Source of the DNA: Nocardia altamirensis NBRC 108246
Lineage (GTDB): Bacteria > Actinomycetota > Actinomycetes > Mycobacteriales > Mycobacteriaceae
Assembly: GCF_001612685.1 (NCBI RefSeq)
Contig: NZ_BDAY01000010.1
Span: 1-64,000 of the forward strand
Direction of reading: 5' to 3'
Length of the DNA stretch: 64,000 nt
The notes under the pieces are model-generated. The model was given only the letters and a program-made list of their open reading frames with translations. It was not told the origin of the DNA and did not search any database. This document shows, piece after piece, positions 1 through 64,000 of the stretch. Both the position numbers and the translations under genes were made by a program. The first letter of the stretch is position 1, and each line of letters starts with the position of its first letter.

Positions 1-12
1 TTTCTCTCCCGT

Positions 13-244
13 CAACGAGGCCCCGCAATCAATCGACACCACTAAACGAGGCCCCCAATCAACCGACTCCCGCCAACAAAGGCTGCAACCATCTGGCTTC
101 CGCCGATCCAGAGGACCCGCGCAGAGGTCGATTCACCGGCGTCGTCGCATCACCGGCGTCGGCCCCACAGACGAGGGCGGCAACCATCTGGCTCTCGCCG
201 ATCCACGGGACGAGAGCAGATTGCGGCTCACCGACGTCGTCGCA
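13..244. repeat. degenerate tandem direct repeats
   Basis: Two 71-base copies (79-149 and 174-244, period 95) share long blocks such as GCAACCATCTGGCT, CGCCGATCCA and CGTCGTCGCA. To their left, two shorter copies of an ACGAGGCCCC-CAATCAA-CGAC unit lie about 30 bases apart (13-67). The block is just past the 3' end of the molybdopterin oxidoreductase and may continue left of the window. I see no gene in it; the open frames through it look like by-products of the repeats. Confidence 0.6.
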
Positions 245-262
245 CGTAACCTGTTGCACTAC

Positions 263-2542
263 CTACAAAGCCGTCGCGGGCGGGCGGTTGACTGCCAGTT
301 CTGGCACCGCACCCTCATACCGCTCAACGTCCACCAGCGACAGCTGGCCTGTGCAGCCTTGGGCCAGTCTCGACGACGGGCGGTCGGGGGTCAGGACGTT
401 CGGGTTGCCGTGGCGGCAGAATGCGGGGTTGGCGGGGTCGGGGTCGTACCACGCTCCGGTGGAGAGCTGTGCGATTCCCTGGCGCAGTCCGTCGTCGACG
501 ATCAGGCCTGCCAGGCAGCTGCCGCGGCGGCTGACGATGCGTACCACGTCGCCGTCGCGCAGGCCGCGCGCTGCCGCGTCCTCGGGGTGCAACCGAACCG
601 GTTCGCGCCCAGCCACTTTCGCTGATTGACTGTGAATGCCGACGTCGAGCTGACTGTGCAACTTGGTGCGGGGCTGGTTGGCGACCAGCTGCAGCGGGAA
701 CTCGGCGGCGGCGGATCCGCCCAACCATTCCTCCGGCTCCAACCACACCGGGTGGCCCGGGCACTCGGCGTAGCCGAAGCTGTCGATGGTTTCGGAGAAG
801 ATCTCGATCTTGCCGCTGGGGGTGGTGAGCGGGTGTCGTTCGGGATCGGCACGGAACTCCGCGCCCAGCACCTGATCTGGGTCGGGCACCGGAAGTTCGA
901 TGTGCTCGCTCGCCCAGAACGTATCGAAGTCGGGCAGGTCGTGACCGGAGTGGTGCAGCCGCCACTCCTCGTACAGGTGCCGCAACCACTCGTCGACGGT
1001 GCGGCCCTCGCTGAAATCCTTGCCGATGCCGAGCCGGTCGGCCAGTTCGCCGAGGATGGCGTAGTCGTCGCGTGCCTGCCCGTGCGGGCGGGTTATCGCC
1101 TTCATCGCGAAGAACACCCGATCGTTCTCCCCCGCACCGAAGTCGTCGCGTTCGATCGACATCGTCGACGGCAGCACGATGTCCGCGTGCCGTGCAGTCG
1201 CCGACCAGAACGGATCGTGCACCACCACCGTGTCGGGCCGCGCGAATGCCGCACGCAACCTGGCCAGATCCTGGTGATGGTGGAACGGATTTCCGCCCGC
1301 CCAATACACCAGCTTGATGTCGGGGTAGACGAGGTGCTGCCCGTTGTATTCGAACGGCTGTCCCGGATTGAGCAGCATGTCCGCGATCCGAGCGACCGGA
1401 ATGAACTTGTCGACCCCATTGAGCCCCTGCGGAAGTCGTGGCGGCGAGAACAACCGCGCGGGCTCGCCGAGACTCGCCGCCGACCCGTAACCATGCCCGA
1501 ATCCCCCACCGGGCAAACCGATTTGACCGAGCATCGCCGCGAGCACCACACCGAGCCATAGCGGCTGTTCACCGTACTGCGCGCGCTGCAACGACCAACT
1601 GACCGTCACCATCGTTCGCGCCGCCGCCATTTCGCGCGCCAGCGTCCGGATCCGTTCGGCGGCAAGGCCGGTGATCGTCGCGGCCCACTCCGGCGACTTG
1701 ACGATGCCGTCGGTCGTGCCACGCACATAGTCCATGAAACGGTCGTAGCCCACCGTGTACTTGTCCAGAAACCCGGTGTCCGCCAACCCTTCCGCGTCGA
1801 GCACCTGCGCCAGCGCCAGCATCAACGCCGAATCACTGCCCGGCCGCGGTGCGAGCCACTCGGCCTGCGCCTCCGCCGGACTGTCGTCACGCAACGGCGT
1901 CACCGACACGAATCGGCACCCCCGCGCCCGCGCGGCCCCGATCCACCCGCGCACGTTGTGCCGCGACACCCCACCCGGCGACACCGCCGCATTCTTCGGC
2001 GACAACCCGCCGAACGCCACCACCAGCTCCGCATGCTCGGCCAGCACCGATTTCGACGTGGCCGCCTGCATGACCCAGCCGAGCTCGCCGATCACATGCG
2101 GCAACAGCACCTGCGAAACCCCGAGGCTGTAGCTGTTGACGTGGTGCACATACCCGCCGAGACAGTTCAGGAACCGATGCATCTGACTCTGCGCATGATG
2201 GAACCGGCCCGCGCTCGCCCACCCGTAGGACCCGCCGTACACCGACTCCGCACCGTGCTCGCGATACACCCGCCCCAGCTCACCGGCCAGCAGATCGAGC
2301 GCCTGCTCCCACGACACCGGTACGAACGGATCGTTGCCACGCCGCGCGGCTCCCGGCCCGTGTTCCAACCACCCCTGCCGCACATACGGTTGATCGATGC
2401 GCGTCGGATGATGTTGTGCCGAAGCCACATTCTCGATCAGCCGCATCGGCTCCGGATCGTCGCGCCATGGCCGGACCGCGGTCAGCCGGTCACCGTCACT
2501 GTCCGCCTCGAAGGCACCCCAATGCGTCAGATGCGTGGTCAT
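263..2542 (-). CDS. molybdopterin oxidoreductase, BisC/TorA (DMSO reductase) family
   Basis: 759 aa, full length for the biotin sulfoxide/TMAO reductase branch of the DMSO reductase family, which reduces S- or N-oxides at a bis-MGD molybdenum centre. The protein opens with an HWGAF segment. It has the GSYGWASAGRFHHAQSQ and HRFLNCLGG blocks, and NSYSLG places a Ser near residue 139 where this family supplies the Mo ligand. The C-terminal dinucleotide-binding domain contains VANQPRTKLHSQLD. No twin-arginine leader and no N-terminal Cys cluster are seen, so a cytoplasmic BisC-like enzyme without Fe-S is expected, perhaps repairing methionine or biotin sulfoxide. The substrate cannot be told from sequence. 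The ATG start lies at the beginning of the conserved region. Confidence 0.88.
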   Translation of the reverse strand: MTTHLTHWGAFEADSDGDRLTAVRPWRDDPEPMRLIENVASAQHHPTRIDQPYVRQGWLEHGPGAARRGNDPFVPVSWEQALDLLAGELGRVYREHGAESVYGGSYGWASAGRFHHAQSQMHRFLNCLGGYVHHVNSYSLGVSQVLLPHVIGELGWVMQAATSKSVLAEHAELVVAFGGLSPKNAAVSPGGVSRHNVRGWIGAARARGCRFVSVTPLRDDSPAEAQAEWLAPRPGSDSALMLALAQVLDAEGLADTGFLDKYTVGYDRFMDYVRGTTDGIVKSPEWAATITGLAAERIRTLAREMAAARTMVTVSWSLQRAQYGEQPLWLGVVLAAMLGQIGLPGGGFGHGYGSAASLGEPARLFSPPRLPQGLNGVDKFIPVARIADMLLNPGQPFEYNGQHLVYPDIKLVYWAGGNPFHHHQDLARLRAAFARPDTVVVHDPFWSATARHADIVLPSTMSIERDDFGAGENDRVFFAMKAITRPHGQARDDYAILGELADRLGIGKDFSEGRTVDEWLRHLYEEWRLHHSGHDLPDFDTFWASEHIELPVPDPDQVLGAEFRADPERHPLTTPSGKIEIFSETIDSFGYAECPGHPVWLEPEEWLGGSAAAEFPLQLVANQPRTKLHSQLDVGIHSQSAKVAGREPVRLHPEDAAARGLRDGDVVRIVSRRGSCLAGLIVDDGLRQGIAQLSTGAWYDPDPANPAFCRHGNPNVLTPDRPSSRLAQGCTGQLSLVDVERYEGAVPELAVNRPPATAL

Positions 2543-2604
2543 CTACCCACCGTAACCCCGCCGACCGACACCCCGGCAAGCCAGGATCCAGCCGCCCAGT
2601 CTGT

Positions 2605-3081
2605 TCAGCGGCGACGCAGTTCGAACATCCGGAACTCCCGACCACCCGACAGCTCGTACTCCATCTCGTAGCCAGGCCAGAATTCCACGGCCAGATCCCA
2701 CACCCGCTTGCGATCGACACCGGTTACCTCGGTGACGCTCACCTCGAACTGCTCACCCTTGTGCTGAACGGTCGCAGTGCTCGCAGCACGCAGATTCGCC
2801 GACCACACCGGATGCTTCGGACTGCCCCAATTGGAGCCGATCACCAAGAAATCCGCGCCACGCGGCACATACAACAGCGACGTCGTCCGCGGAATCCCGC
2901 TCTTGCGGCCCGCGACGGTGATCTCGATCGAGGGCAGCCCGGCCAGATCCAGCACACCCATCCGGCCGCCGGTCCACCGCCGAATCGTCCGCTCCACCGG
3001 CAGCACGACCGGCGCCGTTCGCATCACCCAGCGCTGTTGCGCGAGCCGTCGGGCCAGCGGCGGCAGCGGATTCGAAACCAT
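2605..3081 (-). CDS. DUF385 (deazaflavin-dependent nitroreductase) family protein
   Basis: 158 aa. It carries the family signature: hydrophobic strand, then GRKSGIPRTTSLLYV (residues 58-72), then VIGSNWGSPKHPVWSANLRA. These are the features of F420-binding split-barrel proteins related to mycobacterial Ddn. Members reduce or bind quinones and nitro compounds using F420H2; the real substrate is unknown. The start is the ATG reading MVSNPLPP, preceded by a weak TCAGGA. A longer reading of the frame would run antisense through the neighbouring gene and is rejected. It is divergent from a second DUF385 gene. Confidence 0.85.
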   Translation of the reverse strand: MVSNPLPPLARRLAQQRWVMRTAPVVLPVERTIRRWTGGRMGVLDLAGLPSIEITVAGRKSGIPRTTSLLYVPRGADFLVIGSNWGSPKHPVWSANLRAASTATVQHKGEQFEVSVTEVTGVDRKRVWDLAVEFWPGYEMEYELSGGREFRMFELRRR

Positions 3082-3246
3082 CAGGAAATCCTGACATGTC
3101 TCCTTTCCACCTCCCGAATCGACAAGCCGCACAGAGGGCGATCTCACATCTACGGCGCTGTCGCACACAACGATCCAGCGTCGAGACAGCCAGGAACACC
3201 CCCGAAATCGACCCACAACCCCATGCAGGTGCCGGATGATGGCCCC

Positions 3247-3834
3247 ATGGGGGATTCGACAACCGGCCCACCGACACCCGAGCCGCCGGACAGCACCCGC
3301 CTGCGCGACCTCCGCCTCGCCGCCGAGACCGAAGCCCGCACCCACACGCTGCTGATCCGCACCGTCCGCTCCGGCGGCATCCTCAGCGCCCTCATGCGCC
3401 CCGCATTCCTGGTCAAGACGCCGAAGGGCTACGGCATCCTCACCACAACCGGACGCAAGACAGGCAAGCCGCGACCCAAATGTGTCCGCGTCATCCGCCG
3501 CGGCGACCGGGCCTATCTCGTCCAACTGCTCCCGCCGCATGTCGCGATGCAACGTCCCGGTGCCCGCACCGGCTGGCTGCTCAACATCCTCGCCAACCCC
3601 AACATTCGAATCCGGTTGTCCGACGGCACATTCGACGGAGTCGCTCGCGAAATCACCCACTCGACCGAGCTCGTGATCGCGCGTACGATCCTCTGCGAAA
3701 CGGTTGTCCCGCTCGACTACGGCGAATGCGCAATCCATCGGCGCGGACGCCCGACCCGCGCCAAGATTCAACACCTGCACCGCTATTGGTTCGACACCGG
3801 ACATCCGATAGTCATCGAACTCGCGACGCACTGA
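3247..3834 (+). CDS. DUF385 family protein, second copy
   Basis: About 195 aa. The core reads GYGILTTTGRKTGKPRPKCVRVIRRGDRAYLV and later GWLLNILANPNIRIRL, matching the F420-dependent nitroreductase-like fold. An N-terminal extension of about 45 residues rich in Pro, Arg and Glu precedes the fold. The start is uncertain: ATG at 3223, GTG at 3229 and ATG at 3247 are in frame and none has a strong ribosome site; 3247 is chosen as closest to the conserved part. It shares only the fold signature with the divergent DUF385 gene on its left, so the pair is not a recent duplication. Confidence 0.78.
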   Translation: MGDSTTGPPTPEPPDSTRLRDLRLAAETEARTHTLLIRTVRSGGILSALMRPAFLVKTPKGYGILTTTGRKTGKPRPKCVRVIRRGDRAYLVQLLPPHVAMQRPGARTGWLLNILANPNIRIRLSDGTFDGVAREITHSTELVIARTILCETVVPLDYGECAIHRRGRPTRAKIQHLHRYWFDTGHPIVIELATH

Positions 3835-4018
3835 GGCGTCGCCCACTGCCCCAACTTTTCCCGGCAGCCGCATTCACAGGAGTTCCTCAGCTGCACCGGT
3901 AGGTTGGATAGCGCGCAGATCAGCGCGACAAACCGGAAGGATGCAGCCTCTTGTTGAACGGTGCCGCCAGGCCGCTCCCTAACCGACCGTGCTGCCGACA
4001 CTTACAAAGGGCCGCCTG

Positions 4019-6325
4019 ATGTTCGCGCGTTGGGGAGACCTGGTCCATCGATTCCGCTTTCTGGTCGTCGCCCTCCTCGGGGCCGCGCTCCTGGCACTCG
4101 GTGCGTACGGCGCCGACCTGAAAGAACACCTCAGTTCGAGCGGTCTCGACGATCCGACCTCGGAATCGGCGAAGGCCGCACAGCTGGCCGACGCGGCGTA
4201 CGGCCGCGAACACGGCTCCGACGTCATCGTGATGTACACCTTTCCCGCCGGTGTGAACCTCGACGATCCGGCGCGCAGCACCAAGATCGTCGAGAACCTC
4301 AATCGCCTGCCCGAGCAATACCCGGACCAGATCGCGAAGGTCAACGGCGCATTCTGGCCGACCAAGACCGGCCAGTCGAACCCGAGCTTCTTCGGCAAGC
4401 CGGACAAGAACCGCGCCTTTGCCTCCATCGCCATCCGCGGCAACACCGACACCGAGATGGTGAACAACTATCGGAAGGTCAAGGGCGTCTTCGCCGTCCC
4501 AGGCCTCGCCGATCTCGGCGTCGACGTCCAGGTCGCCGGACTCCAACCGGTCGCGGGCACCCTCAACGACACCCTCGACGACGACCTGCACCGGATGGAA
4601 ATCCTGGCCCTGCCCGCCGTCGCGGTGCTGCTCTTCTTCATCTTCGGCGGCCTCGTCGCCGCGGCACTACCGCTGTTGATGGGCGGGCTCACCATTCTGG
4701 GCGCCAACGGAATCGTCCGAACGATCACCGAATTCACCGAGGTCAATTCGTTCGTCTCCAGCGTCGTCACGCTGATCGGCCTCGGGCTTGCCATCGACTA
4801 CGGTCTCTTTATCGTCAGCCGATTCCGCGAAGAACTCGCCGAAGGCTACGACACCAGAACCGCCGTGCGCCGCACCGTAATGACCGCAGGCCGCACCGTC
4901 GTCTTCTCGGCAGCCATGATCATCGCCAGCCTCGGCGGCATGCTTCTGTTCCCGCAGGGCTTTCTGCGATCCATGGCGTACGGCTCCATCGCGACCGTCA
5001 CCCTCGCCGCACTCACCGCGATCACCGTCCTGCCCGCAATCCTGAGCATCCTCGGCCCGCGGGTAGACATGCTCGGCATCACCCGATTCCGCAAAACCAA
5101 GACCGCCGAAGAAGTCGAGGAAGGCTTCTGGGGCCGCTCCACCCGCTGGGTGATGAAGTACCCGATGCGGATCGCCGTCCCGATCTGCATCCTGCTACTG
5201 CTTTTGATCATTCCGATCAAGAACATCGCCTTCGGCGGCTTCAGCGAGACCTACCTCCCGCCCGACAACGAAACCCGGCACGCCCAACAGGAATTCGACG
5301 AAACCTTCCCGCTGCGCAAATCCGATCCCGTGCAATTGGTCTTCCGCACCGAGAACACCGCCGCCATCGGCGCCATTCTCAAACAGGCGAATCAAGCACC
5401 CGGACTCGCCAGCGCGATCAAAGGCAAACCGGGCGAGTTCACCGTCCCGACGCCGGCACCTGCGCCGAACACCGCAGGCATCTATCGATCGGAAGCCACC
5501 CTCGTCGAAGGCCAGAACCCCAACCTGACCATCGACTATCTCCGCTCGATCGACATCCCCGACGACGTCACGATGCTCGTCGGCGGCCAGCCCGCGATCC
5601 AAAAGGATTCCATCGACGGACTTCTCGGCCGCATCCCCTTCATGGTCGCGGTGGTTCTCCTGCTCACCACCCTGCTGATGTTCCTCACCTTCGGGTCCCT
5701 GGTACTGCCGATCAAGGCCGCGTTGATGAGCGCGCTCGGGCTCGGCTCCACCCTCGGCATCCTCACCTGGATCTTCGTCGACGGTCACGGCGCCGGACTG
5801 CTCAACTTCACCCCGCAACCGATCTCGGCACCGGTCCTCGTGTTGATCATCGCGATCATCTACGGCCTGTCCACCGACTACGAGGTCTTCCTGCTGTCCC
5901 GCATGGTCGAAGCCAGAGCCAAGGGCGCGACAACCACCGAGGCCATCCGGATCGGCACCGCGCACACCGGGCGCATCATCACCGCGGCCGCGCTCATCCT
6001 GCTCGTCGTCACCGGCGCTTTCGCCTTCTCCGATCTGGTGATGATGCAGTACGTCGCCTACGGCATGATCGCCGCGCTGTTCATCGACGCCACCATCCTG
6101 CGCATGCTCTTGGTTCCCGCCGTGATGAAACTGCTCGGCGACGACTCCTGGTGGGCGCCCGCGTGGATGAAGCGCCTGCACGAGCGCGTCGGCATGAACG
6201 AACCCATCCTCGCCGACGAACACCCCGCCACACTCAACATGGCCGACCTCGTCGAGACCACGCCGATCACCGATCCGGTCACCGTCAAACTCCCCATCAT
6301 CGCCGCCGAACAGGCCAACCGGTGA
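4019..6325 (+). CDS. MmpL-family RND transporter
   Basis: 768 aa, slightly shorter than the large mycobacterial MmpL proteins. Two repeats each have a membrane helix, a large extracytoplasmic loop and five further helices, about 12 in all. The second helical bundle of each half has the proton-relay type motif: GLGLAIDYGLFIVSRFREE near residues 255-275 and AIIYGLSTDYEVFLLSRMVEA near 615-635. MmpL proteins export lipids, glycolipids or siderophores across the inner membrane using proton motive force. No MmpS or lipid-synthesis gene is next to it, so the cargo is unknown. The ATG at 4019 has AAAGGG eight bases upstream and starts directly at the amphipathic MFARWGDLV; a GTG 30 bases earlier is less likely. 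Confidence 0.9.
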   Translation: MFARWGDLVHRFRFLVVALLGAALLALGAYGADLKEHLSSSGLDDPTSESAKAAQLADAAYGREHGSDVIVMYTFPAGVNLDDPARSTKIVENLNRLPEQYPDQIAKVNGAFWPTKTGQSNPSFFGKPDKNRAFASIAIRGNTDTEMVNNYRKVKGVFAVPGLADLGVDVQVAGLQPVAGTLNDTLDDDLHRMEILALPAVAVLLFFIFGGLVAAALPLLMGGLTILGANGIVRTITEFTEVNSFVSSVVTLIGLGLAIDYGLFIVSRFREELAEGYDTRTAVRRTVMTAGRTVVFSAAMIIASLGGMLLFPQGFLRSMAYGSIATVTLAALTAITVLPAILSILGPRVDMLGITRFRKTKTAEEVEEGFWGRSTRWVMKYPMRIAVPICILLLLLIIPIKNIAFGGFSETYLPPDNETRHAQQEFDETFPLRKSDPVQLVFRTENTAAIGAILKQANQAPGLASAIKGKPGEFTVPTPAPAPNTAGIYRSEATLVEGQNPNLTIDYLRSIDIPDDVTMLVGGQPAIQKDSIDGLLGRIPFMVAVVLLLTTLLMFLTFGSLVLPIKAALMSALGLGSTLGILTWIFVDGHGAGLLNFTPQPISAPVLVLIIAIIYGLSTDYEVFLLSRMVEARAKGATTTEAIRIGTAHTGRIITAAALILLVVTGAFAFSDLVMMQYVAYGMIAALFIDATILRMLLVPAVMKLLGDDSWWAPAWMKRLHERVGMNEPILADEHPATLNMADLVETTPITDPVTVKLPIIAAEQANR

Positions 6326-6404
6326 CCCGAATCTGCTTGTAGCGGACTCCCTTACGCCGCCCACCCACGCGAACTAGCGTTGGCGGCTCGAAGGGAGGTC
6401 GAAC

Positions 6405-7337
6405 ATGAACGATTCGATCAAGTTCTCGATGGCCGCCGATGTGGTCGCGGTGGATACCTGGGCGGATTTCGCCCGCCGCTGCGAGGCAGACGGATTCGAT
6501 GCGCTGATGGTCCCGGACCATCCCGGGTCGTTCGTCTCCCCGTTCGTCGCGCTCGCCGCCGCCGCGACCGCGACCGCGACCATCCGGCTCGGCACCAACG
6601 TGGTGAACTCCGGAATGTGGGAACCGTTCCTCCTCGCCGGCGAGGTCGCCACCCTCGACCTCGTCTCGCACGGGCGCGCCCTGTTCGGGATCGGCGCAGG
6701 CCACACCCCCGCCGAATGGACCATGCAGGGCCGCGAGCACCCGTCAGCGGCGGCGCGGGTGGACCGGATGGTCGAGGTCACCGACACCACCCGGCGGTTG
6801 CTCGCCGGCGACACCGTGACCTACACGGGCGATCATGTGCGACTGCAGGACGCCTTCCTGGCGAAGCCCCGCCCGGTACAGGAACCGATCCCACTCTTGG
6901 TGGGCGGCAGCGGAAACCGAGTCCTCCGGTACGCCGCGGCCAACGCGGACATCGTCGGATTCTCCGGACTCGGGCGAACCCTGCCCGACGGCCACCAGCA
7001 TGAAACCCGCTGGCGCCGTGCGGACGTCGACGCGCAAGTCAAGCTGGTTCGCGCCACCGCGGCACAGGCCGGACGGACACCCGCCTTCGAGGCGCTCGTG
7101 CAGCACGTGGAGATCACCGACGATGCCGAAGCCGCGTGTGCCAGGTTCGCCGAGGACATCCCGACCACCGATGTCGCCGAGCTGCTCGCCGCACCGTACG
7201 TGTTGATCGGAACGGTCGACGAGCTGGTCGACGAACTGCGCGGGCACCAAAAGCGCTGGGGTTTCGACCGGTTCATCATGCGTGCACCGTTCCGCGCGGC
7301 AGGTGCCCAACTCCTCGACGCCCTCTCCGAGTCTTGA
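6405..7337 (+). CDS. LLM-class F420-dependent oxidoreductase
   Basis: 310 aa, a TIM-barrel luciferase-like monooxygenase family protein. The N-terminus KFSMAADVVAVDTWADFARRCEADGFDALMVPDHPG and the block TIRLGTNVVNSGMWEPFLLAGEVATLDLVSHGRALFGIGAGHTP are typical of actinobacterial F420-dependent members of the TIGR03621 type. GGREGGT-like sequence GGGAGGT sits seven bases before the ATG, so the start is firm. The gene follows the MmpL gene by about 80 bases and may be cotranscribed with it, but function and substrate are unknown. Confidence 0.85.
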   Translation: MNDSIKFSMAADVVAVDTWADFARRCEADGFDALMVPDHPGSFVSPFVALAAAATATATIRLGTNVVNSGMWEPFLLAGEVATLDLVSHGRALFGIGAGHTPAEWTMQGREHPSAAARVDRMVEVTDTTRRLLAGDTVTYTGDHVRLQDAFLAKPRPVQEPIPLLVGGSGNRVLRYAAANADIVGFSGLGRTLPDGHQHETRWRRADVDAQVKLVRATAAQAGRTPAFEALVQHVEITDDAEAACARFAEDIPTTDVAELLAAPYVLIGTVDELVDELRGHQKRWGFDRFIMRAPFRAAGAQLLDALSES

Positions 7338-7346
7338 TACCGAGCG

Positions 7347-7388
7347 CACAGCCCACCCCCTCTCCTCTGTGCAGGTGGGTGGGCTGTG
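7347..7388 (+). terminator. hairpin terminator after the F420 oxidoreductase
   Basis: CACAGCCCACCC (7347-7358) pairs perfectly with GGGTGGGCTGTG (7377-7388), 12-base arms around an 18-base loop, ten bases after the stop codon. There is no U-tract, as is common in high-GC actinobacteria. Confidence 0.7.
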
Positions 7389-7444
7389 GCGTGAGGATAT
7401 TGCGGGAGGTGATTTGTGGGGGTGGTCCAATTGAGGGCGATTAT

Positions 7445-7470
7445 ATGTGTAGATGCGCATATCTACGTAT
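7445..7470. promoter_or_regulatory. AT-rich palindrome, possible operator
   Basis: GTAGAT (7449-7454) and ATCTAC (7461-7466) flank GCGCAT, and the symmetry extends imperfectly outward to about 7445 and 7470. It lies in an AT-rich patch roughly 290 bases before the glycosidase start, so it could bind a regulator or reflect a promoter region. No neighbouring regulator gene is evident. Confidence 0.35.
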
Positions 7471-7756
7471 CCAGATGTAATATCCGGACTAATACGCTCT
7501 GCTTCTGGTGGCATCGAATGAGGCAAATACCAGTTCATCGCTCGCCACTGCCCCCCTGAACCACCCGGCCCTACTTCTCCTCTCCCCCAGCCCCTTTGGC
7601 GCCAACGCCAGACCACCGCTCCCCCACAACCGGACGCGGTTGGGCGGATCGCCAACGAATATCGACTGAGTCGGGCACTCGACCAGCTACGCTGGCCCGA
7701 ACAACAGCCCAGCACGCGTCCTCACGAGCCCGATGGTCACCGTGGACAGGAGTTCG

Positions 7757-9103
7757 ATGCGATCACGTTCTGTGCGATCACACCGCCGCTACCGCTTCCT
7801 CGCCATGCTGGCCGCCACCTCCGCGGTGTGCACCCTCGGCGCCACAGCTACCACCGCGGCCCGTCCGGAACCGCCCGCGCAGGTGGCGCCGCTGGGGTCG
7901 GACTTCCTCTGGGGCGTCGCCGCATCGGGATTCCAGTCGGAGGGCGACGCGCCGGACAGCAACTGGTCGCGCTACGCCGCGAGCGGCAAAACCCCTGAAC
8001 CGTACGACAATTCGATCGACTTCCATACCCGATACCGCTCGGATATCGCGCTCGCGGCGCAGCTCGGGGTCAAGGTCTATCGCATCGGCATCGAATGGGC
8101 GCGGGTGCAGCCGAGTCCCGGCGGGTGGGACGAGACCGGCCTGCGGTTCTACGACGATGTCATCGACGCGATCACCGCGGCAGGCATGCGCCCGATGTTG
8201 ACCCTCGACCACTGGGTGTATCCGGGCTGGGAGGTCGATCGCGGCGGCTGGGCCAATCCGGGCATCGTCGAAGACTGGTTGGCCAACGCGCGCGTGGTCG
8301 TGGATCGATATGCCGCGCGAAACCCGTTGTGGGTCACCTTCAACGAGCCGTTGTTCTACATCGTCAACGAACTGCGCAAGGGCGGCCTCTCCCCTGCCAT
8401 GGCGCCAACCATGCAGGATCGAATCGCGCAGGCGCACAACGGCATCTACGACTACATCCACGGCGTGCAACCCGGCGCGATGATCACGAGCAACGTCGCC
8501 TTCCTCCCTGCGGGCGACGACCAGATCGACAAGCCGTTCCTCGACAAGCTCGCCGGGAAGCTGGACTACATCGGCATCGACTACTACTACGGACTCTCCC
8601 CCGAATCCCTGCTGACCGGCGGGCTTCCGGACTTCGAGCGACTCTGGCGGCAACCGCTGCAACCGGAGGGCATCTACTACGCGCTGCAGAACTATGCCCG
8701 CCGCTACCCCACCCTCCCGCTCTACATCGTCGAAAACGGTATGCCGACGGAGAACGGATTGCCGCGCGCGGACGGCTACACCCGCGCCGACAACTTGCGC
8801 GACACGATCTACTGGCTGCAACGGGCCAAGGCGGACGGGATGAACGTCATCGGCTACAACTACTGGAGCCTTACCGACAACTACGAATGGGGTTCCTACG
8901 CACCCCGTTTCGGTCTCTACACGGTCGACGCACTGACCGATCCCACGCTGACGCGCAAGCCTACGGACGCGGTCGCCGCGTACACCGCGATCACCGGAGC
9001 CGGCGGCGTCGCCCCCGACTACCGGCCGACCCGCGCACCCGCGTGGTGCTCGCTCGTCGACGCGGCAGCCAGCTGCACTGACCCGGTCGCCGTCCCCCGC
9101 TGA
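7757..9103 (+). CDS. exported glycoside hydrolase, GH1-like
   Basis: 448 aa. The leader carries RRYRFLAML, compatible with a twin-arginine or Sec signal, followed by an Ala-rich stretch to about residue 35. The mature part is a family 1-type barrel: DFLWGVAASGFQSEG near 49-63, the acid/base motif TFNEP (Glu about 197), and the nucleophile motif YIVENG (Glu about 326). It ends with GYNYWSLTDNYEWGSY and FGLY. A beta-glycosidase acting outside the cytoplasm is the likely role; sugar specificity is not visible. ATG 7757 is preceded by ACAGGAG at ideal spacing, so it is preferred to the ATG 24 bases upstream. Confidence 0.87.
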   Translation: MRSRSVRSHRRYRFLAMLAATSAVCTLGATATTAARPEPPAQVAPLGSDFLWGVAASGFQSEGDAPDSNWSRYAASGKTPEPYDNSIDFHTRYRSDIALAAQLGVKVYRIGIEWARVQPSPGGWDETGLRFYDDVIDAITAAGMRPMLTLDHWVYPGWEVDRGGWANPGIVEDWLANARVVVDRYAARNPLWVTFNEPLFYIVNELRKGGLSPAMAPTMQDRIAQAHNGIYDYIHGVQPGAMITSNVAFLPAGDDQIDKPFLDKLAGKLDYIGIDYYYGLSPESLLTGGLPDFERLWRQPLQPEGIYYALQNYARRYPTLPLYIVENGMPTENGLPRADGYTRADNLRDTIYWLQRAKADGMNVIGYNYWSLTDNYEWGSYAPRFGLYTVDALTDPTLTRKPTDAVAAYTAITGAGGVAPDYRPTRAPAWCSLVDAAASCTDPVAVPR

Positions 9104-9110
9104 TCCGATC

Positions 9111-9329
9111 ATGTCCGGCACGCCGCACGAAACACCCGGCGCCGCAGCGATTCTGCAGCGGTGGCAGGACTCGGGCGCGATCTGGCGGGTCCTGTCGCGC
9201 GGTCCAGGCGGAGTGACGATCGGGCTCTATGAATGCACCGGCGGCCAGGAGGTCGACCGCCTCACCTCGACAGACCCGGCCCTCCTGCATTTCCTCGGCG
9301 ACCGATCGAGCAACGAAGACTCCTCCTGA
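9111..9329 (+). CDS. small conserved actinobacterial protein
   Basis: 72 aa. RWQDSGAIWRVLSR, GVTIGLYECTGGQEVDRLTSTDPALLHFLGDRSSNED has the look of a small conserved family in Nocardia and mycobacteria, recalled rather than verified. It has no membrane segment and no Cys pair motif. The start is seven bases after the glycosidase stop, so the two are probably cotranscribed. Function unknown. Confidence 0.65.
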   Translation: MSGTPHETPGAAAILQRWQDSGAIWRVLSRGPGGVTIGLYECTGGQEVDRLTSTDPALLHFLGDRSSNEDSS

Positions 9330-9418
9330 AACCCCCGGTGGTCAGTTGCAGCGAAGCGGTGGCCGGTCCAAGGCGACTGCGGATTCGAAAACGTGGACGC
9401 CCCAAGCGTATTAAGCGC

Positions 9419-10117
9419 TCAGCGCCGATAGCCCAGCATCTCCAGCAGTCCGTCGAGCTGATGCTCGAACAGCTCGTCGCGATCGTTGAACGTGCCGGGG
9501 CCGTACACATCGAAGAGATCCGCACTCACCGCGCCGAACACGCTGACCCAGAACGTCACCCCGCGGGCGTACAGCCAGTCCGGCAGTTCCAGCTGGAATT
9601 CCTCCCGGATCCTGGCGAAATCGGCTGCGAGAGTGCCCGTTACGTGCGGTTCCGACGATGGAGCCGTGAGCTGACCCGCCGCATACGCGCGCGCGAACAG
9701 GCCCTGCATGGCGACGATCACCCTGATGCCCGCCGTCGTGGTCTCGTCGGCGGGCGCGTCGTATCCGGGTACCGGTGTGCCGTAAAGCAACCCATACCGC
9801 GCGGGCTCGGCTTGCGCCCAGCGCCGCACGGTGCGGCACAGCACCCGCAACTGCTCGATCGGATCGTCGGGTGCGGTCGCGAGCGCGGCATCGACTTCGT
9901 CGCCGAGCGCGTTGTAGCCGTCCACCACCAGCAGAGTGAGCAGTTCGTCGCGACTGCTGACGTATCGGTAGACCGCTGACGAGACCACACCGAGGTCACG
10001 CGCGACCGCGCGCAGCGACAACGACGCAGCACCCTGAGTGGCCAGATGCTCGCGGCCAATGCGGACTATGTCGTTCATCGTCTGGGCCCGCGCTCGGGCG
10101 CGTGGAGTCGTCGGCAT
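9419..10117 (-). CDS. TetR/AcrR regulator with WHG-type C-terminal domain
   Basis: 232 aa. The N-terminal helix-turn-helix is visible at about residues 15-62 (ASLSLRAVARDLGVVSSAVYRYVSSRDELL). The ligand-binding half contains RYGLLYGTPVPGYDAP, typical of the WHG/TetR_C_33 group. The start is the ATG of MPTTPRAR, the last Met before the domain. It is divergent from an NmrA-like oxidoreductase, and two matching palindromes lie between the two genes. Most likely it represses that gene and itself. Confidence 0.88.
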   Translation of the reverse strand: MPTTPRARARAQTMNDIVRIGREHLATQGAASLSLRAVARDLGVVSSAVYRYVSSRDELLTLLVVDGYNALGDEVDAALATAPDDPIEQLRVLCRTVRRWAQAEPARYGLLYGTPVPGYDAPADETTTAGIRVIVAMQGLFARAYAAGQLTAPSSEPHVTGTLAADFARIREEFQLELPDWLYARGVTFWVSVFGAVSADLFDVYGPGTFNDRDELFEHQLDGLLEMLGYRR

Positions 10118-10138
10118 AGCCCCTACCGTGCAATATTC

Positions 10139-10174
10139 AGAGAGCATTGTCAACAACAGTGAGCACTGCTCTTG
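10139..10174. promoter_or_regulatory. operator 1 plus half-site in the TetR/oxidoreductase divergent promoter
   Basis: AGTGAGCACTGCTCTTG (10158-10174) matches the second operator at 13 of 17 positions and holds the palindrome GAGCA-C-TGCTC. A further half-site AGAGAGCATT lies at 10139-10148. The operator runs into a consensus -35 TTGACA at 10172-10177, so binding should block the rightward promoter. Confidence 0.6.
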
Positions 10175-10177
10175 ACA
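10172..10177 (+). promoter_or_regulatory. -35 element of the NmrA-like gene
   Basis: A perfect TTGACA overlaps operator 1. A clear -10 is not obvious; CATGCT about 18 bases downstream is the best placed hexamer. Confidence 0.4.
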
Positions 10178-10210
10178 CTGCCGCGGCCGTGCCGCATGCT
10201 CGTACCCATC

Positions 10211-10227
10211 AGAGAGCATTGCTCTCT
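10211..10227. promoter_or_regulatory. operator 2, perfect palindrome
   Basis: AGAGAGCATTGCTCTCT has seven-base arms and a three-base centre. It lies 58 bases upstream of the oxidoreductase start, close to the expected transcription start, and resembles operator 1. It is the likely site of the divergent TetR protein. Confidence 0.65.
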
Positions 10228-10285
10228 CAATGCAAAAGCGTCTCGCACCTCGGGCGACAACCCGCCCCTGCGGAAGGATCCACTC

Positions 10286-11215
10286 ATGTCTGAGCTGTAC
10301 ATCGTCTCCGGCGCCGGACCGGTCGGCACCACGATTGCCGAGCAGTTGGCGGCATCGGGCAAGCAGGTGCGGGTCCTCACCCGCTCCGGTCGCGGCCCCG
10401 CACACCCGCTCATCGAGCTCCGCAGCGTGGATGTCGCTCAGCCGGAAAAGCTTTCGGGCCAGTTCGACGGTGCCGTCGCGGTCTTCCACTGCATCCACGG
10501 CTCCAAGTATTCGGCGAAAGTCTGGGCCGCCGAACTCCCCGGCGCCGAGCAGGCCGTCATGGACGAGGCCGGAAAGGCAGGCGCCGTAGTGGTTTTCCCC
10601 GAGAGCCTCTATTCCTACGGCCCGACCGACGGCCCACTGACCGAAACCTCGCCCCGCACCGGCCGTTCCGGCAAGGGCGCGGTACGCGAACAGCTGCTGC
10701 GCGCCCGTGCCGCACACGCGACCCCGACGGTCAGTGTGGTCGCCGCCGACTTCATCGGGCCCTACGTCCGGTCATCGCTCGTTGGCGAGCAGACGATCAG
10801 GCCGATCCTCGCAGGCAAGCGGGTCACCGCCTTCGGCAAGGTCGACCTCCCGCATTCGTTCACCTACATCCCCGACCTCGCCGCCGCAATGATCAGCGCG
10901 GCCGCCGACAAGTCCGTATGGAACAGCGTGCTGCACGCACCGACCGCGCCCGCGATCACCCAGCGCCAGCTGATGACGGCCATCGCGCAGGCCGCAGGCG
11001 CGCCAGCGCCCAAGATCACAGCCATTCCGATCTGGATGATGCGCCTGATCGGCCTCACCAGCGAGCTCGTCCGCGAGCTCGCCGAACTCGGGCACCAGCT
11101 CGCGCAGCCGCTCGTGCTCGACTCCACCGACAGCGAGCGCAAGCTCGGCCTGCACCCGACGCCGATCGACGAGGCCGTCGCGGCCACTGCCGCCTGGTGG
11201 CGGACCCAGCCCTGA
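10286..11215 (+). CDS. NAD(P)-binding Rossmann oxidoreductase, NmrA/epimerase-like
   Basis: 309 aa. MSELYIVSGAGPVGTTIAEQL gives the N-terminal GxGxxG dinucleotide fold; later ADFIGPY and SFTYIPDLAAAM resemble atypical short-chain dehydrogenases of the NAD-dependent epimerase/NmrA type. A classical YxxxK is not clear, which fits an NmrA-like or redox-sensing protein as well as an enzyme. GGAAGGA precedes the ATG. It faces a TetR gene across two operators, suggesting induction by a small molecule. Confidence 0.75.
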   Translation: MSELYIVSGAGPVGTTIAEQLAASGKQVRVLTRSGRGPAHPLIELRSVDVAQPEKLSGQFDGAVAVFHCIHGSKYSAKVWAAELPGAEQAVMDEAGKAGAVVVFPESLYSYGPTDGPLTETSPRTGRSGKGAVREQLLRARAAHATPTVSVVAADFIGPYVRSSLVGEQTIRPILAGKRVTAFGKVDLPHSFTYIPDLAAAMISAAADKSVWNSVLHAPTAPAITQRQLMTAIAQAAGAPAPKITAIPIWMMRLIGLTSELVRELAELGHQLAQPLVLDSTDSERKLGLHPTPIDEAVAATAAWWRTQP

Positions 11216-11272
11216 CGGCGACATTGGCGACGGGAACAAACCGCGCCGCGTCGCCCTCGTTCAGCGCACAAC

Positions 11273-11286
11273 CTACTCGGTAGTAG
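11273..11286. promoter_or_regulatory. palindrome upstream of the cholesterol oxidase-like gene
   Basis: CTACTCGGTAGTAG: five-base arms around CGGT, about 40 bases before the start codon. It is placed where a repressor could act, but no cognate regulator can be named. Confidence 0.35.
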
Positions 11287-11326
11287 TGTTGGCTGAGTCA
11301 CTGGCGACGCAATCGAGGAGTTCCCT

Positions 11327-13048
11327 ATGGACCAGCGGGCGACCGATTTCGACGTACTCATCGTCGGCTCCGGCTTCGGCGGCAGCGTGAGCGCCCTCCG
11401 GCTGGTGGAGAAGGGCTACAAGGTCGGCGTGCTCGAGGCCGGTCAACGATTCGCCGACGACGAGCTGCCCAAGACCAGCTGGGACCTGAAGAAGTTCCTC
11501 TGGGCGCCCAAGCTCGGTTGCTACGGCATCCAACGCATCCACTTGCTGCGCGACGTCCTCATCCTCGGCGGCGCCGGAGTCGGCGGCGGCTCGCTGAACT
11601 ACGCCAACACGCTGTACGTGCCGCCGGAGCCGTTCTTCCGCGACGCGCAGTGGCGCGACATCACCGACTGGCAGACCGAGCTCGCGCCGTATTACGAACG
11701 CGCGCAACGGATGCTCGGCGTGGTGCGCAACCCGCACATGACTCCTGCCGACGAGGTGTTCAAGCAGGTCGCCGACGACCTCGGCGTCGGCGACACGTTC
11801 GTCCAGACGCCGGTCGGCGTGTTCTTCGGCGAACCGGGAAAGACCGTGCCCGACCCGTACTTCGGCGGCGTCGGCCCCGAGCGCACCGGCTGCCTCGAAT
11901 GCGGCGACTGCATGGTCGGCTGCAAGTTCGGCGCCAAGAACACGCTGGTGAAGAACTACCTCTATCTCGCGGAAAAGGCGGGCGCACAGGTCATTCCGAT
12001 GACCACGGTGACCGACGTCCGGCCACACCCGGACGGCACATGGGACGTGTCCACCGCGCGCACCGGCGCGTGGGTGCGCAAGCGTCCGCACACTTACACC
12101 GCCGCACATGTCGTGCTCGCTGCGGGCACCAGGGGCACCCAGCAGCTGCTGTTCGCCATGCGCGACAAGGGCGCACTGCCGAATCTCTCGCCCAAGCTCG
12201 GCCAGCTGACCCGAACCAACTCCGAGTCGATCGTCGGCGCGGCCACCCAAAAGGTTACGCCCGGTGTCGATTTCACCAAGGGCGTCGCGATCACCTCGTC
12301 CATCCACCCCACGCCGGACACCCACGTCGAGCCGGTCCGCTACGGCAAGGGCTCCAACGCCATGGGCCTGCTGCAGACGCTGATGGTGGACGGCGGCGGG
12401 CGGCTGCCGCGCTGGCTGCGGTTCCTCGGCCTGGTGCTGCGCCGCCCGATGGATCTGTTTCGCTTCATGAGCACCAAGGACTGGAGCGAGCGCACCATCA
12501 TCTCGCTGGTCATGCAGCACCTCGACAATTCGATCACCACCTACACCAAACGTGGGCTCTTCGGCCGCAAGTTGACCTCCAAACAGGGCCACGGCGAACC
12601 GAATCCGACCTGGATCCCGGTCGGCAACGACGTGACGCGGCGGGTGGCCACCAAGATCGGCGGCATCGCGGGCGGCAGCTGGGGCGAGATCTTCAATATC
12701 CCGCTCACCGCGCACTTCCTCGGTGGCGCGGTGATCGGCGCCGACGCGGAGCACGGCGTAATCGACGGCTACCACCGCGTTTTCGGCTACCCGACGCTCA
12801 GCGTCGTCGACGGTGCCGCGGTGTCGGCGAACCTCGGTGTGAACCCGTCGCTGACCATCACCGCCCAGGCCGAGCGCGCCGCCGCGTTCTGGCCGAACAA
12901 GGGCGAGGTGGATACCAGGCCCGAGCTCGGCGCAGGCTATCAGCGGATTGCGCCGGTGGCACCGACCCAGCCGATGGTGCCCGCGAGTTCGCCTGCGGCG
13001 CTCGTGCTTCCGATCGTGGAGATCAGGGAGACGCCCGCCGCGGGCTGA
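11327..13048 (+). CDS. choD: FAD-dependent cholesterol oxidase-like GMC oxidoreductase
   Basis: 573 aa, very similar along its length to my recollection of M. tuberculosis ChoD (Rv3409c). FAD motif VGSGFGGSVSALRL is at residues 13-26, followed by KTSWDLKKFLWAPKLGCYGIQRIH and GGAGVGGGSLNYANTLYVPPEPFF. Near the C-terminus LGGAVIG and NLGVNPSLTITAQAERAA complete the flavin site. The assigned reaction is oxidation of 3-hydroxysterols to 3-keto-sterols, though for the mycobacterial protein a strict cholesterol oxidase role is debated. A Cys-rich segment GCLECGDCMVGCKFGAKNT near 184-202 looks like an Fe-S ligand set. In mycobacteria choD follows guaB3; here its neighbour is an NmrA-like gene instead. 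Confidence 0.88.
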   Translation: MDQRATDFDVLIVGSGFGGSVSALRLVEKGYKVGVLEAGQRFADDELPKTSWDLKKFLWAPKLGCYGIQRIHLLRDVLILGGAGVGGGSLNYANTLYVPPEPFFRDAQWRDITDWQTELAPYYERAQRMLGVVRNPHMTPADEVFKQVADDLGVGDTFVQTPVGVFFGEPGKTVPDPYFGGVGPERTGCLECGDCMVGCKFGAKNTLVKNYLYLAEKAGAQVIPMTTVTDVRPHPDGTWDVSTARTGAWVRKRPHTYTAAHVVLAAGTRGTQQLLFAMRDKGALPNLSPKLGQLTRTNSESIVGAATQKVTPGVDFTKGVAITSSIHPTPDTHVEPVRYGKGSNAMGLLQTLMVDGGGRLPRWLRFLGLVLRRPMDLFRFMSTKDWSERTIISLVMQHLDNSITTYTKRGLFGRKLTSKQGHGEPNPTWIPVGNDVTRRVATKIGGIAGGSWGEIFNIPLTAHFLGGAVIGADAEHGVIDGYHRVFGYPTLSVVDGAAVSANLGVNPSLTITAQAERAAAFWPNKGEVDTRPELGAGYQRIAPVAPTQPMVPASSPAALVLPIVEIRETPAAG

Positions 13049-13054
13049 GCGCCG

Positions 13055-13963
13055 TCACACCGCCGCGGCCTCCGGGTGGTGCCTTTCCTGGTGATCGCTC
13101 CAGGCCGCCTGCCGTTGTTCGCGGCTCATCGCGAGTAGTTCCCTGAGCTTGGCCCATTGGGTTTCGTCGGTCGGCGTGTAGATCTGGACCCACGCACCCG
13201 CGACGACGGGCAGCGACATGCTGGTGACGTACATTTCCAGGTCACCGACGGCGAGATGGCGCAGGGTCTTCACCCGGCTGGCCGGCACCGCGACATCGTT
13301 GCGCGCCCACAGTGCGGCGAAGTCAGCGCTCTCGGAACACAATTCGTCGATGAACTGCTGCCAGCTCGGATCGTCGAGATTCTTCGCGTACGCCCCGCGC
13401 AGGTAGGCGACCATGCGGCGCAGGTCGTCCCAGCTGTGCTTGTAGGTGTTGCAGCACTGCGGCATGAGGAACACCCGGCGCGCCACATTGCGCTCGGCAG
13501 TCAGGAAGGCCGGGCAGAGCGACTGGTACGGCACGTTGTATGCCAGCACGTCGTACCGTGCGCTCAGCACCGCCGCAGGCAGCGGTTCCAAATGATCGAG
13601 AATGACCTGCAACTCTTCGGGCAGCGCGCTGTTCGCGTGCGGCGCAGGCACTGTCGGCACTTCGGCGAGCCGGTAGAGATGCCCACGCTCGGCCTCGTCC
13701 AGCGCGAGCGTCCTTGCCACCGCGTCGAGCACCTGCACGCTGACATTGATCGGGCGGCCCTGCTCGAGCCAGGTGTACCAGGTGACCCCGATACCGGACA
13801 GCTGTGCGACTTCCTCGCGCCGCAGGCCTGGCGTCCGTCTGCGCGGCCCCGGCGGCAGCCCGACATCGTCCGGCGAGATCTTCGCCCGCCGCGATTTCAG
13901 GAAGGCCCCCAACTCCGCGCGGCGCGCCTTGCGCACCGCCCGCACATCCAGCACATCGGTCAT
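13055..13963 (-). CDS. XRE-family regulator with MmyB-type ligand-binding domain
   Basis: 302 aa. The helix-turn-helix at about residues 15-75 contains RRTPGLRREEVAQLSGIGVTWYTWLEQGR, the hallmark of this actinobacterial regulator family. The C-terminal part (about 110-285), with VLSARYDVLAYNVPYQSL and a WARNDV stretch, matches the MmyB-like PAS-type domain reported to bind fatty-acid-like ligands in relatives. It converges on choD with six bases between stop codons. Its target may be elsewhere. Confidence 0.85.
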   Translation of the reverse strand: MTDVLDVRAVRKARRAELGAFLKSRRAKISPDDVGLPPGPRRRTPGLRREEVAQLSGIGVTWYTWLEQGRPINVSVQVLDAVARTLALDEAERGHLYRLAEVPTVPAPHANSALPEELQVILDHLEPLPAAVLSARYDVLAYNVPYQSLCPAFLTAERNVARRVFLMPQCCNTYKHSWDDLRRMVAYLRGAYAKNLDDPSWQQFIDELCSESADFAALWARNDVAVPASRVKTLRHLAVGDLEMYVTSMSLPVVAGAWVQIYTPTDETQWAKLRELLAMSREQRQAAWSDHQERHHPEAAAV

Positions 13964-14175
13964 CCCATGATCGTGCCCGAAACCGCTAGCGGTATCCAGG
14001 TATTGCCAGTACCCGTTTTACGGCGGCGCCCCGGCACACCGACTCCATTGTCCCGGCCCGACGCGCCGGGTCACGACGGTACGCTCGGACTGAAAAACGC
14101 CTGCTAGCGGCCATGATTCAGGGACCGCACCGGGTGCCCCCAACCCTCGGGGCATGCTCCGAACCAGTTATTCGG

Positions 14176-14192
14176 TATGTTGATCACTTGTG
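14176..14192 (+). promoter_or_regulatory. possible leaderless promoter of the GT87 gene
   Basis: TATGTT (14176-14181) lies eight bases before the GTG start at 14190, and no ribosome site is seen. That spacing fits transcription starting at the start codon. The -35 region is weak. Confidence 0.3.
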
Positions 14193-15434
14193 CGCAAATC
14201 CCGGCAGCTGGACTTTCCACGCACGGGCCCAACGCTTTTCATCTTGACCGCAAGCGCTGTACTGGCAGTGATCCTGCTGTTCACCACGGTCGACCCGTGG
14301 TTGGACCGCGCCGGATTCCTGGCAGGCGGGCTCGACGTGCACGTGTATCGCGATGGCGCCTGGCGCATCCTGCACGGTGAACCGCTCTACACCGAACCGA
14401 CCGTATTGGGCCTGCTGTACACCTACACACCGTTCTCGACGATCGCGTTCCTGCCGATCGTCCTGATCCCATGGGCATACGTCACCAACACCTGGATGGT
14501 GTTCAACCTGACGGTGCTGTTCGCGTGCGTCCTGTTGAGCTTTCGACTGCTCGGCTACCGGCTCAACGCCAGGCTCGCCGTCGTCAGCGCGCTGCTGGCG
14601 AGCACCTGCGCGTTCATCGAGCCGGTCCGCACCACGCTCTTCTACGGGCAGATCAACCTGGTGCTGATGCTGCTGGTGCTGTGGGACTTCGCTCGCGCCG
14701 ACCGGAGCACGCTCCGTGGCATCGGAGTCGGCCTCGGCGCAGGCATCAAGCTCGTTCCTGCCTTCTTCATCGCGCAGTTCGTCTTCCTGCGGCAATGGCG
14801 GGCGGCGGGCACGGCGGCGGTGGTCTTCGTTGCGTCCGTCGCCCTCGCCTGGCTCGTGCTGCCCGAGGACTCGCGCAAGTACTGGACGTCGACGTTCTTC
14901 CAGTCCACGCGGATCGGCGACGATACGCATCCGTCGAACCAGTCGCTGCGGGGCGCGATCGCGCACCTGACGCACAAACCCGCGCCGGTGTGGCTGTGGC
15001 TGCTCATCGCGGGCCTGGTCGCCGTTGCCGGCCTGTGGGTCGCCTCGGGTCTGTACCAGCGGGGCGAACGACTGCTTGCCGTGACGCTCGCCGGCCTCAC
15101 CGCCTGCGCGGTGTCGCCGTTCTCCTGGGATCACCACTGGGTGTGGTTCGTCCCGCTGCTCGTCTATCTGGTGCATCACGCGCAGACGCGGTGGCAGTGG
15201 TGGATCGCCGCCGCACTGCTCTGGGCCGCCATCGGCGCGTGGACGTGGGAGTACGACCCGGATTACGTTGTCGTCGGGCTGTTCCTGTTTCCACCGTGGT
15301 GGACGTTCGCTCAGGTACTGATCAACAGCTTCGTCATTATCTATGCCGTGGTGCTGGCCGGGGCGATCGCGTTGCTGGTGCGGCGCCGGAGCGGCTGCCC
15401 CACCGTCCCCGAGGACGTGCCTGCGGCGGTATGA
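14190..15434 (+). CDS. GT87-family polyprenyl-phosphate-mannose alpha-mannosyltransferase
   Basis: 414 aa integral membrane protein with about ten helices. The first outside loop contains GGLDVHVYRDGAWRILHGEPLYTE, with the catalytic-type Asp of GT-C enzymes, and later YTPFSTIAFLPI, FYGQINLVLMLLVLWDFAR and SPFSWDHHWVWFVP, all characteristic of the DUF2029/GT87 family. Members add mannose from polyprenyl-phosphate-mannose to PIM, lipomannan or lipoarabinomannan outside the membrane. Which acceptor is used cannot be judged. The GTG start has no clear ribosome site. Confidence 0.85.
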   Translation: MRKSRQLDFPRTGPTLFILTASAVLAVILLFTTVDPWLDRAGFLAGGLDVHVYRDGAWRILHGEPLYTEPTVLGLLYTYTPFSTIAFLPIVLIPWAYVTNTWMVFNLTVLFACVLLSFRLLGYRLNARLAVVSALLASTCAFIEPVRTTLFYGQINLVLMLLVLWDFARADRSTLRGIGVGLGAGIKLVPAFFIAQFVFLRQWRAAGTAAVVFVASVALAWLVLPEDSRKYWTSTFFQSTRIGDDTHPSNQSLRGAIAHLTHKPAPVWLWLLIAGLVAVAGLWVASGLYQRGERLLAVTLAGLTACAVSPFSWDHHWVWFVPLLVYLVHHAQTRWQWWIAAALLWAAIGAWTWEYDPDYVVVGLFLFPPWWTFAQVLINSFVIIYAVVLAGAIALLVRRRSGCPTVPEDVPAAV

Positions 15435-15436
15435 CA

Positions 15437-15468
15437 GAGTGGCCACGGAGCGAAGACCGTGGCCACTC
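15437..15468. terminator. bidirectional terminator between GT87 and car genes
   Basis: GAGTGGCCACGG (15437-15448) pairs with CCGTGGCCACTC (15457-15468) around an eight-base loop, exactly between two convergent genes. Confidence 0.8.
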
Positions 15469-15480
15469 CCTGTCGAATAC

Positions 15481-18400
15481 TCACAGCAGCTGCAGCAGTT
15501 CCAGATCGCTCACGTACTTATCGATCAGCGCCGAGTTCAGATGCGGAATGTCGTGCTCGGGGCCGATATTCGCGTCCTGCACCGCTGCCGCGTACTTCTC
15601 GGCAGGCATCAGCGCGCCTGCGACGGCCGGGCGCACGGAGCGGTAGGCGTCCAGCAACGGCAGCACCGAGGCATGGCGTTGCTTTTCCGGGAGGGCGCGG
15701 ATCGCGGTCTCGAAACGGCGGAACCACTCGGCGTAGTCGCCGATCCGCTGGATCGGATGCCCGGACTCGATGAGCCAGTCGACGAACGTGTCGAGCGAGA
15801 TGTCGTCGTCGTGTGGGTTCAGCACGTCATAGGTCCGGAAGCCCTCCGTGGCTTGCGCACCGAGTGCGGCGATCGACTCGGCGACGAAATCCACGGGGAG
15901 CCCGTCGTAATGGGCCCGCTGCCGACTTCCGTCCGTGCCGGTCTGGTAGAAGGAGAACGGCGCGATGCCGGTGGCGACCAGGCTGAGCACCAAACGGGTG
16001 AACACGTCGGGGACATTGAGCTGGCCCGCGTACTTGCGGTGCGCCAGGATCATGTCCGAACGGAACACCGCGACCGGCAAGCCGCACAGGTCGTTGGCCT
16101 CGCGGAGCAGGACCTCCCCCGCCCACTTGCTGTTGCCGTAGCCGTTCGCATAGCTGTCTTCGACGACGCGCACCGAGCTCATCACTCGGACATCGGCGTC
16201 CTCTTCGAAGCGCGCCGGGTCGATCTGCGCCGCAACGGCAACCGTGGACAGGTAGGTGACCGGCTTACGCTGCCCGGTGATGGCCAGGCGGATGATCTCC
16301 GCGGTACCAACGACATTCGGGCCGAACAGTTGGCTGTACGGCAGCAGGTGGTTGACCAACGCGGCAGGATGCACGATCAGGTCGACGGTGTCGGCGAGCC
16401 GCCGCCACGTGCGCTCGTCCAGCCCGAGATCCGGGTCACCGATATCGCCCGCGAGCACCTCGAGGTGAGCGGCCGCCAGCTCCTGATAGTGCTCGACCAG
16501 CGCCGGATCCCCACTGTCGAACGCGGCATCGAGCCGTTTGCGTGCCGCGGCCGCGTCGCTGCCGCGCACGAGACAGATCACCGTGCCGCCCGAATCAGCA
16601 AGGCGCTCCAGCCATTCCAGGCACAGGAAGCGACCGAGGTAACCGTTGGCGCCGGTCAGCAGCACCGTCTTGGCGCGAACTGGCGCGCGCGGAATGCCGG
16701 GAGCAGCGGCGAGCGTCTTCGCATCGATGAACTTGTCCAACGTGAGATCTGCCGCCGTGACCTCGGCCCCCGCGCCGTGCACCGAGGAGAAGCTCGGCCG
16801 CTTCGAGCCCGAATTCCGTTCCGCCTCGATATAGTCCGCGAGATCGCGCAGATCGTTCGCCGGGCTGATGACCACACCGACCGGCACCTCGACGCCGAAG
16901 AGCTCGTGCAACAGATTCGAATACGCCAGCGCGGACAAGGAGTCGCCGCCGAGGTCGGTGAATTGCATATCCGGGCGCACGTCGTCCGCCGCGACGCCGA
17001 GCATCGCTTGCGCTGCGCGACAGACCGTTTCGAGTACCGGACGCACGGCAGCTTCCTTGTACAGAGCCAGCATGCCATCGGCTTGACTACTGGCGTGCTC
17101 GGAATACATCCGTTCCAGGCGGTCGCCGTAGTGCTCCTTCAGCCTGGGCCGCAACAGCTTTGCGATACCGGAGAGCAGCCCGTTCTCGACGGTGAACGGC
17201 TCGGTATCGATCAGGAAGTCGCGGGGAATCTCGTACGGATGCAGCTCGGCATCCTTCGCGATCTGCTGAATCGATTCCGACAGCGCCGTTCGCAACGCCA
17301 TCAGGTCACCGCCGCGCAGTGCGTCCTCGGTCGGCACGATCACCGCGAGCAGGTAGGAACGCTCGCTGTTGCCGTAGATGTAGATCTGCCGGATCAGCGG
17401 GCTACTGGCGAACACCGCCTCCAAATGCGCGACGGTGACGAACTCACCTTGCGACAGCTTCAAGACGTTGTTGCGCCGATCGACGTACTCCACCTGATCG
17501 GGCCCGAGTTCGGCGACGATATCGCCGGTCTTGTAGAAGCCGTCCTCGTCGAATACCTCGGCGGTGACCTCCGGCCGCCGGTAGTACCCGGGAATCATGG
17601 TGGACGACTTCACCAGCAGCTCACCGCGCGGGTACGGCTGGTCGGTGCGGAAGTAGCCGAGCTCAGGGACGTCGACCAGCTTGTAGTCGATGACCGGCGG
17701 CCGCTGCATCCGGTTGTCGAGCACGATGCCTGGGCCCGCCTCGGTCGAGCCGTAGCCGTCGTGCAGCGTCAGGTCGAGGACGGATTCGATGAAGGTCTTC
17801 ATCTCGGCGGCGATCGGCGCACTGCCGACGAGCACACCGAGGAACCGGCCACCCAGAAGGCGTTCCCGCAGTTCGACTTTCACTTCCTCGTCGAGCGCGT
17901 CCCGGTCTACGCCTGCACCGGAGCGCCGCGTCATCTCACTCTGGTAGCGCTGAAAGATCATGTCGCACACCCGCGGAACGAAGAACAGTTCGGTCGGCCG
18001 CACGATCGCGATGTCCTGAAACAGCGTCGACATATCGCTCTTGGCCGCGAAATACGAGGTGCCGCCGCGAGCGAGCACGCCCAACAGCGCGACGCGTCCG
18101 GCGATGTGACTCATCGGCATGTAGTTGAGATTGATGGCGACGGTCTGCAGCGGCGCGCTGAGCCACATCGACGCCGCCAGGCGCTCGGTGTACATGGCAC
18201 CCTTGGGCGTGCCTGTGCTGCCCGAGGTGTAGATGAGCAGCGCGAGCGGGTCGTCGTCGGGTTCCGGAACGAAAAGCGGCGCGGGGGCCAGCGCGCTGCC
18301 CCGCTCGCGTACCGCGTCGAGCGTTTCGATGGTCACATCGCTGCCTTCGTCGGCAAGGCGTCGCTCTGCGGCTTCGAAGGCTTCGCGCTGACCGTCGTCC

Positions 18401-18990
18401 TCGGAGTGGTAGTCGAACACCACCAGGCGGTCGGGCGAGGCTCCCGCCAGCAGCATGTCGACGGCGGTCGCCAGATGTTCCGGTGTCGTAGCGAGTACGC
18501 GTGGCGCCGTTTCGGCGACGATCGCGCCCAGCTGCGGTAACGACGCGCTGGCCTGCAACGGCACCGTGACCAGGCCGAGCACCATGTCGGCCAGGTCGAC
18601 CGTGGCGTAGTCGACGCTGGTGAACCCGAGAACGGCGACGAACTCGCCTGCGCGCAAAGGCCTTTCGGCGTCATGATGCCATGCCGAGGCGACCGCGCCG
18701 ACCCGCTGCCACAGTTCGCCGTAGCTCACCGTCTCGTACTCGGGCAGCAGGCGCACGGACTTACGTCCCGTCGCCTCGTCGGCGACCACCTCGAAGGCAC
18801 GCTGTCCAACAGCCGGGCGGTCGGCGTAGCCCTCCATCACGGTGGCGACAATCTGCGCCAGCCGCAGGCCAGGTTCCCGCATCGCCGAGGCGACGGACTC
18901 GAGCTGCTTCGCGGCCTTGATCTGCCCGTCGTCGGCCAGCAGGCGCGCGAGGCGCAGCCTCTGCCGTTCATCTCTCGACTCGAGCACCAT
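15481..18990 (-). CDS. car: carboxylic acid reductase
   Basis: 1169 aa, the normal size for Nocardia-type carboxylic acid reductases, which turn carboxylic acids into aldehydes with ATP and NADPH. Domain order: adenylation domain (about 30-640, with [18 protein letters not shown] near 253 and [10 protein letters not shown]), carrier domain ([15 protein letters not shown], phosphopantetheine Ser about 684), then thioester reductase ([19 protein letters not shown] near 775; [17 protein letters not shown] near 950 supplies the Tyr and Lys). Activity requires a phosphopantetheinyl transferase, not present here. AGGGAG precedes the ATG. The start region is AT-rich and shared with a divergent MFS exporter. 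Confidence 0.95.
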
Positions 18991-19038
18991 CGCAAAACTC
19001 CCTTGGTCTACAAAGAGGAAAAGCCCTGCAGCTGTAAA

Positions 19039-19057
19039 AACAGATTAGCCTACCTAA
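19039..19057. promoter_or_regulatory. weak DtxR/IdeR-like iron box upstream of car
   Basis: Read on the minus strand, TTTAGGTAGGCTAATCTG contains TAGGCTAA, the centre of the IdeR consensus TTAGGTTAGGCTAACCTAA, and about 13 of 19 positions agree. It lies about 50-65 bases upstream of the car start. A near-miss by the usual standard. Confidence 0.25.
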
Positions 19058-19108
19058 ACATTTCCGTGAAGGTACGGGCCGAGCGACAAAAGCGGTGGTC
19101 TCCGCCAC

Positions 19109-19121
19109 ATTACAAGGTAAT
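19109..19121. promoter_or_regulatory. palindrome upstream of MFS exporter gene
   Basis: ATTAC-AAG-GTAAT with five-base arms lies in the AT-rich divergent region, about 90 bases before the exporter start. Possible operator; no cognate regulator is adjacent. Confidence 0.35.
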
Positions 19122-19212
19122 AATGCGGACAATTGCAACTATCCGGGTGCTGTCGGTACCAGTTTTAATGGGCTCCTGTTACCGGTGTCGCGGTGCACGC
19201 ATCATCAACTCC

Positions 19213-20661
19213 ATGACGCAGATCTTGTCGCCGGATTCGGCCGCCCCGACGGTCGCCACGCCACCGGCAGCTCCACCCGCCGCGTACGGTGCGCGGCGCA
19301 CGCTGGCCATTCTCGTAGTCATCCTGACCGGACAATTCATGTCGGTCCTCGATGCCTCCATTGTCAATGTCGCGATTCCGTCCATTCGCCAGTCCTTGCA
19401 CACCTCCGGCGCGGGCTTGCAGCTGATCGTCGCCGGTTATGTCATCGCCTACGCCGTCCTGCTGGTCACCGGCGCCCGGCTCGGCGACCGATTCACCCAG
19501 CGGCGGATGTTCATCGCCGGGCTCGCGCTCTTCACCGTCGCCTCGCTGGCCTGCGGGCTGGCGTGGAATGAAGTGTCGCTCATCGTGTTTCGGTTTGCCC
19601 AGGGCGTCGGAGCAGCCGCGATGGTGCCGCAGGTCATGACGCTGATCCAGCGGAACTTCACCGGCAACGCGCGCGCCAAGGCGCTCAGCGTGTACTCCGC
19701 GATCCTGTCCGGTGGCATGGTCGCGGGCCAGGTGTTCGGCGGGCTCATCGTCAACGCCGATCTGTGGGGCAGCAGCTGGCGCGGGGTGTTCCTGGTGAAC
19801 GTGCCGATCGGACTGGTGCTGCTGGTGCTTGCGCCACGCATCCTGCCGCAGGCGACCCAGCGTTTCGATCGCAAGCTCGACCTGGCCGGGCTCACCGTAC
19901 TGACCGTGGCAGTGCTGACGCTGGTCCTGCCGCTGGTGCTCGGCCGCGAGATGAGTTGGCCGCTGTGGTCATGGATCTCGTTGGGCGCCTGCGTGGTTGC
20001 GTTCACGGCGTTCGTGTTGATCGAGCGGGCGGTGGCGGCACGCGCGGGTGAACCCTTGTTCTCGCACCGGGTGCTCGCGGCGCCGGGGCTGCTGCTCGCG
20101 GCCGCGACGCTGTTCGTGACCATGTCGACATTCGGCGGCTGGATGTTCGTGATGGCCATCCACCTGCAGAGCACGCTCGGTTACAGCGCCATCCATGCGG
20201 GACTGGTCTTCCTCCCGATGGGCACGATGTTCGCGATCGCCAGCCTCAACTGGGAGCGCATTCCGAATCGGTGGCACCCCAGCATGATTCCGCTCGGGTT
20301 GGTGCTCGGCGCCGCGAGCATGGCTGCGGCAGGCGCGCTGCTGCGCGATGGCGCCGACGTCGGGCCGCTGGTGCTGGTGCTCCTCGGCGCCTGCGGTGTC
20401 GGCAACGGACTCGCGTTCAGTCCGCTGATGACCCGGACATTGGCGAAGGTGCCGATCCAGCTTGCCGCGGATGCCAGCGGCATCATGGTGACCAACGTGC
20501 AGCTCGGCATCGTGGTCGGGATCGCCGCGTTCGGGGCGCTGTTCCTCGGGCTGGCAGGCGCCACGACGCTGTCGGCGGCCAACGCGCTCGGCGTCACCGG
20601 CATCGCGGAAGGCGTGACCCTTCTGGTCGCCGCGGCGCTGTCGGTCCGCGCCGCACGCTAG
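19213..20661 (+). CDS. MFS drug/metabolite exporter, DHA2 (14-helix) type
   Basis: 482 aa. The first helix region TLAILVVILTGQFMSVLDASIVNVAIPSIRQSL carries the LDxxIVNVALP motif diagnostic of EmrB/QacA-type exporters. GARLGDRFTQRRMFIAGL is the loop 2-3 motif. About 14 hydrophobic helices follow. These proteins expel drugs or toxic metabolites using the proton gradient. It is divergent from carboxylic acid reductase with a 220-base intergenic region, so a link to aldehyde or acid handling is possible but unproven. The ATG is the last before the conserved helix, after a poorly conserved Pro/Ala tail. Confidence 0.85.
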   Translation: MTQILSPDSAAPTVATPPAAPPAAYGARRTLAILVVILTGQFMSVLDASIVNVAIPSIRQSLHTSGAGLQLIVAGYVIAYAVLLVTGARLGDRFTQRRMFIAGLALFTVASLACGLAWNEVSLIVFRFAQGVGAAAMVPQVMTLIQRNFTGNARAKALSVYSAILSGGMVAGQVFGGLIVNADLWGSSWRGVFLVNVPIGLVLLVLAPRILPQATQRFDRKLDLAGLTVLTVAVLTLVLPLVLGREMSWPLWSWISLGACVVAFTAFVLIERAVAARAGEPLFSHRVLAAPGLLLAAATLFVTMSTFGGWMFVMAIHLQSTLGYSAIHAGLVFLPMGTMFAIASLNWERIPNRWHPSMIPLGLVLGAASMAAAGALLRDGADVGPLVLVLLGACGVGNGLAFSPLMTRTLAKVPIQLAADASGIMVTNVQLGIVVGIAAFGALFLGLAGATTLSAANALGVTGIAEGVTLLVAAALSVRAAR

Positions 20662-20674
20662 CGGTTCGTCCTTC

Positions 20675-20709
20675 GATCCCGAGTCCGCGCACTGCGCGGG
20701 CTCGGGATT
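20675..20709 (+). terminator. strong hairpin terminator after MFS gene
   Basis: ATCCCGAG (20676-20683) and CTCGGGAT (20701-20708) pair, with an inner CGCGCA/TGCGCG stem. It begins 14 bases past the stop codon. Confidence 0.8.
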
Positions 20710-20868
20710 CGTGCATTCCGGGCTTCGAATCACGTCGACGCAAACCATCGCGCCGCGCCGCAATGCCCAGCATGCTCGAGGAGGACTGCTTCGACAGTTC
20801 GCACAGCGAGGTGCCCAAAAGTCAGTCAGGCGAACAGGTCTCGATCGCAGCACGGAAGAAGGTGTCGG

Positions 20869-21918
20869 ATGGGCGTTTTCGCGCTCGGTATCGAACTCGA
20901 CGGCGAAGGCTTCCACCCCGAGGCCTGGCGACGCGCCGCGCACGCGCCGGACCGGCTGCTCACCGGCGACACGCTGCGCACCAGGGTCGCGGCCGCGGAG
21001 AACGCGGGGTTCACGCTGGTCACCTTCGCCGACTCGATCCTGCCGCCGGAACAGGTTGCGGGCCGGATCGACGCGGTGACCAGGGCCTCGTTCGTCGCGG
21101 CGACGACAAGCACCATCGGCCTCGTTCCGACGGTCGCCACCACCTACGCCGAACCGTTCCACACCTCGTCGCAGATCGCGACGTTGGATTACACGTCACG
21201 CGGCCGGGCCGGATGGATCGCCGAACGCATCGATGACCCGCGCGCGGCGGCCGCCTGGGGACGCGAACCCGTCACCGGCGCGGTCGAACTCACCAGGGAA
21301 CAGCGCGATTCGCTGGAGGTGGCCCGCCGCCTGTGGGACTCATGGGAGGACGACGCGGTGATCCGCGACTACCCCAACGGACGTTTCCTGGATCGGAACA
21401 AGCTGCACTACATCGACTTTCGTGGCGATAAGTTCTCCGTGAAGGGGCCAGCCATCGTGCCGCGTCCGCCGCAGGGCCAGCCGGTGGTGTTCGGCGCGGA
21501 CGGCGGTGTCGACGTCCGGCTCGTCGCGGCCGACTCGATCGCCGCCGCCATCGAGCAGGCGGAGCGGGCCCGATCCGTCGGGGCTCCGCTGGCTTTCGCC
21601 GAAATCGATGTCACGCTCGATACCCCTGGCGCGACCGCCGCTGAACGTTTCGGTGCCGCACCTTCCAATTCCCCGGCCCGGCTTGCCTTCTCCGGTTCCG
21701 CGTCGGCACTGGTCGACCTCCTGACCCACCTCAGCGCGCACCTCGACGGAGTCCGGCTGCACCCAGCGGTCATCGACGAGGACCTGCCCGTCCTCGCCCG
21801 CGAGGTGCTGCCCGCATTGCTGCGCGCCGGCGTCGCCCAGCGCCCGGTGCCGGGCTCGACGCTCCGCGCGAACCTCGGCCTCACCCGCCCCGCCAACCGC
21901 TACGCCGCGACGCACTGA
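20869..21918 (+). CDS. LLM-class flavin-dependent monooxygenase-like protein
   Basis: 349 aa, luciferase-like barrel. Blocks such as FTLVTFADSILPP, IGLVPTVATTYAEPFHTSSQIATLDYTSRGRAGWI and QRDSLEVARRLWDSWEDDAV, plus the C-terminal STLRANLGLTRP, place it with the NtaA/SnaA/DszA group that uses reduced FMN from a partner reductase. It is about 100 residues shorter than typical members. GAAGAAGG precedes the ATG. It lies 13 bases before a second, full-length member, so the two are cotranscribed and may work on one substrate or on related sulfur- or nitrogen-containing compounds. No flavin reductase gene is nearby. Confidence 0.82.
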   Translation: MGVFALGIELDGEGFHPEAWRRAAHAPDRLLTGDTLRTRVAAAENAGFTLVTFADSILPPEQVAGRIDAVTRASFVAATTSTIGLVPTVATTYAEPFHTSSQIATLDYTSRGRAGWIAERIDDPRAAAAWGREPVTGAVELTREQRDSLEVARRLWDSWEDDAVIRDYPNGRFLDRNKLHYIDFRGDKFSVKGPAIVPRPPQGQPVVFGADGGVDVRLVAADSIAAAIEQAERARSVGAPLAFAEIDVTLDTPGATAAERFGAAPSNSPARLAFSGSASALVDLLTHLSAHLDGVRLHPAVIDEDLPVLAREVLPALLRAGVAQRPVPGSTLRANLGLTRPANRYAATH

Positions 21919-21931
21919 CAGGAGCACCACG

Positions 21932-23296
21932 ATGACAGTCCCCGAGCGGCCGGATGCCCACGTGCATTTCGGCGTGTTTTTCCAGGGCGTCAACCACACC
22001 ACCATCTGGTCCGACCCGGCCAGCGGCTCGCAGATCGACTTCGAGACCTTCCGCCGCATCGTGCAGACCGCCGAGCGTGGGCTGTTCGACGCGTTCTTCC
22101 TCGGTGAGGGACTGCGGCTGCGCGAACAGGACGGCAAGATCCTCGAACAGGACATCGCGGGCAGGCCCGACGCGATTGCCCAGCTCGCCGCACTGGCGGG
22201 CATCACCCGGCACATCGGCTTGGTCGCCACCCAGAACACCACCTACAACGAGCCTGCCGATCTCGCCCGCCGTCTCAGCGGGCTCGACCTGCTCTCCGGC
22301 GGTCGCGCCGGCTGGAACGCCGTCACCACCGACAACGCCTGGACCGGTGAAAACTTCCGGCGCGGTGGCTATCTCGATCATGCGCTGCGCTACGAGCGGG
22401 CAGGCGAGTTCCTGGCCACCGCCCGGGCAATCTGGGATTCGTGGCGCGACGGCGCCATCGCCACCTCGCAACAGAGCCCGTCGTGGGCGACCGAGGACGC
22501 GGTGCGCCCGGTCGAACGATCGAACGCGCACTTCGACGTGGCCATCACCCCCACCCTGCCACGCAGCCCGCAGGGCCACCCCGTGATCTTCCAGGCGGGC
22601 GACTCCCCCACCGGCCGCGACTTCGCGGCCGCGCACGCCGACGTCATCTTCTCCAGGCACGGAACACATTTCGACGACGCGCTGGCCTTCGCCGACGACA
22701 TCCGCGCCCGCCTGCGTGCCGCGGGCCGACCCGACGACGACATCAAGATCCTGCCCGGCACCCAGATCGTGTTGGCGGAGAAGGAATCCGAGGTCGAGGA
22801 GAAGGTGCGCTGGGTCAAGGACGGCCAGTACACCGGCCAGACCGCGCTGTCGCTCGCCGGTCAGGTGTGGGGCCGCGACCTGTCCCATCTCGACCCGGAC
22901 GGCCCACTGCCGAAGGAGGATCCGGAAGCCAAGCCGATCTCCGAGACGCGTGGTTCACCGCGCCACGGCCAGGACCCGCAGAGCATCGCCCGCGCATGGC
23001 GAGCCCGCGCCGAGGCCGAGAACCTGTCGCTGCGCGAGGTCGTCATCGCGACCACCGAGCGGTCCGGGTTCGCGGGCACCCCCGCCCAGGTGGCCGACGA
23101 GCTGGCCCGCTGGGTGCGGCACGGCGCCGTGGACGGGTTCAACATCTCGCCCTACCTCGTGCCCGGCGGCCTCGACGAGATCGTCGACTGGCTGGTCCCC
23201 GAACTCCAGGAACGCGGCGTCTACCGCACCGAGTACACCGGCACCACCCTCCGCGCGCACCTCGGGCTCCGCGAGCCCCTCACGCGCCGAAGCTGA
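21932..23296 (+). CDS. NtaA/SnaA/DszA-family FMN-dependent monooxygenase
   Basis: 454 aa, the normal length of this family (nitrilotriacetate and dibenzothiophene-sulfone monooxygenases). VHFGVFFQGVNHTTIW, FDAFFLGEGLRLR, IGLVATQNTTYNEPADLARRLSGLDLLSGGRAGWNAVTT and HPVIFQAGDSPTGRDFAAAHADVIF are family blocks. The C-terminus TGTTLRAHLGLREPL is shared with the upstream gene. It needs reduced flavin supplied in trans. CAGGAG stands nine bases before the ATG. The substrate is unknown; relatives take part in sulfur scavenging or xenobiotic breakdown. Confidence 0.88.
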   Translation: MTVPERPDAHVHFGVFFQGVNHTTIWSDPASGSQIDFETFRRIVQTAERGLFDAFFLGEGLRLREQDGKILEQDIAGRPDAIAQLAALAGITRHIGLVATQNTTYNEPADLARRLSGLDLLSGGRAGWNAVTTDNAWTGENFRRGGYLDHALRYERAGEFLATARAIWDSWRDGAIATSQQSPSWATEDAVRPVERSNAHFDVAITPTLPRSPQGHPVIFQAGDSPTGRDFAAAHADVIFSRHGTHFDDALAFADDIRARLRAAGRPDDDIKILPGTQIVLAEKESEVEEKVRWVKDGQYTGQTALSLAGQVWGRDLSHLDPDGPLPKEDPEAKPISETRGSPRHGQDPQSIARAWRARAEAENLSLREVVIATTERSGFAGTPAQVADELARWVRHGAVDGFNISPYLVPGGLDEIVDWLVPELQERGVYRTEYTGTTLRAHLGLREPLTRRS

Positions 23297-23375
23297 TTCG
23301 AGGTTCACCGGCTGCGGCCGCAGCAATGTCGGTCGTGCGACTTGCGCGCGGTGCAACCTTGCATAAGGTGGTGGC

Positions 23376-24926
23376 GTGGTCGGGTTGGGGGGTGTGCGGT
23401 CGGAGTCGAAACCGTCGGTCAGCGTGGCGGTGCTGTGGCCCGATCACAACGCCGGGCCGACCGACACCGCGCGCGGCTGGTGGGTGTCGATCTTCCTGAC
23501 CCTGATCGCCGCGCTGACGCGGTTCGGCGGGCTGGGTTCGGTGACCGACGGGGGCACGCCTGTCTTCGACGAGAAGTACTACGCCTTGCAGGCGTGGGAG
23601 ATGCTGTCCAACGGGATCGGCATCGAGGACAACGCCGCGTATCCGGTGGTCGTGCACCCACCGCTCGGCAAACTGCTGATCGCGGTCGGCGAGGCGATGT
23701 TCGGCTTCACGCCGCTGGGGTGGCGGTTCTCGGCGGCCGTCGCGGGCACGGTCCTGGTGCTGCTCGTCGTCCGGATCGTGCGCAGGATGGCCCGCTCGAC
23801 GTTGATCGGTGCGATCGCGGGGATCCTGGTGATCGCCGACGGTGTGAGCTTCGTGTCCGCGCGCATCGGCATGCTCGACATCTTCCTGGCGCTGTTCGTC
23901 ACCGCGGCCTTCGGATGTCTGATCGTCGACCGTGACGACGTGCGGGCGCGAATGGCGAACGCCGCTCGCGAAGGACGCATCGCGACGACCTGGTTCGGCC
24001 CCCGATTGGGCGTGCGGTGGTGGCGATTCGGCGCGGGCGTGCTGGTCGGGCTCGCGTGCGCGACCAAGTGGTCGGGGATCTATTTCGTCGTCTTCTTCGG
24101 CGTGCTTTCGGTCGCCTTCGATGCCGCCGCGCGCCGCAGGTACGGGGTGCCTCGGCCGTTCCTCGGCACCATGGTGCGTGACGTGCTCCCCGCGGCGTAC
24201 GCGCTGGTGCTGATCCCGACCATCGTGTATCTGGCGTCCTACGCCAACTGGTACGCGAGCGAAACCGGCATCAACCGCTACGCCGTCGGTGTCGAGGTCG
24301 GGTCGGACGGACCCTTTTCGTTCCTTCCCGATGCCTTGCGCTCACTGTGGTTCAACCACAGCAGGATCCTGAATTTCCATACCCACCTGACCAATTCGGC
24401 GGGCAACCACCATCCGTGGGAGTCCAAGCCGTGGACGTGGCCGATGGGCCTGCGTCCCATGCTCTATCACCTCACCGACCCCGAACGCACCACCGGCTGC
24501 GGGCAATCGACCTGCGTGCGCGCGATCATGCTGCTCGGCACCCCCGCGATCTGGTGGCTCGCCGTTCCCGCCCTCGCCTGGGGGCTGTGGCGCAGCGTCA
24601 CGGCCAGGGATTGGCGCTACGCCGCGGTTCTCACCGGATACGGCGCGGCGTGGCTACCCTGGTTCGCCGCCTTGGACCGCCAGATGTACTTCTTCTACGC
24701 GACCGCCATGGCTCCCTTCCTCGCCATGCTGCTCGCCCTGATCTTGGGCCAATTCCTCGGCCGCACAGTCGATTCCTCCGAACGGCGCGGGACCGGACTG
24801 CTCCTGGTCTGCCTCTACCTCGGGGTGGTCATCGCCAACTTCGCCTGGATCTACCCGATCCTCACCGCCATCCCGATCACGATGTCCACCTGGCACGCCG
24901 AACTCTGGCTCCCCAGCTGGCGCTGA
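23376..24926 (+). CDS. pmt: polyprenyl-phosphate-mannose:protein O-mannosyltransferase
   Basis: 516 aa, about 11 membrane helices, GT39 family, like M. tuberculosis Rv1002c. The first outer loop has TPVFDEKYYALQAW with the catalytic Asp-Glu pair, then HPPLGKLLIAVGEAMFG. Later motifs SARIGMLDIFLALFV and CATKWSGIYFVVFFG are also family-typical, and the C-terminal part has FFYATAMAPFLAMLL. It transfers mannose to Ser/Thr of proteins as they cross the membrane by the Sec route. It starts at GTG. In mycobacteria pmt neighbours rsmI; that is not so here. Confidence 0.9.
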   Translation: MVGLGGVRSESKPSVSVAVLWPDHNAGPTDTARGWWVSIFLTLIAALTRFGGLGSVTDGGTPVFDEKYYALQAWEMLSNGIGIEDNAAYPVVVHPPLGKLLIAVGEAMFGFTPLGWRFSAAVAGTVLVLLVVRIVRRMARSTLIGAIAGILVIADGVSFVSARIGMLDIFLALFVTAAFGCLIVDRDDVRARMANAAREGRIATTWFGPRLGVRWWRFGAGVLVGLACATKWSGIYFVVFFGVLSVAFDAAARRRYGVPRPFLGTMVRDVLPAAYALVLIPTIVYLASYANWYASETGINRYAVGVEVGSDGPFSFLPDALRSLWFNHSRILNFHTHLTNSAGNHHPWESKPWTWPMGLRPMLYHLTDPERTTGCGQSTCVRAIMLLGTPAIWWLAVPALAWGLWRSVTARDWRYAAVLTGYGAAWLPWFAALDRQMYFFYATAMAPFLAMLLALILGQFLGRTVDSSERRGTGLLLVCLYLGVVIANFAWIYPILTAIPITMSTWHAELWLPSWR

Positions 24927-24932
24927 GCGCTC

Positions 24933-25562
24933 TCACGCCCGGTAGGCCCGCAGAAACGCCCGCACGCCTGCGACGATGAGCGGCTTGATCCTGGCGTCCT
25001 TCACGGCGTTGGCGGAACCGAATCTGCCGAGGGCGACCCCGAAGGTCAGCGCGATGAAGTGGTCGGCAGCGAGTCGCGCATCGGGGACATCGAGCAGCCC
25101 GGCACGGGCGAGGGCGGCGAACCGTTCGCCCATCGCCTCCTCGGGCGCGTCGGTCAACGCGTGGTCGTCGCGGTGTGGCAGGTGATCGGATCCGGTCCGG
25201 ACAAGTCGTTGCAGCGTGGTGTATTCCGCCGAGTCGAGCATGTCGGCAGCGATCTGCATCGAGAACGTGACCAGGGCGGGCTCCAGCTCGGCGGCGTCGG
25301 TCAGACCGTCGAGCGTCTCGTCGAGGGTGCGCCGGATCGTGTCGAGCAGTGACTGGCCGACCCCGTCGAACACTGCGTGCAACAGGGTCTGCTTGTCGCC
25401 GAAGTAGTCGTAGACCGTCCGCTTGGACACCCCGGCACGGGCGGCGACCGCGTCGACGCTTGTTCGGTCGAAACCATCGGCTACGAACAACTCTCGGGCC
25501 GCCGACAGGATGGCCGCCCGCTTCTGGGTTGACCCCGCACGCAGCGTCTTCGCGTCTGGCAT
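24933..25562 (-). CDS. TetR-family regulator of the adjacent efflux/monooxygenase operon
   Basis: 209 aa. HTH at about residues 14-60: AILSAARELFVADGFDRTSVDAVAARAGVSKRTVYDYFGDKQTLL. The C-terminal ligand domain is of the common TetR_C type (LVTFSMQIAADMLDSAEYTTLQRLV). It is divergent from an MFS gene followed by an FAD monooxygenase, with a clear palindrome between them, the usual layout of a self-regulated drug-response unit. Confidence 0.9.
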   Translation of the reverse strand: MPDAKTLRAGSTQKRAAILSAARELFVADGFDRTSVDAVAARAGVSKRTVYDYFGDKQTLLHAVFDGVGQSLLDTIRRTLDETLDGLTDAAELEPALVTFSMQIAADMLDSAEYTTLQRLVRTGSDHLPHRDDHALTDAPEEAMGERFAALARAGLLDVPDARLAADHFIALTFGVALGRFGSANAVKDARIKPLIVAGVRAFLRAYRA

Positions 25563-25579
25563 GCACGGATCGTAGCAGA

Positions 25580-25599
25580 ACTACACTGCACGGTGTAGT
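25580..25599. promoter_or_regulatory. TetR operator, efflux operon
   Basis: ACTACAC and GTGTAGT form seven-base perfect arms around TGCACG. The site is 18 bases upstream of the TetR start and 91 bases upstream of the MFS start. GTGTAGTGTAGTG continues the pattern on the right. Confidence 0.7.
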
Positions 25600-25689
25600 G
25601 TAGTGACTGCGGTCGAGGCGTCCTCCGGCTCCCGAAAGAGCCTGGCGCACATCGAGAATCGCCCCCTGCTCACGATGAAGAGGACGCCT

Positions 25690-27099
25690 ATGTCCACAAC
25701 GCCCATGTCCAGAACACTGACTTCGCCGGTTCCCATCGGCAAACTCGCGATAGGTGCGCTCGGCACCCTGGCGCTTGCGCTTGGCAGCCTGCAGTCGGTG
25801 GTGGAGCCTGCGCTCCCGCTCCTACAACGCGAACTGGGGGTGAGTCCTGCCGAAGGCGCATTGGTCGGCAACACGGTCCTCATCACCGGCGCGGTGCTCA
25901 CACCCGTCGTCGGCAAACTCGGCGACCGCTACGGCGGAAAGCGGGTCCTGATCTGGCTGATGGCGGTGGTCTCGGCCGGCGGCCTGTTGGCAGGCACGGC
26001 CCCGAACTTTCCGGTGTTGTTGCTCGGTCAGGTGCTGCAGGGCGCCATGGTCGGCGTGCTGCCCCTCTCCTTCATCCTGGTGCGCAAGCACCTCTCCGCC
26101 GGAGCGTCACAGGTGGCGATCGGCGTGGTCGTCGCGTTGTTCACCGGCGGCGGCATGGTGGGAACGGCGATTGCCGGGCCGATCGCGGCTGCGCTGTCGT
26201 GGCAGTGGATGTTCGCGCTGCCGACGATCGCGATCATCGCGACGACGGTGGTCGTCGCTCAGTTGCTGCCGCAGGATCCGCCGATCCGATCGGACAGCAG
26301 CATCGACTGGCCCGGCGTGATTCTGCTGAGCGCCACGTTGCTCGCGTTGATGATCGGGCTGGTGTCGGTGACCGGCGGCAGCCTGCCGCCACTCGCGGTC
26401 GGCGCCATTGCGATGCTCGTGGCAGCCCTCGCCACCGGATGGGTCGCCGTCGAGCGCCGGGCGGCCGCGCCGATGGTCGATCTCCGCATGCTGGCACTGC
26501 CTGCCATGCGGAATGCGTTCGTGCTCACCTTCGTCATCACCGCCAGTTTCGGGATGGTGGTCTTTCTCCTCCCGCAGCTGTTCGCGGCGTCGGCCGACGG
26601 ACACGGCTTCGGCGCGGACACCACCGACATCGGGCTGCTTCTGCTGCCAGGCGCCATCGTTGGCGCGCTGAGCGATTCGGTCGGCGGGATCGCGGCGCGG
26701 CGGTTCGGTCCGCGTGCCGTCGTCATCGTCGGTGCGGTCGTCACGGCGGCCACGCTGCTCGCCCTGGCGGCGGTGCACACCGCGGCATGGCAGCTCGTTC
26801 TCGCGAAGGTGCTGGTCGCATTCGCCGCCGGCGTCGGCACCACGGCCTTGCTCGCAGGCACCGCCACCGCCGTCGCGGCCGAAGACACCGGTATTGCCAC
26901 GAGCCTTCTTGTGGTGACCCGTGTGCTCGGCATCGCCATCGGCGTCCAGGTCGGCGGCGCGATCCTGGCCGCGGGAGCCGACCCGATGACGCACCAACCG
27001 ACCGAATCCGCCTTCGCCACAGGCTTTCTCGTTGCCGGCCTCGTTGCCGCGCTTTCCCTGTTCGTTGTTCGTGTCACCAAGAAGGGAATCGAGGCATGA
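25690..27099 (+). CDS. MFS efflux transporter
   Basis: 469 aa with about 14 helices. GNTVLITGAVLTPVVGKLGDRYGGKRVLIW is the loop 2-3 motif, and ALSWQWMFALPTIAI is the post-helix 6 block seen in DHA2-type exporters. Three in-frame Met codons precede the first helix; ATG 25690 has AAGAGG eight bases upstream and is chosen. The gene overlaps the next by four bases (ATGA). Together with the monooxygenase it probably exports and modifies a toxic compound under TetR control. Confidence 0.86.
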   Translation: MSTTPMSRTLTSPVPIGKLAIGALGTLALALGSLQSVVEPALPLLQRELGVSPAEGALVGNTVLITGAVLTPVVGKLGDRYGGKRVLIWLMAVVSAGGLLAGTAPNFPVLLLGQVLQGAMVGVLPLSFILVRKHLSAGASQVAIGVVVALFTGGGMVGTAIAGPIAAALSWQWMFALPTIAIIATTVVVAQLLPQDPPIRSDSSIDWPGVILLSATLLALMIGLVSVTGGSLPPLAVGAIAMLVAALATGWVAVERRAAAPMVDLRMLALPAMRNAFVLTFVITASFGMVVFLLPQLFAASADGHGFGADTTDIGLLLLPGAIVGALSDSVGGIAARRFGPRAVVIVGAVVTAATLLALAAVHTAAWQLVLAKVLVAFAAGVGTTALLAGTATAVAAEDTGIATSLLVVTRVLGIAIGVQVGGAILAAGADPMTHQPTESAFATGFLVAGLVAALSLFVVRVTKKGIEA

Positions 27100-28292
27100 C
27101 GGCTACCTCGAAGCGCACCGTGCTGATCTCCGGAGCCAGTATCGCCGGACCCGCGCTGGTGTACTGGCTGCACCGGTCCGGATTCGCGGTCACGCTCGTG
27201 GAGAAGGCGACCGCGCCACGCGGCGGTGGCTACCCCATCGACGTGCGCGGCACCGCGATAGAGGTCGTGCGGCGGATGGGCATACTGCCCCGACTGCGGG
27301 ACGCGCACATCGACTCGCGACGGTTCACCTTCCTCGATGCCGAAGGCACCGAGGTGGTTTCGCTCCACCCGTATGCCGTGGCCGGGAGCGTCGAGGGACA
27401 GGATCTCGAGGTGAGCCGAGGGGATCTGACCTCGGCCCTCCACACCGCGATCCGCGACGACGTCGAGATCCTGTTCAACGATTCCATCGACACCCTCGAT
27501 CAGTCCGGACACGGGATCGACGTTGCCTTCCGGAACGGGCAACAGCGCACGTTCGACCTGGTCTTCGGTGCCGACGGTATGCATTCGCGCACCAGGGAAC
27601 TGCTATTCGGGCCGGAACAGCAGTTCCATCGCTACCTCGGCTACTGCTTCGCCCTGTTCACCATGCCCAACATCTTCGGCCTCTCGCGCGAGCTCACGCT
27701 GTGGAACGCCCCGGGCAAGGCTGTGGCCCTCTATGCCACCGGCCAGCCCGACGAAGTACATGCGTTCCTGAACTTTCACCGACCGGAACCGCCGTTCGAT
27801 GTTCTCCGAAACCCTGACGCACAGCGCGATTTGGTCGCGGCCGCTTTCACCGATGCGGGGTGGGAGGTGCCCAGCATTGTCGACGCCATGCGTGCTGCGG
27901 ATGATCTGTTCTTCGACCTGGTCGGCCAGATTCGCATGCCCGGCTGGTCGAGCGGGCGGGTCGCATTGGTCGGCGACGCCGCATACGCACCTTCGTTCCT
28001 GACCGGGCAGGGCACCAGCCTCGCGCTGTCCGGGGCTTATATGCTCGCCAATGCCCTTGCCACGCACCAAGACTACGCCGCCGCATTCGCCGCCTACGAG
28101 CAGAGCACGCGAGGGTTCGTTGCCATGAACCAAGCGCTCGTCGACAACGGTGAGGCAACGCTGTTCCCCACCACCGCGCAGGCCCTGGAGCGCCGCAACG
28201 CCATGCTGCGCGACCTCGTCACCGCGCCTCCGACGACACCACGACCCGCCCACTCGGCTCTTTCGCTGCCTGAGTTCGCCGCAATGTCATGA
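27096..28292 (+). CDS. FAD-dependent aromatic-type monooxygenase
   Basis: 398 aa, p-hydroxybenzoate hydroxylase fold. TVLISGASIAGPALVYWLHRSGFAVTLVE (residues 8-36) is the FAD-binding fold, DLVFGADGMHSRTREL the DG motif, and GRVALVGDAAYAPSFLTGQGTSLALSGAYMLANAL the second FAD motif with GD. The type includes TetX-like antibiotic-inactivating enzymes and many polyketide hydroxylases. Its translational coupling to an efflux pump suggests detoxification of a drug-like molecule. Substrate unknown. Confidence 0.86.
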   Translation: MTATSKRTVLISGASIAGPALVYWLHRSGFAVTLVEKATAPRGGGYPIDVRGTAIEVVRRMGILPRLRDAHIDSRRFTFLDAEGTEVVSLHPYAVAGSVEGQDLEVSRGDLTSALHTAIRDDVEILFNDSIDTLDQSGHGIDVAFRNGQQRTFDLVFGADGMHSRTRELLFGPEQQFHRYLGYCFALFTMPNIFGLSRELTLWNAPGKAVALYATGQPDEVHAFLNFHRPEPPFDVLRNPDAQRDLVAAAFTDAGWEVPSIVDAMRAADDLFFDLVGQIRMPGWSSGRVALVGDAAYAPSFLTGQGTSLALSGAYMLANALATHQDYAAAFAAYEQSTRGFVAMNQALVDNGEATLFPTTAQALERRNAMLRDLVTAPPTTPRPAHSALSLPEFAAMS

Positions 28293-28392
28293 CAGTTCAC
28301 GACCGAAGCGATGTGTCTGCGACGGGTTCCAGCCGGGGTCCAAATCGGCCCCGCCGGTGCCGCTACGAAGGCTTGTTCGAGCCCCTGCACCG

Positions 28393-28430
28393 TAGTACTG
28401 TCCAGACAAGTGTCCATGTGTGTTCTGGAC
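28393..28430 (+). promoter_or_regulatory. cyp51 promoter with proposed locus-specific operator
   Basis: TAGTAC (28393-28398) is a plausible -10; two bases later TCCAGACAAGTGTCC (28401-28415) holds the palindromic core AGACA-AG-TGTCC. Outer arms GTCCAGA (28400-28406) and TCTGGAC (28424-28430) form a second, wider symmetry. The same core, placed the same way, recurs at 39044-39061, 39240-39255 and 44259-44276. Confidence 0.65.
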
Positions 28431-28452
28431 CGTGATCCCGGGAGGTCTCTCG

Positions 28453-29802
28453 ATGACTCTGGTTACTCCGCAACGGGTTTCGGGTGGGCAGCATGAACAT
28501 GGGCATCTCGAGGAGTTCCGCAGTGATCCCATCGGATTGATGCGCAGGGTGCGGGCGGAGTGCGGGAATGTCGGGGCCTTCGAGTTGGCTGGGCGCCAGG
28601 TGATTCTGCTGTCGGGGGCCGAGGCGAATGAGTTCTTCTTTCGGGCAGGCGATGACGACCTCGATCAGGGCGCGGCCTATCCGTTCATGAAGCCGATCTT
28701 CGGCGAAGGCGTCGTCTTCGACGCACCGCCGGAGCGGCGCAAGGAGATGCTGCACAACCAGGCGCTGCGGGGCGAGCAGATGCGCGGGCACGCGGAGACG
28801 ATCGGGCGTGAAGTGGATCGGATGCTGGCGCGCTGGGGCGACGCGGGCGAGATCGATCTGCTGGATTTCTTTGCGGAGCTGACGATTTACACCTCGTCGG
28901 CCTGCCTGATCGGGGTCAAGTTCCGCGACGAACTCGACGACCGCTTCGCCCGGCTCTATCACGATCTGGAGCGCGGGACCGACGCGCTGGCGTACGTGGA
29001 TCCGTACGCGCCGATCGAGAGTTTCCGGCGCCGGGATGCCGCGCGGGCGGAGCTGGTCGAACTGGTGCAGGGGATCATGGATCGGCGATCGGCGAATCCG
29101 CCTGCGGGCAAAGATGACCGGGACATGCTCGATGTGCTGATCTCGATCAGGGATGACAGAGGTGAGCCGCGGTTCAGTGCCAGCGAAATCACCGGCATGT
29201 TCATTTCGATGATGTTCGCGGGGCATCACACCACTTCGGGGACCGCGGCATGGACGGTAATCGAACTGCTGCGCCACCCGGACCGGCTTCGAGAGGTGGT
29301 CGCCGAACTCGATGAGCTCTACGCCGACGGCTCCGACATCAGTTTCGGTGCGCTGCGCCAGATCCCGCAACTGGAGGCGGTGGTCAAGGAGACCCTGCGA
29401 CTACATCCGCCGCTGATCGTGCTGATGCGGGTGGCTCGCGGCGATTTCGCGGTGTGCGGGCACCGCATCACGCCCGGCGATCTAGTGGCGGCGACGCCTG
29501 CTGTGTCCAACCGGATCGCCGAGGACTTCCCGGATCCCGAGATGTTCGATCCCGGACGCTATTTGGATCCGAAGCAGGAGGACATCGTCAACCGATGGAC
29601 CTGGATTCCGTTCGGCGCCGGCAGGCATCGCTGTGTCGGCGCGGCCTTCGCGCTGATGCAGCTGAAGGCGATCTTCTCGGTGCTGCTGCGGGATTGGGAG
29701 TTCGAAATGGCACAGCCCGCATCGAGCTACCGCAACGACCACAGCAAGATGGTGGTGCAGTTGATGCAACCCTGCACGGTGCGCTACCGCAGGCGCCGCT
29801 GA
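28453..29802 (+). CDS. cyp51: sterol 14-alpha-demethylase P450
   Basis: 449 aa, collinear with M. tuberculosis CYP51 (Rv0764c) as I recall it: RVSGGQHEHGHLEEFRSDPIGLM, FFFRAGDDDLDQ, YPFMKPIFGEGVVFDA, LTIYTSSACLIG, MFISMMFAGHHTTSGTA (I helix), KETLRLHPPL (ExxR) and FGAGRHRCVGAAFA with heme Cys394, the same number as in the mycobacterial enzyme. It removes the 14-alpha-methyl group of lanosterol-type sterols in three oxidation steps; the true substrate in actinobacteria is unsettled. GGAGGT precedes the ATG. In mycobacteria it is followed by its ferredoxin gene; here it stands alone and the ferredoxin is 7 kb away on the other strand. Confidence 0.95.
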   Translation: MTLVTPQRVSGGQHEHGHLEEFRSDPIGLMRRVRAECGNVGAFELAGRQVILLSGAEANEFFFRAGDDDLDQGAAYPFMKPIFGEGVVFDAPPERRKEMLHNQALRGEQMRGHAETIGREVDRMLARWGDAGEIDLLDFFAELTIYTSSACLIGVKFRDELDDRFARLYHDLERGTDALAYVDPYAPIESFRRRDAARAELVELVQGIMDRRSANPPAGKDDRDMLDVLISIRDDRGEPRFSASEITGMFISMMFAGHHTTSGTAAWTVIELLRHPDRLREVVAELDELYADGSDISFGALRQIPQLEAVVKETLRLHPPLIVLMRVARGDFAVCGHRITPGDLVAATPAVSNRIAEDFPDPEMFDPGRYLDPKQEDIVNRWTWIPFGAGRHRCVGAAFALMQLKAIFSVLLRDWEFEMAQPASSYRNDHSKMVVQLMQPCTVRYRRRR

Positions 29803-29826
29803 AGCACCGCTCCCCCGAACATGATT

Positions 29827-29863
29827 CGAGGCCCGTCCGCGCTGATGACGCGGACGGGCCTCG
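29827..29863. terminator. bidirectional terminator between cyp51 and gpx
   Basis: CGAGGCCCGTCCGCG and CGCGGACGGGCCTCG form 15-base perfect arms around a seven-base loop, between convergent stop codons. Confidence 0.9.
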
Positions 29864-29873
29864 ACTATTGCCC

Positions 29874-30359
29874 TCAGAGCAGCGATTCCACCGCGGTGAC
29901 GAGCGCGGGCGCGTCCGGGGTCACGGTCGGCCGGAACCGCCCTGCCACCGTGCCGTCCCGGCCGATCAGGAACTTCTCGAAGTTCCACTGCACCTCACCC
30001 GCCGCGCCGTCGGCATCGGCGGTCTCGACCAGCGCCGCATACAGCGGATGCTGATCGTCGCCCTTGACGTCGGCCTTGGCCAGCAGCGGAAAGTCGACCC
30101 CGTAGGTGGTCGAGCAGAATTCCTGGATCTCCTCGGCCGTGCCGGGCTCCTGACCCATGAACTGGTTGCACGGCACCCCGACCACGCTGAAACCGCGCGG
30201 CCCGAGGGACTTCTGCAGTTCGACCAGCCCGGTGTACTGGGGCGTCAGCCCGCATTTCGATGCCACGTTGACCAGCAGCACCACATTGTCGCCGACCAGC
30301 TCGGACAGCGTCGCCGGTTTGCCGCTCAGCGTCTCTAGCGGTACGTCTCGAAGATTCAT
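29874..30359 (-). CDS. glutathione-peroxidase-family thiol peroxidase
   Basis: 161 aa, standard bacterial length. NVASKCGLTPQY gives peroxidatic Cys36 (Cys, not Sec), GVPCNQFMGQEP gives Cys64, and EIQEFCSTTYGVDFPLL gives Cys82 where thioredoxin-dependent members keep the resolving Cys. WNFEKFLIGRDG supplies the catalytic Trp and Asn. Actinobacteria use mycothiol rather than glutathione, so a thioredoxin- or mycoredoxin-dependent peroxidase is expected. It overlaps the CYP125-like gene by four bases and could remove lipid or sterol hydroperoxides or peroxide leaked by the P450. Confidence 0.9.
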   Translation of the reverse strand: MNLRDVPLETLSGKPATLSELVGDNVVLLVNVASKCGLTPQYTGLVELQKSLGPRGFSVVGVPCNQFMGQEPGTAEEIQEFCSTTYGVDFPLLAKADVKGDDQHPLYAALVETADADGAAGEVQWNFEKFLIGRDGTVAGRFRPTVTPDAPALVTAVESLL

Positions 30360-31582
30360 TCGTATCGGACCTGCCAATTCTTGATTCCGTTGATCCACCC
30401 CGATCGCAACCGTACCGGATCGGCGACCTGGGTGATCTTGGGCATGGCGTCGGCGATGGCGTTGAACATGAGGTCGATTTCCAGTCTGGCCAGGTTGGCG
30501 CCCACACAGAAGTGCGCGCCGGTGCCGCCGAAACCGACATGCGGATTGGGATCGCGGAGCACGTCGAAGGTGAACGGATCGGTGAACGCCGACTCGTCGA
30601 AGTTGGCCGAACCGTAGAACAGCCCGAGCCGATCGCCGCGCCGGATCCGTTGTCCGCCGAGTTCGGTGTCGCGGGTCGCCGTGCGCTGAAAGGCGGTCAC
30701 CGGTGTTGCCCACCTGACGATTTCGTCGGGGGCGGTGCGCGGGCGCCGCTGCTGGTAGAGCTCCCACTGTTCCGGATTGTCCACGAATGCCTTCATTCCG
30801 TGCGTAATGGCATTGCGTGTGGTTTCGTTGCCTGCCACCGAAAGCAGGATGACGAAGAAGCCGAATTCGTCGGAGCCGAGGGATTCGCCGTCGACATCGG
30901 CGTGCACCAGCTCGGACACGATATCGCCCGCAGGCCGGCCGCGGCGCTCTTCGGCCAGGTTCCAGGCATAGCTGAGGATTTCAGCCGACGCGACCGCGGG
31001 ATCACCGTAATCCGGGTCGTCATAGCTGAGCATCTGATTCGACCAGTCGAACAGCTTGCGCCGGTCCTGCTGTGGGATGCCGATGAGTTCCGCGATCGCC
31101 TGCAGCGGGAGTTCGCAGGCCACCTGTTCGACGAAGTCGCCGCCGCCCGTTTTCTTCGCCTCGTGCACAATGGCATGCGCCCGCTCGGTCAATGCGGTGC
31201 GCAATCCTTCGATGGCACGCGGCGTGAATCCCTTGGTGATGATGCGCCGGAACTTCGTGTGTTTCGGCGGGTCCATATTGACGAGCAGCACGCTGGAGGC
31301 TGCCTGCTGTTCCGGCGTTGTGGCATCGGCGGGCCGGATGATGCTGCCCTTTTGTTCGGAGGAGAACAGTTCCGCATTGCGGGAGATCTCCTTGACGTCG
31401 GCGAGGGTGCTCACCACCCAGTAGCCGCCGTCCCGGTAGCCACCCGAATATTCGTCCAGCTGCGGATTCCACCAGACCGGTGCGGTCCTGCGGAGCATCG
31501 CGAATTCTTCGACCGGCCTTCGCGATTCCCACAGCGCGGGATCGGTGAAATCGAATCCGGCAGGCAACGACGGTGCCACCAC
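30356..31582 (-). CDS. CYP125-family P450, sterol side-chain hydroxylase-like
   Basis: 408 aa, about the length of CYP125A1 without its N-terminal tail, and recalled to be strongly similar: LPAGFDFTDPALWESRRPVEEFAMLR, DVKEISRNAELFSS, NMDPPKHTKFRRIITKGFTPRAI, GDFVEQVACELPLQAIAELIGIP, VAGNETTRNAITHGM (I helix) and FGGTGAHFCVGANLAR with heme Cys about 359. CYP125 oxidises C26/C27 of cholesterol or cholestenone to the acid. AGGAGG precedes two tandem GTG codons; the first is taken. As it lies outside the usual side-chain clusters it may be a paralogue with a different sterol. It needs a ferredoxin, and one is encoded in the neighbouring operon. Confidence 0.88.
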   Translation of the reverse strand: MVAPSLPAGFDFTDPALWESRRPVEEFAMLRRTAPVWWNPQLDEYSGGYRDGGYWVVSTLADVKEISRNAELFSSEQKGSIIRPADATTPEQQAASSVLLVNMDPPKHTKFRRIITKGFTPRAIEGLRTALTERAHAIVHEAKKTGGGDFVEQVACELPLQAIAELIGIPQQDRRKLFDWSNQMLSYDDPDYGDPAVASAEILSYAWNLAEERRGRPAGDIVSELVHADVDGESLGSDEFGFFVILLSVAGNETTRNAITHGMKAFVDNPEQWELYQQRRPRTAPDEIVRWATPVTAFQRTATRDTELGGQRIRRGDRLGLFYGSANFDESAFTDPFTFDVLRDPNPHVGFGGTGAHFCVGANLARLEIDLMFNAIADAMPKITQVADPVRLRSGWINGIKNWQVRYE

Positions 31583-31633
31583 GGCAACCTCCTCGGGTAC
31601 TGCGAACCGCGCCGTCCGGCGCAGCCTTGCGCG

Positions 31634-33220
31634 TCAGCGCAGCCTTGTTCGACGCATCAGCCGCAAGGACAGCAGCGTCGTCTTCAGTTGTTTCTCGTAC
31701 GGCTGGCCTGCGCGGGCGGCGAGCACCTGCCGCTTGAGGACACCGACGTTCACCGTGTCGGTGTACTTGAGCAGGCCCTGATCGCCGTGCCGCGTCCCGA
31801 CCCCCGACTGCTTCACCCCGCCGGACGGCGTGCCCTTGGCGGCGTAGGTCGCCACGAAACCGTCGTTGATGTTGATGTTGCCCGCTTGGAGTTGCGCGCC
31901 GATCCGTCCGGCGCGGGCCAGGTCTCGGCTCCACACGCTCGCGTTCAAGCCGTAGTCGGTGTCGTTGGCGAGCCGAATGGCCTCGGCGTCGTCGTCGAAC
32001 GGGTACACGCTCACCACCGGGCCGAAGGTTTCCAGCCGCGCGTGCGTCATTTCCGGCGTGACGCCGGTGAGCACGGTCGCCTCGTAGAACGCCGGGCCGA
32101 TGTCCGGGCGCGCCTTGCCGCCGGTCAACACTGTCGCCCCTTTGGCGCGGGCATCGTCGACATGCGCCGCTACCCGGTCCCGGTGCTGCACCGAGACCAG
32201 CGAACCGAATTCGGGACGATAGTCGTAGGCCGCGCCGATGCCTGCGTTCAATGCGTCTGCTGCGCCGACCAATCGGCGCACGAACTCGTCATATCGGCTG
32301 CGGTGCACGTAGATCCGCTCGATGTGCATGCACGCCTGGCCCGAGTTGGCGAACACCGAGAACGCCGCGCCGGGGATCACCTCGTCGAGGTTGGCGTCGT
32401 CGAGCACGATCATCGGATTCTTGCCGCCGAGCTCGAGGCTGCAGCCGATCAGGTTGCCCCCGGCCTGTGCGCCGACCACTCGGCCGGTGGCGGTCGAGCC
32501 GGTGAACATCACGAAGTCCACCGCGTCGATCAGGCTCGGCCCGATGTCGGGCCCCTCGCCGCAGACCACCTGGACCAGCCCGCGCGGCAGACCCGCCCGG
32601 TGCAGCAGCTCGACGCCGTAGAGCACACACAGCGCGGTCTTGTTGTCCGGCTTCAGGATTACGCCGTTGCCCGCCATCAACGCGGGCATGGCGTCGGAGA
32701 GCGCGATGGCGAACGGGAAGTTCCACGGCGCGATGACCGCGACCAGACCCTTGGGCCGGTGCTCCTCGGTCGAGGTGGTCAGGATCGGCAGCGGGCCGCC
32801 GCGTCGCGTCGGACGCAGCACGCGGCGTGCGGTTTTCAGGTAGTGACTGATGACCATCGGCACGTCGCAGGATTCCTCGACGGCCATCCGGCGGGTCTTG
32901 CCGCAGCCGATCTGGATGAGATCGGCGATGGTTTCGATCTCGGCGAGGATCGACTCGTGCATCCGCTCGAACACCCGCAGCCTGCTCCGCAGCGGCTGCG
33001 CGGCCCATTCCCGTTGGGCCGCACGGGCGGTCACGGCGGCGGCGCGCACGTCCTCCGGCGTCGACTGGGGCAACTGGCCGACGACCGAGCCGGTGTAGAC
33101 CTCCGTCATCGCGTACGGCGCCGCGGTGCCGTCGGCGGCGACCAGGCCGGTCAGCCGCTCGAGCACGGCGTCGGTGATCCGGCCGGGCATGGTCGGGCTC
33201 TGCGTGGTGTCGGTACTCAT
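31634..33220 (-). CDS. NAD(P)-dependent aldehyde dehydrogenase, GabD2-like
   Basis: 528 aa. APWNFPFAIALSDAMPALMAGNGVILKPDNKTA binds the cofactor, FTGSTATGR the adenine region, LELGGKNPMIV holds the general-base Glu, and ANSGQACMHIERIYVH the catalytic Cys. It resembles the succinate-semialdehyde dehydrogenase GabD2 of M. tuberculosis (Rv1731). In this context a more hydrophobic aldehyde, such as a C26 sterol aldehyde made by the CYP125-like enzyme, is as plausible. It is first in an operon with CYP125-like and peroxidase genes and has a KstR-like box 62 bases upstream. Confidence 0.86.
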   Translation of the reverse strand: MSTDTTQSPTMPGRITDAVLERLTGLVAADGTAAPYAMTEVYTGSVVGQLPQSTPEDVRAAAVTARAAQREWAAQPLRSRLRVFERMHESILAEIETIADLIQIGCGKTRRMAVEESCDVPMVISHYLKTARRVLRPTRRGGPLPILTTSTEEHRPKGLVAVIAPWNFPFAIALSDAMPALMAGNGVILKPDNKTALCVLYGVELLHRAGLPRGLVQVVCGEGPDIGPSLIDAVDFVMFTGSTATGRVVGAQAGGNLIGCSLELGGKNPMIVLDDANLDEVIPGAAFSVFANSGQACMHIERIYVHRSRYDEFVRRLVGAADALNAGIGAAYDYRPEFGSLVSVQHRDRVAAHVDDARAKGATVLTGGKARPDIGPAFYEATVLTGVTPEMTHARLETFGPVVSVYPFDDDAEAIRLANDTDYGLNASVWSRDLARAGRIGAQLQAGNININDGFVATYAAKGTPSGGVKQSGVGTRHGDQGLLKYTDTVNVGVLKRQVLAARAGQPYEKQLKTTLLSLRLMRRTRLR

Positions 33221-33281
33221 CGAGACTTCTCCATCACGTGCGGAATCGCCGCAGGTATCGGGCCGGACATTGCCTTCGAAT

Positions 33282-33295
33282 TAGAACACGTTCTC
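33282..33295. promoter_or_regulatory. KstR-like box upstream of the aldehyde dehydrogenase/CYP125-like operon
   Basis: TAGAACACGTTCTC fits the KstR consensus TnnAACnnGTTnnA except for the last position, with symmetric arms GAAC/GTTC. KstR represses cholesterol catabolism genes until a CoA thioester of a sterol intermediate binds. Confidence 0.72.
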
Positions 33296-33329
33296 ATTGA
33301 TTGGCGTGCGGATTCGCGAAGGTCCATGG

Positions 33330-34934
33330 TCACTCCGCCTGATAGTCCGGCGGCCGGTTCGCCACATACTCCTTGGCCCAGCGGTAATCCGGCTTGCCGC
33401 TTGGCGCCCTGCTGACCGCGTCGGTCAGCCAGACCTGTTTCGGCACTTTGTAACCGGCCAGATGCGCGCGCACATGGCGGTCGAGCGCGGCGCCGTCGAG
33501 CGGGGCCGAGACCGAGACCACGGCCGCAACCTGCCGACCCCACCGCTCGTGCGGCACGCCGACCACCACCGCGTCGTAGATCCCGTCGTGCGCCTTCAGC
33601 ACACCCTCCACCTCTTCGACGAAGACCTTCTCGCCGCCGGTGTTGATCACCATGTTGCCGCGGCCGAGCAGGGTGACCGACCCGTCCGTCTCGACCTTGG
33701 CCCGATCGTCGGTGACCACCATCCGCACGCCGTCGACCGTCTTGAACAGCCGCTCGGTCTTGGCCGGGTCCTTGTAATAGCCGATCGGCACCGAGCCGGT
33801 CTTGGCCAGCCAGCCCTCCTCGCCCGGTTCGACGCGACGTCCCTCGTCGTCGACGACGAGCGAGCCGCGCCCGGTCTGCACCCGCGGCCCGCGGCCGGGA
33901 TTGTCGTCCTTCTGCGCGAAACCGATGCCGCCGAAGCCGGTTTCGGACGAACCGATCGAATCGGTGATCACCAGCGACGGAAACAGTTCCAGCAGTTCGT
34001 TCTTCACCGACTGCGACAGCAATGCCGCGCCGGAGCCGATGGCGAACAATCCGGACGCGTCGACCGGCGCAGCGCGATAGGCCGCGAGCAGCGGCCGCGC
34101 CATCGCGTCGCCGGTGATGACCATGACCTGCGGTCCATGCCGTGCCACCGCCTGCCACACCCGATCCGGATCGAAGCGCGGCTCGAACAGCACCGCGTTG
34201 CCCGACCACAGCGCGGTGAACGTCGGCATCATGGCGGCCGCGTGAATCAGCGGCGGCAGCACGAACCAGGTGACCTGCGCCCCCTGCGCGCCGACCCTGG
34301 ACTGCTGGTATTCGTCGGCGACCGGTTCACCGGTGTAGAAGTCGATGCCGCCGCCGAGCACTCGCCACATGTCCTCCTGGCGCCACATGACGCCCTTCGG
34401 CATGCCGGTGGTGCCGCCGGTGTACATCATGAACAGGTCGTCGGCGCTGCGTTCGGTGCTGCGGCGTTCGGGCGCGCCCGCGGCGACGGCGTCCTCGTAA
34501 TGCACGGCGTCGACCGGTGGTTCGGTGTGCGCCGTGTCGTCGTCCACCACGATCCGGTGGTGCACCGAGGGCACGGAAGCGGCGGCTTCGTGCACGGCCG
34601 CCGCATAGGTCGCGTGGTAGACGAGAGCGGCCAGGTCGGCGTTGCCGTAGACATAGCGCAGCTCTTCGACGCCGTAGCGATAATTGATGTTGATCGGCAC
34701 GGCGCGAGTCTTGAAGCAGGCCAGCAACGTTTCCACGGTTTCGATGCCGTTGTGCATCTGGAATCCGATGTGCGCGCCCGCACGGATGCCGACATCGCTC
34801 AGATGCGCGGCCAATTGATTAGCCCGCGCGTCGACCTCGGCGAAGGTCAGGCTGCGGTCACCTTCGAGCAGCGCGACCCGGTCGGGCATCGCGTCGACAG
34901 CATGCTCGAACAGGTCGGCGAAATTGCGGGCCAT
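33330..34934 (-). CDS. sterol side-chain acyl-CoA ligase, FadD19-like
   Basis: 534 aa AMP-forming ligase. YTGGTTGMPKGVMWRQEDMWRVLGGGIDF (near 170-200) and ITDSIGSSETGFGG are near-identical in style to M. tuberculosis FadD19, and the C-terminal GYKVPKQVWLTDAVSRAPSGKPDYRWAKE holds the catalytic Lys. FadD19 makes CoA esters of C26 sterol acids after CYP125 oxidation. This copy is last in the cyp123 operon, six bases after an unknown gene, and away from the cluster of other FadD19 partners, so it may serve a special sterol acid. Confidence 0.88.
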   Translation of the reverse strand: MARNFADLFEHAVDAMPDRVALLEGDRSLTFAEVDARANQLAAHLSDVGIRAGAHIGFQMHNGIETVETLLACFKTRAVPININYRYGVEELRYVYGNADLAALVYHATYAAAVHEAAASVPSVHHRIVVDDDTAHTEPPVDAVHYEDAVAAGAPERRSTERSADDLFMMYTGGTTGMPKGVMWRQEDMWRVLGGGIDFYTGEPVADEYQQSRVGAQGAQVTWFVLPPLIHAAAMMPTFTALWSGNAVLFEPRFDPDRVWQAVARHGPQVMVITGDAMARPLLAAYRAAPVDASGLFAIGSGAALLSQSVKNELLELFPSLVITDSIGSSETGFGGIGFAQKDDNPGRGPRVQTGRGSLVVDDEGRRVEPGEEGWLAKTGSVPIGYYKDPAKTERLFKTVDGVRMVVTDDRAKVETDGSVTLLGRGNMVINTGGEKVFVEEVEGVLKAHDGIYDAVVVGVPHERWGRQVAAVVSVSAPLDGAALDRHVRAHLAGYKVPKQVWLTDAVSRAPSGKPDYRWAKEYVANRPPDYQAE

Positions 34935-34940
34935 GGTAAT

Positions 34941-36200
34941 TCACTCTCTCGATCCTTGTCGCACCACCGTGAGCGGCAACGGGACGCCGCGGTCACTGAA
35001 CGTGAAGTCTGCGCCGGTGCTGAACCGAGTGAGCGCCACTTCGGTAGATTCGGGCCGCGATTCGTCGCCGAGGGTGAGGTCGACGCGCAGCTCGTCGCCG
35101 GACACGGTGGCGCACACCGCACATCGGGGATTGACCGCGCGCGCCATCGCGGCGATCGGGGCGATGTAGTCGGTATCGACCAGTGCGGGCCACGCGCCGT
35201 CGGCCATGGCGGCGCTGTTCCGTGGCACCGTCAACCGCACCACGTCGTCGGCTTCCGCCACTCGAACACCCGTGTACGGCAGCGGGTTCCAGGCCGGATG
35301 CAGGCGAAGTACGGTCGCGAGGGCGGCCAGGTCGTCGCCGAGGCCGAGCGCCTTCCGCAACCGTTCGGCGGTGAGTCCGGCGATGCCGACGAACTGCTTG
35401 CGCACCAGCTCACGGGCACCAGTCGGGTCGAGCCGGGACCGCACCGCGACCCGAAAGCCGAGGGTCAGCAGGTGATGCTGCAAACACACCTCTTCGGCCA
35501 TGCGCACCAGTGCCGACCTGGAGAAGTCCGCGAAGCGCAGATCGCTCAGCAGCGGACCCGCGTAGTCCGACTGTCCCTCCTCGTGCATGTCGATGGCGGA
35601 CAGCTCGAGCCGGGCGGCGGCCGAATTCGCCACCAGGTCCGCGTTCGGCGGCAGCGGCGGCGGGACATGGGCGGGATCGATGGTGACGGTCCACGCGCAC
35701 ATCGGTTTCCGATCGGCGGGACGCCGCGGCGGTCGATGGATCGGCCGGACTTGCGCGTGTGGGTTGGTGGCCAGCGCGGTGGCGTCGAAGGTCGGGTCCT
35801 CGATGTCGTGGCACATGGCGAACACGAAATCGTCGCCGAGCGGCTCGACATCGAGCAGCGCGCCACAGTGCTCGAGCCAGAACTCGCCGTGCGCGCTGTC
35901 GTCGACCCTGAACCGGAAGTCCATGAACTGCGGCGGTGCGCCGATGTCGAGCTGCAGCCCCTTGAAGATGGTGACCACGTCGGCACCGGCGAAGCCGAAC
36001 GCGCGCTGCATGCGCCGGGTGTAGACCGGACTCGCCAGCTGCCATTCCTCGATCGCGACGGCGGTCATGCCCGACCTGCCGAAGGCCGCGATGGTGTGCG
36101 CCATGCCCGACCTGTCGATCAGGTGGCCGCACAACAGCAGCTCGGGCAGCAAGACCCCGAGCTCGGCCCGCGTCAACTGCCCGAAACCGCTGTCCGACAT
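34941..36200 (-). CDS. unknown protein of the cyp123 operon
   Basis: 419 aa; I do not recognise a family. The most structured part is residues 45-175: MTAVAIEEWQLASPVYTRRM, GADVVTIFKGLQLDIGAPPQFMDFRFRV, HGEFWLEHCGALLDVEP, VFAMCHDIEDPTFDATALATNP and RPIHRPPR. It is rich in His, Cys, Asp and Glu that could bind metal or form an active site. No signal peptide or membrane helix is visible. The ATG at 36200 (MSDSGFGQL) is chosen because it follows the previous stop by five bases. Its tight coupling between a SnoaL-like gene and a FadD19-like ligase implies a role on the same, probably sterol-derived, substrate. Confidence 0.75.
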   Translation of the reverse strand: MSDSGFGQLTRAELGVLLPELLLCGHLIDRSGMAHTIAAFGRSGMTAVAIEEWQLASPVYTRRMQRAFGFAGADVVTIFKGLQLDIGAPPQFMDFRFRVDDSAHGEFWLEHCGALLDVEPLGDDFVFAMCHDIEDPTFDATALATNPHAQVRPIHRPPRRPADRKPMCAWTVTIDPAHVPPPLPPNADLVANSAAARLELSAIDMHEEGQSDYAGPLLSDLRFADFSRSALVRMAEEVCLQHHLLTLGFRVAVRSRLDPTGARELVRKQFVGIAGLTAERLRKALGLGDDLAALATVLRLHPAWNPLPYTGVRVAEADDVVRLTVPRNSAAMADGAWPALVDTDYIAPIAAMARAVNPRCAVCATVSGDELRVDLTLGDESRPESTEVALTRFSTGADFTFSDRGVPLPLTVVRQGSRE

Positions 36201-36205
36201 CGGTG

Positions 36206-36753
36206 TCACCACAGCGTGGCCGGTGCCTGACCGATCGGATACCACCCGGGCAGCGGGCCCGCGATCGCGCGTTCCATCCGCTGCCGCATGCCGTCGGACA
36301 GCGCCTGCGCGCTGATCATCGCCATGAACATGTGCGACACGTTGCCGAAGTCGAAAAAGTCACGCTGCCATGACCATTGGAACTCGCCCGCGTACCGGAA
36401 CCAGCTGCCGCCGATGCCCTCGGGTGAATAGGGTTGCCCGTCGGAGCGTTTCACCTCCGACACCTGTTTCCAGAAGCCGATGACGGTGCCGCTGCGGTCG
36501 TCGATGACGAACTCCTGGTACGGGTAGGTCCACCCGTCGAGGCCCTGCATCTCCTGCCCGAGCGCGAGTTCGCGGATCTCGTCGCGGCCGAGCGCCATGA
36601 ATTCCTGCGTCGGCCCGTAGTTCCAGCCGTAAGTGGCGTCCTCGGTGTACATCTCGGCCAGCGGCGTCCAGTCGCCCTGTGCCTCGCAGCGCTGGTTCGC
36701 CAGCACCCAGCGCCGGATCATCTCGTCCAGTTCCGCGCGGTCGACTCCGGCCA

Positions 36754-36754
<1 letters not shown>
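36206..36754 (-). CDS. SnoaL/NTF2-like protein
   Basis: 182 aa. RRWVLANQRCEAQGDWTPLAEMYTEDATYGWNYGP is the opening of the cone-shaped alpha+beta fold used by ketosteroid isomerases, SnoaL cyclases and lyases. The rest includes PYQEFVIDDRSGTVIGFWKQV and GGSWFRYAGEFQWSWQRDFFD. Its Trp/Tyr/Phe content suggests a large hydrophobic pocket. Ketosteroid isomerase or hydratase activity is possible from fold and context but no exact relative is named. It overlaps the ferredoxin gene by one base. Confidence 0.75.
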
Positions 36755-37768
<1,014 letters not shown>

Positions 37769-37769
<1 letters not shown>

Positions 37770-38971
37770 CAGCGCACCTCCACGGTGACCGGAAGTTTCG
37801 CGAAGCCACGCACATTCGAGGAATGCACGCGCACGATCCCCGCGTCGACGACGTCGTACCCGCGCACCCGCGCCGCGAACTCACGCAGCGCGACAACGGC
37901 TTCCAGCCGGGCCAGATGCGCGCCGAGGCAGTAGTGCACGCCCGCCCCGAAACTCGCGAGCCCGGCGGTGTCGGGGCGGTCGATCCGATAGGTGTCACCG
38001 TCGGCGAACACGGCAGGGTCCCGGTTGGCCGAGCCGATCAGCAGCAGCACCTTCGCCCCCGCGGGGATGGTGCCGCCGTGATAATCCAGGTCGGTGGTGG
38101 CCGAGCGCGCGAGCACCTGCGTCGAGGTGTCGTAGCGCAGGGTCTCCTCGACCCAGTCCGGCACGGCGGCCGGTTCCACCGCGACCTTGGCGTACTCCCC
38201 CGGGTTCTTCGCCGCCCAGTACAGCGCGTTGCCGAGCAGCTTGGTCGTGGTCTCGTTGCCTGCGACGACCATCAGGAACAGGAAGCCGATGATCTCCTCG
38301 TCGGTCAGTGTGTCACCGGAGATTTCGGCGTCGAGCAGCGCCGAGGTGAGGTCGGTGGTCGGTCGGCGCCTGCGCTCGGCCAGCATCTCCGTGTAGTAGC
38401 CGAGCAGCGTGATCGAGGATTCGACGGCGGCAGGCGGAATGTCGAGCACGCCGTCCTCGCGATGCACCACCAGATCGGCGAGCCTGCGGATTTCGACGCG
38501 ATCGGCAGCGGGTACGCCCATCAGCTCGGAGATGACGTCCATCGGCAGCTTGCCCGCGACCGTCTCGATCCAGTCGAAAGTCCCTTCGGCCAGCGCCGGT
38601 TCGAGATACGACATGGTCAATTCTTTGATCCGGTCCTGCATTTCGGCCACGCGCTTCGGCGTGAAGCCCTTGTAGACCAGCCGCCGCAGCCGCAGGTGCC
38701 GCGGATCGTCCATGGCCAGAAACGACATCACCCGGTGCGCGTGCGGGCCCCAGGCGGCCGGATCGAGCGAGACGCCGTTGGCGCTGGACAACCGGGCGCT
38801 GTCCCGGAATCCCGCGGTGACGTCGGCGTGCCGGGACAACGCCCAGAAATCCAGGTCGGCGTTGTAGTAGAGCGGTGCCTCCGTGCGCAACCGGTGATAG
38901 GTCGGGTACGGGTCCTCGTGACATCGGTAGTCGTACGGATCGAACACCAAGGGTTCCACTGCGGCTGTCAC
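37769..38971 (-). CDS. CYP123-like cytochrome P450
   Basis: 400 aa, collinear with M. tuberculosis CYP123 (Rv0766c): VFDPYDYRCHEDPYPTYHRLRTEAPLYYN, GVSLDPAAWG, MSFLAMDDPRHLRLRRLVYKGFTPKRV, AGKLPMDVISELMGVP, LFLMVVAGNETTTKLLGNALYWAAKNPG (I helix), EETLRYDTSTQVLAR and FGAGVHYCLGAHLARLEA with heme Cys about 348. The function of CYP123 is not established. It is first in a six-gene left-going operon. Two GTG codons follow a GGGG ribosome site; the second is taken. A KstR-like box lies 19 bases upstream. Confidence 0.88.
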
Positions 38972-38989
38972 CACTCGCACCCCGCAATC

Positions 38990-39003
38990 GAGAACACGTT
39001 CTC
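38990..39003. promoter_or_regulatory. KstR-like box, cyp123 side
   Basis: GAGAACACGTTCTC is a perfect 14-base palindrome with the AACnnGTT core of KstR sites, 19 bases before the cyp123 start. Confidence 0.7.
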
Positions 39004-39043
39004 CGGGTCGCGATCGAGGCTGATCGCCATGGGAGACACATAA

Positions 39044-39069
39044 CTGGACATGTGTCTGGACGGTACCAT
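39044..39069 (-). promoter_or_regulatory. cyp123 promoter with proposed locus-specific operator
   Basis: On the minus strand TGGTACCGTCCAGACA then CATGTCCAG. TGGTAC (39063-39068) sits as the -10 TAGTAC does at cyp51, and the palindrome AGACA-CA-TGTCC follows two bases later. Confidence 0.65.
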
Positions 39070-39195
39070 CGGCCCACACCTCCGACAATGGTTCCGCTGG
39101 ATTACCAACACCATTGCGCACGACGCGGCCAACCCGCACGGAAACCGTCGAGATTTCCCACCCAGCGAGCGCCGCGTCGTTGAGAATGGCTGTGT

Positions 39196-39255
39196 TAGAA
39201 CGCGTTCTTGCGCAAAATCGCGGGCCGAGACTATATTCCGTACACGTGTCCAGAC
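39196..39255 (+). promoter_or_regulatory. aldehyde dehydrogenase promoter: KstR-like box, -10 and operator
   Basis: KstR-like TAGAACGCGTTCTT is at 39196-39209. Its end overlaps a possible -35 TTGCGC (39208-39213), 18 bases before TATATT (39232-39237). The locus-specific palindrome follows at 39240-39251 (GTACACGTGTCC, extended by CAGA). Confidence 0.65.
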
Positions 39256-39271
39256 AGCATCGGAGCAACGC

Positions 39272-40735
39272 ATGACCAGCCTGCTGCCCAGCGCCCGGCT
39301 GTTGATCGGCGGCAAGCTGGTCGAAGGGGCGGACGGCGTCTTCGCCACGGTGAATCCGGCGACCGAGGAGGTGATCGGGCACGCGGCGAACGCCGACGCG
39401 GCCGATATGGACGCGGCGATCACCGCAGCCCGCGCCGCATTCGACGACACGGACTGGTCGCGCGAGCACGCCTTCCGCGCCCACTGCCTGGAACAGTTGC
39501 GCACCGCGCTCGGCGCGCACCTCGAAGACCTGCGCACACTCACCATCGCCGAAGCGGGCGCACCAGCCATGCTCACCCGTGGACCGCAGCTGGACGGCCC
39601 GGTCGCCGACCTCGCCTACTCGGCCGAGCTTGCCGAAACCTACAGCTGGGAAACCGATCTCGGTGTCGCGCAGCCGATGGGCATCAAGACCCGACGAGTA
39701 CTTCGCCGCGAACCCGTCGGCGTAGTCGGCGCGATCACCCCGTGGAACTTCCCGCATCAGATCACCTTCGCCAAGCTCGGCCCCGCGCTCGCCGCCGGAA
39801 ACACCGTGGTGCTCAAGCCCGCTCCCGACACCCCGGGCTGCGCGGCGGCGGTCGGCGCGATCATCGCCGAGGAAACCGATATTCCGGCAGGCGTGGTGAA
39901 TATCGTGACCTCGTCCGACCACGGGCTCGGCGCTCAGCTCACCGAGGATCCGCGGGTCGATCTCATCAGCTTCACCGGCTCGACCCAGACCGGTCGGGCC
40001 GTGATGCGCAGCGCGGCAACAACACTCAAGAAGGCCTTCCTCGAGCTCGGCGGCAAGTCCGCGTTCATCGTGCTCGACGACGCGAATATCGCCGCGGCCT
40101 GCGGAGTGGCGGCGTTCTCGGTCTGCGTGCACGCCGGACAGGGCTGCGCGATCACCACCCGGCTGCTGGTGCCCCGCAGCGAGTACGACGAGGCGGTGCA
40201 GGCGGCCGCGGCCACCCTCGCAGGCATCAGGCCCGGCGATCCCACCGACCCGCGCACGGTGTGCGGGCCGCTCATCTCCGCACGGCAGCGCGCCAGGGTG
40301 GAGCGCTATCTCGAGATCGCGCGAGCCGAAGGCGGCCGCATCGTGGTAGGCGGTGGCAGGCCTGCGCACCTGGAGCGCGGCTTCTTCGTCGAGCCGACAC
40401 TCATTGCGGGCGTTTCGAATAGCGCGACCGTCGCAAGAGAAGAGATCTTCGGACCGGTGCTGGTCGTCATTCCGTACGACGGCGACGACGACGCAATCCG
40501 GCTGGCCAACGACTCCCCCTACGGCCTGTCCGGCTCGGTGTGGGGCACCGACCCCGAACGAATCCGCCGGGTCACCAACGGTGTCCGCACCGGGACGCTC
40601 AGCGTGAACGGCGGCGTCTGGTACTCCGCCGACGCTCCGTTCGGCGGCTACAAGCAGTCCGGCATCGGCAGGGAGATGGGCGTGGCCGGGTTCGAGGAAT
40701 ACCTGGAAACCAAGCTGGTCGCGACCGCGGGATAA
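39272..40735 (+). CDS. NAD-dependent aldehyde dehydrogenase (Rv0768-like)
   Basis: 487 aa, full length. ITPWNFPHQITFAKLGPALAAGNTVVLKPAPDTPG, FTGSTQTGRAVM, LELGGKSAFIVLDDAN (Glu) and VHAGQGCAITTRLLV (Cys) are the expected motifs. It is the positional match of M. tuberculosis Rv0768 (aldA), divergent from CYP123. Likely oxidises an aldehyde made by one of the P450s or by an alcohol dehydrogenase. GGAG precedes the ATG, and it heads a five-gene operon. Confidence 0.9.
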   Translation: MTSLLPSARLLIGGKLVEGADGVFATVNPATEEVIGHAANADAADMDAAITAARAAFDDTDWSREHAFRAHCLEQLRTALGAHLEDLRTLTIAEAGAPAMLTRGPQLDGPVADLAYSAELAETYSWETDLGVAQPMGIKTRRVLRREPVGVVGAITPWNFPHQITFAKLGPALAAGNTVVLKPAPDTPGCAAAVGAIIAEETDIPAGVVNIVTSSDHGLGAQLTEDPRVDLISFTGSTQTGRAVMRSAATTLKKAFLELGGKSAFIVLDDANIAAACGVAAFSVCVHAGQGCAITTRLLVPRSEYDEAVQAAAATLAGIRPGDPTDPRTVCGPLISARQRARVERYLEIARAEGGRIVVGGGRPAHLERGFFVEPTLIAGVSNSATVAREEIFGPVLVVIPYDGDDDAIRLANDSPYGLSGSVWGTDPERIRRVTNGVRTGTLSVNGGVWYSADAPFGGYKQSGIGREMGVAGFEEYLETKLVATAG

Positions 40736-40748
40736 GAGGAGCACTGTC

Positions 40749-41495
40749 ATGGCCCGATTCGCGGGAAGATCCGTCATCGTCACCGGTGCGGCACAGGGCA
40801 TCGGCGCCGTCTACGCCGCGGCGCTCGCCGCCGAAGGCGCGAATGTCGTTGTCGCGGACAAGAATGCCGAGCGCGGGCAGGAGGTCACCGCGAAGATCGG
40901 CGCCGACGGCGGCACCGCGGTGTTCGGCGACGTCGATGTGTCCGATCCCGAATCGGCCGCCGCCCTCGCCGCATTCACGGTCGCCGAGTTCGGCGGCATC
41001 GACCACCTGGTGAACAACGCGGCGATCTACGGCGAGATGAAGGTCAACCTGCTGCTCACCGTGCCCTGGGACTACTACAAGAAGTTCATGAGCGTGAACA
41101 TGGACGGCGCACTGAACATGACCCGCGCCGTGTGGCCGCACATGCGTAAGAACGGCGGCTCCATCGTCAACCAATCCTCCACCGCCGCATGGATGTACGC
41201 CAGCTTCTACGGTCTCGCCAAGGTCGGCATCAACGGCCTGACCCAGCAGTTGGCGTTCGAGCTCGGCGGCTCGAACATCCGGATCAACGCCATCGCACCG
41301 GGTCCGATCGATACCGACGCCACCAAGACGGTGACACCTGACGTCATCGTCGAGGACATGATCAAGCGGCTGCCGCTCAAACGGATGGGGACACCGGAGG
41401 ATCTGGTCGGCGCGTGCCTGTATCTGCTGTCCGACGAGGCGAGCTGGGTCACCGGGCAGATCGTCAATGTCGATGGCGGACAGGTGTTCCGGTGA
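40749..41495 (+). CDS. short-chain dehydrogenase (Rv0769-like)
   Basis: 248 aa classical SDR: SVIVTGAAQGIGAVYAAALAAEGA (cofactor), HLVNNAAIYG (NNA), SIVNQSSTAAWMYASFYGLAKVG (Ser, Tyr, Lys), and C-terminal SWVTGQIVNVDGGQ. It matches Rv0769 in position and type. A hydroxysteroid or 3-hydroxyacyl substrate is plausible. GAGGAG precedes the ATG; 13 bases after the aldehyde dehydrogenase and overlapping the next gene by one base. Confidence 0.88.
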   Translation: MARFAGRSVIVTGAAQGIGAVYAAALAAEGANVVVADKNAERGQEVTAKIGADGGTAVFGDVDVSDPESAAALAAFTVAEFGGIDHLVNNAAIYGEMKVNLLLTVPWDYYKKFMSVNMDGALNMTRAVWPHMRKNGGSIVNQSSTAAWMYASFYGLAKVGINGLTQQLAFELGGSNIRINAIAPGPIDTDATKTVTPDVIVEDMIKRLPLKRMGTPEDLVGACLYLLSDEASWVTGQIVNVDGGQVFR

Positions 41496-42364
41496 TGGAC
41501 GACGCACGGATCGGCTTCATCGGGCTCGGCGCCATGGGCGCGCCGATGGCCACCCGGCTGTTGGCCTGGCCCGGCGGCCTGACGGTCTGCGACGTCCGGC
41601 CCGAAGCGGTACAGCCCTACACCGAGGCCGGCGCCACCGCCGTCCGGTCGCCTGCCGAGGTGGCCGCACAGGCCGCGGTCGTCTCGGTGGCGGTGGTCGA
41701 CGACGCCCAGGTGCGCGACGTGCTCACCGGCCCGGACGGCGTCTTGCGCAGTGCCGCACCGGGAACCGTTGTTGCGGTGCACTCCACCATCAGCGACCGC
41801 ACCGCGGAGCAGCTCGGCGCCGAATGTGCCACGCACGGCGTCGAATTCGTCGATGCTCCGGTCAGCGGGGGCGCACCCGGCGCGAAACGGGGCGCGCTCG
41901 CCGTGCTGGTCGGCGGCAGCGACGCGGCGTTCGAGCGCGTGAGTGCGCCGTTCGGCTGCTTCGCCGACCTGATCGTGCACGCCGGGCCAGTCGGTGCGGG
42001 AACGCGAATGAAACTGGCGCGCAACCTCCTCCACTTCATCGCCTTCACCGCAGCCACCGAAGCTCAGCGGCTGGCCGAGGCGGCCGGACTCGACATCACC
42101 ACGCTCGGCAAGGTGGTGCGGCACTCCGATGCCGTCACCGGCGGGCCCGGCGCGATCATGCTGCGCGACCGCACCGCGCCCATCGAGGAGGGCGACTTCT
42201 GGCTGCCGATCCTGCGCCACGTCCGCGACCTCGGCGAGAAGGACCTCACCCTCGCGCTTGAGCTCGGCGCACGCCTCGACGTCCCCCTCCCCCTCGCCGA
42301 ACTCGCACTGCAACACCTCGGTCCAGGCCTCGGCGTACCGCCATCCGAAAGGCAATCCTTATGA
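41495..42364 (+). CDS. 3-hydroxyisobutyrate-dehydrogenase-family oxidoreductase (Rv0770-like)
   Basis: 289 aa. RIGFIGLGAMGAPMATRLL (residues 5-23) binds NAD(P), FVDAPVSGGAPGAKRGALAVLVGG is the substrate loop, and AGTRMKLARNLL has the catalytic Lys. Members reduce or oxidise beta-hydroxy acids. The ATG overlaps the preceding stop (TGATG). It keeps the gene order of Rv0768-Rv0771. Confidence 0.88.
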   Translation: MDDARIGFIGLGAMGAPMATRLLAWPGGLTVCDVRPEAVQPYTEAGATAVRSPAEVAAQAAVVSVAVVDDAQVRDVLTGPDGVLRSAAPGTVVAVHSTISDRTAEQLGAECATHGVEFVDAPVSGGAPGAKRGALAVLVGGSDAAFERVSAPFGCFADLIVHAGPVGAGTRMKLARNLLHFIAFTAATEAQRLAEAAGLDITTLGKVVRHSDAVTGGPGAIMLRDRTAPIEEGDFWLPILRHVRDLGEKDLTLALELGARLDVPLPLAELALQHLGPGLGVPPSERQSL

Positions 42365-42762
42365 GTGACAACGGTTCCGGTGATTCCGTGCGCGAACGCG
42401 GGCTGGCCAAGATGGCCGAGGTGTACGGCACCGAGTTCCAGGACTACCCCGGCAGCCACTTCGCGGTCACCGCCGATCACCTCTTCGCCGACATCTGGTC
42501 GCGCACCGCGCTGTCCATCCGCGATCGACGGCTGCTCCTACTCGGCGCGCTCACCGCACAGGGCGCCATCGACACTGCGGGCATCCAGATCGGCGCCGCG
42601 CTGCGTAACGAAGAACTCACCGAGGAGCAACTGCACGAGATCGCGGTGTTCCTCTGCCATTACGTCGGGTGGCCGAACGGCACCAAACTCGACCTGCTCG
42701 TCGGCACCATAGTCGCGCAGCAGAAGAAGCAAGCCCGCCAGCAGACCGCACCGACCGAGTGA
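42361..42762 (+). CDS. carboxymuconolactone decarboxylase-like protein (Rv0771-like)
   Basis: 133 aa, alpha-helical. FADIWSRTALSIRDRRLLLLGALTAQGAIDTAGIQIGAALRNEELTEEQLHEIAVFLCHYVGWPNG is the CMD/AhpD fold. The AhpD CxxC is absent, favouring a decarboxylase-, dehydratase- or binding-type role over peroxidase. Four-base overlap (ATGA) with the gene before. Confidence 0.85.
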   Translation: MSDNGSGDSVRERGLAKMAEVYGTEFQDYPGSHFAVTADHLFADIWSRTALSIRDRRLLLLGALTAQGAIDTAGIQIGAALRNEELTEEQLHEIAVFLCHYVGWPNGTKLDLLVGTIVAQQKKQARQQTAPTE

Positions 42763-42774
42763 AGGACCCGAAAC

Positions 42775-44244
42775 ATGTCTGATGCCAGCACCCTTCGTCC
42801 GGTACGCGCGAGCACGATCGCCCAGTGGGATCACCAGGCCGATGTCGTGGTGGCCGGTTACGGCATCGCCGGAGTGTGCGCCGCGATCGAAGCGGCGCGC
42901 GCGGGTGCCGAGGTGCTGATCCTCGAACGCACCGGCGGCTGGGGCGGGGCCGCCGCGATGGCCGGCGGTTTCATCTATCTGGGCGGCGGGACGCCGCTGC
43001 AGCGGGCGCTCGGTTTCGAGGACACCCCGGAGAACATGGAGACGTTCCTGCTCGCCGCCCTCGGCCCCGGCGTGGACAAGGCGAAGATCGCCGACTACTG
43101 CCGAGGCAGCGTCGAGCACTACAACTGGCTGGTCTCCTGCGGTGTGCCGTTCCGCGAGGCCTTCTGGGGTGAGCCCGGCTGGGAGCCGCCGCACGACGAG
43201 GGCCTGATGTATTCCGGCGGCGAGAACGCCGCACCGTTCAACGCGATCGCGAAACCGGCGCCGCGCGGGCATGTTCCGCAGTTCGCCGACAAGAAGATCG
43301 GACGCAAGAGCGGCGGCTACATGCTGATGAAGCCGCTGGCCGAGACCGCCGAATCGCTCGGTGTGCGTGTCGAATACGACCTGCGGATCACCCGCCTGGT
43401 CGTCGACGACGACGAGCGCGTCGTCGGCGTGCTCGCCCGCCGCTACGGCACCGAGGTGGCGATCCGCGCCGAACGCGGCATCGTCTTGGCCACCGGCAGT
43501 TTCGCCTACCACCAGCAGATGATCGAGGGCTACGCGCCGCGGCTGATCGGTCGCCCGGCCGCCGCCATCGAAGAACACGACGGCATCGGTATCCGGGTCG
43601 CCCAGGCGCTCGGCGCCGACCTCGCGCACATGGACGCGACCGAGGTGGCGTTCTTCGGCGATCCGCAGCTGATGGCCCGCGGCATCCTCGTCAACGGCCG
43701 CGGCCAGCGGTTTATCGCCGAGGACACCTACCCTGGCCGGATCGGGCAGGCGGCGCTGATCCAGCAGGAGAACCAGGCGTTCCTGGTCATCGATGAGGCC
43801 TCCTATGAGGCGGGGCTCGCCACCGAGACGGCAACGCCGTTCTTCCGGCAGCCGCCGACCTGGGCGGCCGAGACGGTGGCCGAGCTGGAACACGACATGG
43901 GACTGCCGACGCTCGCGCTGCAAGCCACCGTCGACTGCTACAACCTGCACGCTGGCGACGGCATCGATCCGCTGCTCGGTAAGAAGCCGGAATGGGTTCG
44001 GCCACTGCGTGGTCCGCTTGCCGCATTCGACATGCGCGGCTGCACTGCGGGTTTCACGCTCGGCGGGCTGCGCACCGATCTCGATTCCCGGGTGCTGCAC
44101 GTCTCCGGCGCGCCGATCGCCGGCTTGTTCGCCGCAGGACGCTGCACCTCCGGATTGTGCGCGGGCGGCTACGTGAGCGGAGCGTCGCTGGGCGACGGCA
44201 GTTTCTACGGCCGTCGGGCCGGTATCGCCGCGGCGAAGAACTGA
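42775..44244 (+). CDS. FAD-dependent 3-ketosteroid dehydrogenase-like flavoprotein
   Basis: 489 aa, succinate dehydrogenase/KstD superfamily. DVVVAGYGIAGVCAAIEAARAGAEVLILERTGGWGGAAAMAGGFIYLGGG (residues 23-72) binds FAD, and AGRCTSGLCAGGYVSGASLGDGSFYGRRAG closes the flavin site. Relatives introduce double bonds into ring A of 3-ketosteroids (delta-1 or delta-4). Exact specificity cannot be given. It ends the right-going operon, 12 bases after the CMD-like gene. Confidence 0.82.
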   Translation: MSDASTLRPVRASTIAQWDHQADVVVAGYGIAGVCAAIEAARAGAEVLILERTGGWGGAAAMAGGFIYLGGGTPLQRALGFEDTPENMETFLLAALGPGVDKAKIADYCRGSVEHYNWLVSCGVPFREAFWGEPGWEPPHDEGLMYSGGENAAPFNAIAKPAPRGHVPQFADKKIGRKSGGYMLMKPLAETAESLGVRVEYDLRITRLVVDDDERVVGVLARRYGTEVAIRAERGIVLATGSFAYHQQMIEGYAPRLIGRPAAAIEEHDGIGIRVAQALGADLAHMDATEVAFFGDPQLMARGILVNGRGQRFIAEDTYPGRIGQAALIQQENQAFLVIDEASYEAGLATETATPFFRQPPTWAAETVAELEHDMGLPTLALQATVDCYNLHAGDGIDPLLGKKPEWVRPLRGPLAAFDMRGCTAGFTLGGLRTDLDSRVLHVSGAPIAGLFAAGRCTSGLCAGGYVSGASLGDGSFYGRRAGIAAAKN

Positions 44245-44254
44245 TCCGGCCGAG

Positions 44255-44276
44255 TAGCATCCAGACACATGTCCGA
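44255..44276 (+). promoter_or_regulatory. TetR promoter/operator, probably leaderless
   Basis: TAGCAT (44255-44260) is eight bases from the ATG at 44269, so transcription would begin at or beside the start codon. TCCAGACACATGTCC (44260-44274), the same palindrome as at cyp51 and cyp123, covers the start codon itself. No ribosome site is seen. Confidence 0.6.
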
Positions 44277-44847
44277 ACCCGAGTCCGTCATCGTCGAGGC
44301 GACCCGCCGCAGGCTGTCCGGTAAGCAGGCCGACACCGTCGACAAGCTCACCAGGGCGGCGGTGGAAGTGCTTGCCCGCGAAGGGTTCGCGGGGATGACC
44401 ATCCGGATGGTCGCGGCTGCGGCGGGGGTCGGCACGGCGACCGCGTACACCTACTTCTCCTCGAAGGAGCATCTGGTCGCCGAGATCTTCTGGCGGCGTT
44501 TGATTTCCGCGCCGTCGCCGGCGAGCGAGGACGCGGATCCGACCGTCCGCGTAGTTGCCGAGCTGCGCACCATCGCGCTGCTGGTGGCCGACGAACAGGA
44601 GCTGTCCGGCGCGGTGAACAGCGCACTGCTCGGCCGCGATCCCGATGTGGTGCACCTGCGCGGCCGTATCGGGACAGAGATCCGGAAGCGGATCATCCGG
44701 GCGCTCGGGCCCGATCCGGACCTCGATATCGTGGAATCGCTGGAGCTGCTGTACGCGGGCGCACTCGTGCGGGCCGGAATGGGTTACGCATCGTACTCGG
44801 AGATCGCCGACCGCATCGAAAAGTCCGCGCTGCTCCTGCTCCGCTAG
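44269..44847 (+). CDS. TetR-family regulator, proposed repressor of the cyp51/cyp123 locus
   Basis: 192 aa. HTH at about residues 18-65: LTRAAVEVLAREGFAGMTIRMVAAAAGVGTATAYTYFSSKEHL. The C-terminal domain is short and helical with ALVRAGMGYASYSEIADRIEKSALL. M. tuberculosis also has a TetR gene (Rv0767c) beside CYP123. The palindrome over its start is repeated at three other promoters of the locus, suggesting self-repression and local control. Confidence 0.87.
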   Translation: MSEPESVIVEATRRRLSGKQADTVDKLTRAAVEVLAREGFAGMTIRMVAAAAGVGTATAYTYFSSKEHLVAEIFWRRLISAPSPASEDADPTVRVVAELRTIALLVADEQELSGAVNSALLGRDPDVVHLRGRIGTEIRKRIIRALGPDPDLDIVESLELLYAGALVRAGMGYASYSEIADRIEKSALLLLR

Positions 44848-44848
44848 C

Positions 44849-45298
44849 TCACACCAGCGGCACGAGCACCAGCGCGACGGCGGCGAGGACATCGACGACG
44901 GCGCAGAGTTCCGCATACCAGCGCGGCACCATCCGGTCCGCGCGATGATGCCAGACATCCCACGCACCGTGCGCAAGGAATCCGACGGCGAGCAGAACAC
45001 GGGCAAGCGGGTCGTCGACGAACAGCACGACCGCGGCGAGACCGACAAAGGCGAGCAGGGCTGTTGCCTGCGCCAGCAACACATTTCGGCCGTGCAGATG
45101 ACGCCGGTACATGCCGAAGAGCGGGTAGGCGACCGCCGCTGCGATCAGGGCAACGATGGCGAACCGCGTGCCCTCTGGCCGCACCGCCGCGGCGGCGAGC
45201 ACCACGCCGATGCCGAGCAGCGTCGGCCACCGGCGTTTCAAGACAGCGACCAGAGCATTGTCTGACCGCGGGATTGCCTGCGTTGTTTCAGTGACCAT
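44849..45298 (-). CDS. unknown integral membrane protein
   Basis: 149 aa with about five hydrophobic helices (near 32-48, 54-70, 83-103, 107-122 and 133-148). A conserved-looking HGAWDVWHHRADRMVPRWYAELC lies between the last two helices. No family recognised. The start is the ATG reading MVTETTQ; it is convergent with the TetR gene, one base apart. Confidence 0.65.
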   Translation of the reverse strand: MVTETTQAIPRSDNALVAVLKRRWPTLLGIGVVLAAAAVRPEGTRFAIVALIAAAVAYPLFGMYRRHLHGRNVLLAQATALLAFVGLAAVVLFVDDPLARVLLAVGFLAHGAWDVWHHRADRMVPRWYAELCAVVDVLAAVALVLVPLV

Positions 45299-45395
45299 GG
45301 CCTCACCGTGCCCGCCACGCCCACGACCGCACAATCTCTGCCATCAGTGATGTCCGAAAACTTGGGATCCCTGTCGTTCGACGTACCCTCGATGG

Positions 45396-46397
45396 GTGCG
45401 CGAAGTCGTCATCATCGGATACCACGACAGCGAGCTCGTCGAGATTTCCGGCGTCTCCAGCTGTCTGGATGTGGCGAACCGGATCGGTGTCACGCCGCAG
45501 TATCGGGTGCGGCTCGCGACGCCGGGTGGCAACGACATCGCGTGCCAGTCCGGCCTGGTGCTGCGCGGCGAGCACAGCCTCGAACGGCTCACCGGGCCGC
45601 TCGACACCCTGATCGTCAGCGGCGGCTTCGGCAGTCGTGCCGCCGCGGACAACGCCCGCGTGACGAGCCACGTGCGCAGGCTGGCCGCCGAAAGCAGGCG
45701 GGTCGCCTCGGTCTGCACCGGCGCCGAAATCCTCGCCGCCGCAGGGTTACTCGACGGGAAGCGGATCACAACGCACTGGCTCTTCGCCGATCGGATCGCC
45801 GCGCAGTATCCGAACGTCACCATGGATGCAGGCCCGATCTACATCCGCGAGCACAACGTGACCACGGCCGCGGGCGTCACCAGCGCCTTCGATCTGGCGT
45901 TGGCCTTCATCGAGGACGATCACGGCGCCGCCGTCGCCCGCGAGGTGGCCCGAGCGCAAGTGACCTACCTGCACCGACCGGGCAATCAGGCACAGATGAG
46001 CATGTTCGTTGCCGCACCACCTGCCGACCACGACCTGGTGCGCCGCGCCGTCGGCTACATCAACAGCCACCTCGACGAAGATCTGTCCGCGAAGCGCGTC
46101 GCGGGCGAAATCGGGGTCAGCGAACGACATCTCACTCGATTGTTCGTCGCCGAGCTTGGCCAGGCGCCCGGCCGTTTCGTGCGCCGCTCCCGGACCGAGG
46201 CCGCCGCCCAACTACTGGCAGGCACGCGCCTGCCGGTCGCCGGGATCGCCACCAGGTGCGGATTCGGCTCGGCCGAAACCCTGCGCCAGGCGTTCACCGA
46301 CCGCTATGGCACCTCGCCGTCGCGGTTCCGGGCCGCCTACGCGGACAGCGATACCGCGGCCGATCAGGATTCGGCGGGCACCGGGACCTCGGTGTAG
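45396..46397 (+). CDS. GlxA-type AraC regulator with DJ-1/PfpI domain
   Basis: 333 aa. Residues 1-180 form a DJ-1/PfpI domain (LIVSGGFGSRAAADN, VASVCTGAEILAAAGLLDGKRITTHW, elbow Cys in CTGA), usually a sensor domain here. Residues 220-320 are two AraC helix-turn-helices: YINSHLDEDLSAKRVAGEIGVSERHLTRLFVAELGQAPGRFV and VAGIATRCGFGSAETLRQAFTDRYGTSPSRFR. GTG start. It overlaps the 3' end of a convergent SnoaL-like gene by 34 bases. Target unknown. Confidence 0.9.
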   Translation: MREVVIIGYHDSELVEISGVSSCLDVANRIGVTPQYRVRLATPGGNDIACQSGLVLRGEHSLERLTGPLDTLIVSGGFGSRAAADNARVTSHVRRLAAESRRVASVCTGAEILAAAGLLDGKRITTHWLFADRIAAQYPNVTMDAGPIYIREHNVTTAAGVTSAFDLALAFIEDDHGAAVAREVARAQVTYLHRPGNQAQMSMFVAAPPADHDLVRRAVGYINSHLDEDLSAKRVAGEIGVSERHLTRLFVAELGQAPGRFVRRSRTEAAAQLLAGTRLPVAGIATRCGFGSAETLRQAFTDRYGTSPSRFRAAYADSDTAADQDSAGTGTSV

Positions 46398-46807
46398 CCG
46401 AACGCGACGAGCTGCTTGACCGGATCGTGGTAGCTGACCCACTCGCAGATCTTGCCGTCGCGGAACCGGAAGATGTTGAGGTAGTCGTTGCGGTAGGGCC
46501 GTCCGGTGGACTCGACCACCATGTCGCCCTTCGTTTCGACCAGGAAGCTGTCGGAGTCGAGCAGCGGCTCGATCTTGGTCACCCACATCGCGTAGCGCTC
46601 GTACCGGTCGACTGCCGAACTGGTCTGGCGAATCTGATCCTTGCCGTCGGCGCTGTTCGGGAATCCAGGCAGCTGGTACGGGATCGACATGTGCACATCG
46701 TCGGTGCACAGCGCCAGGAAACCTTCGAAATCCTTCACCGAGGTGAGCTGGTAGAACTTCTCGATCGTCGCCATCTTCTGCGCACGGTCGTCGTGTGCCA
46801 TCTCCAT
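46364..46807 (-). CDS. SnoaL/ketosteroid-isomerase-like protein
   Basis: 147 aa, one NTF2-like domain: IEKFYQLTSVKDFEGFLALCTDDVHMSIPYQLPG, SFLVETKGDMVVESTGRPYRNDYLNIFRFRDGKICEWVSYHDPVKQLVAFGY. The final EWVSYHDP segment is usual in SnoaL-like proteins of the PhzA/B and EhpF style. Enzymatic role not assignable. In-frame starts at 46807 and 46801 are both usable; GGAAAGG is upstream. Confidence 0.75.
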   Translation of the reverse strand: MEMAHDDRAQKMATIEKFYQLTSVKDFEGFLALCTDDVHMSIPYQLPGFPNSADGKDQIRQTSSAVDRYERYAMWVTKIEPLLDSDSFLVETKGDMVVESTGRPYRNDYLNIFRFRDGKICEWVSYHDPVKQLVAFGYTEVPVPAES

Positions 46808-46939
46808 CACGCCTTTCCAGAAGTGGAACCGTATGGGCTACCGTAAGGCTAACCAACATTTGCGACCGATCGTTCGTTTGGTGACCGGCCTCACCTTCCG
46901 CCCGCGGAATCACCAGCCGATCGGCGTGTTGACACAAAT

Positions 46940-47971
46940 ATGACCTCGGCACTTCCCACCGTCCGGTTCTCCATCCTGGACCGCTCTCGTGTCCGGCGCG
47001 AGCAGACCCATTCCGCGGCGCTGCGCGACACCGTCGAATTCGCCAGGCTCGCCGAAGAGTGGGGCTACCACCGGTTTTGGGTGTCCGAACACCACAGCGT
47101 GCCCGGCGTGGCAGGCTCGGCGCCGACCGTACTCGCGGCGGCCGCCGCGGCGGCGACCACCCACATCCGGATCGGCACCGGCGGGGTGATGCTGCCCAAC
47201 CATCAGCCGCTGATCGTCGCCGAGCAGTTCGGCGTGCTGGAGTCGCTGTATCCGGGACGGATCGACATGGGTCTCGGGCGGTCGGTCGGCTTCACCGACG
47301 GTGTCCGCCGCGCGCTCGGCCACGACAAACGCGATGCCGAGGATTTCGATGCCCAGCTCACCGAGCTGCTCGACTACTTCGACCACGGGCGCAACGGGGT
47401 GCACGGCTGGCCCGCCGAGGGCTTGCGGGTGCCCGCGTTTCTGCTCGCGACCGGATCGGGCGCCGACCGGGCCGCCGCGTTCGGGCTGCCGCTGGTGATC
47501 GCTGCGGTGGGTGGCGAAGACCGGATGGTCGAGGCGATCGAGCGCTACCGCGCCGGGTTCCAGGTAACGGCGTGGGGCGCGGAACCGTATGTGGTCGTTT
47601 CGGGTTCGGTCGTCATTGCCGACACCACTGAGCAGGCGCACCGACTGCTGCTGCCGGAGGCATGGTCGAACGCGTACTCGCGGACCCGAGGCGAATTCCC
47701 GACCTTGATCCCGCCCGCGGAGATCGAGGCGTTGGACATGACCGATCGGGAGCGCCGGATCTTCGAGGAGTCGCTGCTCGGGCACATCCACGGCACCGAA
47801 GACGAGGTCGCCGACCAGCTGGAGCACCTCGTCACCCGCACGGGCGCCGACGAAATCCTGGTGCACACAAGCACTTACGATCGGGCCGCGCGCCTGGAGT
47901 CGCATCGCAGGCTGGCGCGGCTGACCGGGCTGCTCGCGTCCGACGCCAACAGGAGCAAAGCGGCGGTGTAG
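46940..47971 (+). CDS. LLM-class flavin-dependent oxidoreductase (MsnO8-like)
   Basis: 343 aa. FSILDRSRVRREQTHSAALRDTVEFARLAEEWGYHRFWVSEHHSVPGVAGSAPTVLAAAAAA, IRIGTGGVMLPNHQPLIVAEQFGVLESLYPGRIDMGLGRSVGF is the standard luciferase-family alkanal monooxygenase-like barrel. The EHH motif and GGVMLPNH are characteristic. Probably FMN-dependent; substrate unknown. It starts at the ATG after TTGACACAAAT with no clear ribosome site. Confidence 0.85.
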   Translation: MTSALPTVRFSILDRSRVRREQTHSAALRDTVEFARLAEEWGYHRFWVSEHHSVPGVAGSAPTVLAAAAAAATTHIRIGTGGVMLPNHQPLIVAEQFGVLESLYPGRIDMGLGRSVGFTDGVRRALGHDKRDAEDFDAQLTELLDYFDHGRNGVHGWPAEGLRVPAFLLATGSGADRAAAFGLPLVIAAVGGEDRMVEAIERYRAGFQVTAWGAEPYVVVSGSVVIADTTEQAHRLLLPEAWSNAYSRTRGEFPTLIPPAEIEALDMTDRERRIFEESLLGHIHGTEDEVADQLEHLVTRTGADEILVHTSTYDRAARLESHRRLARLTGLLASDANRSKAAV

Positions 47972-47977
47972 TCGCGG

Positions 47978-48922
47978 TCAATGAGCCTGCGGGAAGCAGA
48001 CTTCTGCGGCGGCATAGCCGAAAAGTGCGCGCCTGCCCGATATCGCGTCGATCGCTATCGTGGCCCGCCGACGGCGTCGATCCAGCCCGGTGACGCGGCC
48101 ACGGAACTCGATCGCTTGCGAGGTGAACGCCGGGATGCGCACGTAGTGCGTGTAGGGCGCGAACTGCGCGCGGAACCGGGTGACCGCCACGGGATCACCG
48201 AGCCAGGAGTTCAAGAACGTGGTGGCCAGGCCGAGTTTCAGCGACTCGGCGGCGACCGCAGGATCGGTGGCGTCGTGCTCGCCGACCACCCTGGCGAAAT
48301 CCCGCAGATCGTCGTGGGACAGGCGTATGGTGCGCGCAGGTAGCTCGGTGTCGATCGTCAGGTCGTCGAAAGCTACGGCGGGACACGCTATCCGGGTGGG
48401 TTCGTCCTCCGCAACGACGGTCAGTTCATCGAACGACCGCACGAGACCCGGTCGGCCGGGTACGCAGTCGTCGGCGGTTCTGGTCAGCAAAGCGGTCGTC
48501 CCGGTGTGCACCACCATGCCGTGCTGATCGATGAGCGCACCTTTGACCGTCAGCACGCGATAGTCGGCGAAATGGTGTCCGGACTCCACTCGGACGGCAC
48601 ACGTCAATTGATCGCCCGCGACCAGCGGCCTGCCGAAGTCGAATATGTGATCCACGTGCAGAATTCGAGACGGGCCATAGTTGTCGACCAGCGCACCGAG
48701 TATTTCGCGCTGCAACCCGACAAGAACCGCGGCAGCGAATGTCGACGGCGCGAGCAGCTCATCGAAGCCGAGCTCGACAGCCGCGTCCGCACTCCAGTGC
48801 GCCGGGTGAAAATCCTGGATGGCGCGGGCGAATTCACGAATCCGGGACCGGCGAACGACATATGGTGCCGTCGCGCCGTCTCGGTGCTCGATCAGGACCC
48901 TGGCCTGCTCGGACGATGTCAT
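47978..48922 (-). CDS. MaoC/HadAB-like double hot-dog protein with degenerate second domain
   Basis: 314 aa, a shorter relative of the fused HadAB protein at 62682-63749. The N-terminal half FARAIQDFHPAHWSADAAVELGFDELLAPSTF closely follows the other copy. The C-terminal half ends RFRAQFAPYTHYVRIPAFTSQAIEFRGRVTGLDRRRRRATIAIDA, yet the place of the hydratase motif GDSNPIHFSD reads GEHDATDPAV, so Asp and His of the active site are missing. It may be non-catalytic or have another role. The ATG at 48922 (MTSSEQ) is chosen by similarity. Confidence 0.78.
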   Translation of the reverse strand: MTSSEQARVLIEHRDGATAPYVVRRSRIREFARAIQDFHPAHWSADAAVELGFDELLAPSTFAAAVLVGLQREILGALVDNYGPSRILHVDHIFDFGRPLVAGDQLTCAVRVESGHHFADYRVLTVKGALIDQHGMVVHTGTTALLTRTADDCVPGRPGLVRSFDELTVVAEDEPTRIACPAVAFDDLTIDTELPARTIRLSHDDLRDFARVVGEHDATDPAVAAESLKLGLATTFLNSWLGDPVAVTRFRAQFAPYTHYVRIPAFTSQAIEFRGRVTGLDRRRRRATIAIDAISGRRALFGYAAAEVCFPQAH

Positions 48923-49230
48923 GGCGACCATCGTCGGACATCGGGGGCCACCTGCCAGGTAGTCGGCTGCCTCCCTGGACATCTCACGGTTCTTCGGGGG
49001 CATATTTGGTGAAGAACACCTGCGTTCCACCGAGCCGGGTCTAATGTGAAATACGGGGGGCTGTGTCGATTACCTAACCGTGGCAACACCTTTGGTGAAC
49101 TGTCCAGATCCCGATTCGCCCGCTGGGTCACTCGCACAACCGGCTCTAGTGTTGGCGCAGTTTCAGTGCCGTCGAATGACGTACCAGGCACTGCGGCTCG
49201 AATTATTGCGCAGAAACGGGAAGGCATGCC
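48923..49230. other. 308-base divergent intergenic region
   Basis: Between the MaoC-like gene and the lipase. It holds the small palindrome CACCTTTGGTG near 49087 and a lone CTGTCCAGA half-match near 49098, but no convincing promoter or gene. Confidence 0.5.
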
Positions 49231-50424
49231 ATGAAACGTAATTCGTCCTCGCTCACCGCAGCGGTATTCGTCGGGATATCGGCGCTCGTGTTCGGTATCT
49301 CCGGGGTCGGTGCGAACGCCGCACCGACCGCTGAACCGACGGACCAGACGCTCGCCGACTACATCGCCGCGGGCCGGAAGGCCGCACCGGTCGCCGAATC
49401 CGGCAGCGGCTCCGGCTCGGCCTGCACGTCCGGCAGCGGGGCAGGCTCGGGCAACGGATCAGGTAATTGCTACGGCGGCTCGGGCAGCAGCGCGGGACTG
49501 TCCGGTGGATATGCCAGCGACACAGTCGGATACGGCCCGCCGATGACCTCCTGGCTGGCCGCCTTCGGTTACGGCCTGCTCAATCCGGATGTCGCACCGC
49601 CGGGCGCGAACGACTGGGCATGCAAGCCGACCGCCGACCGGCCGCGCCCGGTGATCCTGCTGCACGGCACCTGGATGAACGCCTACAACGGATTCGCGTT
49701 CATGGGGCAGCCGATCAAGGACGCTGGCTTGTGCACCTTCACCGTCAATTACGGTCGGTCCACCCCGATCCAAGGCGGCGGCCTCGGTACGGTGCTGCCC
49801 GGCGCGATGGGCACCGGCTACATCCAGGACTCCGCCGCGCAGCTGGCGACGTTCGTGGACCGGGTGCTCGCCGCCACCGGCGCAGCCGAGGTCGATATCG
49901 TCGCGCACTCGCAGGGCGGCGCGATGGCCAACTGGTACACCAAGTTCCACGGCGGCGCAGACAAGGTGCGCCACCTGATCACCTTCGGCGCGACTCACCA
50001 CGGCACCACCCTGATCGGCATCGGCGCGCTCGGCCGCGCGATCAACAACTTCGGCATCGACATCCTCGGTTTCGTCGAGCTCTTCGTCGGCCATGCGGGC
50101 ATCCAGCAGACGGTCGGTTCGGATTTCGTCAACCGGCTCAACGCGAACGGTGACACCGTCGCAGGCGTCGACTACACCGTCGTCGGCTCCCGCTACGACG
50201 AAGTGACCACGCCGTACGAGCTGACCTTCCTCCGGCCCGTCGCCGGCGCGACGGTGCAGAACATCACCCTCCAAGACGGCTGCGAGCAGGACGTTTCCGA
50301 CCACCTGACGATCATGTACTCGCCACGCGCACTGTCCATCGCGCTGCGCGCGCTCGACCAGGCAGGCCCCGACCTCGTCTGCACCGCCAACCCATGGTTG
50401 CTCGGCGGGGGCGGAAAGCTCTAG
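49231..50424 (+). CDS. secreted lipase/esterase, alpha/beta hydrolase
   Basis: 397 aa. Sec signal peptide with hydrophobic core AAVFVGISALVFGISGVGANA, cleavage near residue 30. A Gly/Ser linker with two Cys (about 55-92) follows, then the hydrolase: PVILLHGTWMN (oxyanion loop, near 146), VDIVAHSQGGAMANWY (nucleophile Ser about 227) and VSDHLTIMYSP (His about 357). It resembles triacylglycerol lipases of the class 2/EstA type. GGGAAGG precedes the ATG. Acts outside the cell or in the envelope on esters or lipids. Confidence 0.88.
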   Translation: MKRNSSSLTAAVFVGISALVFGISGVGANAAPTAEPTDQTLADYIAAGRKAAPVAESGSGSGSACTSGSGAGSGNGSGNCYGGSGSSAGLSGGYASDTVGYGPPMTSWLAAFGYGLLNPDVAPPGANDWACKPTADRPRPVILLHGTWMNAYNGFAFMGQPIKDAGLCTFTVNYGRSTPIQGGGLGTVLPGAMGTGYIQDSAAQLATFVDRVLAATGAAEVDIVAHSQGGAMANWYTKFHGGADKVRHLITFGATHHGTTLIGIGALGRAINNFGIDILGFVELFVGHAGIQQTVGSDFVNRLNANGDTVAGVDYTVVGSRYDEVTTPYELTFLRPVAGATVQNITLQDGCEQDVSDHLTIMYSPRALSIALRALDQAGPDLVCTANPWLLGGGGKL

Positions 50425-50438
50425 CCCCGCGGCGCCGC

Positions 50439-51659
50439 TCAGGCGGTGCGGTAGGACCGCGCGACCAATGCCGAGCGCAGATACCACAGGCCCGACGGCT
50501 GCGACGGATCGAAACCGGTGAGCTGGCCGATCCGTTTGAGGCGATAGTCGACAGTGTTGGTGTGCACGTGCAGGACTCGCGCGGTCCGCTGGCGGTTGAG
50601 GTTGTTGCCGATGTGGCGCTGCAGGGTTTCCAGCAGTTCGGGATGCTCGTCCAGCGGGTCGAGCAACTGGCCGAGGTACTCACGGCCGGGACCCGGCCTG
50701 GTCAGCTGATATTCGAGCGCGAGCTCGTCGAACCGGTACAGCCCGGCCACCGCTTCCAGGCGCTGCACCATGTCGAGCAGTTCGTGGGCTTGATCGGCGG
50801 CGTTGGGAATCTGTTCCGGGGTGGCCTCGATCATGGTCGCGGTGATGCCGACCTGAGCGGCGTGCGACAACTGGGTCACCAGTCCGTCGAAGCCCTCGTT
50901 GTCGAATCCGTCCGACGGAATCAGCACGGTGCCACCGTCGACGCTGAGCAGCGACAACGCGCGATCACCGCAGCGCGTCGCGAGCTCGGCCTGCACCCGG
51001 CGCAGCTTGCGGCGCGCGACGACCTGGCTGTCGATCATCGGGTTGTTCTCCTCGCGGTGCGGCGGAATCGCCACGGCGAGAACGGCATACGAGGTGGCGA
51101 TGGCAATGCCGCATTCGCGGGCCATGGTGGAGGTACTGTGCCCGCCGAGCAGGGCCGAGGTCAACGTGTGCACCGCGGTGTGATGTTCGCTGACCACGGA
51201 GCGCAGTTCCCTGATGTAGGCGACCGAGATCGCCGAGCTGATCATGTCCAGCATTTCCAGCACCATCTTGGCGCCGTCGACCAGGCTGTCGTAGTCCTTG
51301 ATGGACGCGTCGGACACCACCAGGTCCAGGCCCATCTTGAAGCCCTCGTGGATCGAGTGGTGGATGGTGTCGATCGGCACGCCCTCGCGCGCCCAGCCCG
51401 CGGCGGCCTCTTGCAGGCGCTGCAGCTTTCCCGGGATGTCCTGGCCGTCGAGCATGCTGACCGCGAATTCGAGGCAGACCCTGGTGATGGTGGTGACGTC
51501 GCCGGAGATCGCGTCGGACGGCAGTGTGCCGCAGGGGATGACGTTCTCGACGAAGTGCCCGACCATCTGACGCGATAACGCGCGAACGTCCTTGAGTGGC
51601 TGGGACATCGGCTTACCTGCAAGGGTCAGGATCTGCCTCGCCGAGTTGTCGATCGACAT
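50439..51659 (-). CDS. CdaR/PucR-family transcription regulator
   Basis: 406 aa. Helical N-terminal sensor region; a GGDEF-like middle domain (ALLGGHSTSTMARECGIAIATSYAVLAVAIPPHREE and LRRVQAELATRCGDRALSLLSVDGGTVL); and a C-terminal HTH_30 (LETLQRHIGNNLNRQRTARVLHVHTNTVDYRLKRIGQLTG, near 345-385). AAGGAG stands before ATG 51659, which is preferred to an upstream in-frame Met. It converges on the lipase gene. A related protein without the HTH is encoded at 56979-57947. Confidence 0.87.
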   Translation of the reverse strand: MSIDNSARQILTLAGKPMSQPLKDVRALSRQMVGHFVENVIPCGTLPSDAISGDVTTITRVCLEFAVSMLDGQDIPGKLQRLQEAAAGWAREGVPIDTIHHSIHEGFKMGLDLVVSDASIKDYDSLVDGAKMVLEMLDMISSAISVAYIRELRSVVSEHHTAVHTLTSALLGGHSTSTMARECGIAIATSYAVLAVAIPPHREENNPMIDSQVVARRKLRRVQAELATRCGDRALSLLSVDGGTVLIPSDGFDNEGFDGLVTQLSHAAQVGITATMIEATPEQIPNAADQAHELLDMVQRLEAVAGLYRFDELALEYQLTRPGPGREYLGQLLDPLDEHPELLETLQRHIGNNLNRQRTARVLHVHTNTVDYRLKRIGQLTGFDPSQPSGLWYLRSALVARSYRTA

Positions 51660-52045
51660 TGACCACTCCTTCTGCCCCCGGATCTCGTTGTACCCGCCCC
51701 CGGGGATGTAGCTGTGCGGCGCATTCACACTAATCGTTCGGTCTTCGGCGCGGACCGATTCGCCGGGTTCTGTGCTCTAGATGGAGACTGGTCGGTTGGT
51801 GTTGGTGCTTTGTCACAACGGCCGCGCAACGGCGCTACCAGCGGATCCTTCGGTGACGAAATCCGGTACCAGCGGTTCTGTCGGTTGCCCCGAGCGCGGA
51901 CCGCCCTGGCGGTAGTATCGCTCGCGCTGGGCCAAACCCCAGGAACCAGGGGCTTGCCGGAGATATGCCGTGCCGGAGAGGGTGTGCAGTACCGGCATGG
52001 GTGCGCGGCAGGATGGCAGGGATGACGAACCGATAGGGGCTTGCG
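51660..52045. other. 386-base intergenic region with a short leader frame
   Basis: No clear gene. TAGTAT near 51914 may be a -10 for the rightward gene. Near-repeats containing AGGGGCTTGC stand at about 51944 and 52038; the second one provides the ribosome site of the HAD gene. A 23-codon frame (51965-52036, ATG after GGAG, two Cys) ends nine bases before the HAD start. Confidence 0.45.
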
Positions 52046-52522
52046 GTGAGACCGGCTCTGAGATGTCTTGTCTGGGAACTGGACAACACATTGTGGGACG
52101 GCGCGGTCAGCGAGGCGTCCAGTGGCGCACTACGTCCGGCGGCGCTGCGCACGCTGCGGCTGCTCAGCGAGCGCGGCATCTGGCACGCCGTGGCCAGCCG
52201 GGGTGATCACGACTTGACCATGGCCACCCTGTACCGGCGCGGCGTCTACGAGATGTTCTCCGCCGTCGAAATCGGCTGGGGCCCGAAGTCTTCGGCGATC
52301 ATCCGGATCGGCGCGACGCTCGGGCTGAGCTTGGACACCATCGGCTTCATCGACGACGAGCCGGTCGAACGCGCCGAAGTGACCCGCGCGCTGCCCAAGG
52401 TGCGCTGCTATGCCGCCCGCAATGTCGACGTGCTTCCGGTGCTGCCGGACTTCCGGCCTGCGGTGCCGTCCGGACCGAACCGCACCCCGCCGATCGGCTT
52501 CGCCCGGGTACCCGCGCTGTAG
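52046..52522 (+). CDS. FkbH-like HAD-IIIC protein lacking the nucleophile Asp
   Basis: 158 aa, one HAD domain. CLVWELDNTLWDG (residues 7-19) is motif I of the FkbH/HAD-IIIC group, normally DLDNTLW: Glu11 replaces the phosphorylated Asp while Asp13 is kept. Other motifs are present: VASRGDHD, GWGPKSSAIIRIGATLGLSLDTIGFIDDEPVERAEV with Lys and the paired Asp. Phosphatase or phosphotransfer chemistry is doubtful; a binding or regulatory role is possible. GTG start after AGGGG. No polyketide or glyceryl-carrier genes are nearby. Confidence 0.8.
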   Translation: MRPALRCLVWELDNTLWDGAVSEASSGALRPAALRTLRLLSERGIWHAVASRGDHDLTMATLYRRGVYEMFSAVEIGWGPKSSAIIRIGATLGLSLDTIGFIDDEPVERAEVTRALPKVRCYAARNVDVLPVLPDFRPAVPSGPNRTPPIGFARVPAL

Positions 52523-52535
52523 ACCCGCCGTTTTC

Positions 52536-52567
52536 CGTGCCCGCCCGCCCTCCGGCGTGCGGGCACG
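52536..52567 (+). terminator. terminator after the HAD gene
   Basis: CGTGCCCGC (52536-52544) pairs with GCGGGCACG (52559-52567), followed by TTT, between convergent genes. Confidence 0.7.
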
Positions 52568-52588
52568 TTTGCATTGCGGCCCTGCGGA

Positions 52589-53455
52589 TTACGCGGGCAC
52601 CGCGATTTCGAGCGCCCGCAGGCGGGCGGGATCCGCGATCACTTCATAGGCCGCGATCCGATCGTCGCGCACGGTGACAACAAGCGCGAGCAGCAGCCGC
52701 CCACGCGGCGCGACAAGGATGCCGATCGCGCCGTCGACAACGGCAAGCGCGGCCACCCGCGAACGGCGTTGCAGCAGTACGGTTTCCTTCGCCACCTCGG
52801 TCGCGCCCGCGACCACGGCGGCGATTCCGGCGGGCAGCGCGGCGGGATCGGCGATCCGCACCACATCTGGGGCGAGCACCGCGAGCAGTGCCGCCAGGTC
52901 GCCGCCGCGGGCCGCGGTCAGGAACGCCTCGACCACCGGCCGCTGCACAGCGAGTCCCGGCGTGGTTTCCCCGCGCACTCGCTGCCGCGCGCGGCTCGCC
53001 AGCTTCTTCGTGGTCGCCGGTGTCCGCCCGACGATCGGCGCGATCTGATCGAACGGCAGCGCGAACAGGTCGTGCAGCACAAACGCCACCCGCTCGTCCG
53101 GCCCGAGCCGGTCAAGCACCACGAGCAGCGCGCGACCGACCGAATCGATCAGCACCGCTTCCTGTTCCGGATCGCTGTCGTAGGCGGTGTCGCCGAGTTC
53201 GGCGAGCAGGTCCAGCGGATCCTCCCGCCGAGTCGCGCGGGCCCGCAGCATGTCCAGGCAGATCCGGGACACCACCGTGGTCAGCCAGCCAGGCAGGTTC
53301 GCCACCTCACTGGTGTCGTGCCCCGCCAGCCGCAGCCAGGTCTCCTGCACTGCGTCCTCGGCCTCGCTCAGCGATCCGAGCATCCGGTAGGCCACCGCGC
53401 GCAACTGGCCGCGCTGCGTCTCGAAACGCTGCGCCAGCAGGTCTTGCGCGTGCAT
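52589..53455 (-). CDS. ECF41-type RNA polymerase sigma factor with SnoaL-like C-terminus
   Basis: 288 aa. Region 2 near residues 10-75 (RGQLRAVAYRMLGSLSEAEDAVQETWLRL), region 4 near 110-165 (LDRLGPDERVAFVLHDLFALPFDQIAPIVGRTPATTKKLASRARQRV), then a fused NTF2/SnoaL-like domain to the end. This layout defines the ECF41/SigJ type, where the C-terminal domain controls activity and no separate anti-sigma factor is needed. It is divergent from a DoxX-family gene that it may control. Confidence 0.9.
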   Translation of the reverse strand: MHAQDLLAQRFETQRGQLRAVAYRMLGSLSEAEDAVQETWLRLAGHDTSEVANLPGWLTTVVSRICLDMLRARATRREDPLDLLAELGDTAYDSDPEQEAVLIDSVGRALLVVLDRLGPDERVAFVLHDLFALPFDQIAPIVGRTPATTKKLASRARQRVRGETTPGLAVQRPVVEAFLTAARGGDLAALLAVLAPDVVRIADPAALPAGIAAVVAGATEVAKETVLLQRRSRVAALAVVDGAIGILVAPRGRLLLALVVTVRDDRIAAYEVIADPARLRALEIAVPA

Positions 53456-53479
53456 CGGTCACCTTTCCGTTCCGCCGTC

Positions 53480-53506
53480 CGTCACACGGAAGACAGCGCA
53501 ACGATC
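53480..53506 (+). promoter_or_regulatory. possible ECF41-type promoter for the DoxX-family gene
   Basis: CGTCACA (53480-53486), 15 bases, then CGATC (53502-53506). This resembles, from memory, the TGTCACA...CGTC pattern reported for ECF41 targets, and ends 40 bases before the DoxX start. Confidence 0.35.
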
Positions 53507-53545
53507 GCAGACCGATCTGCACCACGAAACAGGAGGGTCTCCCCC

Positions 53546-53893
53546 ATGTCCACCGCCTACATCATCGTCACCGTCGTCGCCGCGATCGCCATGCTGATCG
53601 CGACAGGCATCGATGTCTTTCGCGCCCAATGGGTGCGCGACAACATGAAAAGCTACGGGCTCCCCGAATGGACGCTCTATCCGTTGGCCGTCATCAAGGC
53701 CGCAGGCGCGCTCGGCCTCCTAGTCGGCCTTGTCATCCCCGCGCTCGGCCTGGCCGCCGCGATCTGCCTCGTCCTCTATTTCCTCGGCGCGATCCTCACC
53801 ATCCTGCGCGCCCGCGGCTACGGCGACCTCGCCTATCCGATGCCCTATCTGGCGCTGGCGGCAGGCTCGCTCGGCTTGTTCGTCGCCTCCTGA
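53546..53893 (+). CDS. DoxX-family membrane protein
   Basis: 115 aa with four hydrophobic helices. YIIVTVVAAIAMLIATGIDVFRA, MKSYGLPEWTLYPLAVIKAAGALGLLVGLVIPALGLAAAICLVLYFLGAI matches the DoxX-like family. AGGAGG precedes the ATG. DoxX-type proteins are often linked to thiol or oxidative stress, but this member is uncharacterised. It ends one base before the stop of a convergent GMC oxidoreductase. Confidence 0.8.
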   Translation: MSTAYIIVTVVAAIAMLIATGIDVFRAQWVRDNMKSYGLPEWTLYPLAVIKAAGALGLLVGLVIPALGLAAAICLVLYFLGAILTILRARGYGDLAYPMPYLALAAGSLGLFVAS

Positions 53894-53894
53894 G

Positions 53895-55478
53895 TCACCC
53901 CTTCAGGATGAACTGCGCCGCCTGCTCGCCGATGAAGACCGCGGGGGCGTGCGTGTGGCCACGGATCAGCATCGGCATGACCGACGCGTCGGCGACCCGA
54001 AGACCTTGGACGCCACGGACTTCCAGGCGCGGGTTGACGACGCTGGCCACGTCGGTGCCCATCCGGCAGGTGCCGACCGGGTGATACAGGGTGTGCGAGT
54101 AGCCGTTCAGCGCGAGCTCGAGGGCGGCCTCCCGATGCAGCGGCGCCTGCGGCGGGTAGATCATCGGGCCGAGCACGGCCTTCATCGCAGGCGCGTCGGC
54201 GATGTCGGCGCAGATCCGCAGGCCCGCCATCAACGCGGCGCGATCCGCGCCCGCACTGTCGGACAGGTAGCGCGGGTCGATCATCGGCTTGGCGGCCGGA
54301 TCAGGCGAGGTGAGCGTGATCCGGCCCCGGCTGTGCGGGCGCAGCAGGACCGCGGCGAGGATGTTGCCGTGCTCGGTCGGATCGAGCAGACCCTCGTAAT
54401 AGAACGGGGCAGGCGCATAGATGAGCTCGAGATCGGGCAGATCGAGTTCGGGTGTGCTGCGCACGAATCCGTACGCCTCGCCGACATTGGAGGTCAGCAT
54501 GCCACGATGCCGGATCAGGTAGTCGAGCAGCTGGCGCGGCTTCTCGGCGGCGAACAGTGAGTCCGCCACCGTGTAGCCGAGGCCGGCGACGAGATGGTCC
54601 TGCAGGTTCGCGCCCACCTCCGGTGCGTGGCGCAACGCGCGAATACCCTGGCGCGCCAACTCGTCCCGGTCGCCGATGCCCGAAAGCATCAGCAGCTGCG
54701 GACTGTTGATCGCGCCACCGCAGAGAATGACCTCGCGGCGCGCCGCGACCCGGTGCGGCCCGCCACCCTGGTGGTATTCGACACCGGCGGCTTGGGTGCC
54801 TTCGAAGAGCACCCTGGTGGCCAGCGCCTCGGTGCGGACCGTCAGGTTCGGGCGGCGCATGGCGGGTTTCAGGTAGCCGTCCGCGGTGCTCCAGCGCCTG
54901 CCGCCGTGCTGGGTCACCATCGTCTGGCAGAACCCCTCCGGCTCCGGCCGATTCGGCGGCTCCAGCTCGAAGCCCGCCTCCTGCACCGCACGCAGGTACG
55001 CGGCGGTCGAGGTGCGGGGACTGCGCTGCCGCGAGATGTGCAGCGGACCGGCGGCGCCCTCGTCCGGATACTGCGCGTCCTCGACATTTTCGATCCGCCG
55101 GAACTGGTCGACCGCGGCCGCGAACCCCCACTCCTCACCCGCAAGCAGCGCCCACTCGTCGTAGTCGGCCCGGAACCCGCGCACCCACATCATCGCGTTC
55201 ATCGACGACGAGCCGCCGAACATTTTGCCGCGCGGCCAGTAGATCTGCCGATTCTTCAGCTCCGGCTGCGGTTCGGTGAGATAGTCCCAATCGACCTCGG
55301 AGCGAAACAGTTTCGCGAACCCCGCGGGAATATGGGCAAACTTGTTCTTGTCCGGCGGCCCCGCCTCCAGCAGCACCACCGTGGTCGCGGGGTCCGCACT
55401 GAGCCGATTCGCCAGCACCGCGCCCGCCGATCCGGAGCCGACAATCACGTAGTCCGCAGTAAGCCCATCTGGTTGCAC
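53895..55478 (-). CDS. GMC-family FAD oxidoreductase, choline dehydrogenase-like
   Basis: 527 aa. [31 protein letters not shown] (residues 10-40) binds [21 protein letters not shown] and [21 protein letters not shown] are the two GMC signatures; [15 protein letters not shown] holds the catalytic His. Members oxidise primary alcohols. No betaine aldehyde dehydrogenase is adjacent, so choline is not a strong guess; a long-chain or terpene alcohol is also possible. It starts at GTG. Confidence 0.87.
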
Positions 55479-55585
55479 TGTCCCACTCCGATCTGCACGC
55501 CTACGGCAAAGATACGAGCTACCGGTGGACCGTTGTCCACTTTCGGCGCAACCGGAGCCAACTCACCGCCAAGGGAACTAGCACT

Positions 55586-56623
55586 TCACTCGGGGGTCGG
55601 CAGGCCGAGTCCCTGTGCCAGCGCCTGCCAGGCGCGCGGCAGGCCTGCCTCGAAGTCGGGCCAGGAATGCATGCCTGCCGGGCTGTAGTCGATGGTGGCG
55701 GGAATGTTCAGCTCGCCGAGTCTGGCGGCGAAGCGCTCGGTGCACGAGCGCGCGCCCGCCTCCAATGCCGTACCGCCGCCTGCCAACCGCAGCGCGTCGG
55801 CGACCGACGGCGACTGTGCGATCGCGACCAAGTCGGCGTCGGTCGGTGCACCGGTAGCGGCGGAGAGGTAGATCGCGGTGCCGCGCAACTCTTCCGCGCC
55901 GAGCACGCTGTCATGGGCCGCCCACTCCGGCGAAGACGGTGGGCCCCACAGGTTTTCCACGTTGCCGCCGCGCGAAGCCACCGTGATGGTGGTGACGGCG
56001 TGACCCAAAGGGTCTGCGGTGGAATAACATCCGCTCATGCCCGCAACGGCACGATAACGGCCGGGGTGCCGCTGGGCCAGCATCATCGCGGCCTGCGCAC
56101 CCATGGAGACCCCGGCGATGGCGCGACGCCCGTCGGACTTCAGCAGCGACTCGACGATCGGCGGCAGCTCGCCGGTGAGGAACGTTTCCCAGCGATTCAG
56201 GCCGAGCGCGGTGTCGTGGCGCACCCAGTCGCTGTACATGCTGCCGGTGCCGCCACCGGGCACCACCACGTCTACCGGCTTGTCCGCGAAGTATTTCGCC
56301 GCGCCGCCCTTGCTCAGCCAACCCGAGGTGGCGTCGCCGTCGACGCCGTCGAGCAGGTACAGCGTCGGCCGTGGCGCGGCGCCCGCACCGCGCAGCACGT
56401 CGACCTCGATGACCCGCCGCATGGCCGCGGAGGCGATCTTCAGGCGATCGTGCTGGGGTCCGACATTCTCGACGGCGAGCAGTCCGGTCCTGGTCATCGA
56501 CGGATCGATGGCGGGTGGCGGACCGCTCGGCACCCCGGGGACGTCGTCTGCGACCGCGGGCGCGGCGACGGCCGCGAGAACGATGGCTATTGCCGCCGTG
56601 CTGATCGGGCCCCGCAGACTCAT
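55586..56623 (-). CDS. secreted antigen-85-like esterase/mycolyltransferase
   Basis: 345 aa. Signal peptide AAIAIVLAAVAAPAVADD, cleaved near residue 26. The hydrolase has RPTLYLLDGVDG, DVVVPGGGTGSMYSDWVRHD, WETFLTGELPPIVESLL, and AIAGVSMGAQAAMMLAQRHPGRYRAVAGMSG with the nucleophile Ser in GVSMG; HSWPDFEAGLPRAWQAL gives the C-terminal His. This is the esterase D/antigen 85 fold used to transfer mycolates to trehalose and arabinogalactan. Whether it acts as mycolyltransferase or simple esterase is not shown. Confidence 0.85.
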   Translation of the reverse strand: MSLRGPISTAAIAIVLAAVAAPAVADDVPGVPSGPPPAIDPSMTRTGLLAVENVGPQHDRLKIASAAMRRVIEVDVLRGAGAAPRPTLYLLDGVDGDATSGWLSKGGAAKYFADKPVDVVVPGGGTGSMYSDWVRHDTALGLNRWETFLTGELPPIVESLLKSDGRRAIAGVSMGAQAAMMLAQRHPGRYRAVAGMSGCYSTADPLGHAVTTITVASRGGNVENLWGPPSSPEWAAHDSVLGAEELRGTAIYLSAATGAPTDADLVAIAQSPSVADALRLAGGGTALEAGARSCTERFAARLGELNIPATIDYSPAGMHSWPDFEAGLPRAWQALAQGLGLPTPE

Positions 56624-56978
56624 CGCGCTACGACACCTCGTACTGCCTGGTCGGCGGGCGATCCAGGCAATCGGCCACGCGCGGCCGCGGCCACGATGGC
56701 GCGGCGCATTGCGCGAGAGCAGGTGGAGCGGTCATCGGTCATGCACAGGTTTTCGTCGGTGGCTTCGGGTCGGAGCCTACGCCCGACGGTGGGCGCGGCA
56801 CACACTGTTCCGGAGTTCTTATGACAATTCCCGGTGGCTGCTGCCGGGCAAACGAGTGAACTTTCGGCGACTAATTCCGGAATGCGGAGCGTGTCGCGAT
56901 CGGTCGGTGCGGTGGTCAACCGAACTCCTCTGTTCTCGGCGCGACCCGGCACGGCGCGATCGACGATAGTGTGAAATC
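56624..56978. other. 355-base region without a convincing gene
   Basis: A 120-codon leftward frame (56620-56982) overlaps the esterase start by four bases, but its sequence is Arg/Ala-rich without any recognisable fold. Promoter and leader of the esterase gene are expected here. Confidence 0.4.
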
Positions 56979-57947
56979 TCAAGCCGACCAGCCGAATTCG
57001 GAATCATTGGTCGAGTTGACGTACGGCGGGTGACCGGGCTGGGCAGTATCACAATCGTCATCCGCTTCGGGCTCGACAACCCGATAGAGGCCTGGCGGCC
57101 GCTCGTCGGCGCGCACGCTGTCCAGCAAATCGTGTGTGCGAGCGGCCAGTTCGGGGATGCGGGCGGTCGGGCCGCTGGCCGCGGTCGCGGTCAACGGCAC
57201 CTCCGCGGCTTCGCTCAGCAGGCCGAGCACGTCCGCGGTCACCGCGGGAACGCCGACGCGCGCCGACCGGTCCTCGATCGGCACAAGCACCGTGCCGCCT
57301 GCGACGGACAACAGCGACAACGCGCGCGAGCCCAGCGGATCGGCCAGCGCGGCCTGTACCCTGCGCAGCCTGCGCCGAGCCGCCGCGACGCCGGCACCGG
57401 GTCTTCGCTCCTCCGGGTGCGCCGGAATACTCAGCGCCACAACCTGATAGGCGGGCGCCACCGCGATCCCGGTCTGTTTGGCCAGCTCGGCGACGCCGTG
57501 CCCGCCGAGCAGCGCGGACACCAGGGTCTGCGCTGCGGTCTGGTGTTCTCTTGCTACCACGCGATGTTCGTCCACGTAGGCCGTCGAGGTGGTGACCGTG
57601 ACCATCTCGAGCACACGCAGCATCAGCTGCGCGCCCGCGACCACCTTGTCGTCCTCGGTCTCGGCCGCAATGAACGCCAGACCCGAGCGGAGCTCGTCGT
57701 GATAGGCGCCGAGCACGGTCTCCAGCGCCACGCCCTCGCGCGCCCATCGTGTTGCGCTGCCTGCGATTTCGGGCGGTTCGGCGACCGGAGCCCGGCGCGG
57801 ACCCAGCCGCTCGACCGCCGCCGCCACACAGTTTCTGGTGGCGGCGGCGACCTCACCGGACGAGGGGTCACCCGGCGGCCTTGCCAAGTAATCGAGCAGC
57901 TTCGATGCCAGATTATCGGAATTCGATCTCACCCGCTGTGCCGTCAT
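56979..57947 (-). CDS. truncated CdaR-like protein without DNA-binding domain
   Basis: 322 aa, paralogous to the regulator at 50439-51659: TRWAREGVALETVLGAYHDELRSGLAFI, ALLGGHGVAELAKQTGIAVAPAYQVVALSIPAHPEE and LRRVQAALADPLGSRALSLLSVAGGTVLVPIEDRS align block by block. After PPGLYRVVE it diverges and ends; the C-terminal HTH_30 present in the 406-aa relative is missing, and no HTH remnant is seen downstream. It may be a sensor or dominant-negative partner, or a decayed regulator. Confidence 0.75.
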   Translation of the reverse strand: MTAQRVRSNSDNLASKLLDYLARPPGDPSSGEVAAATRNCVAAAVERLGPRRAPVAEPPEIAGSATRWAREGVALETVLGAYHDELRSGLAFIAAETEDDKVVAGAQLMLRVLEMVTVTTSTAYVDEHRVVAREHQTAAQTLVSALLGGHGVAELAKQTGIAVAPAYQVVALSIPAHPEERRPGAGVAAARRRLRRVQAALADPLGSRALSLLSVAGGTVLVPIEDRSARVGVPAVTADVLGLLSEAAEVPLTATAASGPTARIPELAARTHDLLDSVRADERPPGLYRVVEPEADDDCDTAQPGHPPYVNSTNDSEFGWSA

Positions 57948-58489
57948 GACTAATGAAGGCTAGCGACGATTTCCGGCCGCGAACGAGATACGCTGCCGGA
58001 ATCGGGGAAGTCATCAGTGCCAACCCGGCTCGTTGGGCGAATTCACAAGAATCAGAAACATTTTCGCGAGAGAGCACGCACTACCTGAACGTGCTTTTCG
58101 ATCGCTGAAAGTGTGCCACCCGCATAAAATCTGCGGCCGGGGCCGGGGGCAGCCGAAAGAAATGAGCGGCGCAGCGCCGACCGCGCAAACCGGCGCTGCG
58201 TCGCTCATTTCAACATTAAGCCCGGTCAGGCACCCGTGCCCAGCGCTCGACCCGACTGTCGGGAACACTCATCGCCGCAACGTCGGATGACTGGTACCTT
58301 GCACAAGCACCGCGCCCTTACGCTGGCAGCGCGGGGTGTTGCATGGATCAACGGAGCGCTGGGCGAACCTGTGAGCTGTCCCATGGGATACGAAGAACAA
58401 CTGTGCAGCCGCTCGGACCCCCGATAGCATCGAGCGCTGCGCGCACCTACGGCGATACAGCAGAGTTCGAAGGGCAGGCACCACTACAG
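57948..58489. other. 542-base divergent intergenic region before accD
   Basis: Holds a 21-base-arm hairpin (58159-58211), a locally AT-richer stretch at about 58020-58130, and no plausible gene; short frames through it cross the hairpin in both directions. Confidence 0.55.
58159..58211. repeat. long inverted repeat, possible RNA hairpin or bidirectional terminator
   Basis: Arms 58159-58179 and 58191-58211 match at 20 of 21 positions (GAAATGAGCG then CGCAGCGCCG, one mismatch between), with an 11-base loop. It lies between divergent genes, not behind a stop codon. On the minus strand the stem is followed by TTTC, on the plus strand by AACATT. It may end an unannotated small RNA or form part of the accD leader. 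Confidence 0.75.
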
Positions 58490-60040
58490 ATGAGCGGTAC
58501 GCGAGAGAAGCTTGAAGAGCTCCGGGGCATCCTGGAGCTAGCCGAAGAGCCCGCCGGTGAAACCGGCATCGCGAAGCGCAAGGCCAAGGGCATACCCAGC
58601 GCACGGGAACGGGTACGCGCACTGCTCGATCCAGGCAGCTTTGTCGAGATGGGCGCGTTGATGCGCGCGCCGGGCGGCGGCAAGAACGCCATGTACGGCG
58701 ACGGCGTCGTCACCGGTCGCGGCCGCATCGACGGCAGGCCGATCGTGGTGATCGCGCACGACCAGACCGTGCACGGCGGTTCGGTCGGCGAGATGTTCGG
58801 CCGCAAGGTCGCCGCCGCCATGGAATTCGCCTACGAGAAGGCCTGCCCGGTCGTGGCGATCAACGACTCCGGCGGCGCCCGCATCCAGGACGCGGTGACC
58901 TCGCTGGCCTGGTATGCGCTGATGTGCCGCCGCCAAGAGGACCTCTCCGGGTACGTGCCGCAGGTGGCGGTCATGCTCGGCAAGTGCGCGGCGGGCTCGG
59001 TGTACGGCCCGGTCAACATGGATGTGCTGGTCGCGACGGACAAGTCGTACATGTTCGTCACCGGCCCCGAGGTCATCAAGGCGGTGACCGGCGAGCAGGT
59101 CACCGCGGAGGAGCTCGGCGGCGCCGCCGTCCAGGCCCGCAACGGCACCATCCACCATGTCGCGCCCGACGAGCAGGCCGCGTTCGACTGGGTGCGCAAC
59201 TACCTCAGTTACCTGCCGACCAGCTGCCTCGAGCAGCCGCCGGTGGTCAATCCCGGGTTGGAGCCCGAGCTGACCAGCCATGACCTGGAACTCAATTCGA
59301 TCATTCCGGACGCCGACAAGGTCGGCTACGACATGCACGAGATCCTGCTGCGGATCTTCGACGACGGCGACTTCCACGAGATAGGCGCCGACACCGCGCA
59401 GAACCTGATCACCGGTTTCGCCAGGGTCGACGGCCGCAGCGTCGGCGTGGTCGCCAACCAACCGCAGGTGCTCGGCGGCGCGCTCGACGCGCAATGCTCG
59501 GACAAGGCAACGCATTTCATCCGGCTCTGCAACGCCTTCGGGCTGCCGCTCGTCTTCGTCGTCGACACCCCCGGCGTGCTGCCCGGCGTCGAGGAGGAGC
59601 GCAACGGCGTGATCAAGCGCGGCGGGCGCTTCTTCCGCGCGGTCATCGAGGCGACCGTGCCGATCGTGACGATCGTGACCCGCAAGGCCTACGGCGGCGG
59701 CTACGCGGTGATGGGCTGCAAGCAGCTCGGCGCCGACATCAGCCTGGCCTGGCCGACCGCGCGGATCGCGGTGATGGGCGCCGAGAGCATGGTCGGCATC
59801 ATCGGCCGCAAGCAGCTGGAGGCCACCCCGGTCGAGCAGCGCGCCGCGGTGCGCCAGCAGATGATCGACTTCTACAACGCCACCATGGCCACGCCGTGGA
59901 TCGCCGCCGAACGCGGCTACGTCGACGCCGTCATCGAGCCTGCGCAGACCCGGCTGGAGATCCGCAAGGCGCTGCGACTGCTGCGCGACAAGTCGGCGAC
60001 GAAGCCGAACCCGCGCAAGCACAGCCTGATGCCCGTATAA
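58490..60040 (+). CDS. acyl-CoA carboxylase carboxyltransferase (beta) subunit, AccD4-like
   Basis: 516 aa. [104 protein letters not shown] and [34 protein letters not shown] are carboxyltransferase blocks, closest in memory to mycobacterial AccD4 (Rv3799c). It carboxylates acyl-CoA with a biotinylated alpha subunit, not present here. AccD4 in mycobacteria sits with fadD32 and pks13 for mycolate condensation; this copy is alone, so it may be a paralogue. ATG 58490 begins the conserved part. Confidence 0.9.
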
Positions 60041-60047
60041 GGCAACG

Positions 60048-60084
60048 TCGCCCGGTTGTGTTGTGTCACAACACGACCGGGCGA
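60048..60084 (+). terminator. terminator after accD
   Basis: TCGCCCGGTTGTGTTGTG (60048-60065) pairs with 60067-60084 with one mismatch, starting seven bases past the stop codon. Confidence 0.8.
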
Positions 60085-60248
60085 ATGATCATGGGTTGTC
60101 CGGTGCTGCGCAGCCGACCGGACGCGCAGCGCGCCGATGACCTAGCTTCGACAGTGTGCCCGGCCGTCGTTCGCCGCGATGGGGCCGGGCACGCGACGTG
60201 CCCGCCGCCTGTTCCCTACCCTCGCCGGCGGGCACGTCGCACACCCGC

Positions 60249-60833
60249 TCAGCTGTGGCTGCCCCAGCGCAGATCCGCAGTGGCCCACTCCATTTCCCAC
60301 ATCCGCAGGCGTCGCTGATCCAGGGTGTGCCGCAGCCCGACGTAGCAACCGGCGAGCAGAACCGTTGCCCCGAACACCGCGCCCGTGGTGAGCAGCAGGG
60401 CCTTGCTGAGGGCCTTGGATTGCGACGGTGGTTCGACGATCCTTCCGGCGCCGTTGAGCCAAAGGGTCACGGTCGCACCTGGTTCCACCACGGTGGGCGA
60501 CTGGTAGTCGTCGGTGTGCAGCGTGCCGTCGGCGTCCTTCCACTGCACGGTGGCAGGCATGATCGGCGCGTACAGCGGCGCCTTCCCGGTCGCGGTCACC
60601 GTCGCCTCGATCTGCCGCAGCTGCGCCGTTTCGGCCTGCACCGCAGCGGATTCCGTGCGATAGACCCTGGTGCCGACCGACATGATCAGCACCGGCAGGA
60701 TTATCAGGAACACCAGCGCCAGCGCGACGGCGACCAGGGTTTGCACCCGATCTTCCTTGCGGCGCATCGGATTACGATCCAGCCCGACGCGTCGGCACGT
60801 CCGGCGGTACCTGCTCACCGACTCAGTGGTCAT
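60249..60833 (-). CDS. Rv1733c-like membrane protein
   Basis: 194 aa. Two membrane helices (about 30-52 and 144-168) enclose an outside domain: RVYRTESAAVQAETAQLRQIEATVTA, then PATVQWKDADGTLHTDDYQSPTVVEPGATVTLWLNGAGRIVEPP. This is the layout of the mycobacterial Rv1733c family; in M. tuberculosis the founding member is a DosR-regulated antigen of unknown function. It overlaps the upstream TetR gene by four bases, so it is cotranscribed with its probable regulator. Confidence 0.82.
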   Translation of the reverse strand: MTTESVSRYRRTCRRVGLDRNPMRRKEDRVQTLVAVALALVFLIILPVLIMSVGTRVYRTESAAVQAETAQLRQIEATVTATGKAPLYAPIMPATVQWKDADGTLHTDDYQSPTVVEPGATVTLWLNGAGRIVEPPSQSKALSKALLLTTGAVFGATVLLAGCYVGLRHTLDQRRLRMWEMEWATADLRWGSHS

Positions 60834-61474
60834 GACGGTGACTCCTCGTTCCGGAATTCGGTGGTGAGTGCGACAAGAGTGTCGAAGTATTCCTCGATGA
60901 GTTCGGGTAGGCCGTTCGGATCGTCGCCTGCGGCCCACGCCTGCAGCGCTGCGATGAGCAGTCCCGCGCCCGCGGCCACCGCGGCGGCCGGGCGCGCGTC
61001 CCGCTCCGGGTCGACGCCGAGGCGAGCGGCGATGATCCGCACCGATTCTCGCTGACCTTCGACGCGAATGCGCTGATATCCGGCGAACAACTGCGGTTCG
61101 TCGTCGAATCGTTGGAACAGCGCCCACCGCCTGGCCAGCAGCTCCGCACGCTCGCCGCCGTGCTCGGCTTCGAACCAATCGTGGATGGCGTTGCGGTAGG
61201 CAAGCAATGGGGGTTCGGACACGGGCCTGCGGCACAGCGCGTCGTTGAACGAGTGCACGTCTTGGTCGACATCACCGAGGACGGCATCGACGATGGACGT
61301 GAAGTGGCGACTGAAGGTGCGCCGGGTGACCCCCGCGCGCACCGCGATGTCTTCGACGGCAACGGCGTCGAAACCTCGCTCGGTGAGCAGATCGAAGGCC
61401 GCGCGCGTCAGCGCCTCTCTGCTGCGTACGGTGCGCAGCCGACGGCCATCCAGATCGACACCGGTGTCGTTCAT
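60830..61474 (-). CDS. TetR-family regulator
   Basis: 214 aa. HTH at about residues 20-65: LTRAAFDLLTERGFDAVAVEDIAVRAGVTRRTFSRHFTSIVDAV. The C-terminal part resembles actinobacterial acyl-CoA- or drug-responsive TetR proteins (MftR-like). First gene of a two-gene unit with the Rv1733c-like protein. A near-perfect palindrome lies 19 bases upstream. Confidence 0.88.
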   Translation of the reverse strand: MNDTGVDLDGRRLRTVRSREALTRAAFDLLTERGFDAVAVEDIAVRAGVTRRTFSRHFTSIVDAVLGDVDQDVHSFNDALCRRPVSEPPLLAYRNAIHDWFEAEHGGERAELLARRWALFQRFDDEPQLFAGYQRIRVEGQRESVRIIAARLGVDPERDARPAAAVAAGAGLLIAALQAWAAGDDPNGLPELIEEYFDTLVALTTEFRNEESPS

Positions 61475-61492
61475 AACTTCACTCTACCACCT

Positions 61493-61513
61493 TATTGTCC
61501 CATTGGGACAATA
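61493..61513. promoter_or_regulatory. autoregulatory operator of TetR/Rv1733c-like unit
   Basis: Perfect nine-base arms TATTGTCCC and GGGACAATA separated by ATT, 19 bases upstream of the TetR start, where bound repressor would block transcription. Confidence 0.75.
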
Positions 61514-61658
61514 CATCGCCACGCCGTGTCGACGTGCCTCGGGAGCAGCAATCGGCACACCACGTCGAGGGCTGGTGGCAATTCGTCACGGTTATCAGAT
61601 GCCCATTTCGGCGGCACCGAATCACGCCGGACCGTTCCGGTGTGCGAGAGGGGCAGCG

Positions 61659-62555
61659 TCAGCCCGTGGGTCCCGCGGGCTCATCGAGGATCGCGGGCTG
61701 GCGCCTGCGCAGCGCTTCGAGCAGGCCGACGGTGTACTCCGGCGGCGCGGCGTGCACCGAAAGTTGGTTCGCCACCGCGCGATACGCGTCCAGGTCGGCC
61801 TGCTTGTCCAAGTACAGCGCGCTGGTCAGCTGCTGCAGATAGACGATGTCGGGCAGGTCGGCCTCGGCGAAACGCAGGATGGTGAAGGCCCCGTCGGCCA
61901 GCGCGGGCCCGCCGACATGGTCGGCGAGCACCTGGACGGTGACGTTCGGCCTCGCCACCGCACGCAGCAGCTGCTCGATCTGGGCGCGCCACACCGCGGA
62001 GCCACCGATCGGACGGCGCAGCGCGGCCTCCTCGACGATCACCCACAATTGCGGCGGGTCGAGCCGGTCGAGGATGTTCTGACGGCGCATCCGCAGCGTG
62101 ACCCGGCGTTCGATCGCGGACTGCGGCTCGTTCGAATGGGCAAGCGACAGCAGCACCCGCGCATATTCGGGGGTCTGCAGCAGCTCGGGCACCGCCCTCG
62201 GCTCGTAGGCACGGACCAGCGTGGCCGCCTGCTCCAAGCCGAGATAGGTGTCGTACCACTTGGGCAGCCAGTCGCTGTCCCGATGCCACCAGCCCGACGC
62301 GTTGGCCTGCCTGGCCAGCTCCAGGTACTCCTCGCGCTCGATCGGGTCGGCGATGCGATACAGATCCAGCAGATCCTCGAGGTCGCGCTCCCGGAAACCG
62401 GTGCGGCCCAGCTCGAGTCGGCTGATCTTGGAGTGCGAGCCGCGGATCGCGTCGCCCGCCTCCTCCCTGCTGATCTCGGCCGCCTCCCGGAGCCTGCGCA
62501 GCCTGCCGCCGAGCACCATCCGGAGCACGGTGGGGCCACCACCGGCCGGACTCAT
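61659..62555 (-). CDS. XRE-family regulator with DUF5753 domain
   Basis: 298 aa. HTH near residues 12-66 (LGGRLRRLREAAEISREEAGDAIRGSHSKISRLELGRTGF), then DUF5753 (WYDTYLGLEQAATLVRAYEPRAVPELLQTPEYARVLL, VIVEEAALRRPIGGSAVWRAQIEQLLRAVARPNVTVQVL, HVGGPALADGAFTILRFAEADLPDIVYLQQLTSALYLD). In Streptomyces such genes usually precede a DUF397 gene; none is seen on the downstream side here. Start chosen at MSPAGGG, with no strong ribosome site. Confidence 0.87.
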   Translation of the reverse strand: MSPAGGGPTVLRMVLGGRLRRLREAAEISREEAGDAIRGSHSKISRLELGRTGFRERDLEDLLDLYRIADPIEREEYLELARQANASGWWHRDSDWLPKWYDTYLGLEQAATLVRAYEPRAVPELLQTPEYARVLLSLAHSNEPQSAIERRVTLRMRRQNILDRLDPPQLWVIVEEAALRRPIGGSAVWRAQIEQLLRAVARPNVTVQVLADHVGGPALADGAFTILRFAEADLPDIVYLQQLTSALYLDKQADLDAYRAVANQLSVHAAPPEYTVGLLEALRRRQPAILDEPAGPTG

Positions 62556-62681
62556 CCCGACACGGAGGGGTTCAGCAGACTGCCGCACCTCCGAAGCACG
62601 CATTCTTCGAGTTTGCCACGCGACGACTGTCCGTTTCTACTGCCCAAAGACCCTGTGCCGGTGACCGAAGACGCCGTGCTT

Positions 62682-63749
62682 TCAGCGCAACGCGACGTCC
62701 GCGATCGCCCGCCCGAACAGCTTTCTGCCATCACAGGTCGCGGTAAGCGCGAGGGTTGCCGTCCGCTGTTCCCGGTCGAGATCCTTGATCTTGCCCCGGA
62801 ATTCGATGACGCTCGCCGTGGTCGCCGCCACCGGCGCGAACCCGGCGAAGCGCACGCCGTACCCGGTGACGGCGGCGGGATCGCCGAGCCATTCGGTGAG
62901 GTAGCCCGCGCCGAGGCCCATGGTGAGCAGGCCGTGCGAGACGACATCCGGAAGGCCTGCGCTGCGCGCGACCAGGTCGCTGAAGTGGATCGGATTCGAA
63001 TCACCGGACACCCCTGCGTAATTCACCAGATCACCGCGGGAGAGCACGAACGAACGCGACGGCAGTTCCATGCCGACCGACAACTCGTCGAAGCTCGGCA
63101 CCGTCCGCGGCGTCCGTTGCCGATCCTTCGGGTCGGCGGCCGGCGGTTCATCGAAACATTCGACCACACCGGCCTCTTCGCCCAGGGCGGCCCGCTGCAA
63201 CGCGGCCTCGTGCCGGTCGGCGCCCGACTGCCCGGACATGATGACGCCGTCGACGGCCGTCCGCAGCTCGGTGGCGATCTCGACGCCGGTCTGGGCGACC
63301 GCGGTGGAGGTCGCGGTCTGCAGCAGCTCCTTGTGCTGGTTGGTGAGCACGTTCTTGGTCACCATGAAGTCTTTGTCGCCGAACTGGCGGAACGACTCGA
63401 TATAGGAGACGCAGTGCAGCTGATCGCCCGCAAGCACGGGGCGGTGCACCTGGATCGACTGCTCGGTCTGCAGCACCTGGCCGATGTCGTAGGCGGACAG
63501 CACCGACTCGAACATCTTGCGCTGCATCAACATCAGCACGATCGAGGTGAAGGTGAGCGGCGCAACCAGGCCGTCGTAGCCAAGGTCGGCAGCCGCCGAT
63601 TCGTGCCAGTGTGCCGGATGCCTGTCCTGCAGAGCGCGCGCGAATTCACGGATCTTCTCGCGCCCTACTTCGTAGTGCTCCGTCATCCGGTAGTGGCGCC
63701 CAACCAGGGCCTGCGCTTGTTCGGATGCAGTGGTCGTGATGTCGTTCAT
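62682..63749 (-). CDS. fused (3R)-hydroxyacyl-ACP dehydratase HadA/HadB-like
   Basis: 355 aa, two hot-dog domains. N-terminal half: GRHYRMTEHYEVGREKIREFARALQDRHPAHW, LVAPLTFTSIVLMLMQRKMFE, DQLHCVSYIESFRQFGDKDFMVTKNVLTNQ (HadA/FAS1-type). C-terminal half: YAGVSGDSNPIHFSDLVARSAGLPDVVSHGLLTMGLGAGYL carries the hydratase-2 motif with Asp and His. It dehydrates 3-hydroxyacyl intermediates, in mycolate producers during FAS-II elongation. AAAGAGG precedes the ATG. Whether it is the main HadAB or an accessory copy cannot be told here. Confidence 0.87.
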   Translation of the reverse strand: MNDITTTASEQAQALVGRHYRMTEHYEVGREKIREFARALQDRHPAHWHESAAADLGYDGLVAPLTFTSIVLMLMQRKMFESVLSAYDIGQVLQTEQSIQVHRPVLAGDQLHCVSYIESFRQFGDKDFMVTKNVLTNQHKELLQTATSTAVAQTGVEIATELRTAVDGVIMSGQSGADRHEAALQRAALGEEAGVVECFDEPPAADPKDRQRTPRTVPSFDELSVGMELPSRSFVLSRGDLVNYAGVSGDSNPIHFSDLVARSAGLPDVVSHGLLTMGLGAGYLTEWLGDPAAVTGYGVRFAGFAPVAATTASVIEFRGKIKDLDREQRTATLALTATCDGRKLFGRAIADVALR

Positions 63750-64000
63750 GTGCCTCTTTCGCGAATCCGCGGCGTCGAGCTCGCCCGGACCGCAACACAA
63801 TACCGAAACGCGGCATGGTCACCTCCCGCGGGCGGGAAGAGCGGACCGGGCTCCACCGAGACGAAGGAGCGTCGTCCGTGATTGATCGCCGCATCGGCGC
63901 CGAGTGCAACACCAAATATTCAGGAGGCTTGACGCCGACCCCGCACTCGGCAACCGTTCAGCATTCGTTGGGCGCAGGCACACCGTGCAGTCGCTGATCC
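63750..64000. other. right-edge sequence without recognised gene
   Basis: Leader of the HadAB-like gene plus unassigned sequence. A 60-codon rightward frame (63815-63997) has no recognisable features. Confidence 0.4.

Follow-up and report, generated by a model that had tools for sequence, protein, structure and literature searches.

A short HAD-type protein of Nocardia with glutamate at the nucleophile position: a probable pseudophosphatase clade derived from FkbH-like proteins

Results

The window, i.e., the whole stretch of 64,000 nucleotides that was analysed from Nocardia altamirensis NBRC 108246, was found to contain a genuine open reading frame of 158 amino acids on the forward strand (52046–52522, TAG stop codon included), which starts with GTG and encodes a HAD-IIIC-derived protein. 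Motif I of the protein was CLVWELDNTLWDG (WELDNTLW), present in the stretch W10-E11-L-D13-N-T15-L-W17-D-G19 (52073–52102, forward strand); the DNA read at 52073–52101 was TGGGAACTGGACAACACATTGTGGGACGG. In HAD enzymes, the aspartate of motif I is the residue that accepts the phosphate. The first-pass annotation had claimed that a glutamate replaces this nucleophile, and the claim was borne out, as Glu11 was read from the GAA codon at 52076–52078. On the same strand, Ser51 occupied the phosphate-binding position of motif II (52196–52198), followed by Lys81 of motif III (52286–52288), Asp103-Asp104 of motif IV (52352–52357), and a C-terminal tail of residues 141–158 (52466–52519). Comparison of the upstream regions showed a conserved CCGATAGGGGC with a Shine-Dalgarno-like AGGGG immediately 5' of the start codon (52030–52040, forward strand).

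The window protein scored 41.6 bits against the NCBIfam HAD-IIIC family (TIGR01681), above the cut-off of 35.75 bits; all 64 aligned members matched the family at E 0.01 or better, the cut-off itself being compared for the window protein only. Against FkbH (TIGR01686) it scored 100.5 bits (9.7e-29), below the cut-off of 146.65 bits, because the second half of the FkbH model was absent and the match covered model positions 1–149 of 323 only. The protein thus did not show the HAD and GNAT-like halves of an FkbH protein scoring above 146.65 bits. A Pfam scan gave weak matches only, all of them under the cut-off.

The AlphaFold model of the window protein (mean pLDDT 85.1, pTM 0.80) showed a confident HAD core and a weaker region at residues 21–30 (block mean pLDDT 62), and the predicted structure had the capless HAD Rossmannoid core of the HAD-IIIC fold. 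In the Foldseek lists, which are the tool's own top matches and were read for HAD-like proteins, the top solved structure was the phosphatase domain of BF1531 (3slr; Z 19.0, 138 residues aligned, rmsd 2.0), followed by MDP-1 (1u7p and 2wm8; Z 18.2, 136 residues aligned). The protein therefore resembles BF1531, MDP-1, and HAD-IIIC by its fold match and its score over the HAD-IIIC cut-off; the aligned motif of 3slr, LDLDNTIW, contains the aspartate, whereas the Nocardia protein is devoid of the phospho-accepting residue.

Among 150 genomes of the genus, 131 contained at least some match, and a short orthologue of 157–175 amino acids was present in 109, own genome included. A fragment of 34 residues at a contig end (genome G026) was left out of the 109; the other 108 loci were fetched and the orthologue counts were run on all 109. 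Glu11 was conserved in every one of them, encoded by GAA in 95 and GAG in 14 and never by GAC or GAT. In a named collection, the best 80 of 99 confirmed loci, which overlap largely with the 109 orthologues, were all from Nocardia and all contained the glutamate. The first-pass annotation had proposed aligning orthologues to see whether the glutamate is fixed across Nocardia, and had regarded its presence in this strain alone as evidence against its reading. The alignment showed fixation within the genus, so a strain-specific change was ruled out, and the agreement of the 109 orthologues and the 80 named loci shows that Glu11 cannot be put down to chance or to faulty sequencing. Other acidic columns of the orthologues were found to exchange aspartate and glutamate, as in position 54 (D49/E57), position 97 (D84/E19), and position 135 (D62/E47), whereas positions 105, 108, and 111 were also strictly glutamate. 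Since the codon of position 11 was never GAC or GAT, one third-position change away, while other acidic columns do exchange the two residues, glutamate at position 11 itself appears, from these alignments, to be under selection.

The median dN/dS was 0.10 in 258 close pairs of short orthologues, which argues that the gene is functional. It was higher (0.31) in 400 random pairs, where synonymous change was large (median dS 0.83). The alignment of 28 diverse short proteins contained 43 invariant columns, and the 109 listed short matches were all free of internal stop codons. Judged by these substitution patterns, the short HAD gene is functional and under purifying selection.

Among the catalytic residues, Lys81 and Asp103 were invariant (109/109), position 13 contained Asp in 106 and Asn in 3 orthologues, and position 51 contained Ser in 89, Ala in 16, Gly in 3, and Thr in 1, so that Ser or Thr was kept in 90 of the 109. 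The first-pass annotation had stated that the other acid, the Lys, and the DD motif remain. This holds for the window protein itself, with Asp13, Ser51, Lys81, and Asp103-Asp104, but not for the clade as a whole, where position 104 was Asp in 15 of the 109 proteins and the DD pair was gone in 94. The same position was Asn in 32 and Asp in 20 of 52 full-length relatives that retain the nucleophile, so its drift alone is no sign of lost activity. The canonical residues other than position 11 (positions 13, 15, 51, 81, and 103) were all intact in 82 of the 109 short proteins vs. 51 of the 52 full-length relatives. At least one of them was lost in 27/109 vs. 1/52 (Fisher p 1.1e-4, a value that overstates the significance because the rows are related and not independent).

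Outside the genus, the matches listed in an order sample of 397 genomes (E up to 1e-20) were all present in open frames of at least 328 amino acids, and all ended by profile position 146, before the tail, except for two, which reached position 152 (open frame of 847 amino acids) and position 154 (open frame of 361 amino acids). Asp was present at the nucleophile position in all 13 outside-genus loci that were read. In a class sample of 394 genomes, the Glu motif pattern gave 2 matches, both from this genus, and the Asp pattern gave 21 matches in 12 genera; this genus contributed only 4 genomes to the sample, and the Glu pattern, being slightly stricter than the Asp pattern at one codon, fails to catch true members, e.g., that of G149, whose motif contains Ser for Thr. 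For these reasons, our claim is limited to the order and class samples, in which no Glu form was seen beyond the genus.

Of the 52 full-length FkbH-like relatives (12 + 40), 41 belonged to this genus and 11 to other genera, and all 52 contained the nucleophile Asp in motif I. A tree of 158 distinct sequences (106 short and 52 full-length), rooted at the midpoint only and with the bootstrap incompletely settled, placed the short proteins on one side of a single branch (100/100), which was recovered in 100% of 200 bootstrap trees. The stem of the short clade was long, at 0.75 changes per column. Next to it was a branch of three full-length proteins that belong to other families in the order; the support was 99/75 for the three and 99/85 for the join. 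The positions that were fixed to 95% or more among the short proteins and shared by less than half of the full-length relatives were 11 (D to E), 23, 33, 35, 37, 58, 105, 123, 125, 147, and 149. At position 23, Asp was present in 106 of the 109 short proteins vs. Glu in 52/52 full-length relatives, the window protein and two others keeping Glu23; position 105 was Glu in 109/109 vs. D33/Q19 in the full-length relatives.

The GNAT half was absent from the short proteins, and a C-terminal tail was found in its place. Neither of these features, nor the separate short clade with Glu that was not seen beyond the genus, had been mentioned in the first-pass annotation. T147 and P149 of the tail were conserved in 109/109, followed by G151 in 103 and F152 in 100, as in the examples PTPPLGFARVPA and PTSPMGFAHI, and the tail was without counterpart in the full-length relatives. 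In the AlphaFold model, the tail block had low confidence (pLDDT 53 and 58). A tail that is conserved yet unfolded in the predicted model suggests a candidate docking peptide.

No constant neighbour gene was found across the 109 loci. Immediately upstream, 41 loci had a PucR-type regulator, 25 had a TerD-domain protein, and 17 had a predicted lipoprotein (named by eye); on the downstream side, the adjoining gene was convergent at 81 loci. An upstream neighbour of any kind on the same strand was present at 40 loci, with a gap of more than 100 bases in 35 of the 40. In the 5 kb flanks, one GMC oxidoreductase family was called at 54 loci and another at 50. These calls came from a simple GC-frame script and are fallible, as seen in the window where a forward-strand frame (F51) was called over the reverse-strand gene for a SigJ-like factor. 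A functional link to a neighbour was rejected, as no partner was constant; TerD had seemed promising, but at 84 of the 109 loci the flanks contained no TerD call.

In the window, the reverse strand contained a PucR-type regulator with a C-terminal HTH (PF13556) at 50439–51728, a SigJ-like ECF sigma factor downstream of the short gene at 52589–53455, with a SnoaL-like C-terminal match under the Pfam cut-off, and a GMC oxidoreductase further downstream at 53895–55478. A protein of 322 amino acids at 56979–57947, also on the reverse strand, was PucR-regulator-like by eye, had no match to the PucR HTH, and is perhaps truncated.

The intact short gene was missing from 41 of the 150 genomes, G026 with its fragment among them, so some members of the genus can do without it. 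The neighbouring GMC protein gave a near-full-length match of 81–87% identity in 40 of these 41 non-carriers; in G026, the search gave a fragment at 86% plus weaker matches. No gene remnant was found when 12 short proteins were searched by tblastn against 30 of the 41 non-carrier loci, where nothing was better than E 0.002. The top match (L344, E 0.002) covered 34 residues and, examined by hand, lay out of frame inside a different called gene of 312 amino acids, and it was therefore taken as chance. The TerD and GMC genes that flank the short gene in carriers such as L132, L141, and L163 were directly adjoining, with no called gene in between, at 6 of the 30 non-carrier loci (L329, L331, L333, L336, L338, and L345), which shows that the short gene can be cleanly absent.

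In the upstream regions, TAGGGGC was present in 76 of the 109, and the 9-mer CGATAGGGG in 46 of the 64 in the group of the window. The element GGGGCTTGTCCGGCAC, allowing up to 4 substitutions, was found in 58 of the 109; in these 58, it was followed by about TGGATGGT and was mostly located 94–118 bases before the start codon. The match was at about -53 instead of about -100 at L144, L155–L158, L160, and L161. The window was absent from the 58 and contained a similar, more diverged stretch at approximately 51949–51989. A related pattern (up to 2 mismatches) had 55 matches in the own genome vs. 82 for the control, which rules out a repeat family; GGGGCTTGTCCGGCAC looks like a putative local promoter.

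Discussion

From the fixed substitution, the tree, and the conserved tail, we infer a selected clade of pseudophosphatases derived from FkbH-like proteins and seen in one genus. An ancient, genus-restricted pseudophosphatase that has kept its Mg/phospho-ligand pocket and docks to a partner through the tail is, in our judgement, the probable identity of the short protein. An FkbH-like HAD+GNAT protein would have given rise to the short form, apparently once, by keeping only the capless HAD domain and losing the GNAT half; the short form would also have acquired the conserved C-terminal tail and exchanged the nucleophile Asp for Glu. The differences themselves and the existence of one clade are observed, and the order and direction of the change are read from the tree. 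With its carboxylate one methylene longer, Glu11 would not form a productive aspartyl-phosphate, and phosphatase or phosphotransferase activity would be expected to be gone. Lys81, Asp103, and mostly Asp13 and Ser51 may still form the pocket for Mg2+ and a phospho-ligand. The most likely role would be to bind or sense a metabolite or protein in its phosphorylated state without hydrolysing it, and to signal to a partner via the tail.

The same substitution has been made in yeast Pah1 (PMC12357310): the D398E enzyme, changed at the motif I nucleophile, was inactive at every substrate concentration assayed, and its overall structure was unaffected as judged by limited proteolysis. The likeness lies in the Asp-to-Glu change at the first position of motif I with the overall structure kept; in yeast, the change is a product of mutagenesis, whereas in Nocardia it is natural and fixed across a clade. 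Pah1 is a distant HAD enzyme, which limits the weight of its result for the Nocardia protein. Together with the drift of other canonical residues (27/109 vs. 1/52), the inactive D398E enzyme (PMC12357310) supports the pseudo-enzyme reading that had been offered from the window alone, and an inactive phosphatase is the likeliest reading of the short clade. The different chemistry that the first-pass annotation had named as its other option is less likely. The 82 orthologues with all other canonical residues scored intact are counter-evidence, as this is, on the alignment, more than would be expected if catalytic constraint were wholly gone.

Non-catalytic roles of the HAD fold are found in Tim50 and in the phosphatase-like domain of sucrose-phosphate synthase, both pseudo-HADs. 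They are of different lineages, and their likeness to the present clade lies in a HAD fold that persists without catalysis, as proposed here.

In response regulators, an Asp-to-Glu change can mimic the phosphorylated state. Glu11 might likewise be a permanent mimic of aspartyl-phosphate, locking the HAD in the phospho-state with constitutive Mg-dependent docking and a flexible PTPPLGF-like tail recruiting the partner; we consider this rather unlikely. If true, the HAD fold would have become a signalling adaptor that is permanently on and peculiar to Nocardia.

The short protein might instead be an active phosphatase or phosphotransferase, with Glu11 either as the nucleophile or as a metal ligand only while water or another residue attacks; nearby changes (Glu23 to Asp and position 105 to Glu) would then re-fit the pocket around the longer side chain. 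The strict retention of Glu11, Lys81, and Asp103, with Asp13 in 106/109, and the swaps at positions 23 and 105 speak for such an enzyme, but motif II Ser has become Ala or Gly in 19 of the 109 orthologues, Asp13 has become Asn in 3, and the inactivation of Pah1 by the same change (PMC12357310) argues against it. As the window protein itself has Glu23, like two others, the length swap at position 23 is not required, and we regard an active enzyme as unlikely.

The FkbH-type HAD domain (TIGR01686) resembles the Nocardia protein in sequence over model positions 1–149, with motifs I–IV in the same order, and differs in that the latter has no GNAT half, has Glu for the nucleophile Asp and a new tail, and has no recognised PKS/NRPS neighbour. 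Association with PKS/NRPS genes is typical of FkbH proteins, though not strictly defining. The neighbour families that were characterised (PucR-type regulator, GMC oxidoreductases, SigJ-like factor, and TerD protein) included no recognised PKS/NRPS gene, three loci having an unexamined flanking ORF of more than 1,000 amino acids. This weighs against the idea that the short protein regulates a full-length FkbH-like HAD+GNAT enzyme of its own cell or acts as its decoy, in a heterodimer or as a competitor for the carrier protein. The homology to the HAD half only and at least one further match in 58 of the 109 carriers (hand count) would fit such a role, but 51 carriers had no second match at E 0.001 (hand count; one of them, G032, is 85% complete) in a search that scores only candidates from a loose first look and may miss weak relatives. 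A full-length FkbH-like partner thus seems not to be obligatory, an obligate one being made unlikely by these 51 carriers, and the decoy role as a whole is improbable. A decaying pseudogene or annotation artefact, as might be suspected from the missing nucleophile and the lost half of the ancestor, is extremely improbable and was rejected on the basis of the low dN/dS of close pairs, the invariant columns, the stop-free frames, and the conservation in 109 genomes.

Bacterial pseudophosphatases of the HAD superfamily seem to be little described in the literature searched, which left most subscription journals outside and gives no proof of novelty. In the portions of that literature available, PMC12357310, PMC3170909, and PMC7489565 included, no natural HAD-IIIC protein with a Glu nucleophile was met. 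The probable pseudophosphatase clade of 109 proteins, in which Glu is strict at the nucleophile position, provides a natural setting for asking whether a HAD active site can persist purely as a binding site. The gene itself is short, lacks a constant neighbour, and is found across a genus that includes human pathogens, so its role is directly testable.

Some of the full-length FkbH-like relatives in this genus (L165, L167, L168, L277, L279, L285, L287, L290, and L307) were found to run into open frames of 868–975 amino acids. The frame of L165 (754–3501, genome G004), the sole long frame scanned, contained an FkbH half and, after it, an amino-acid adenylation domain.
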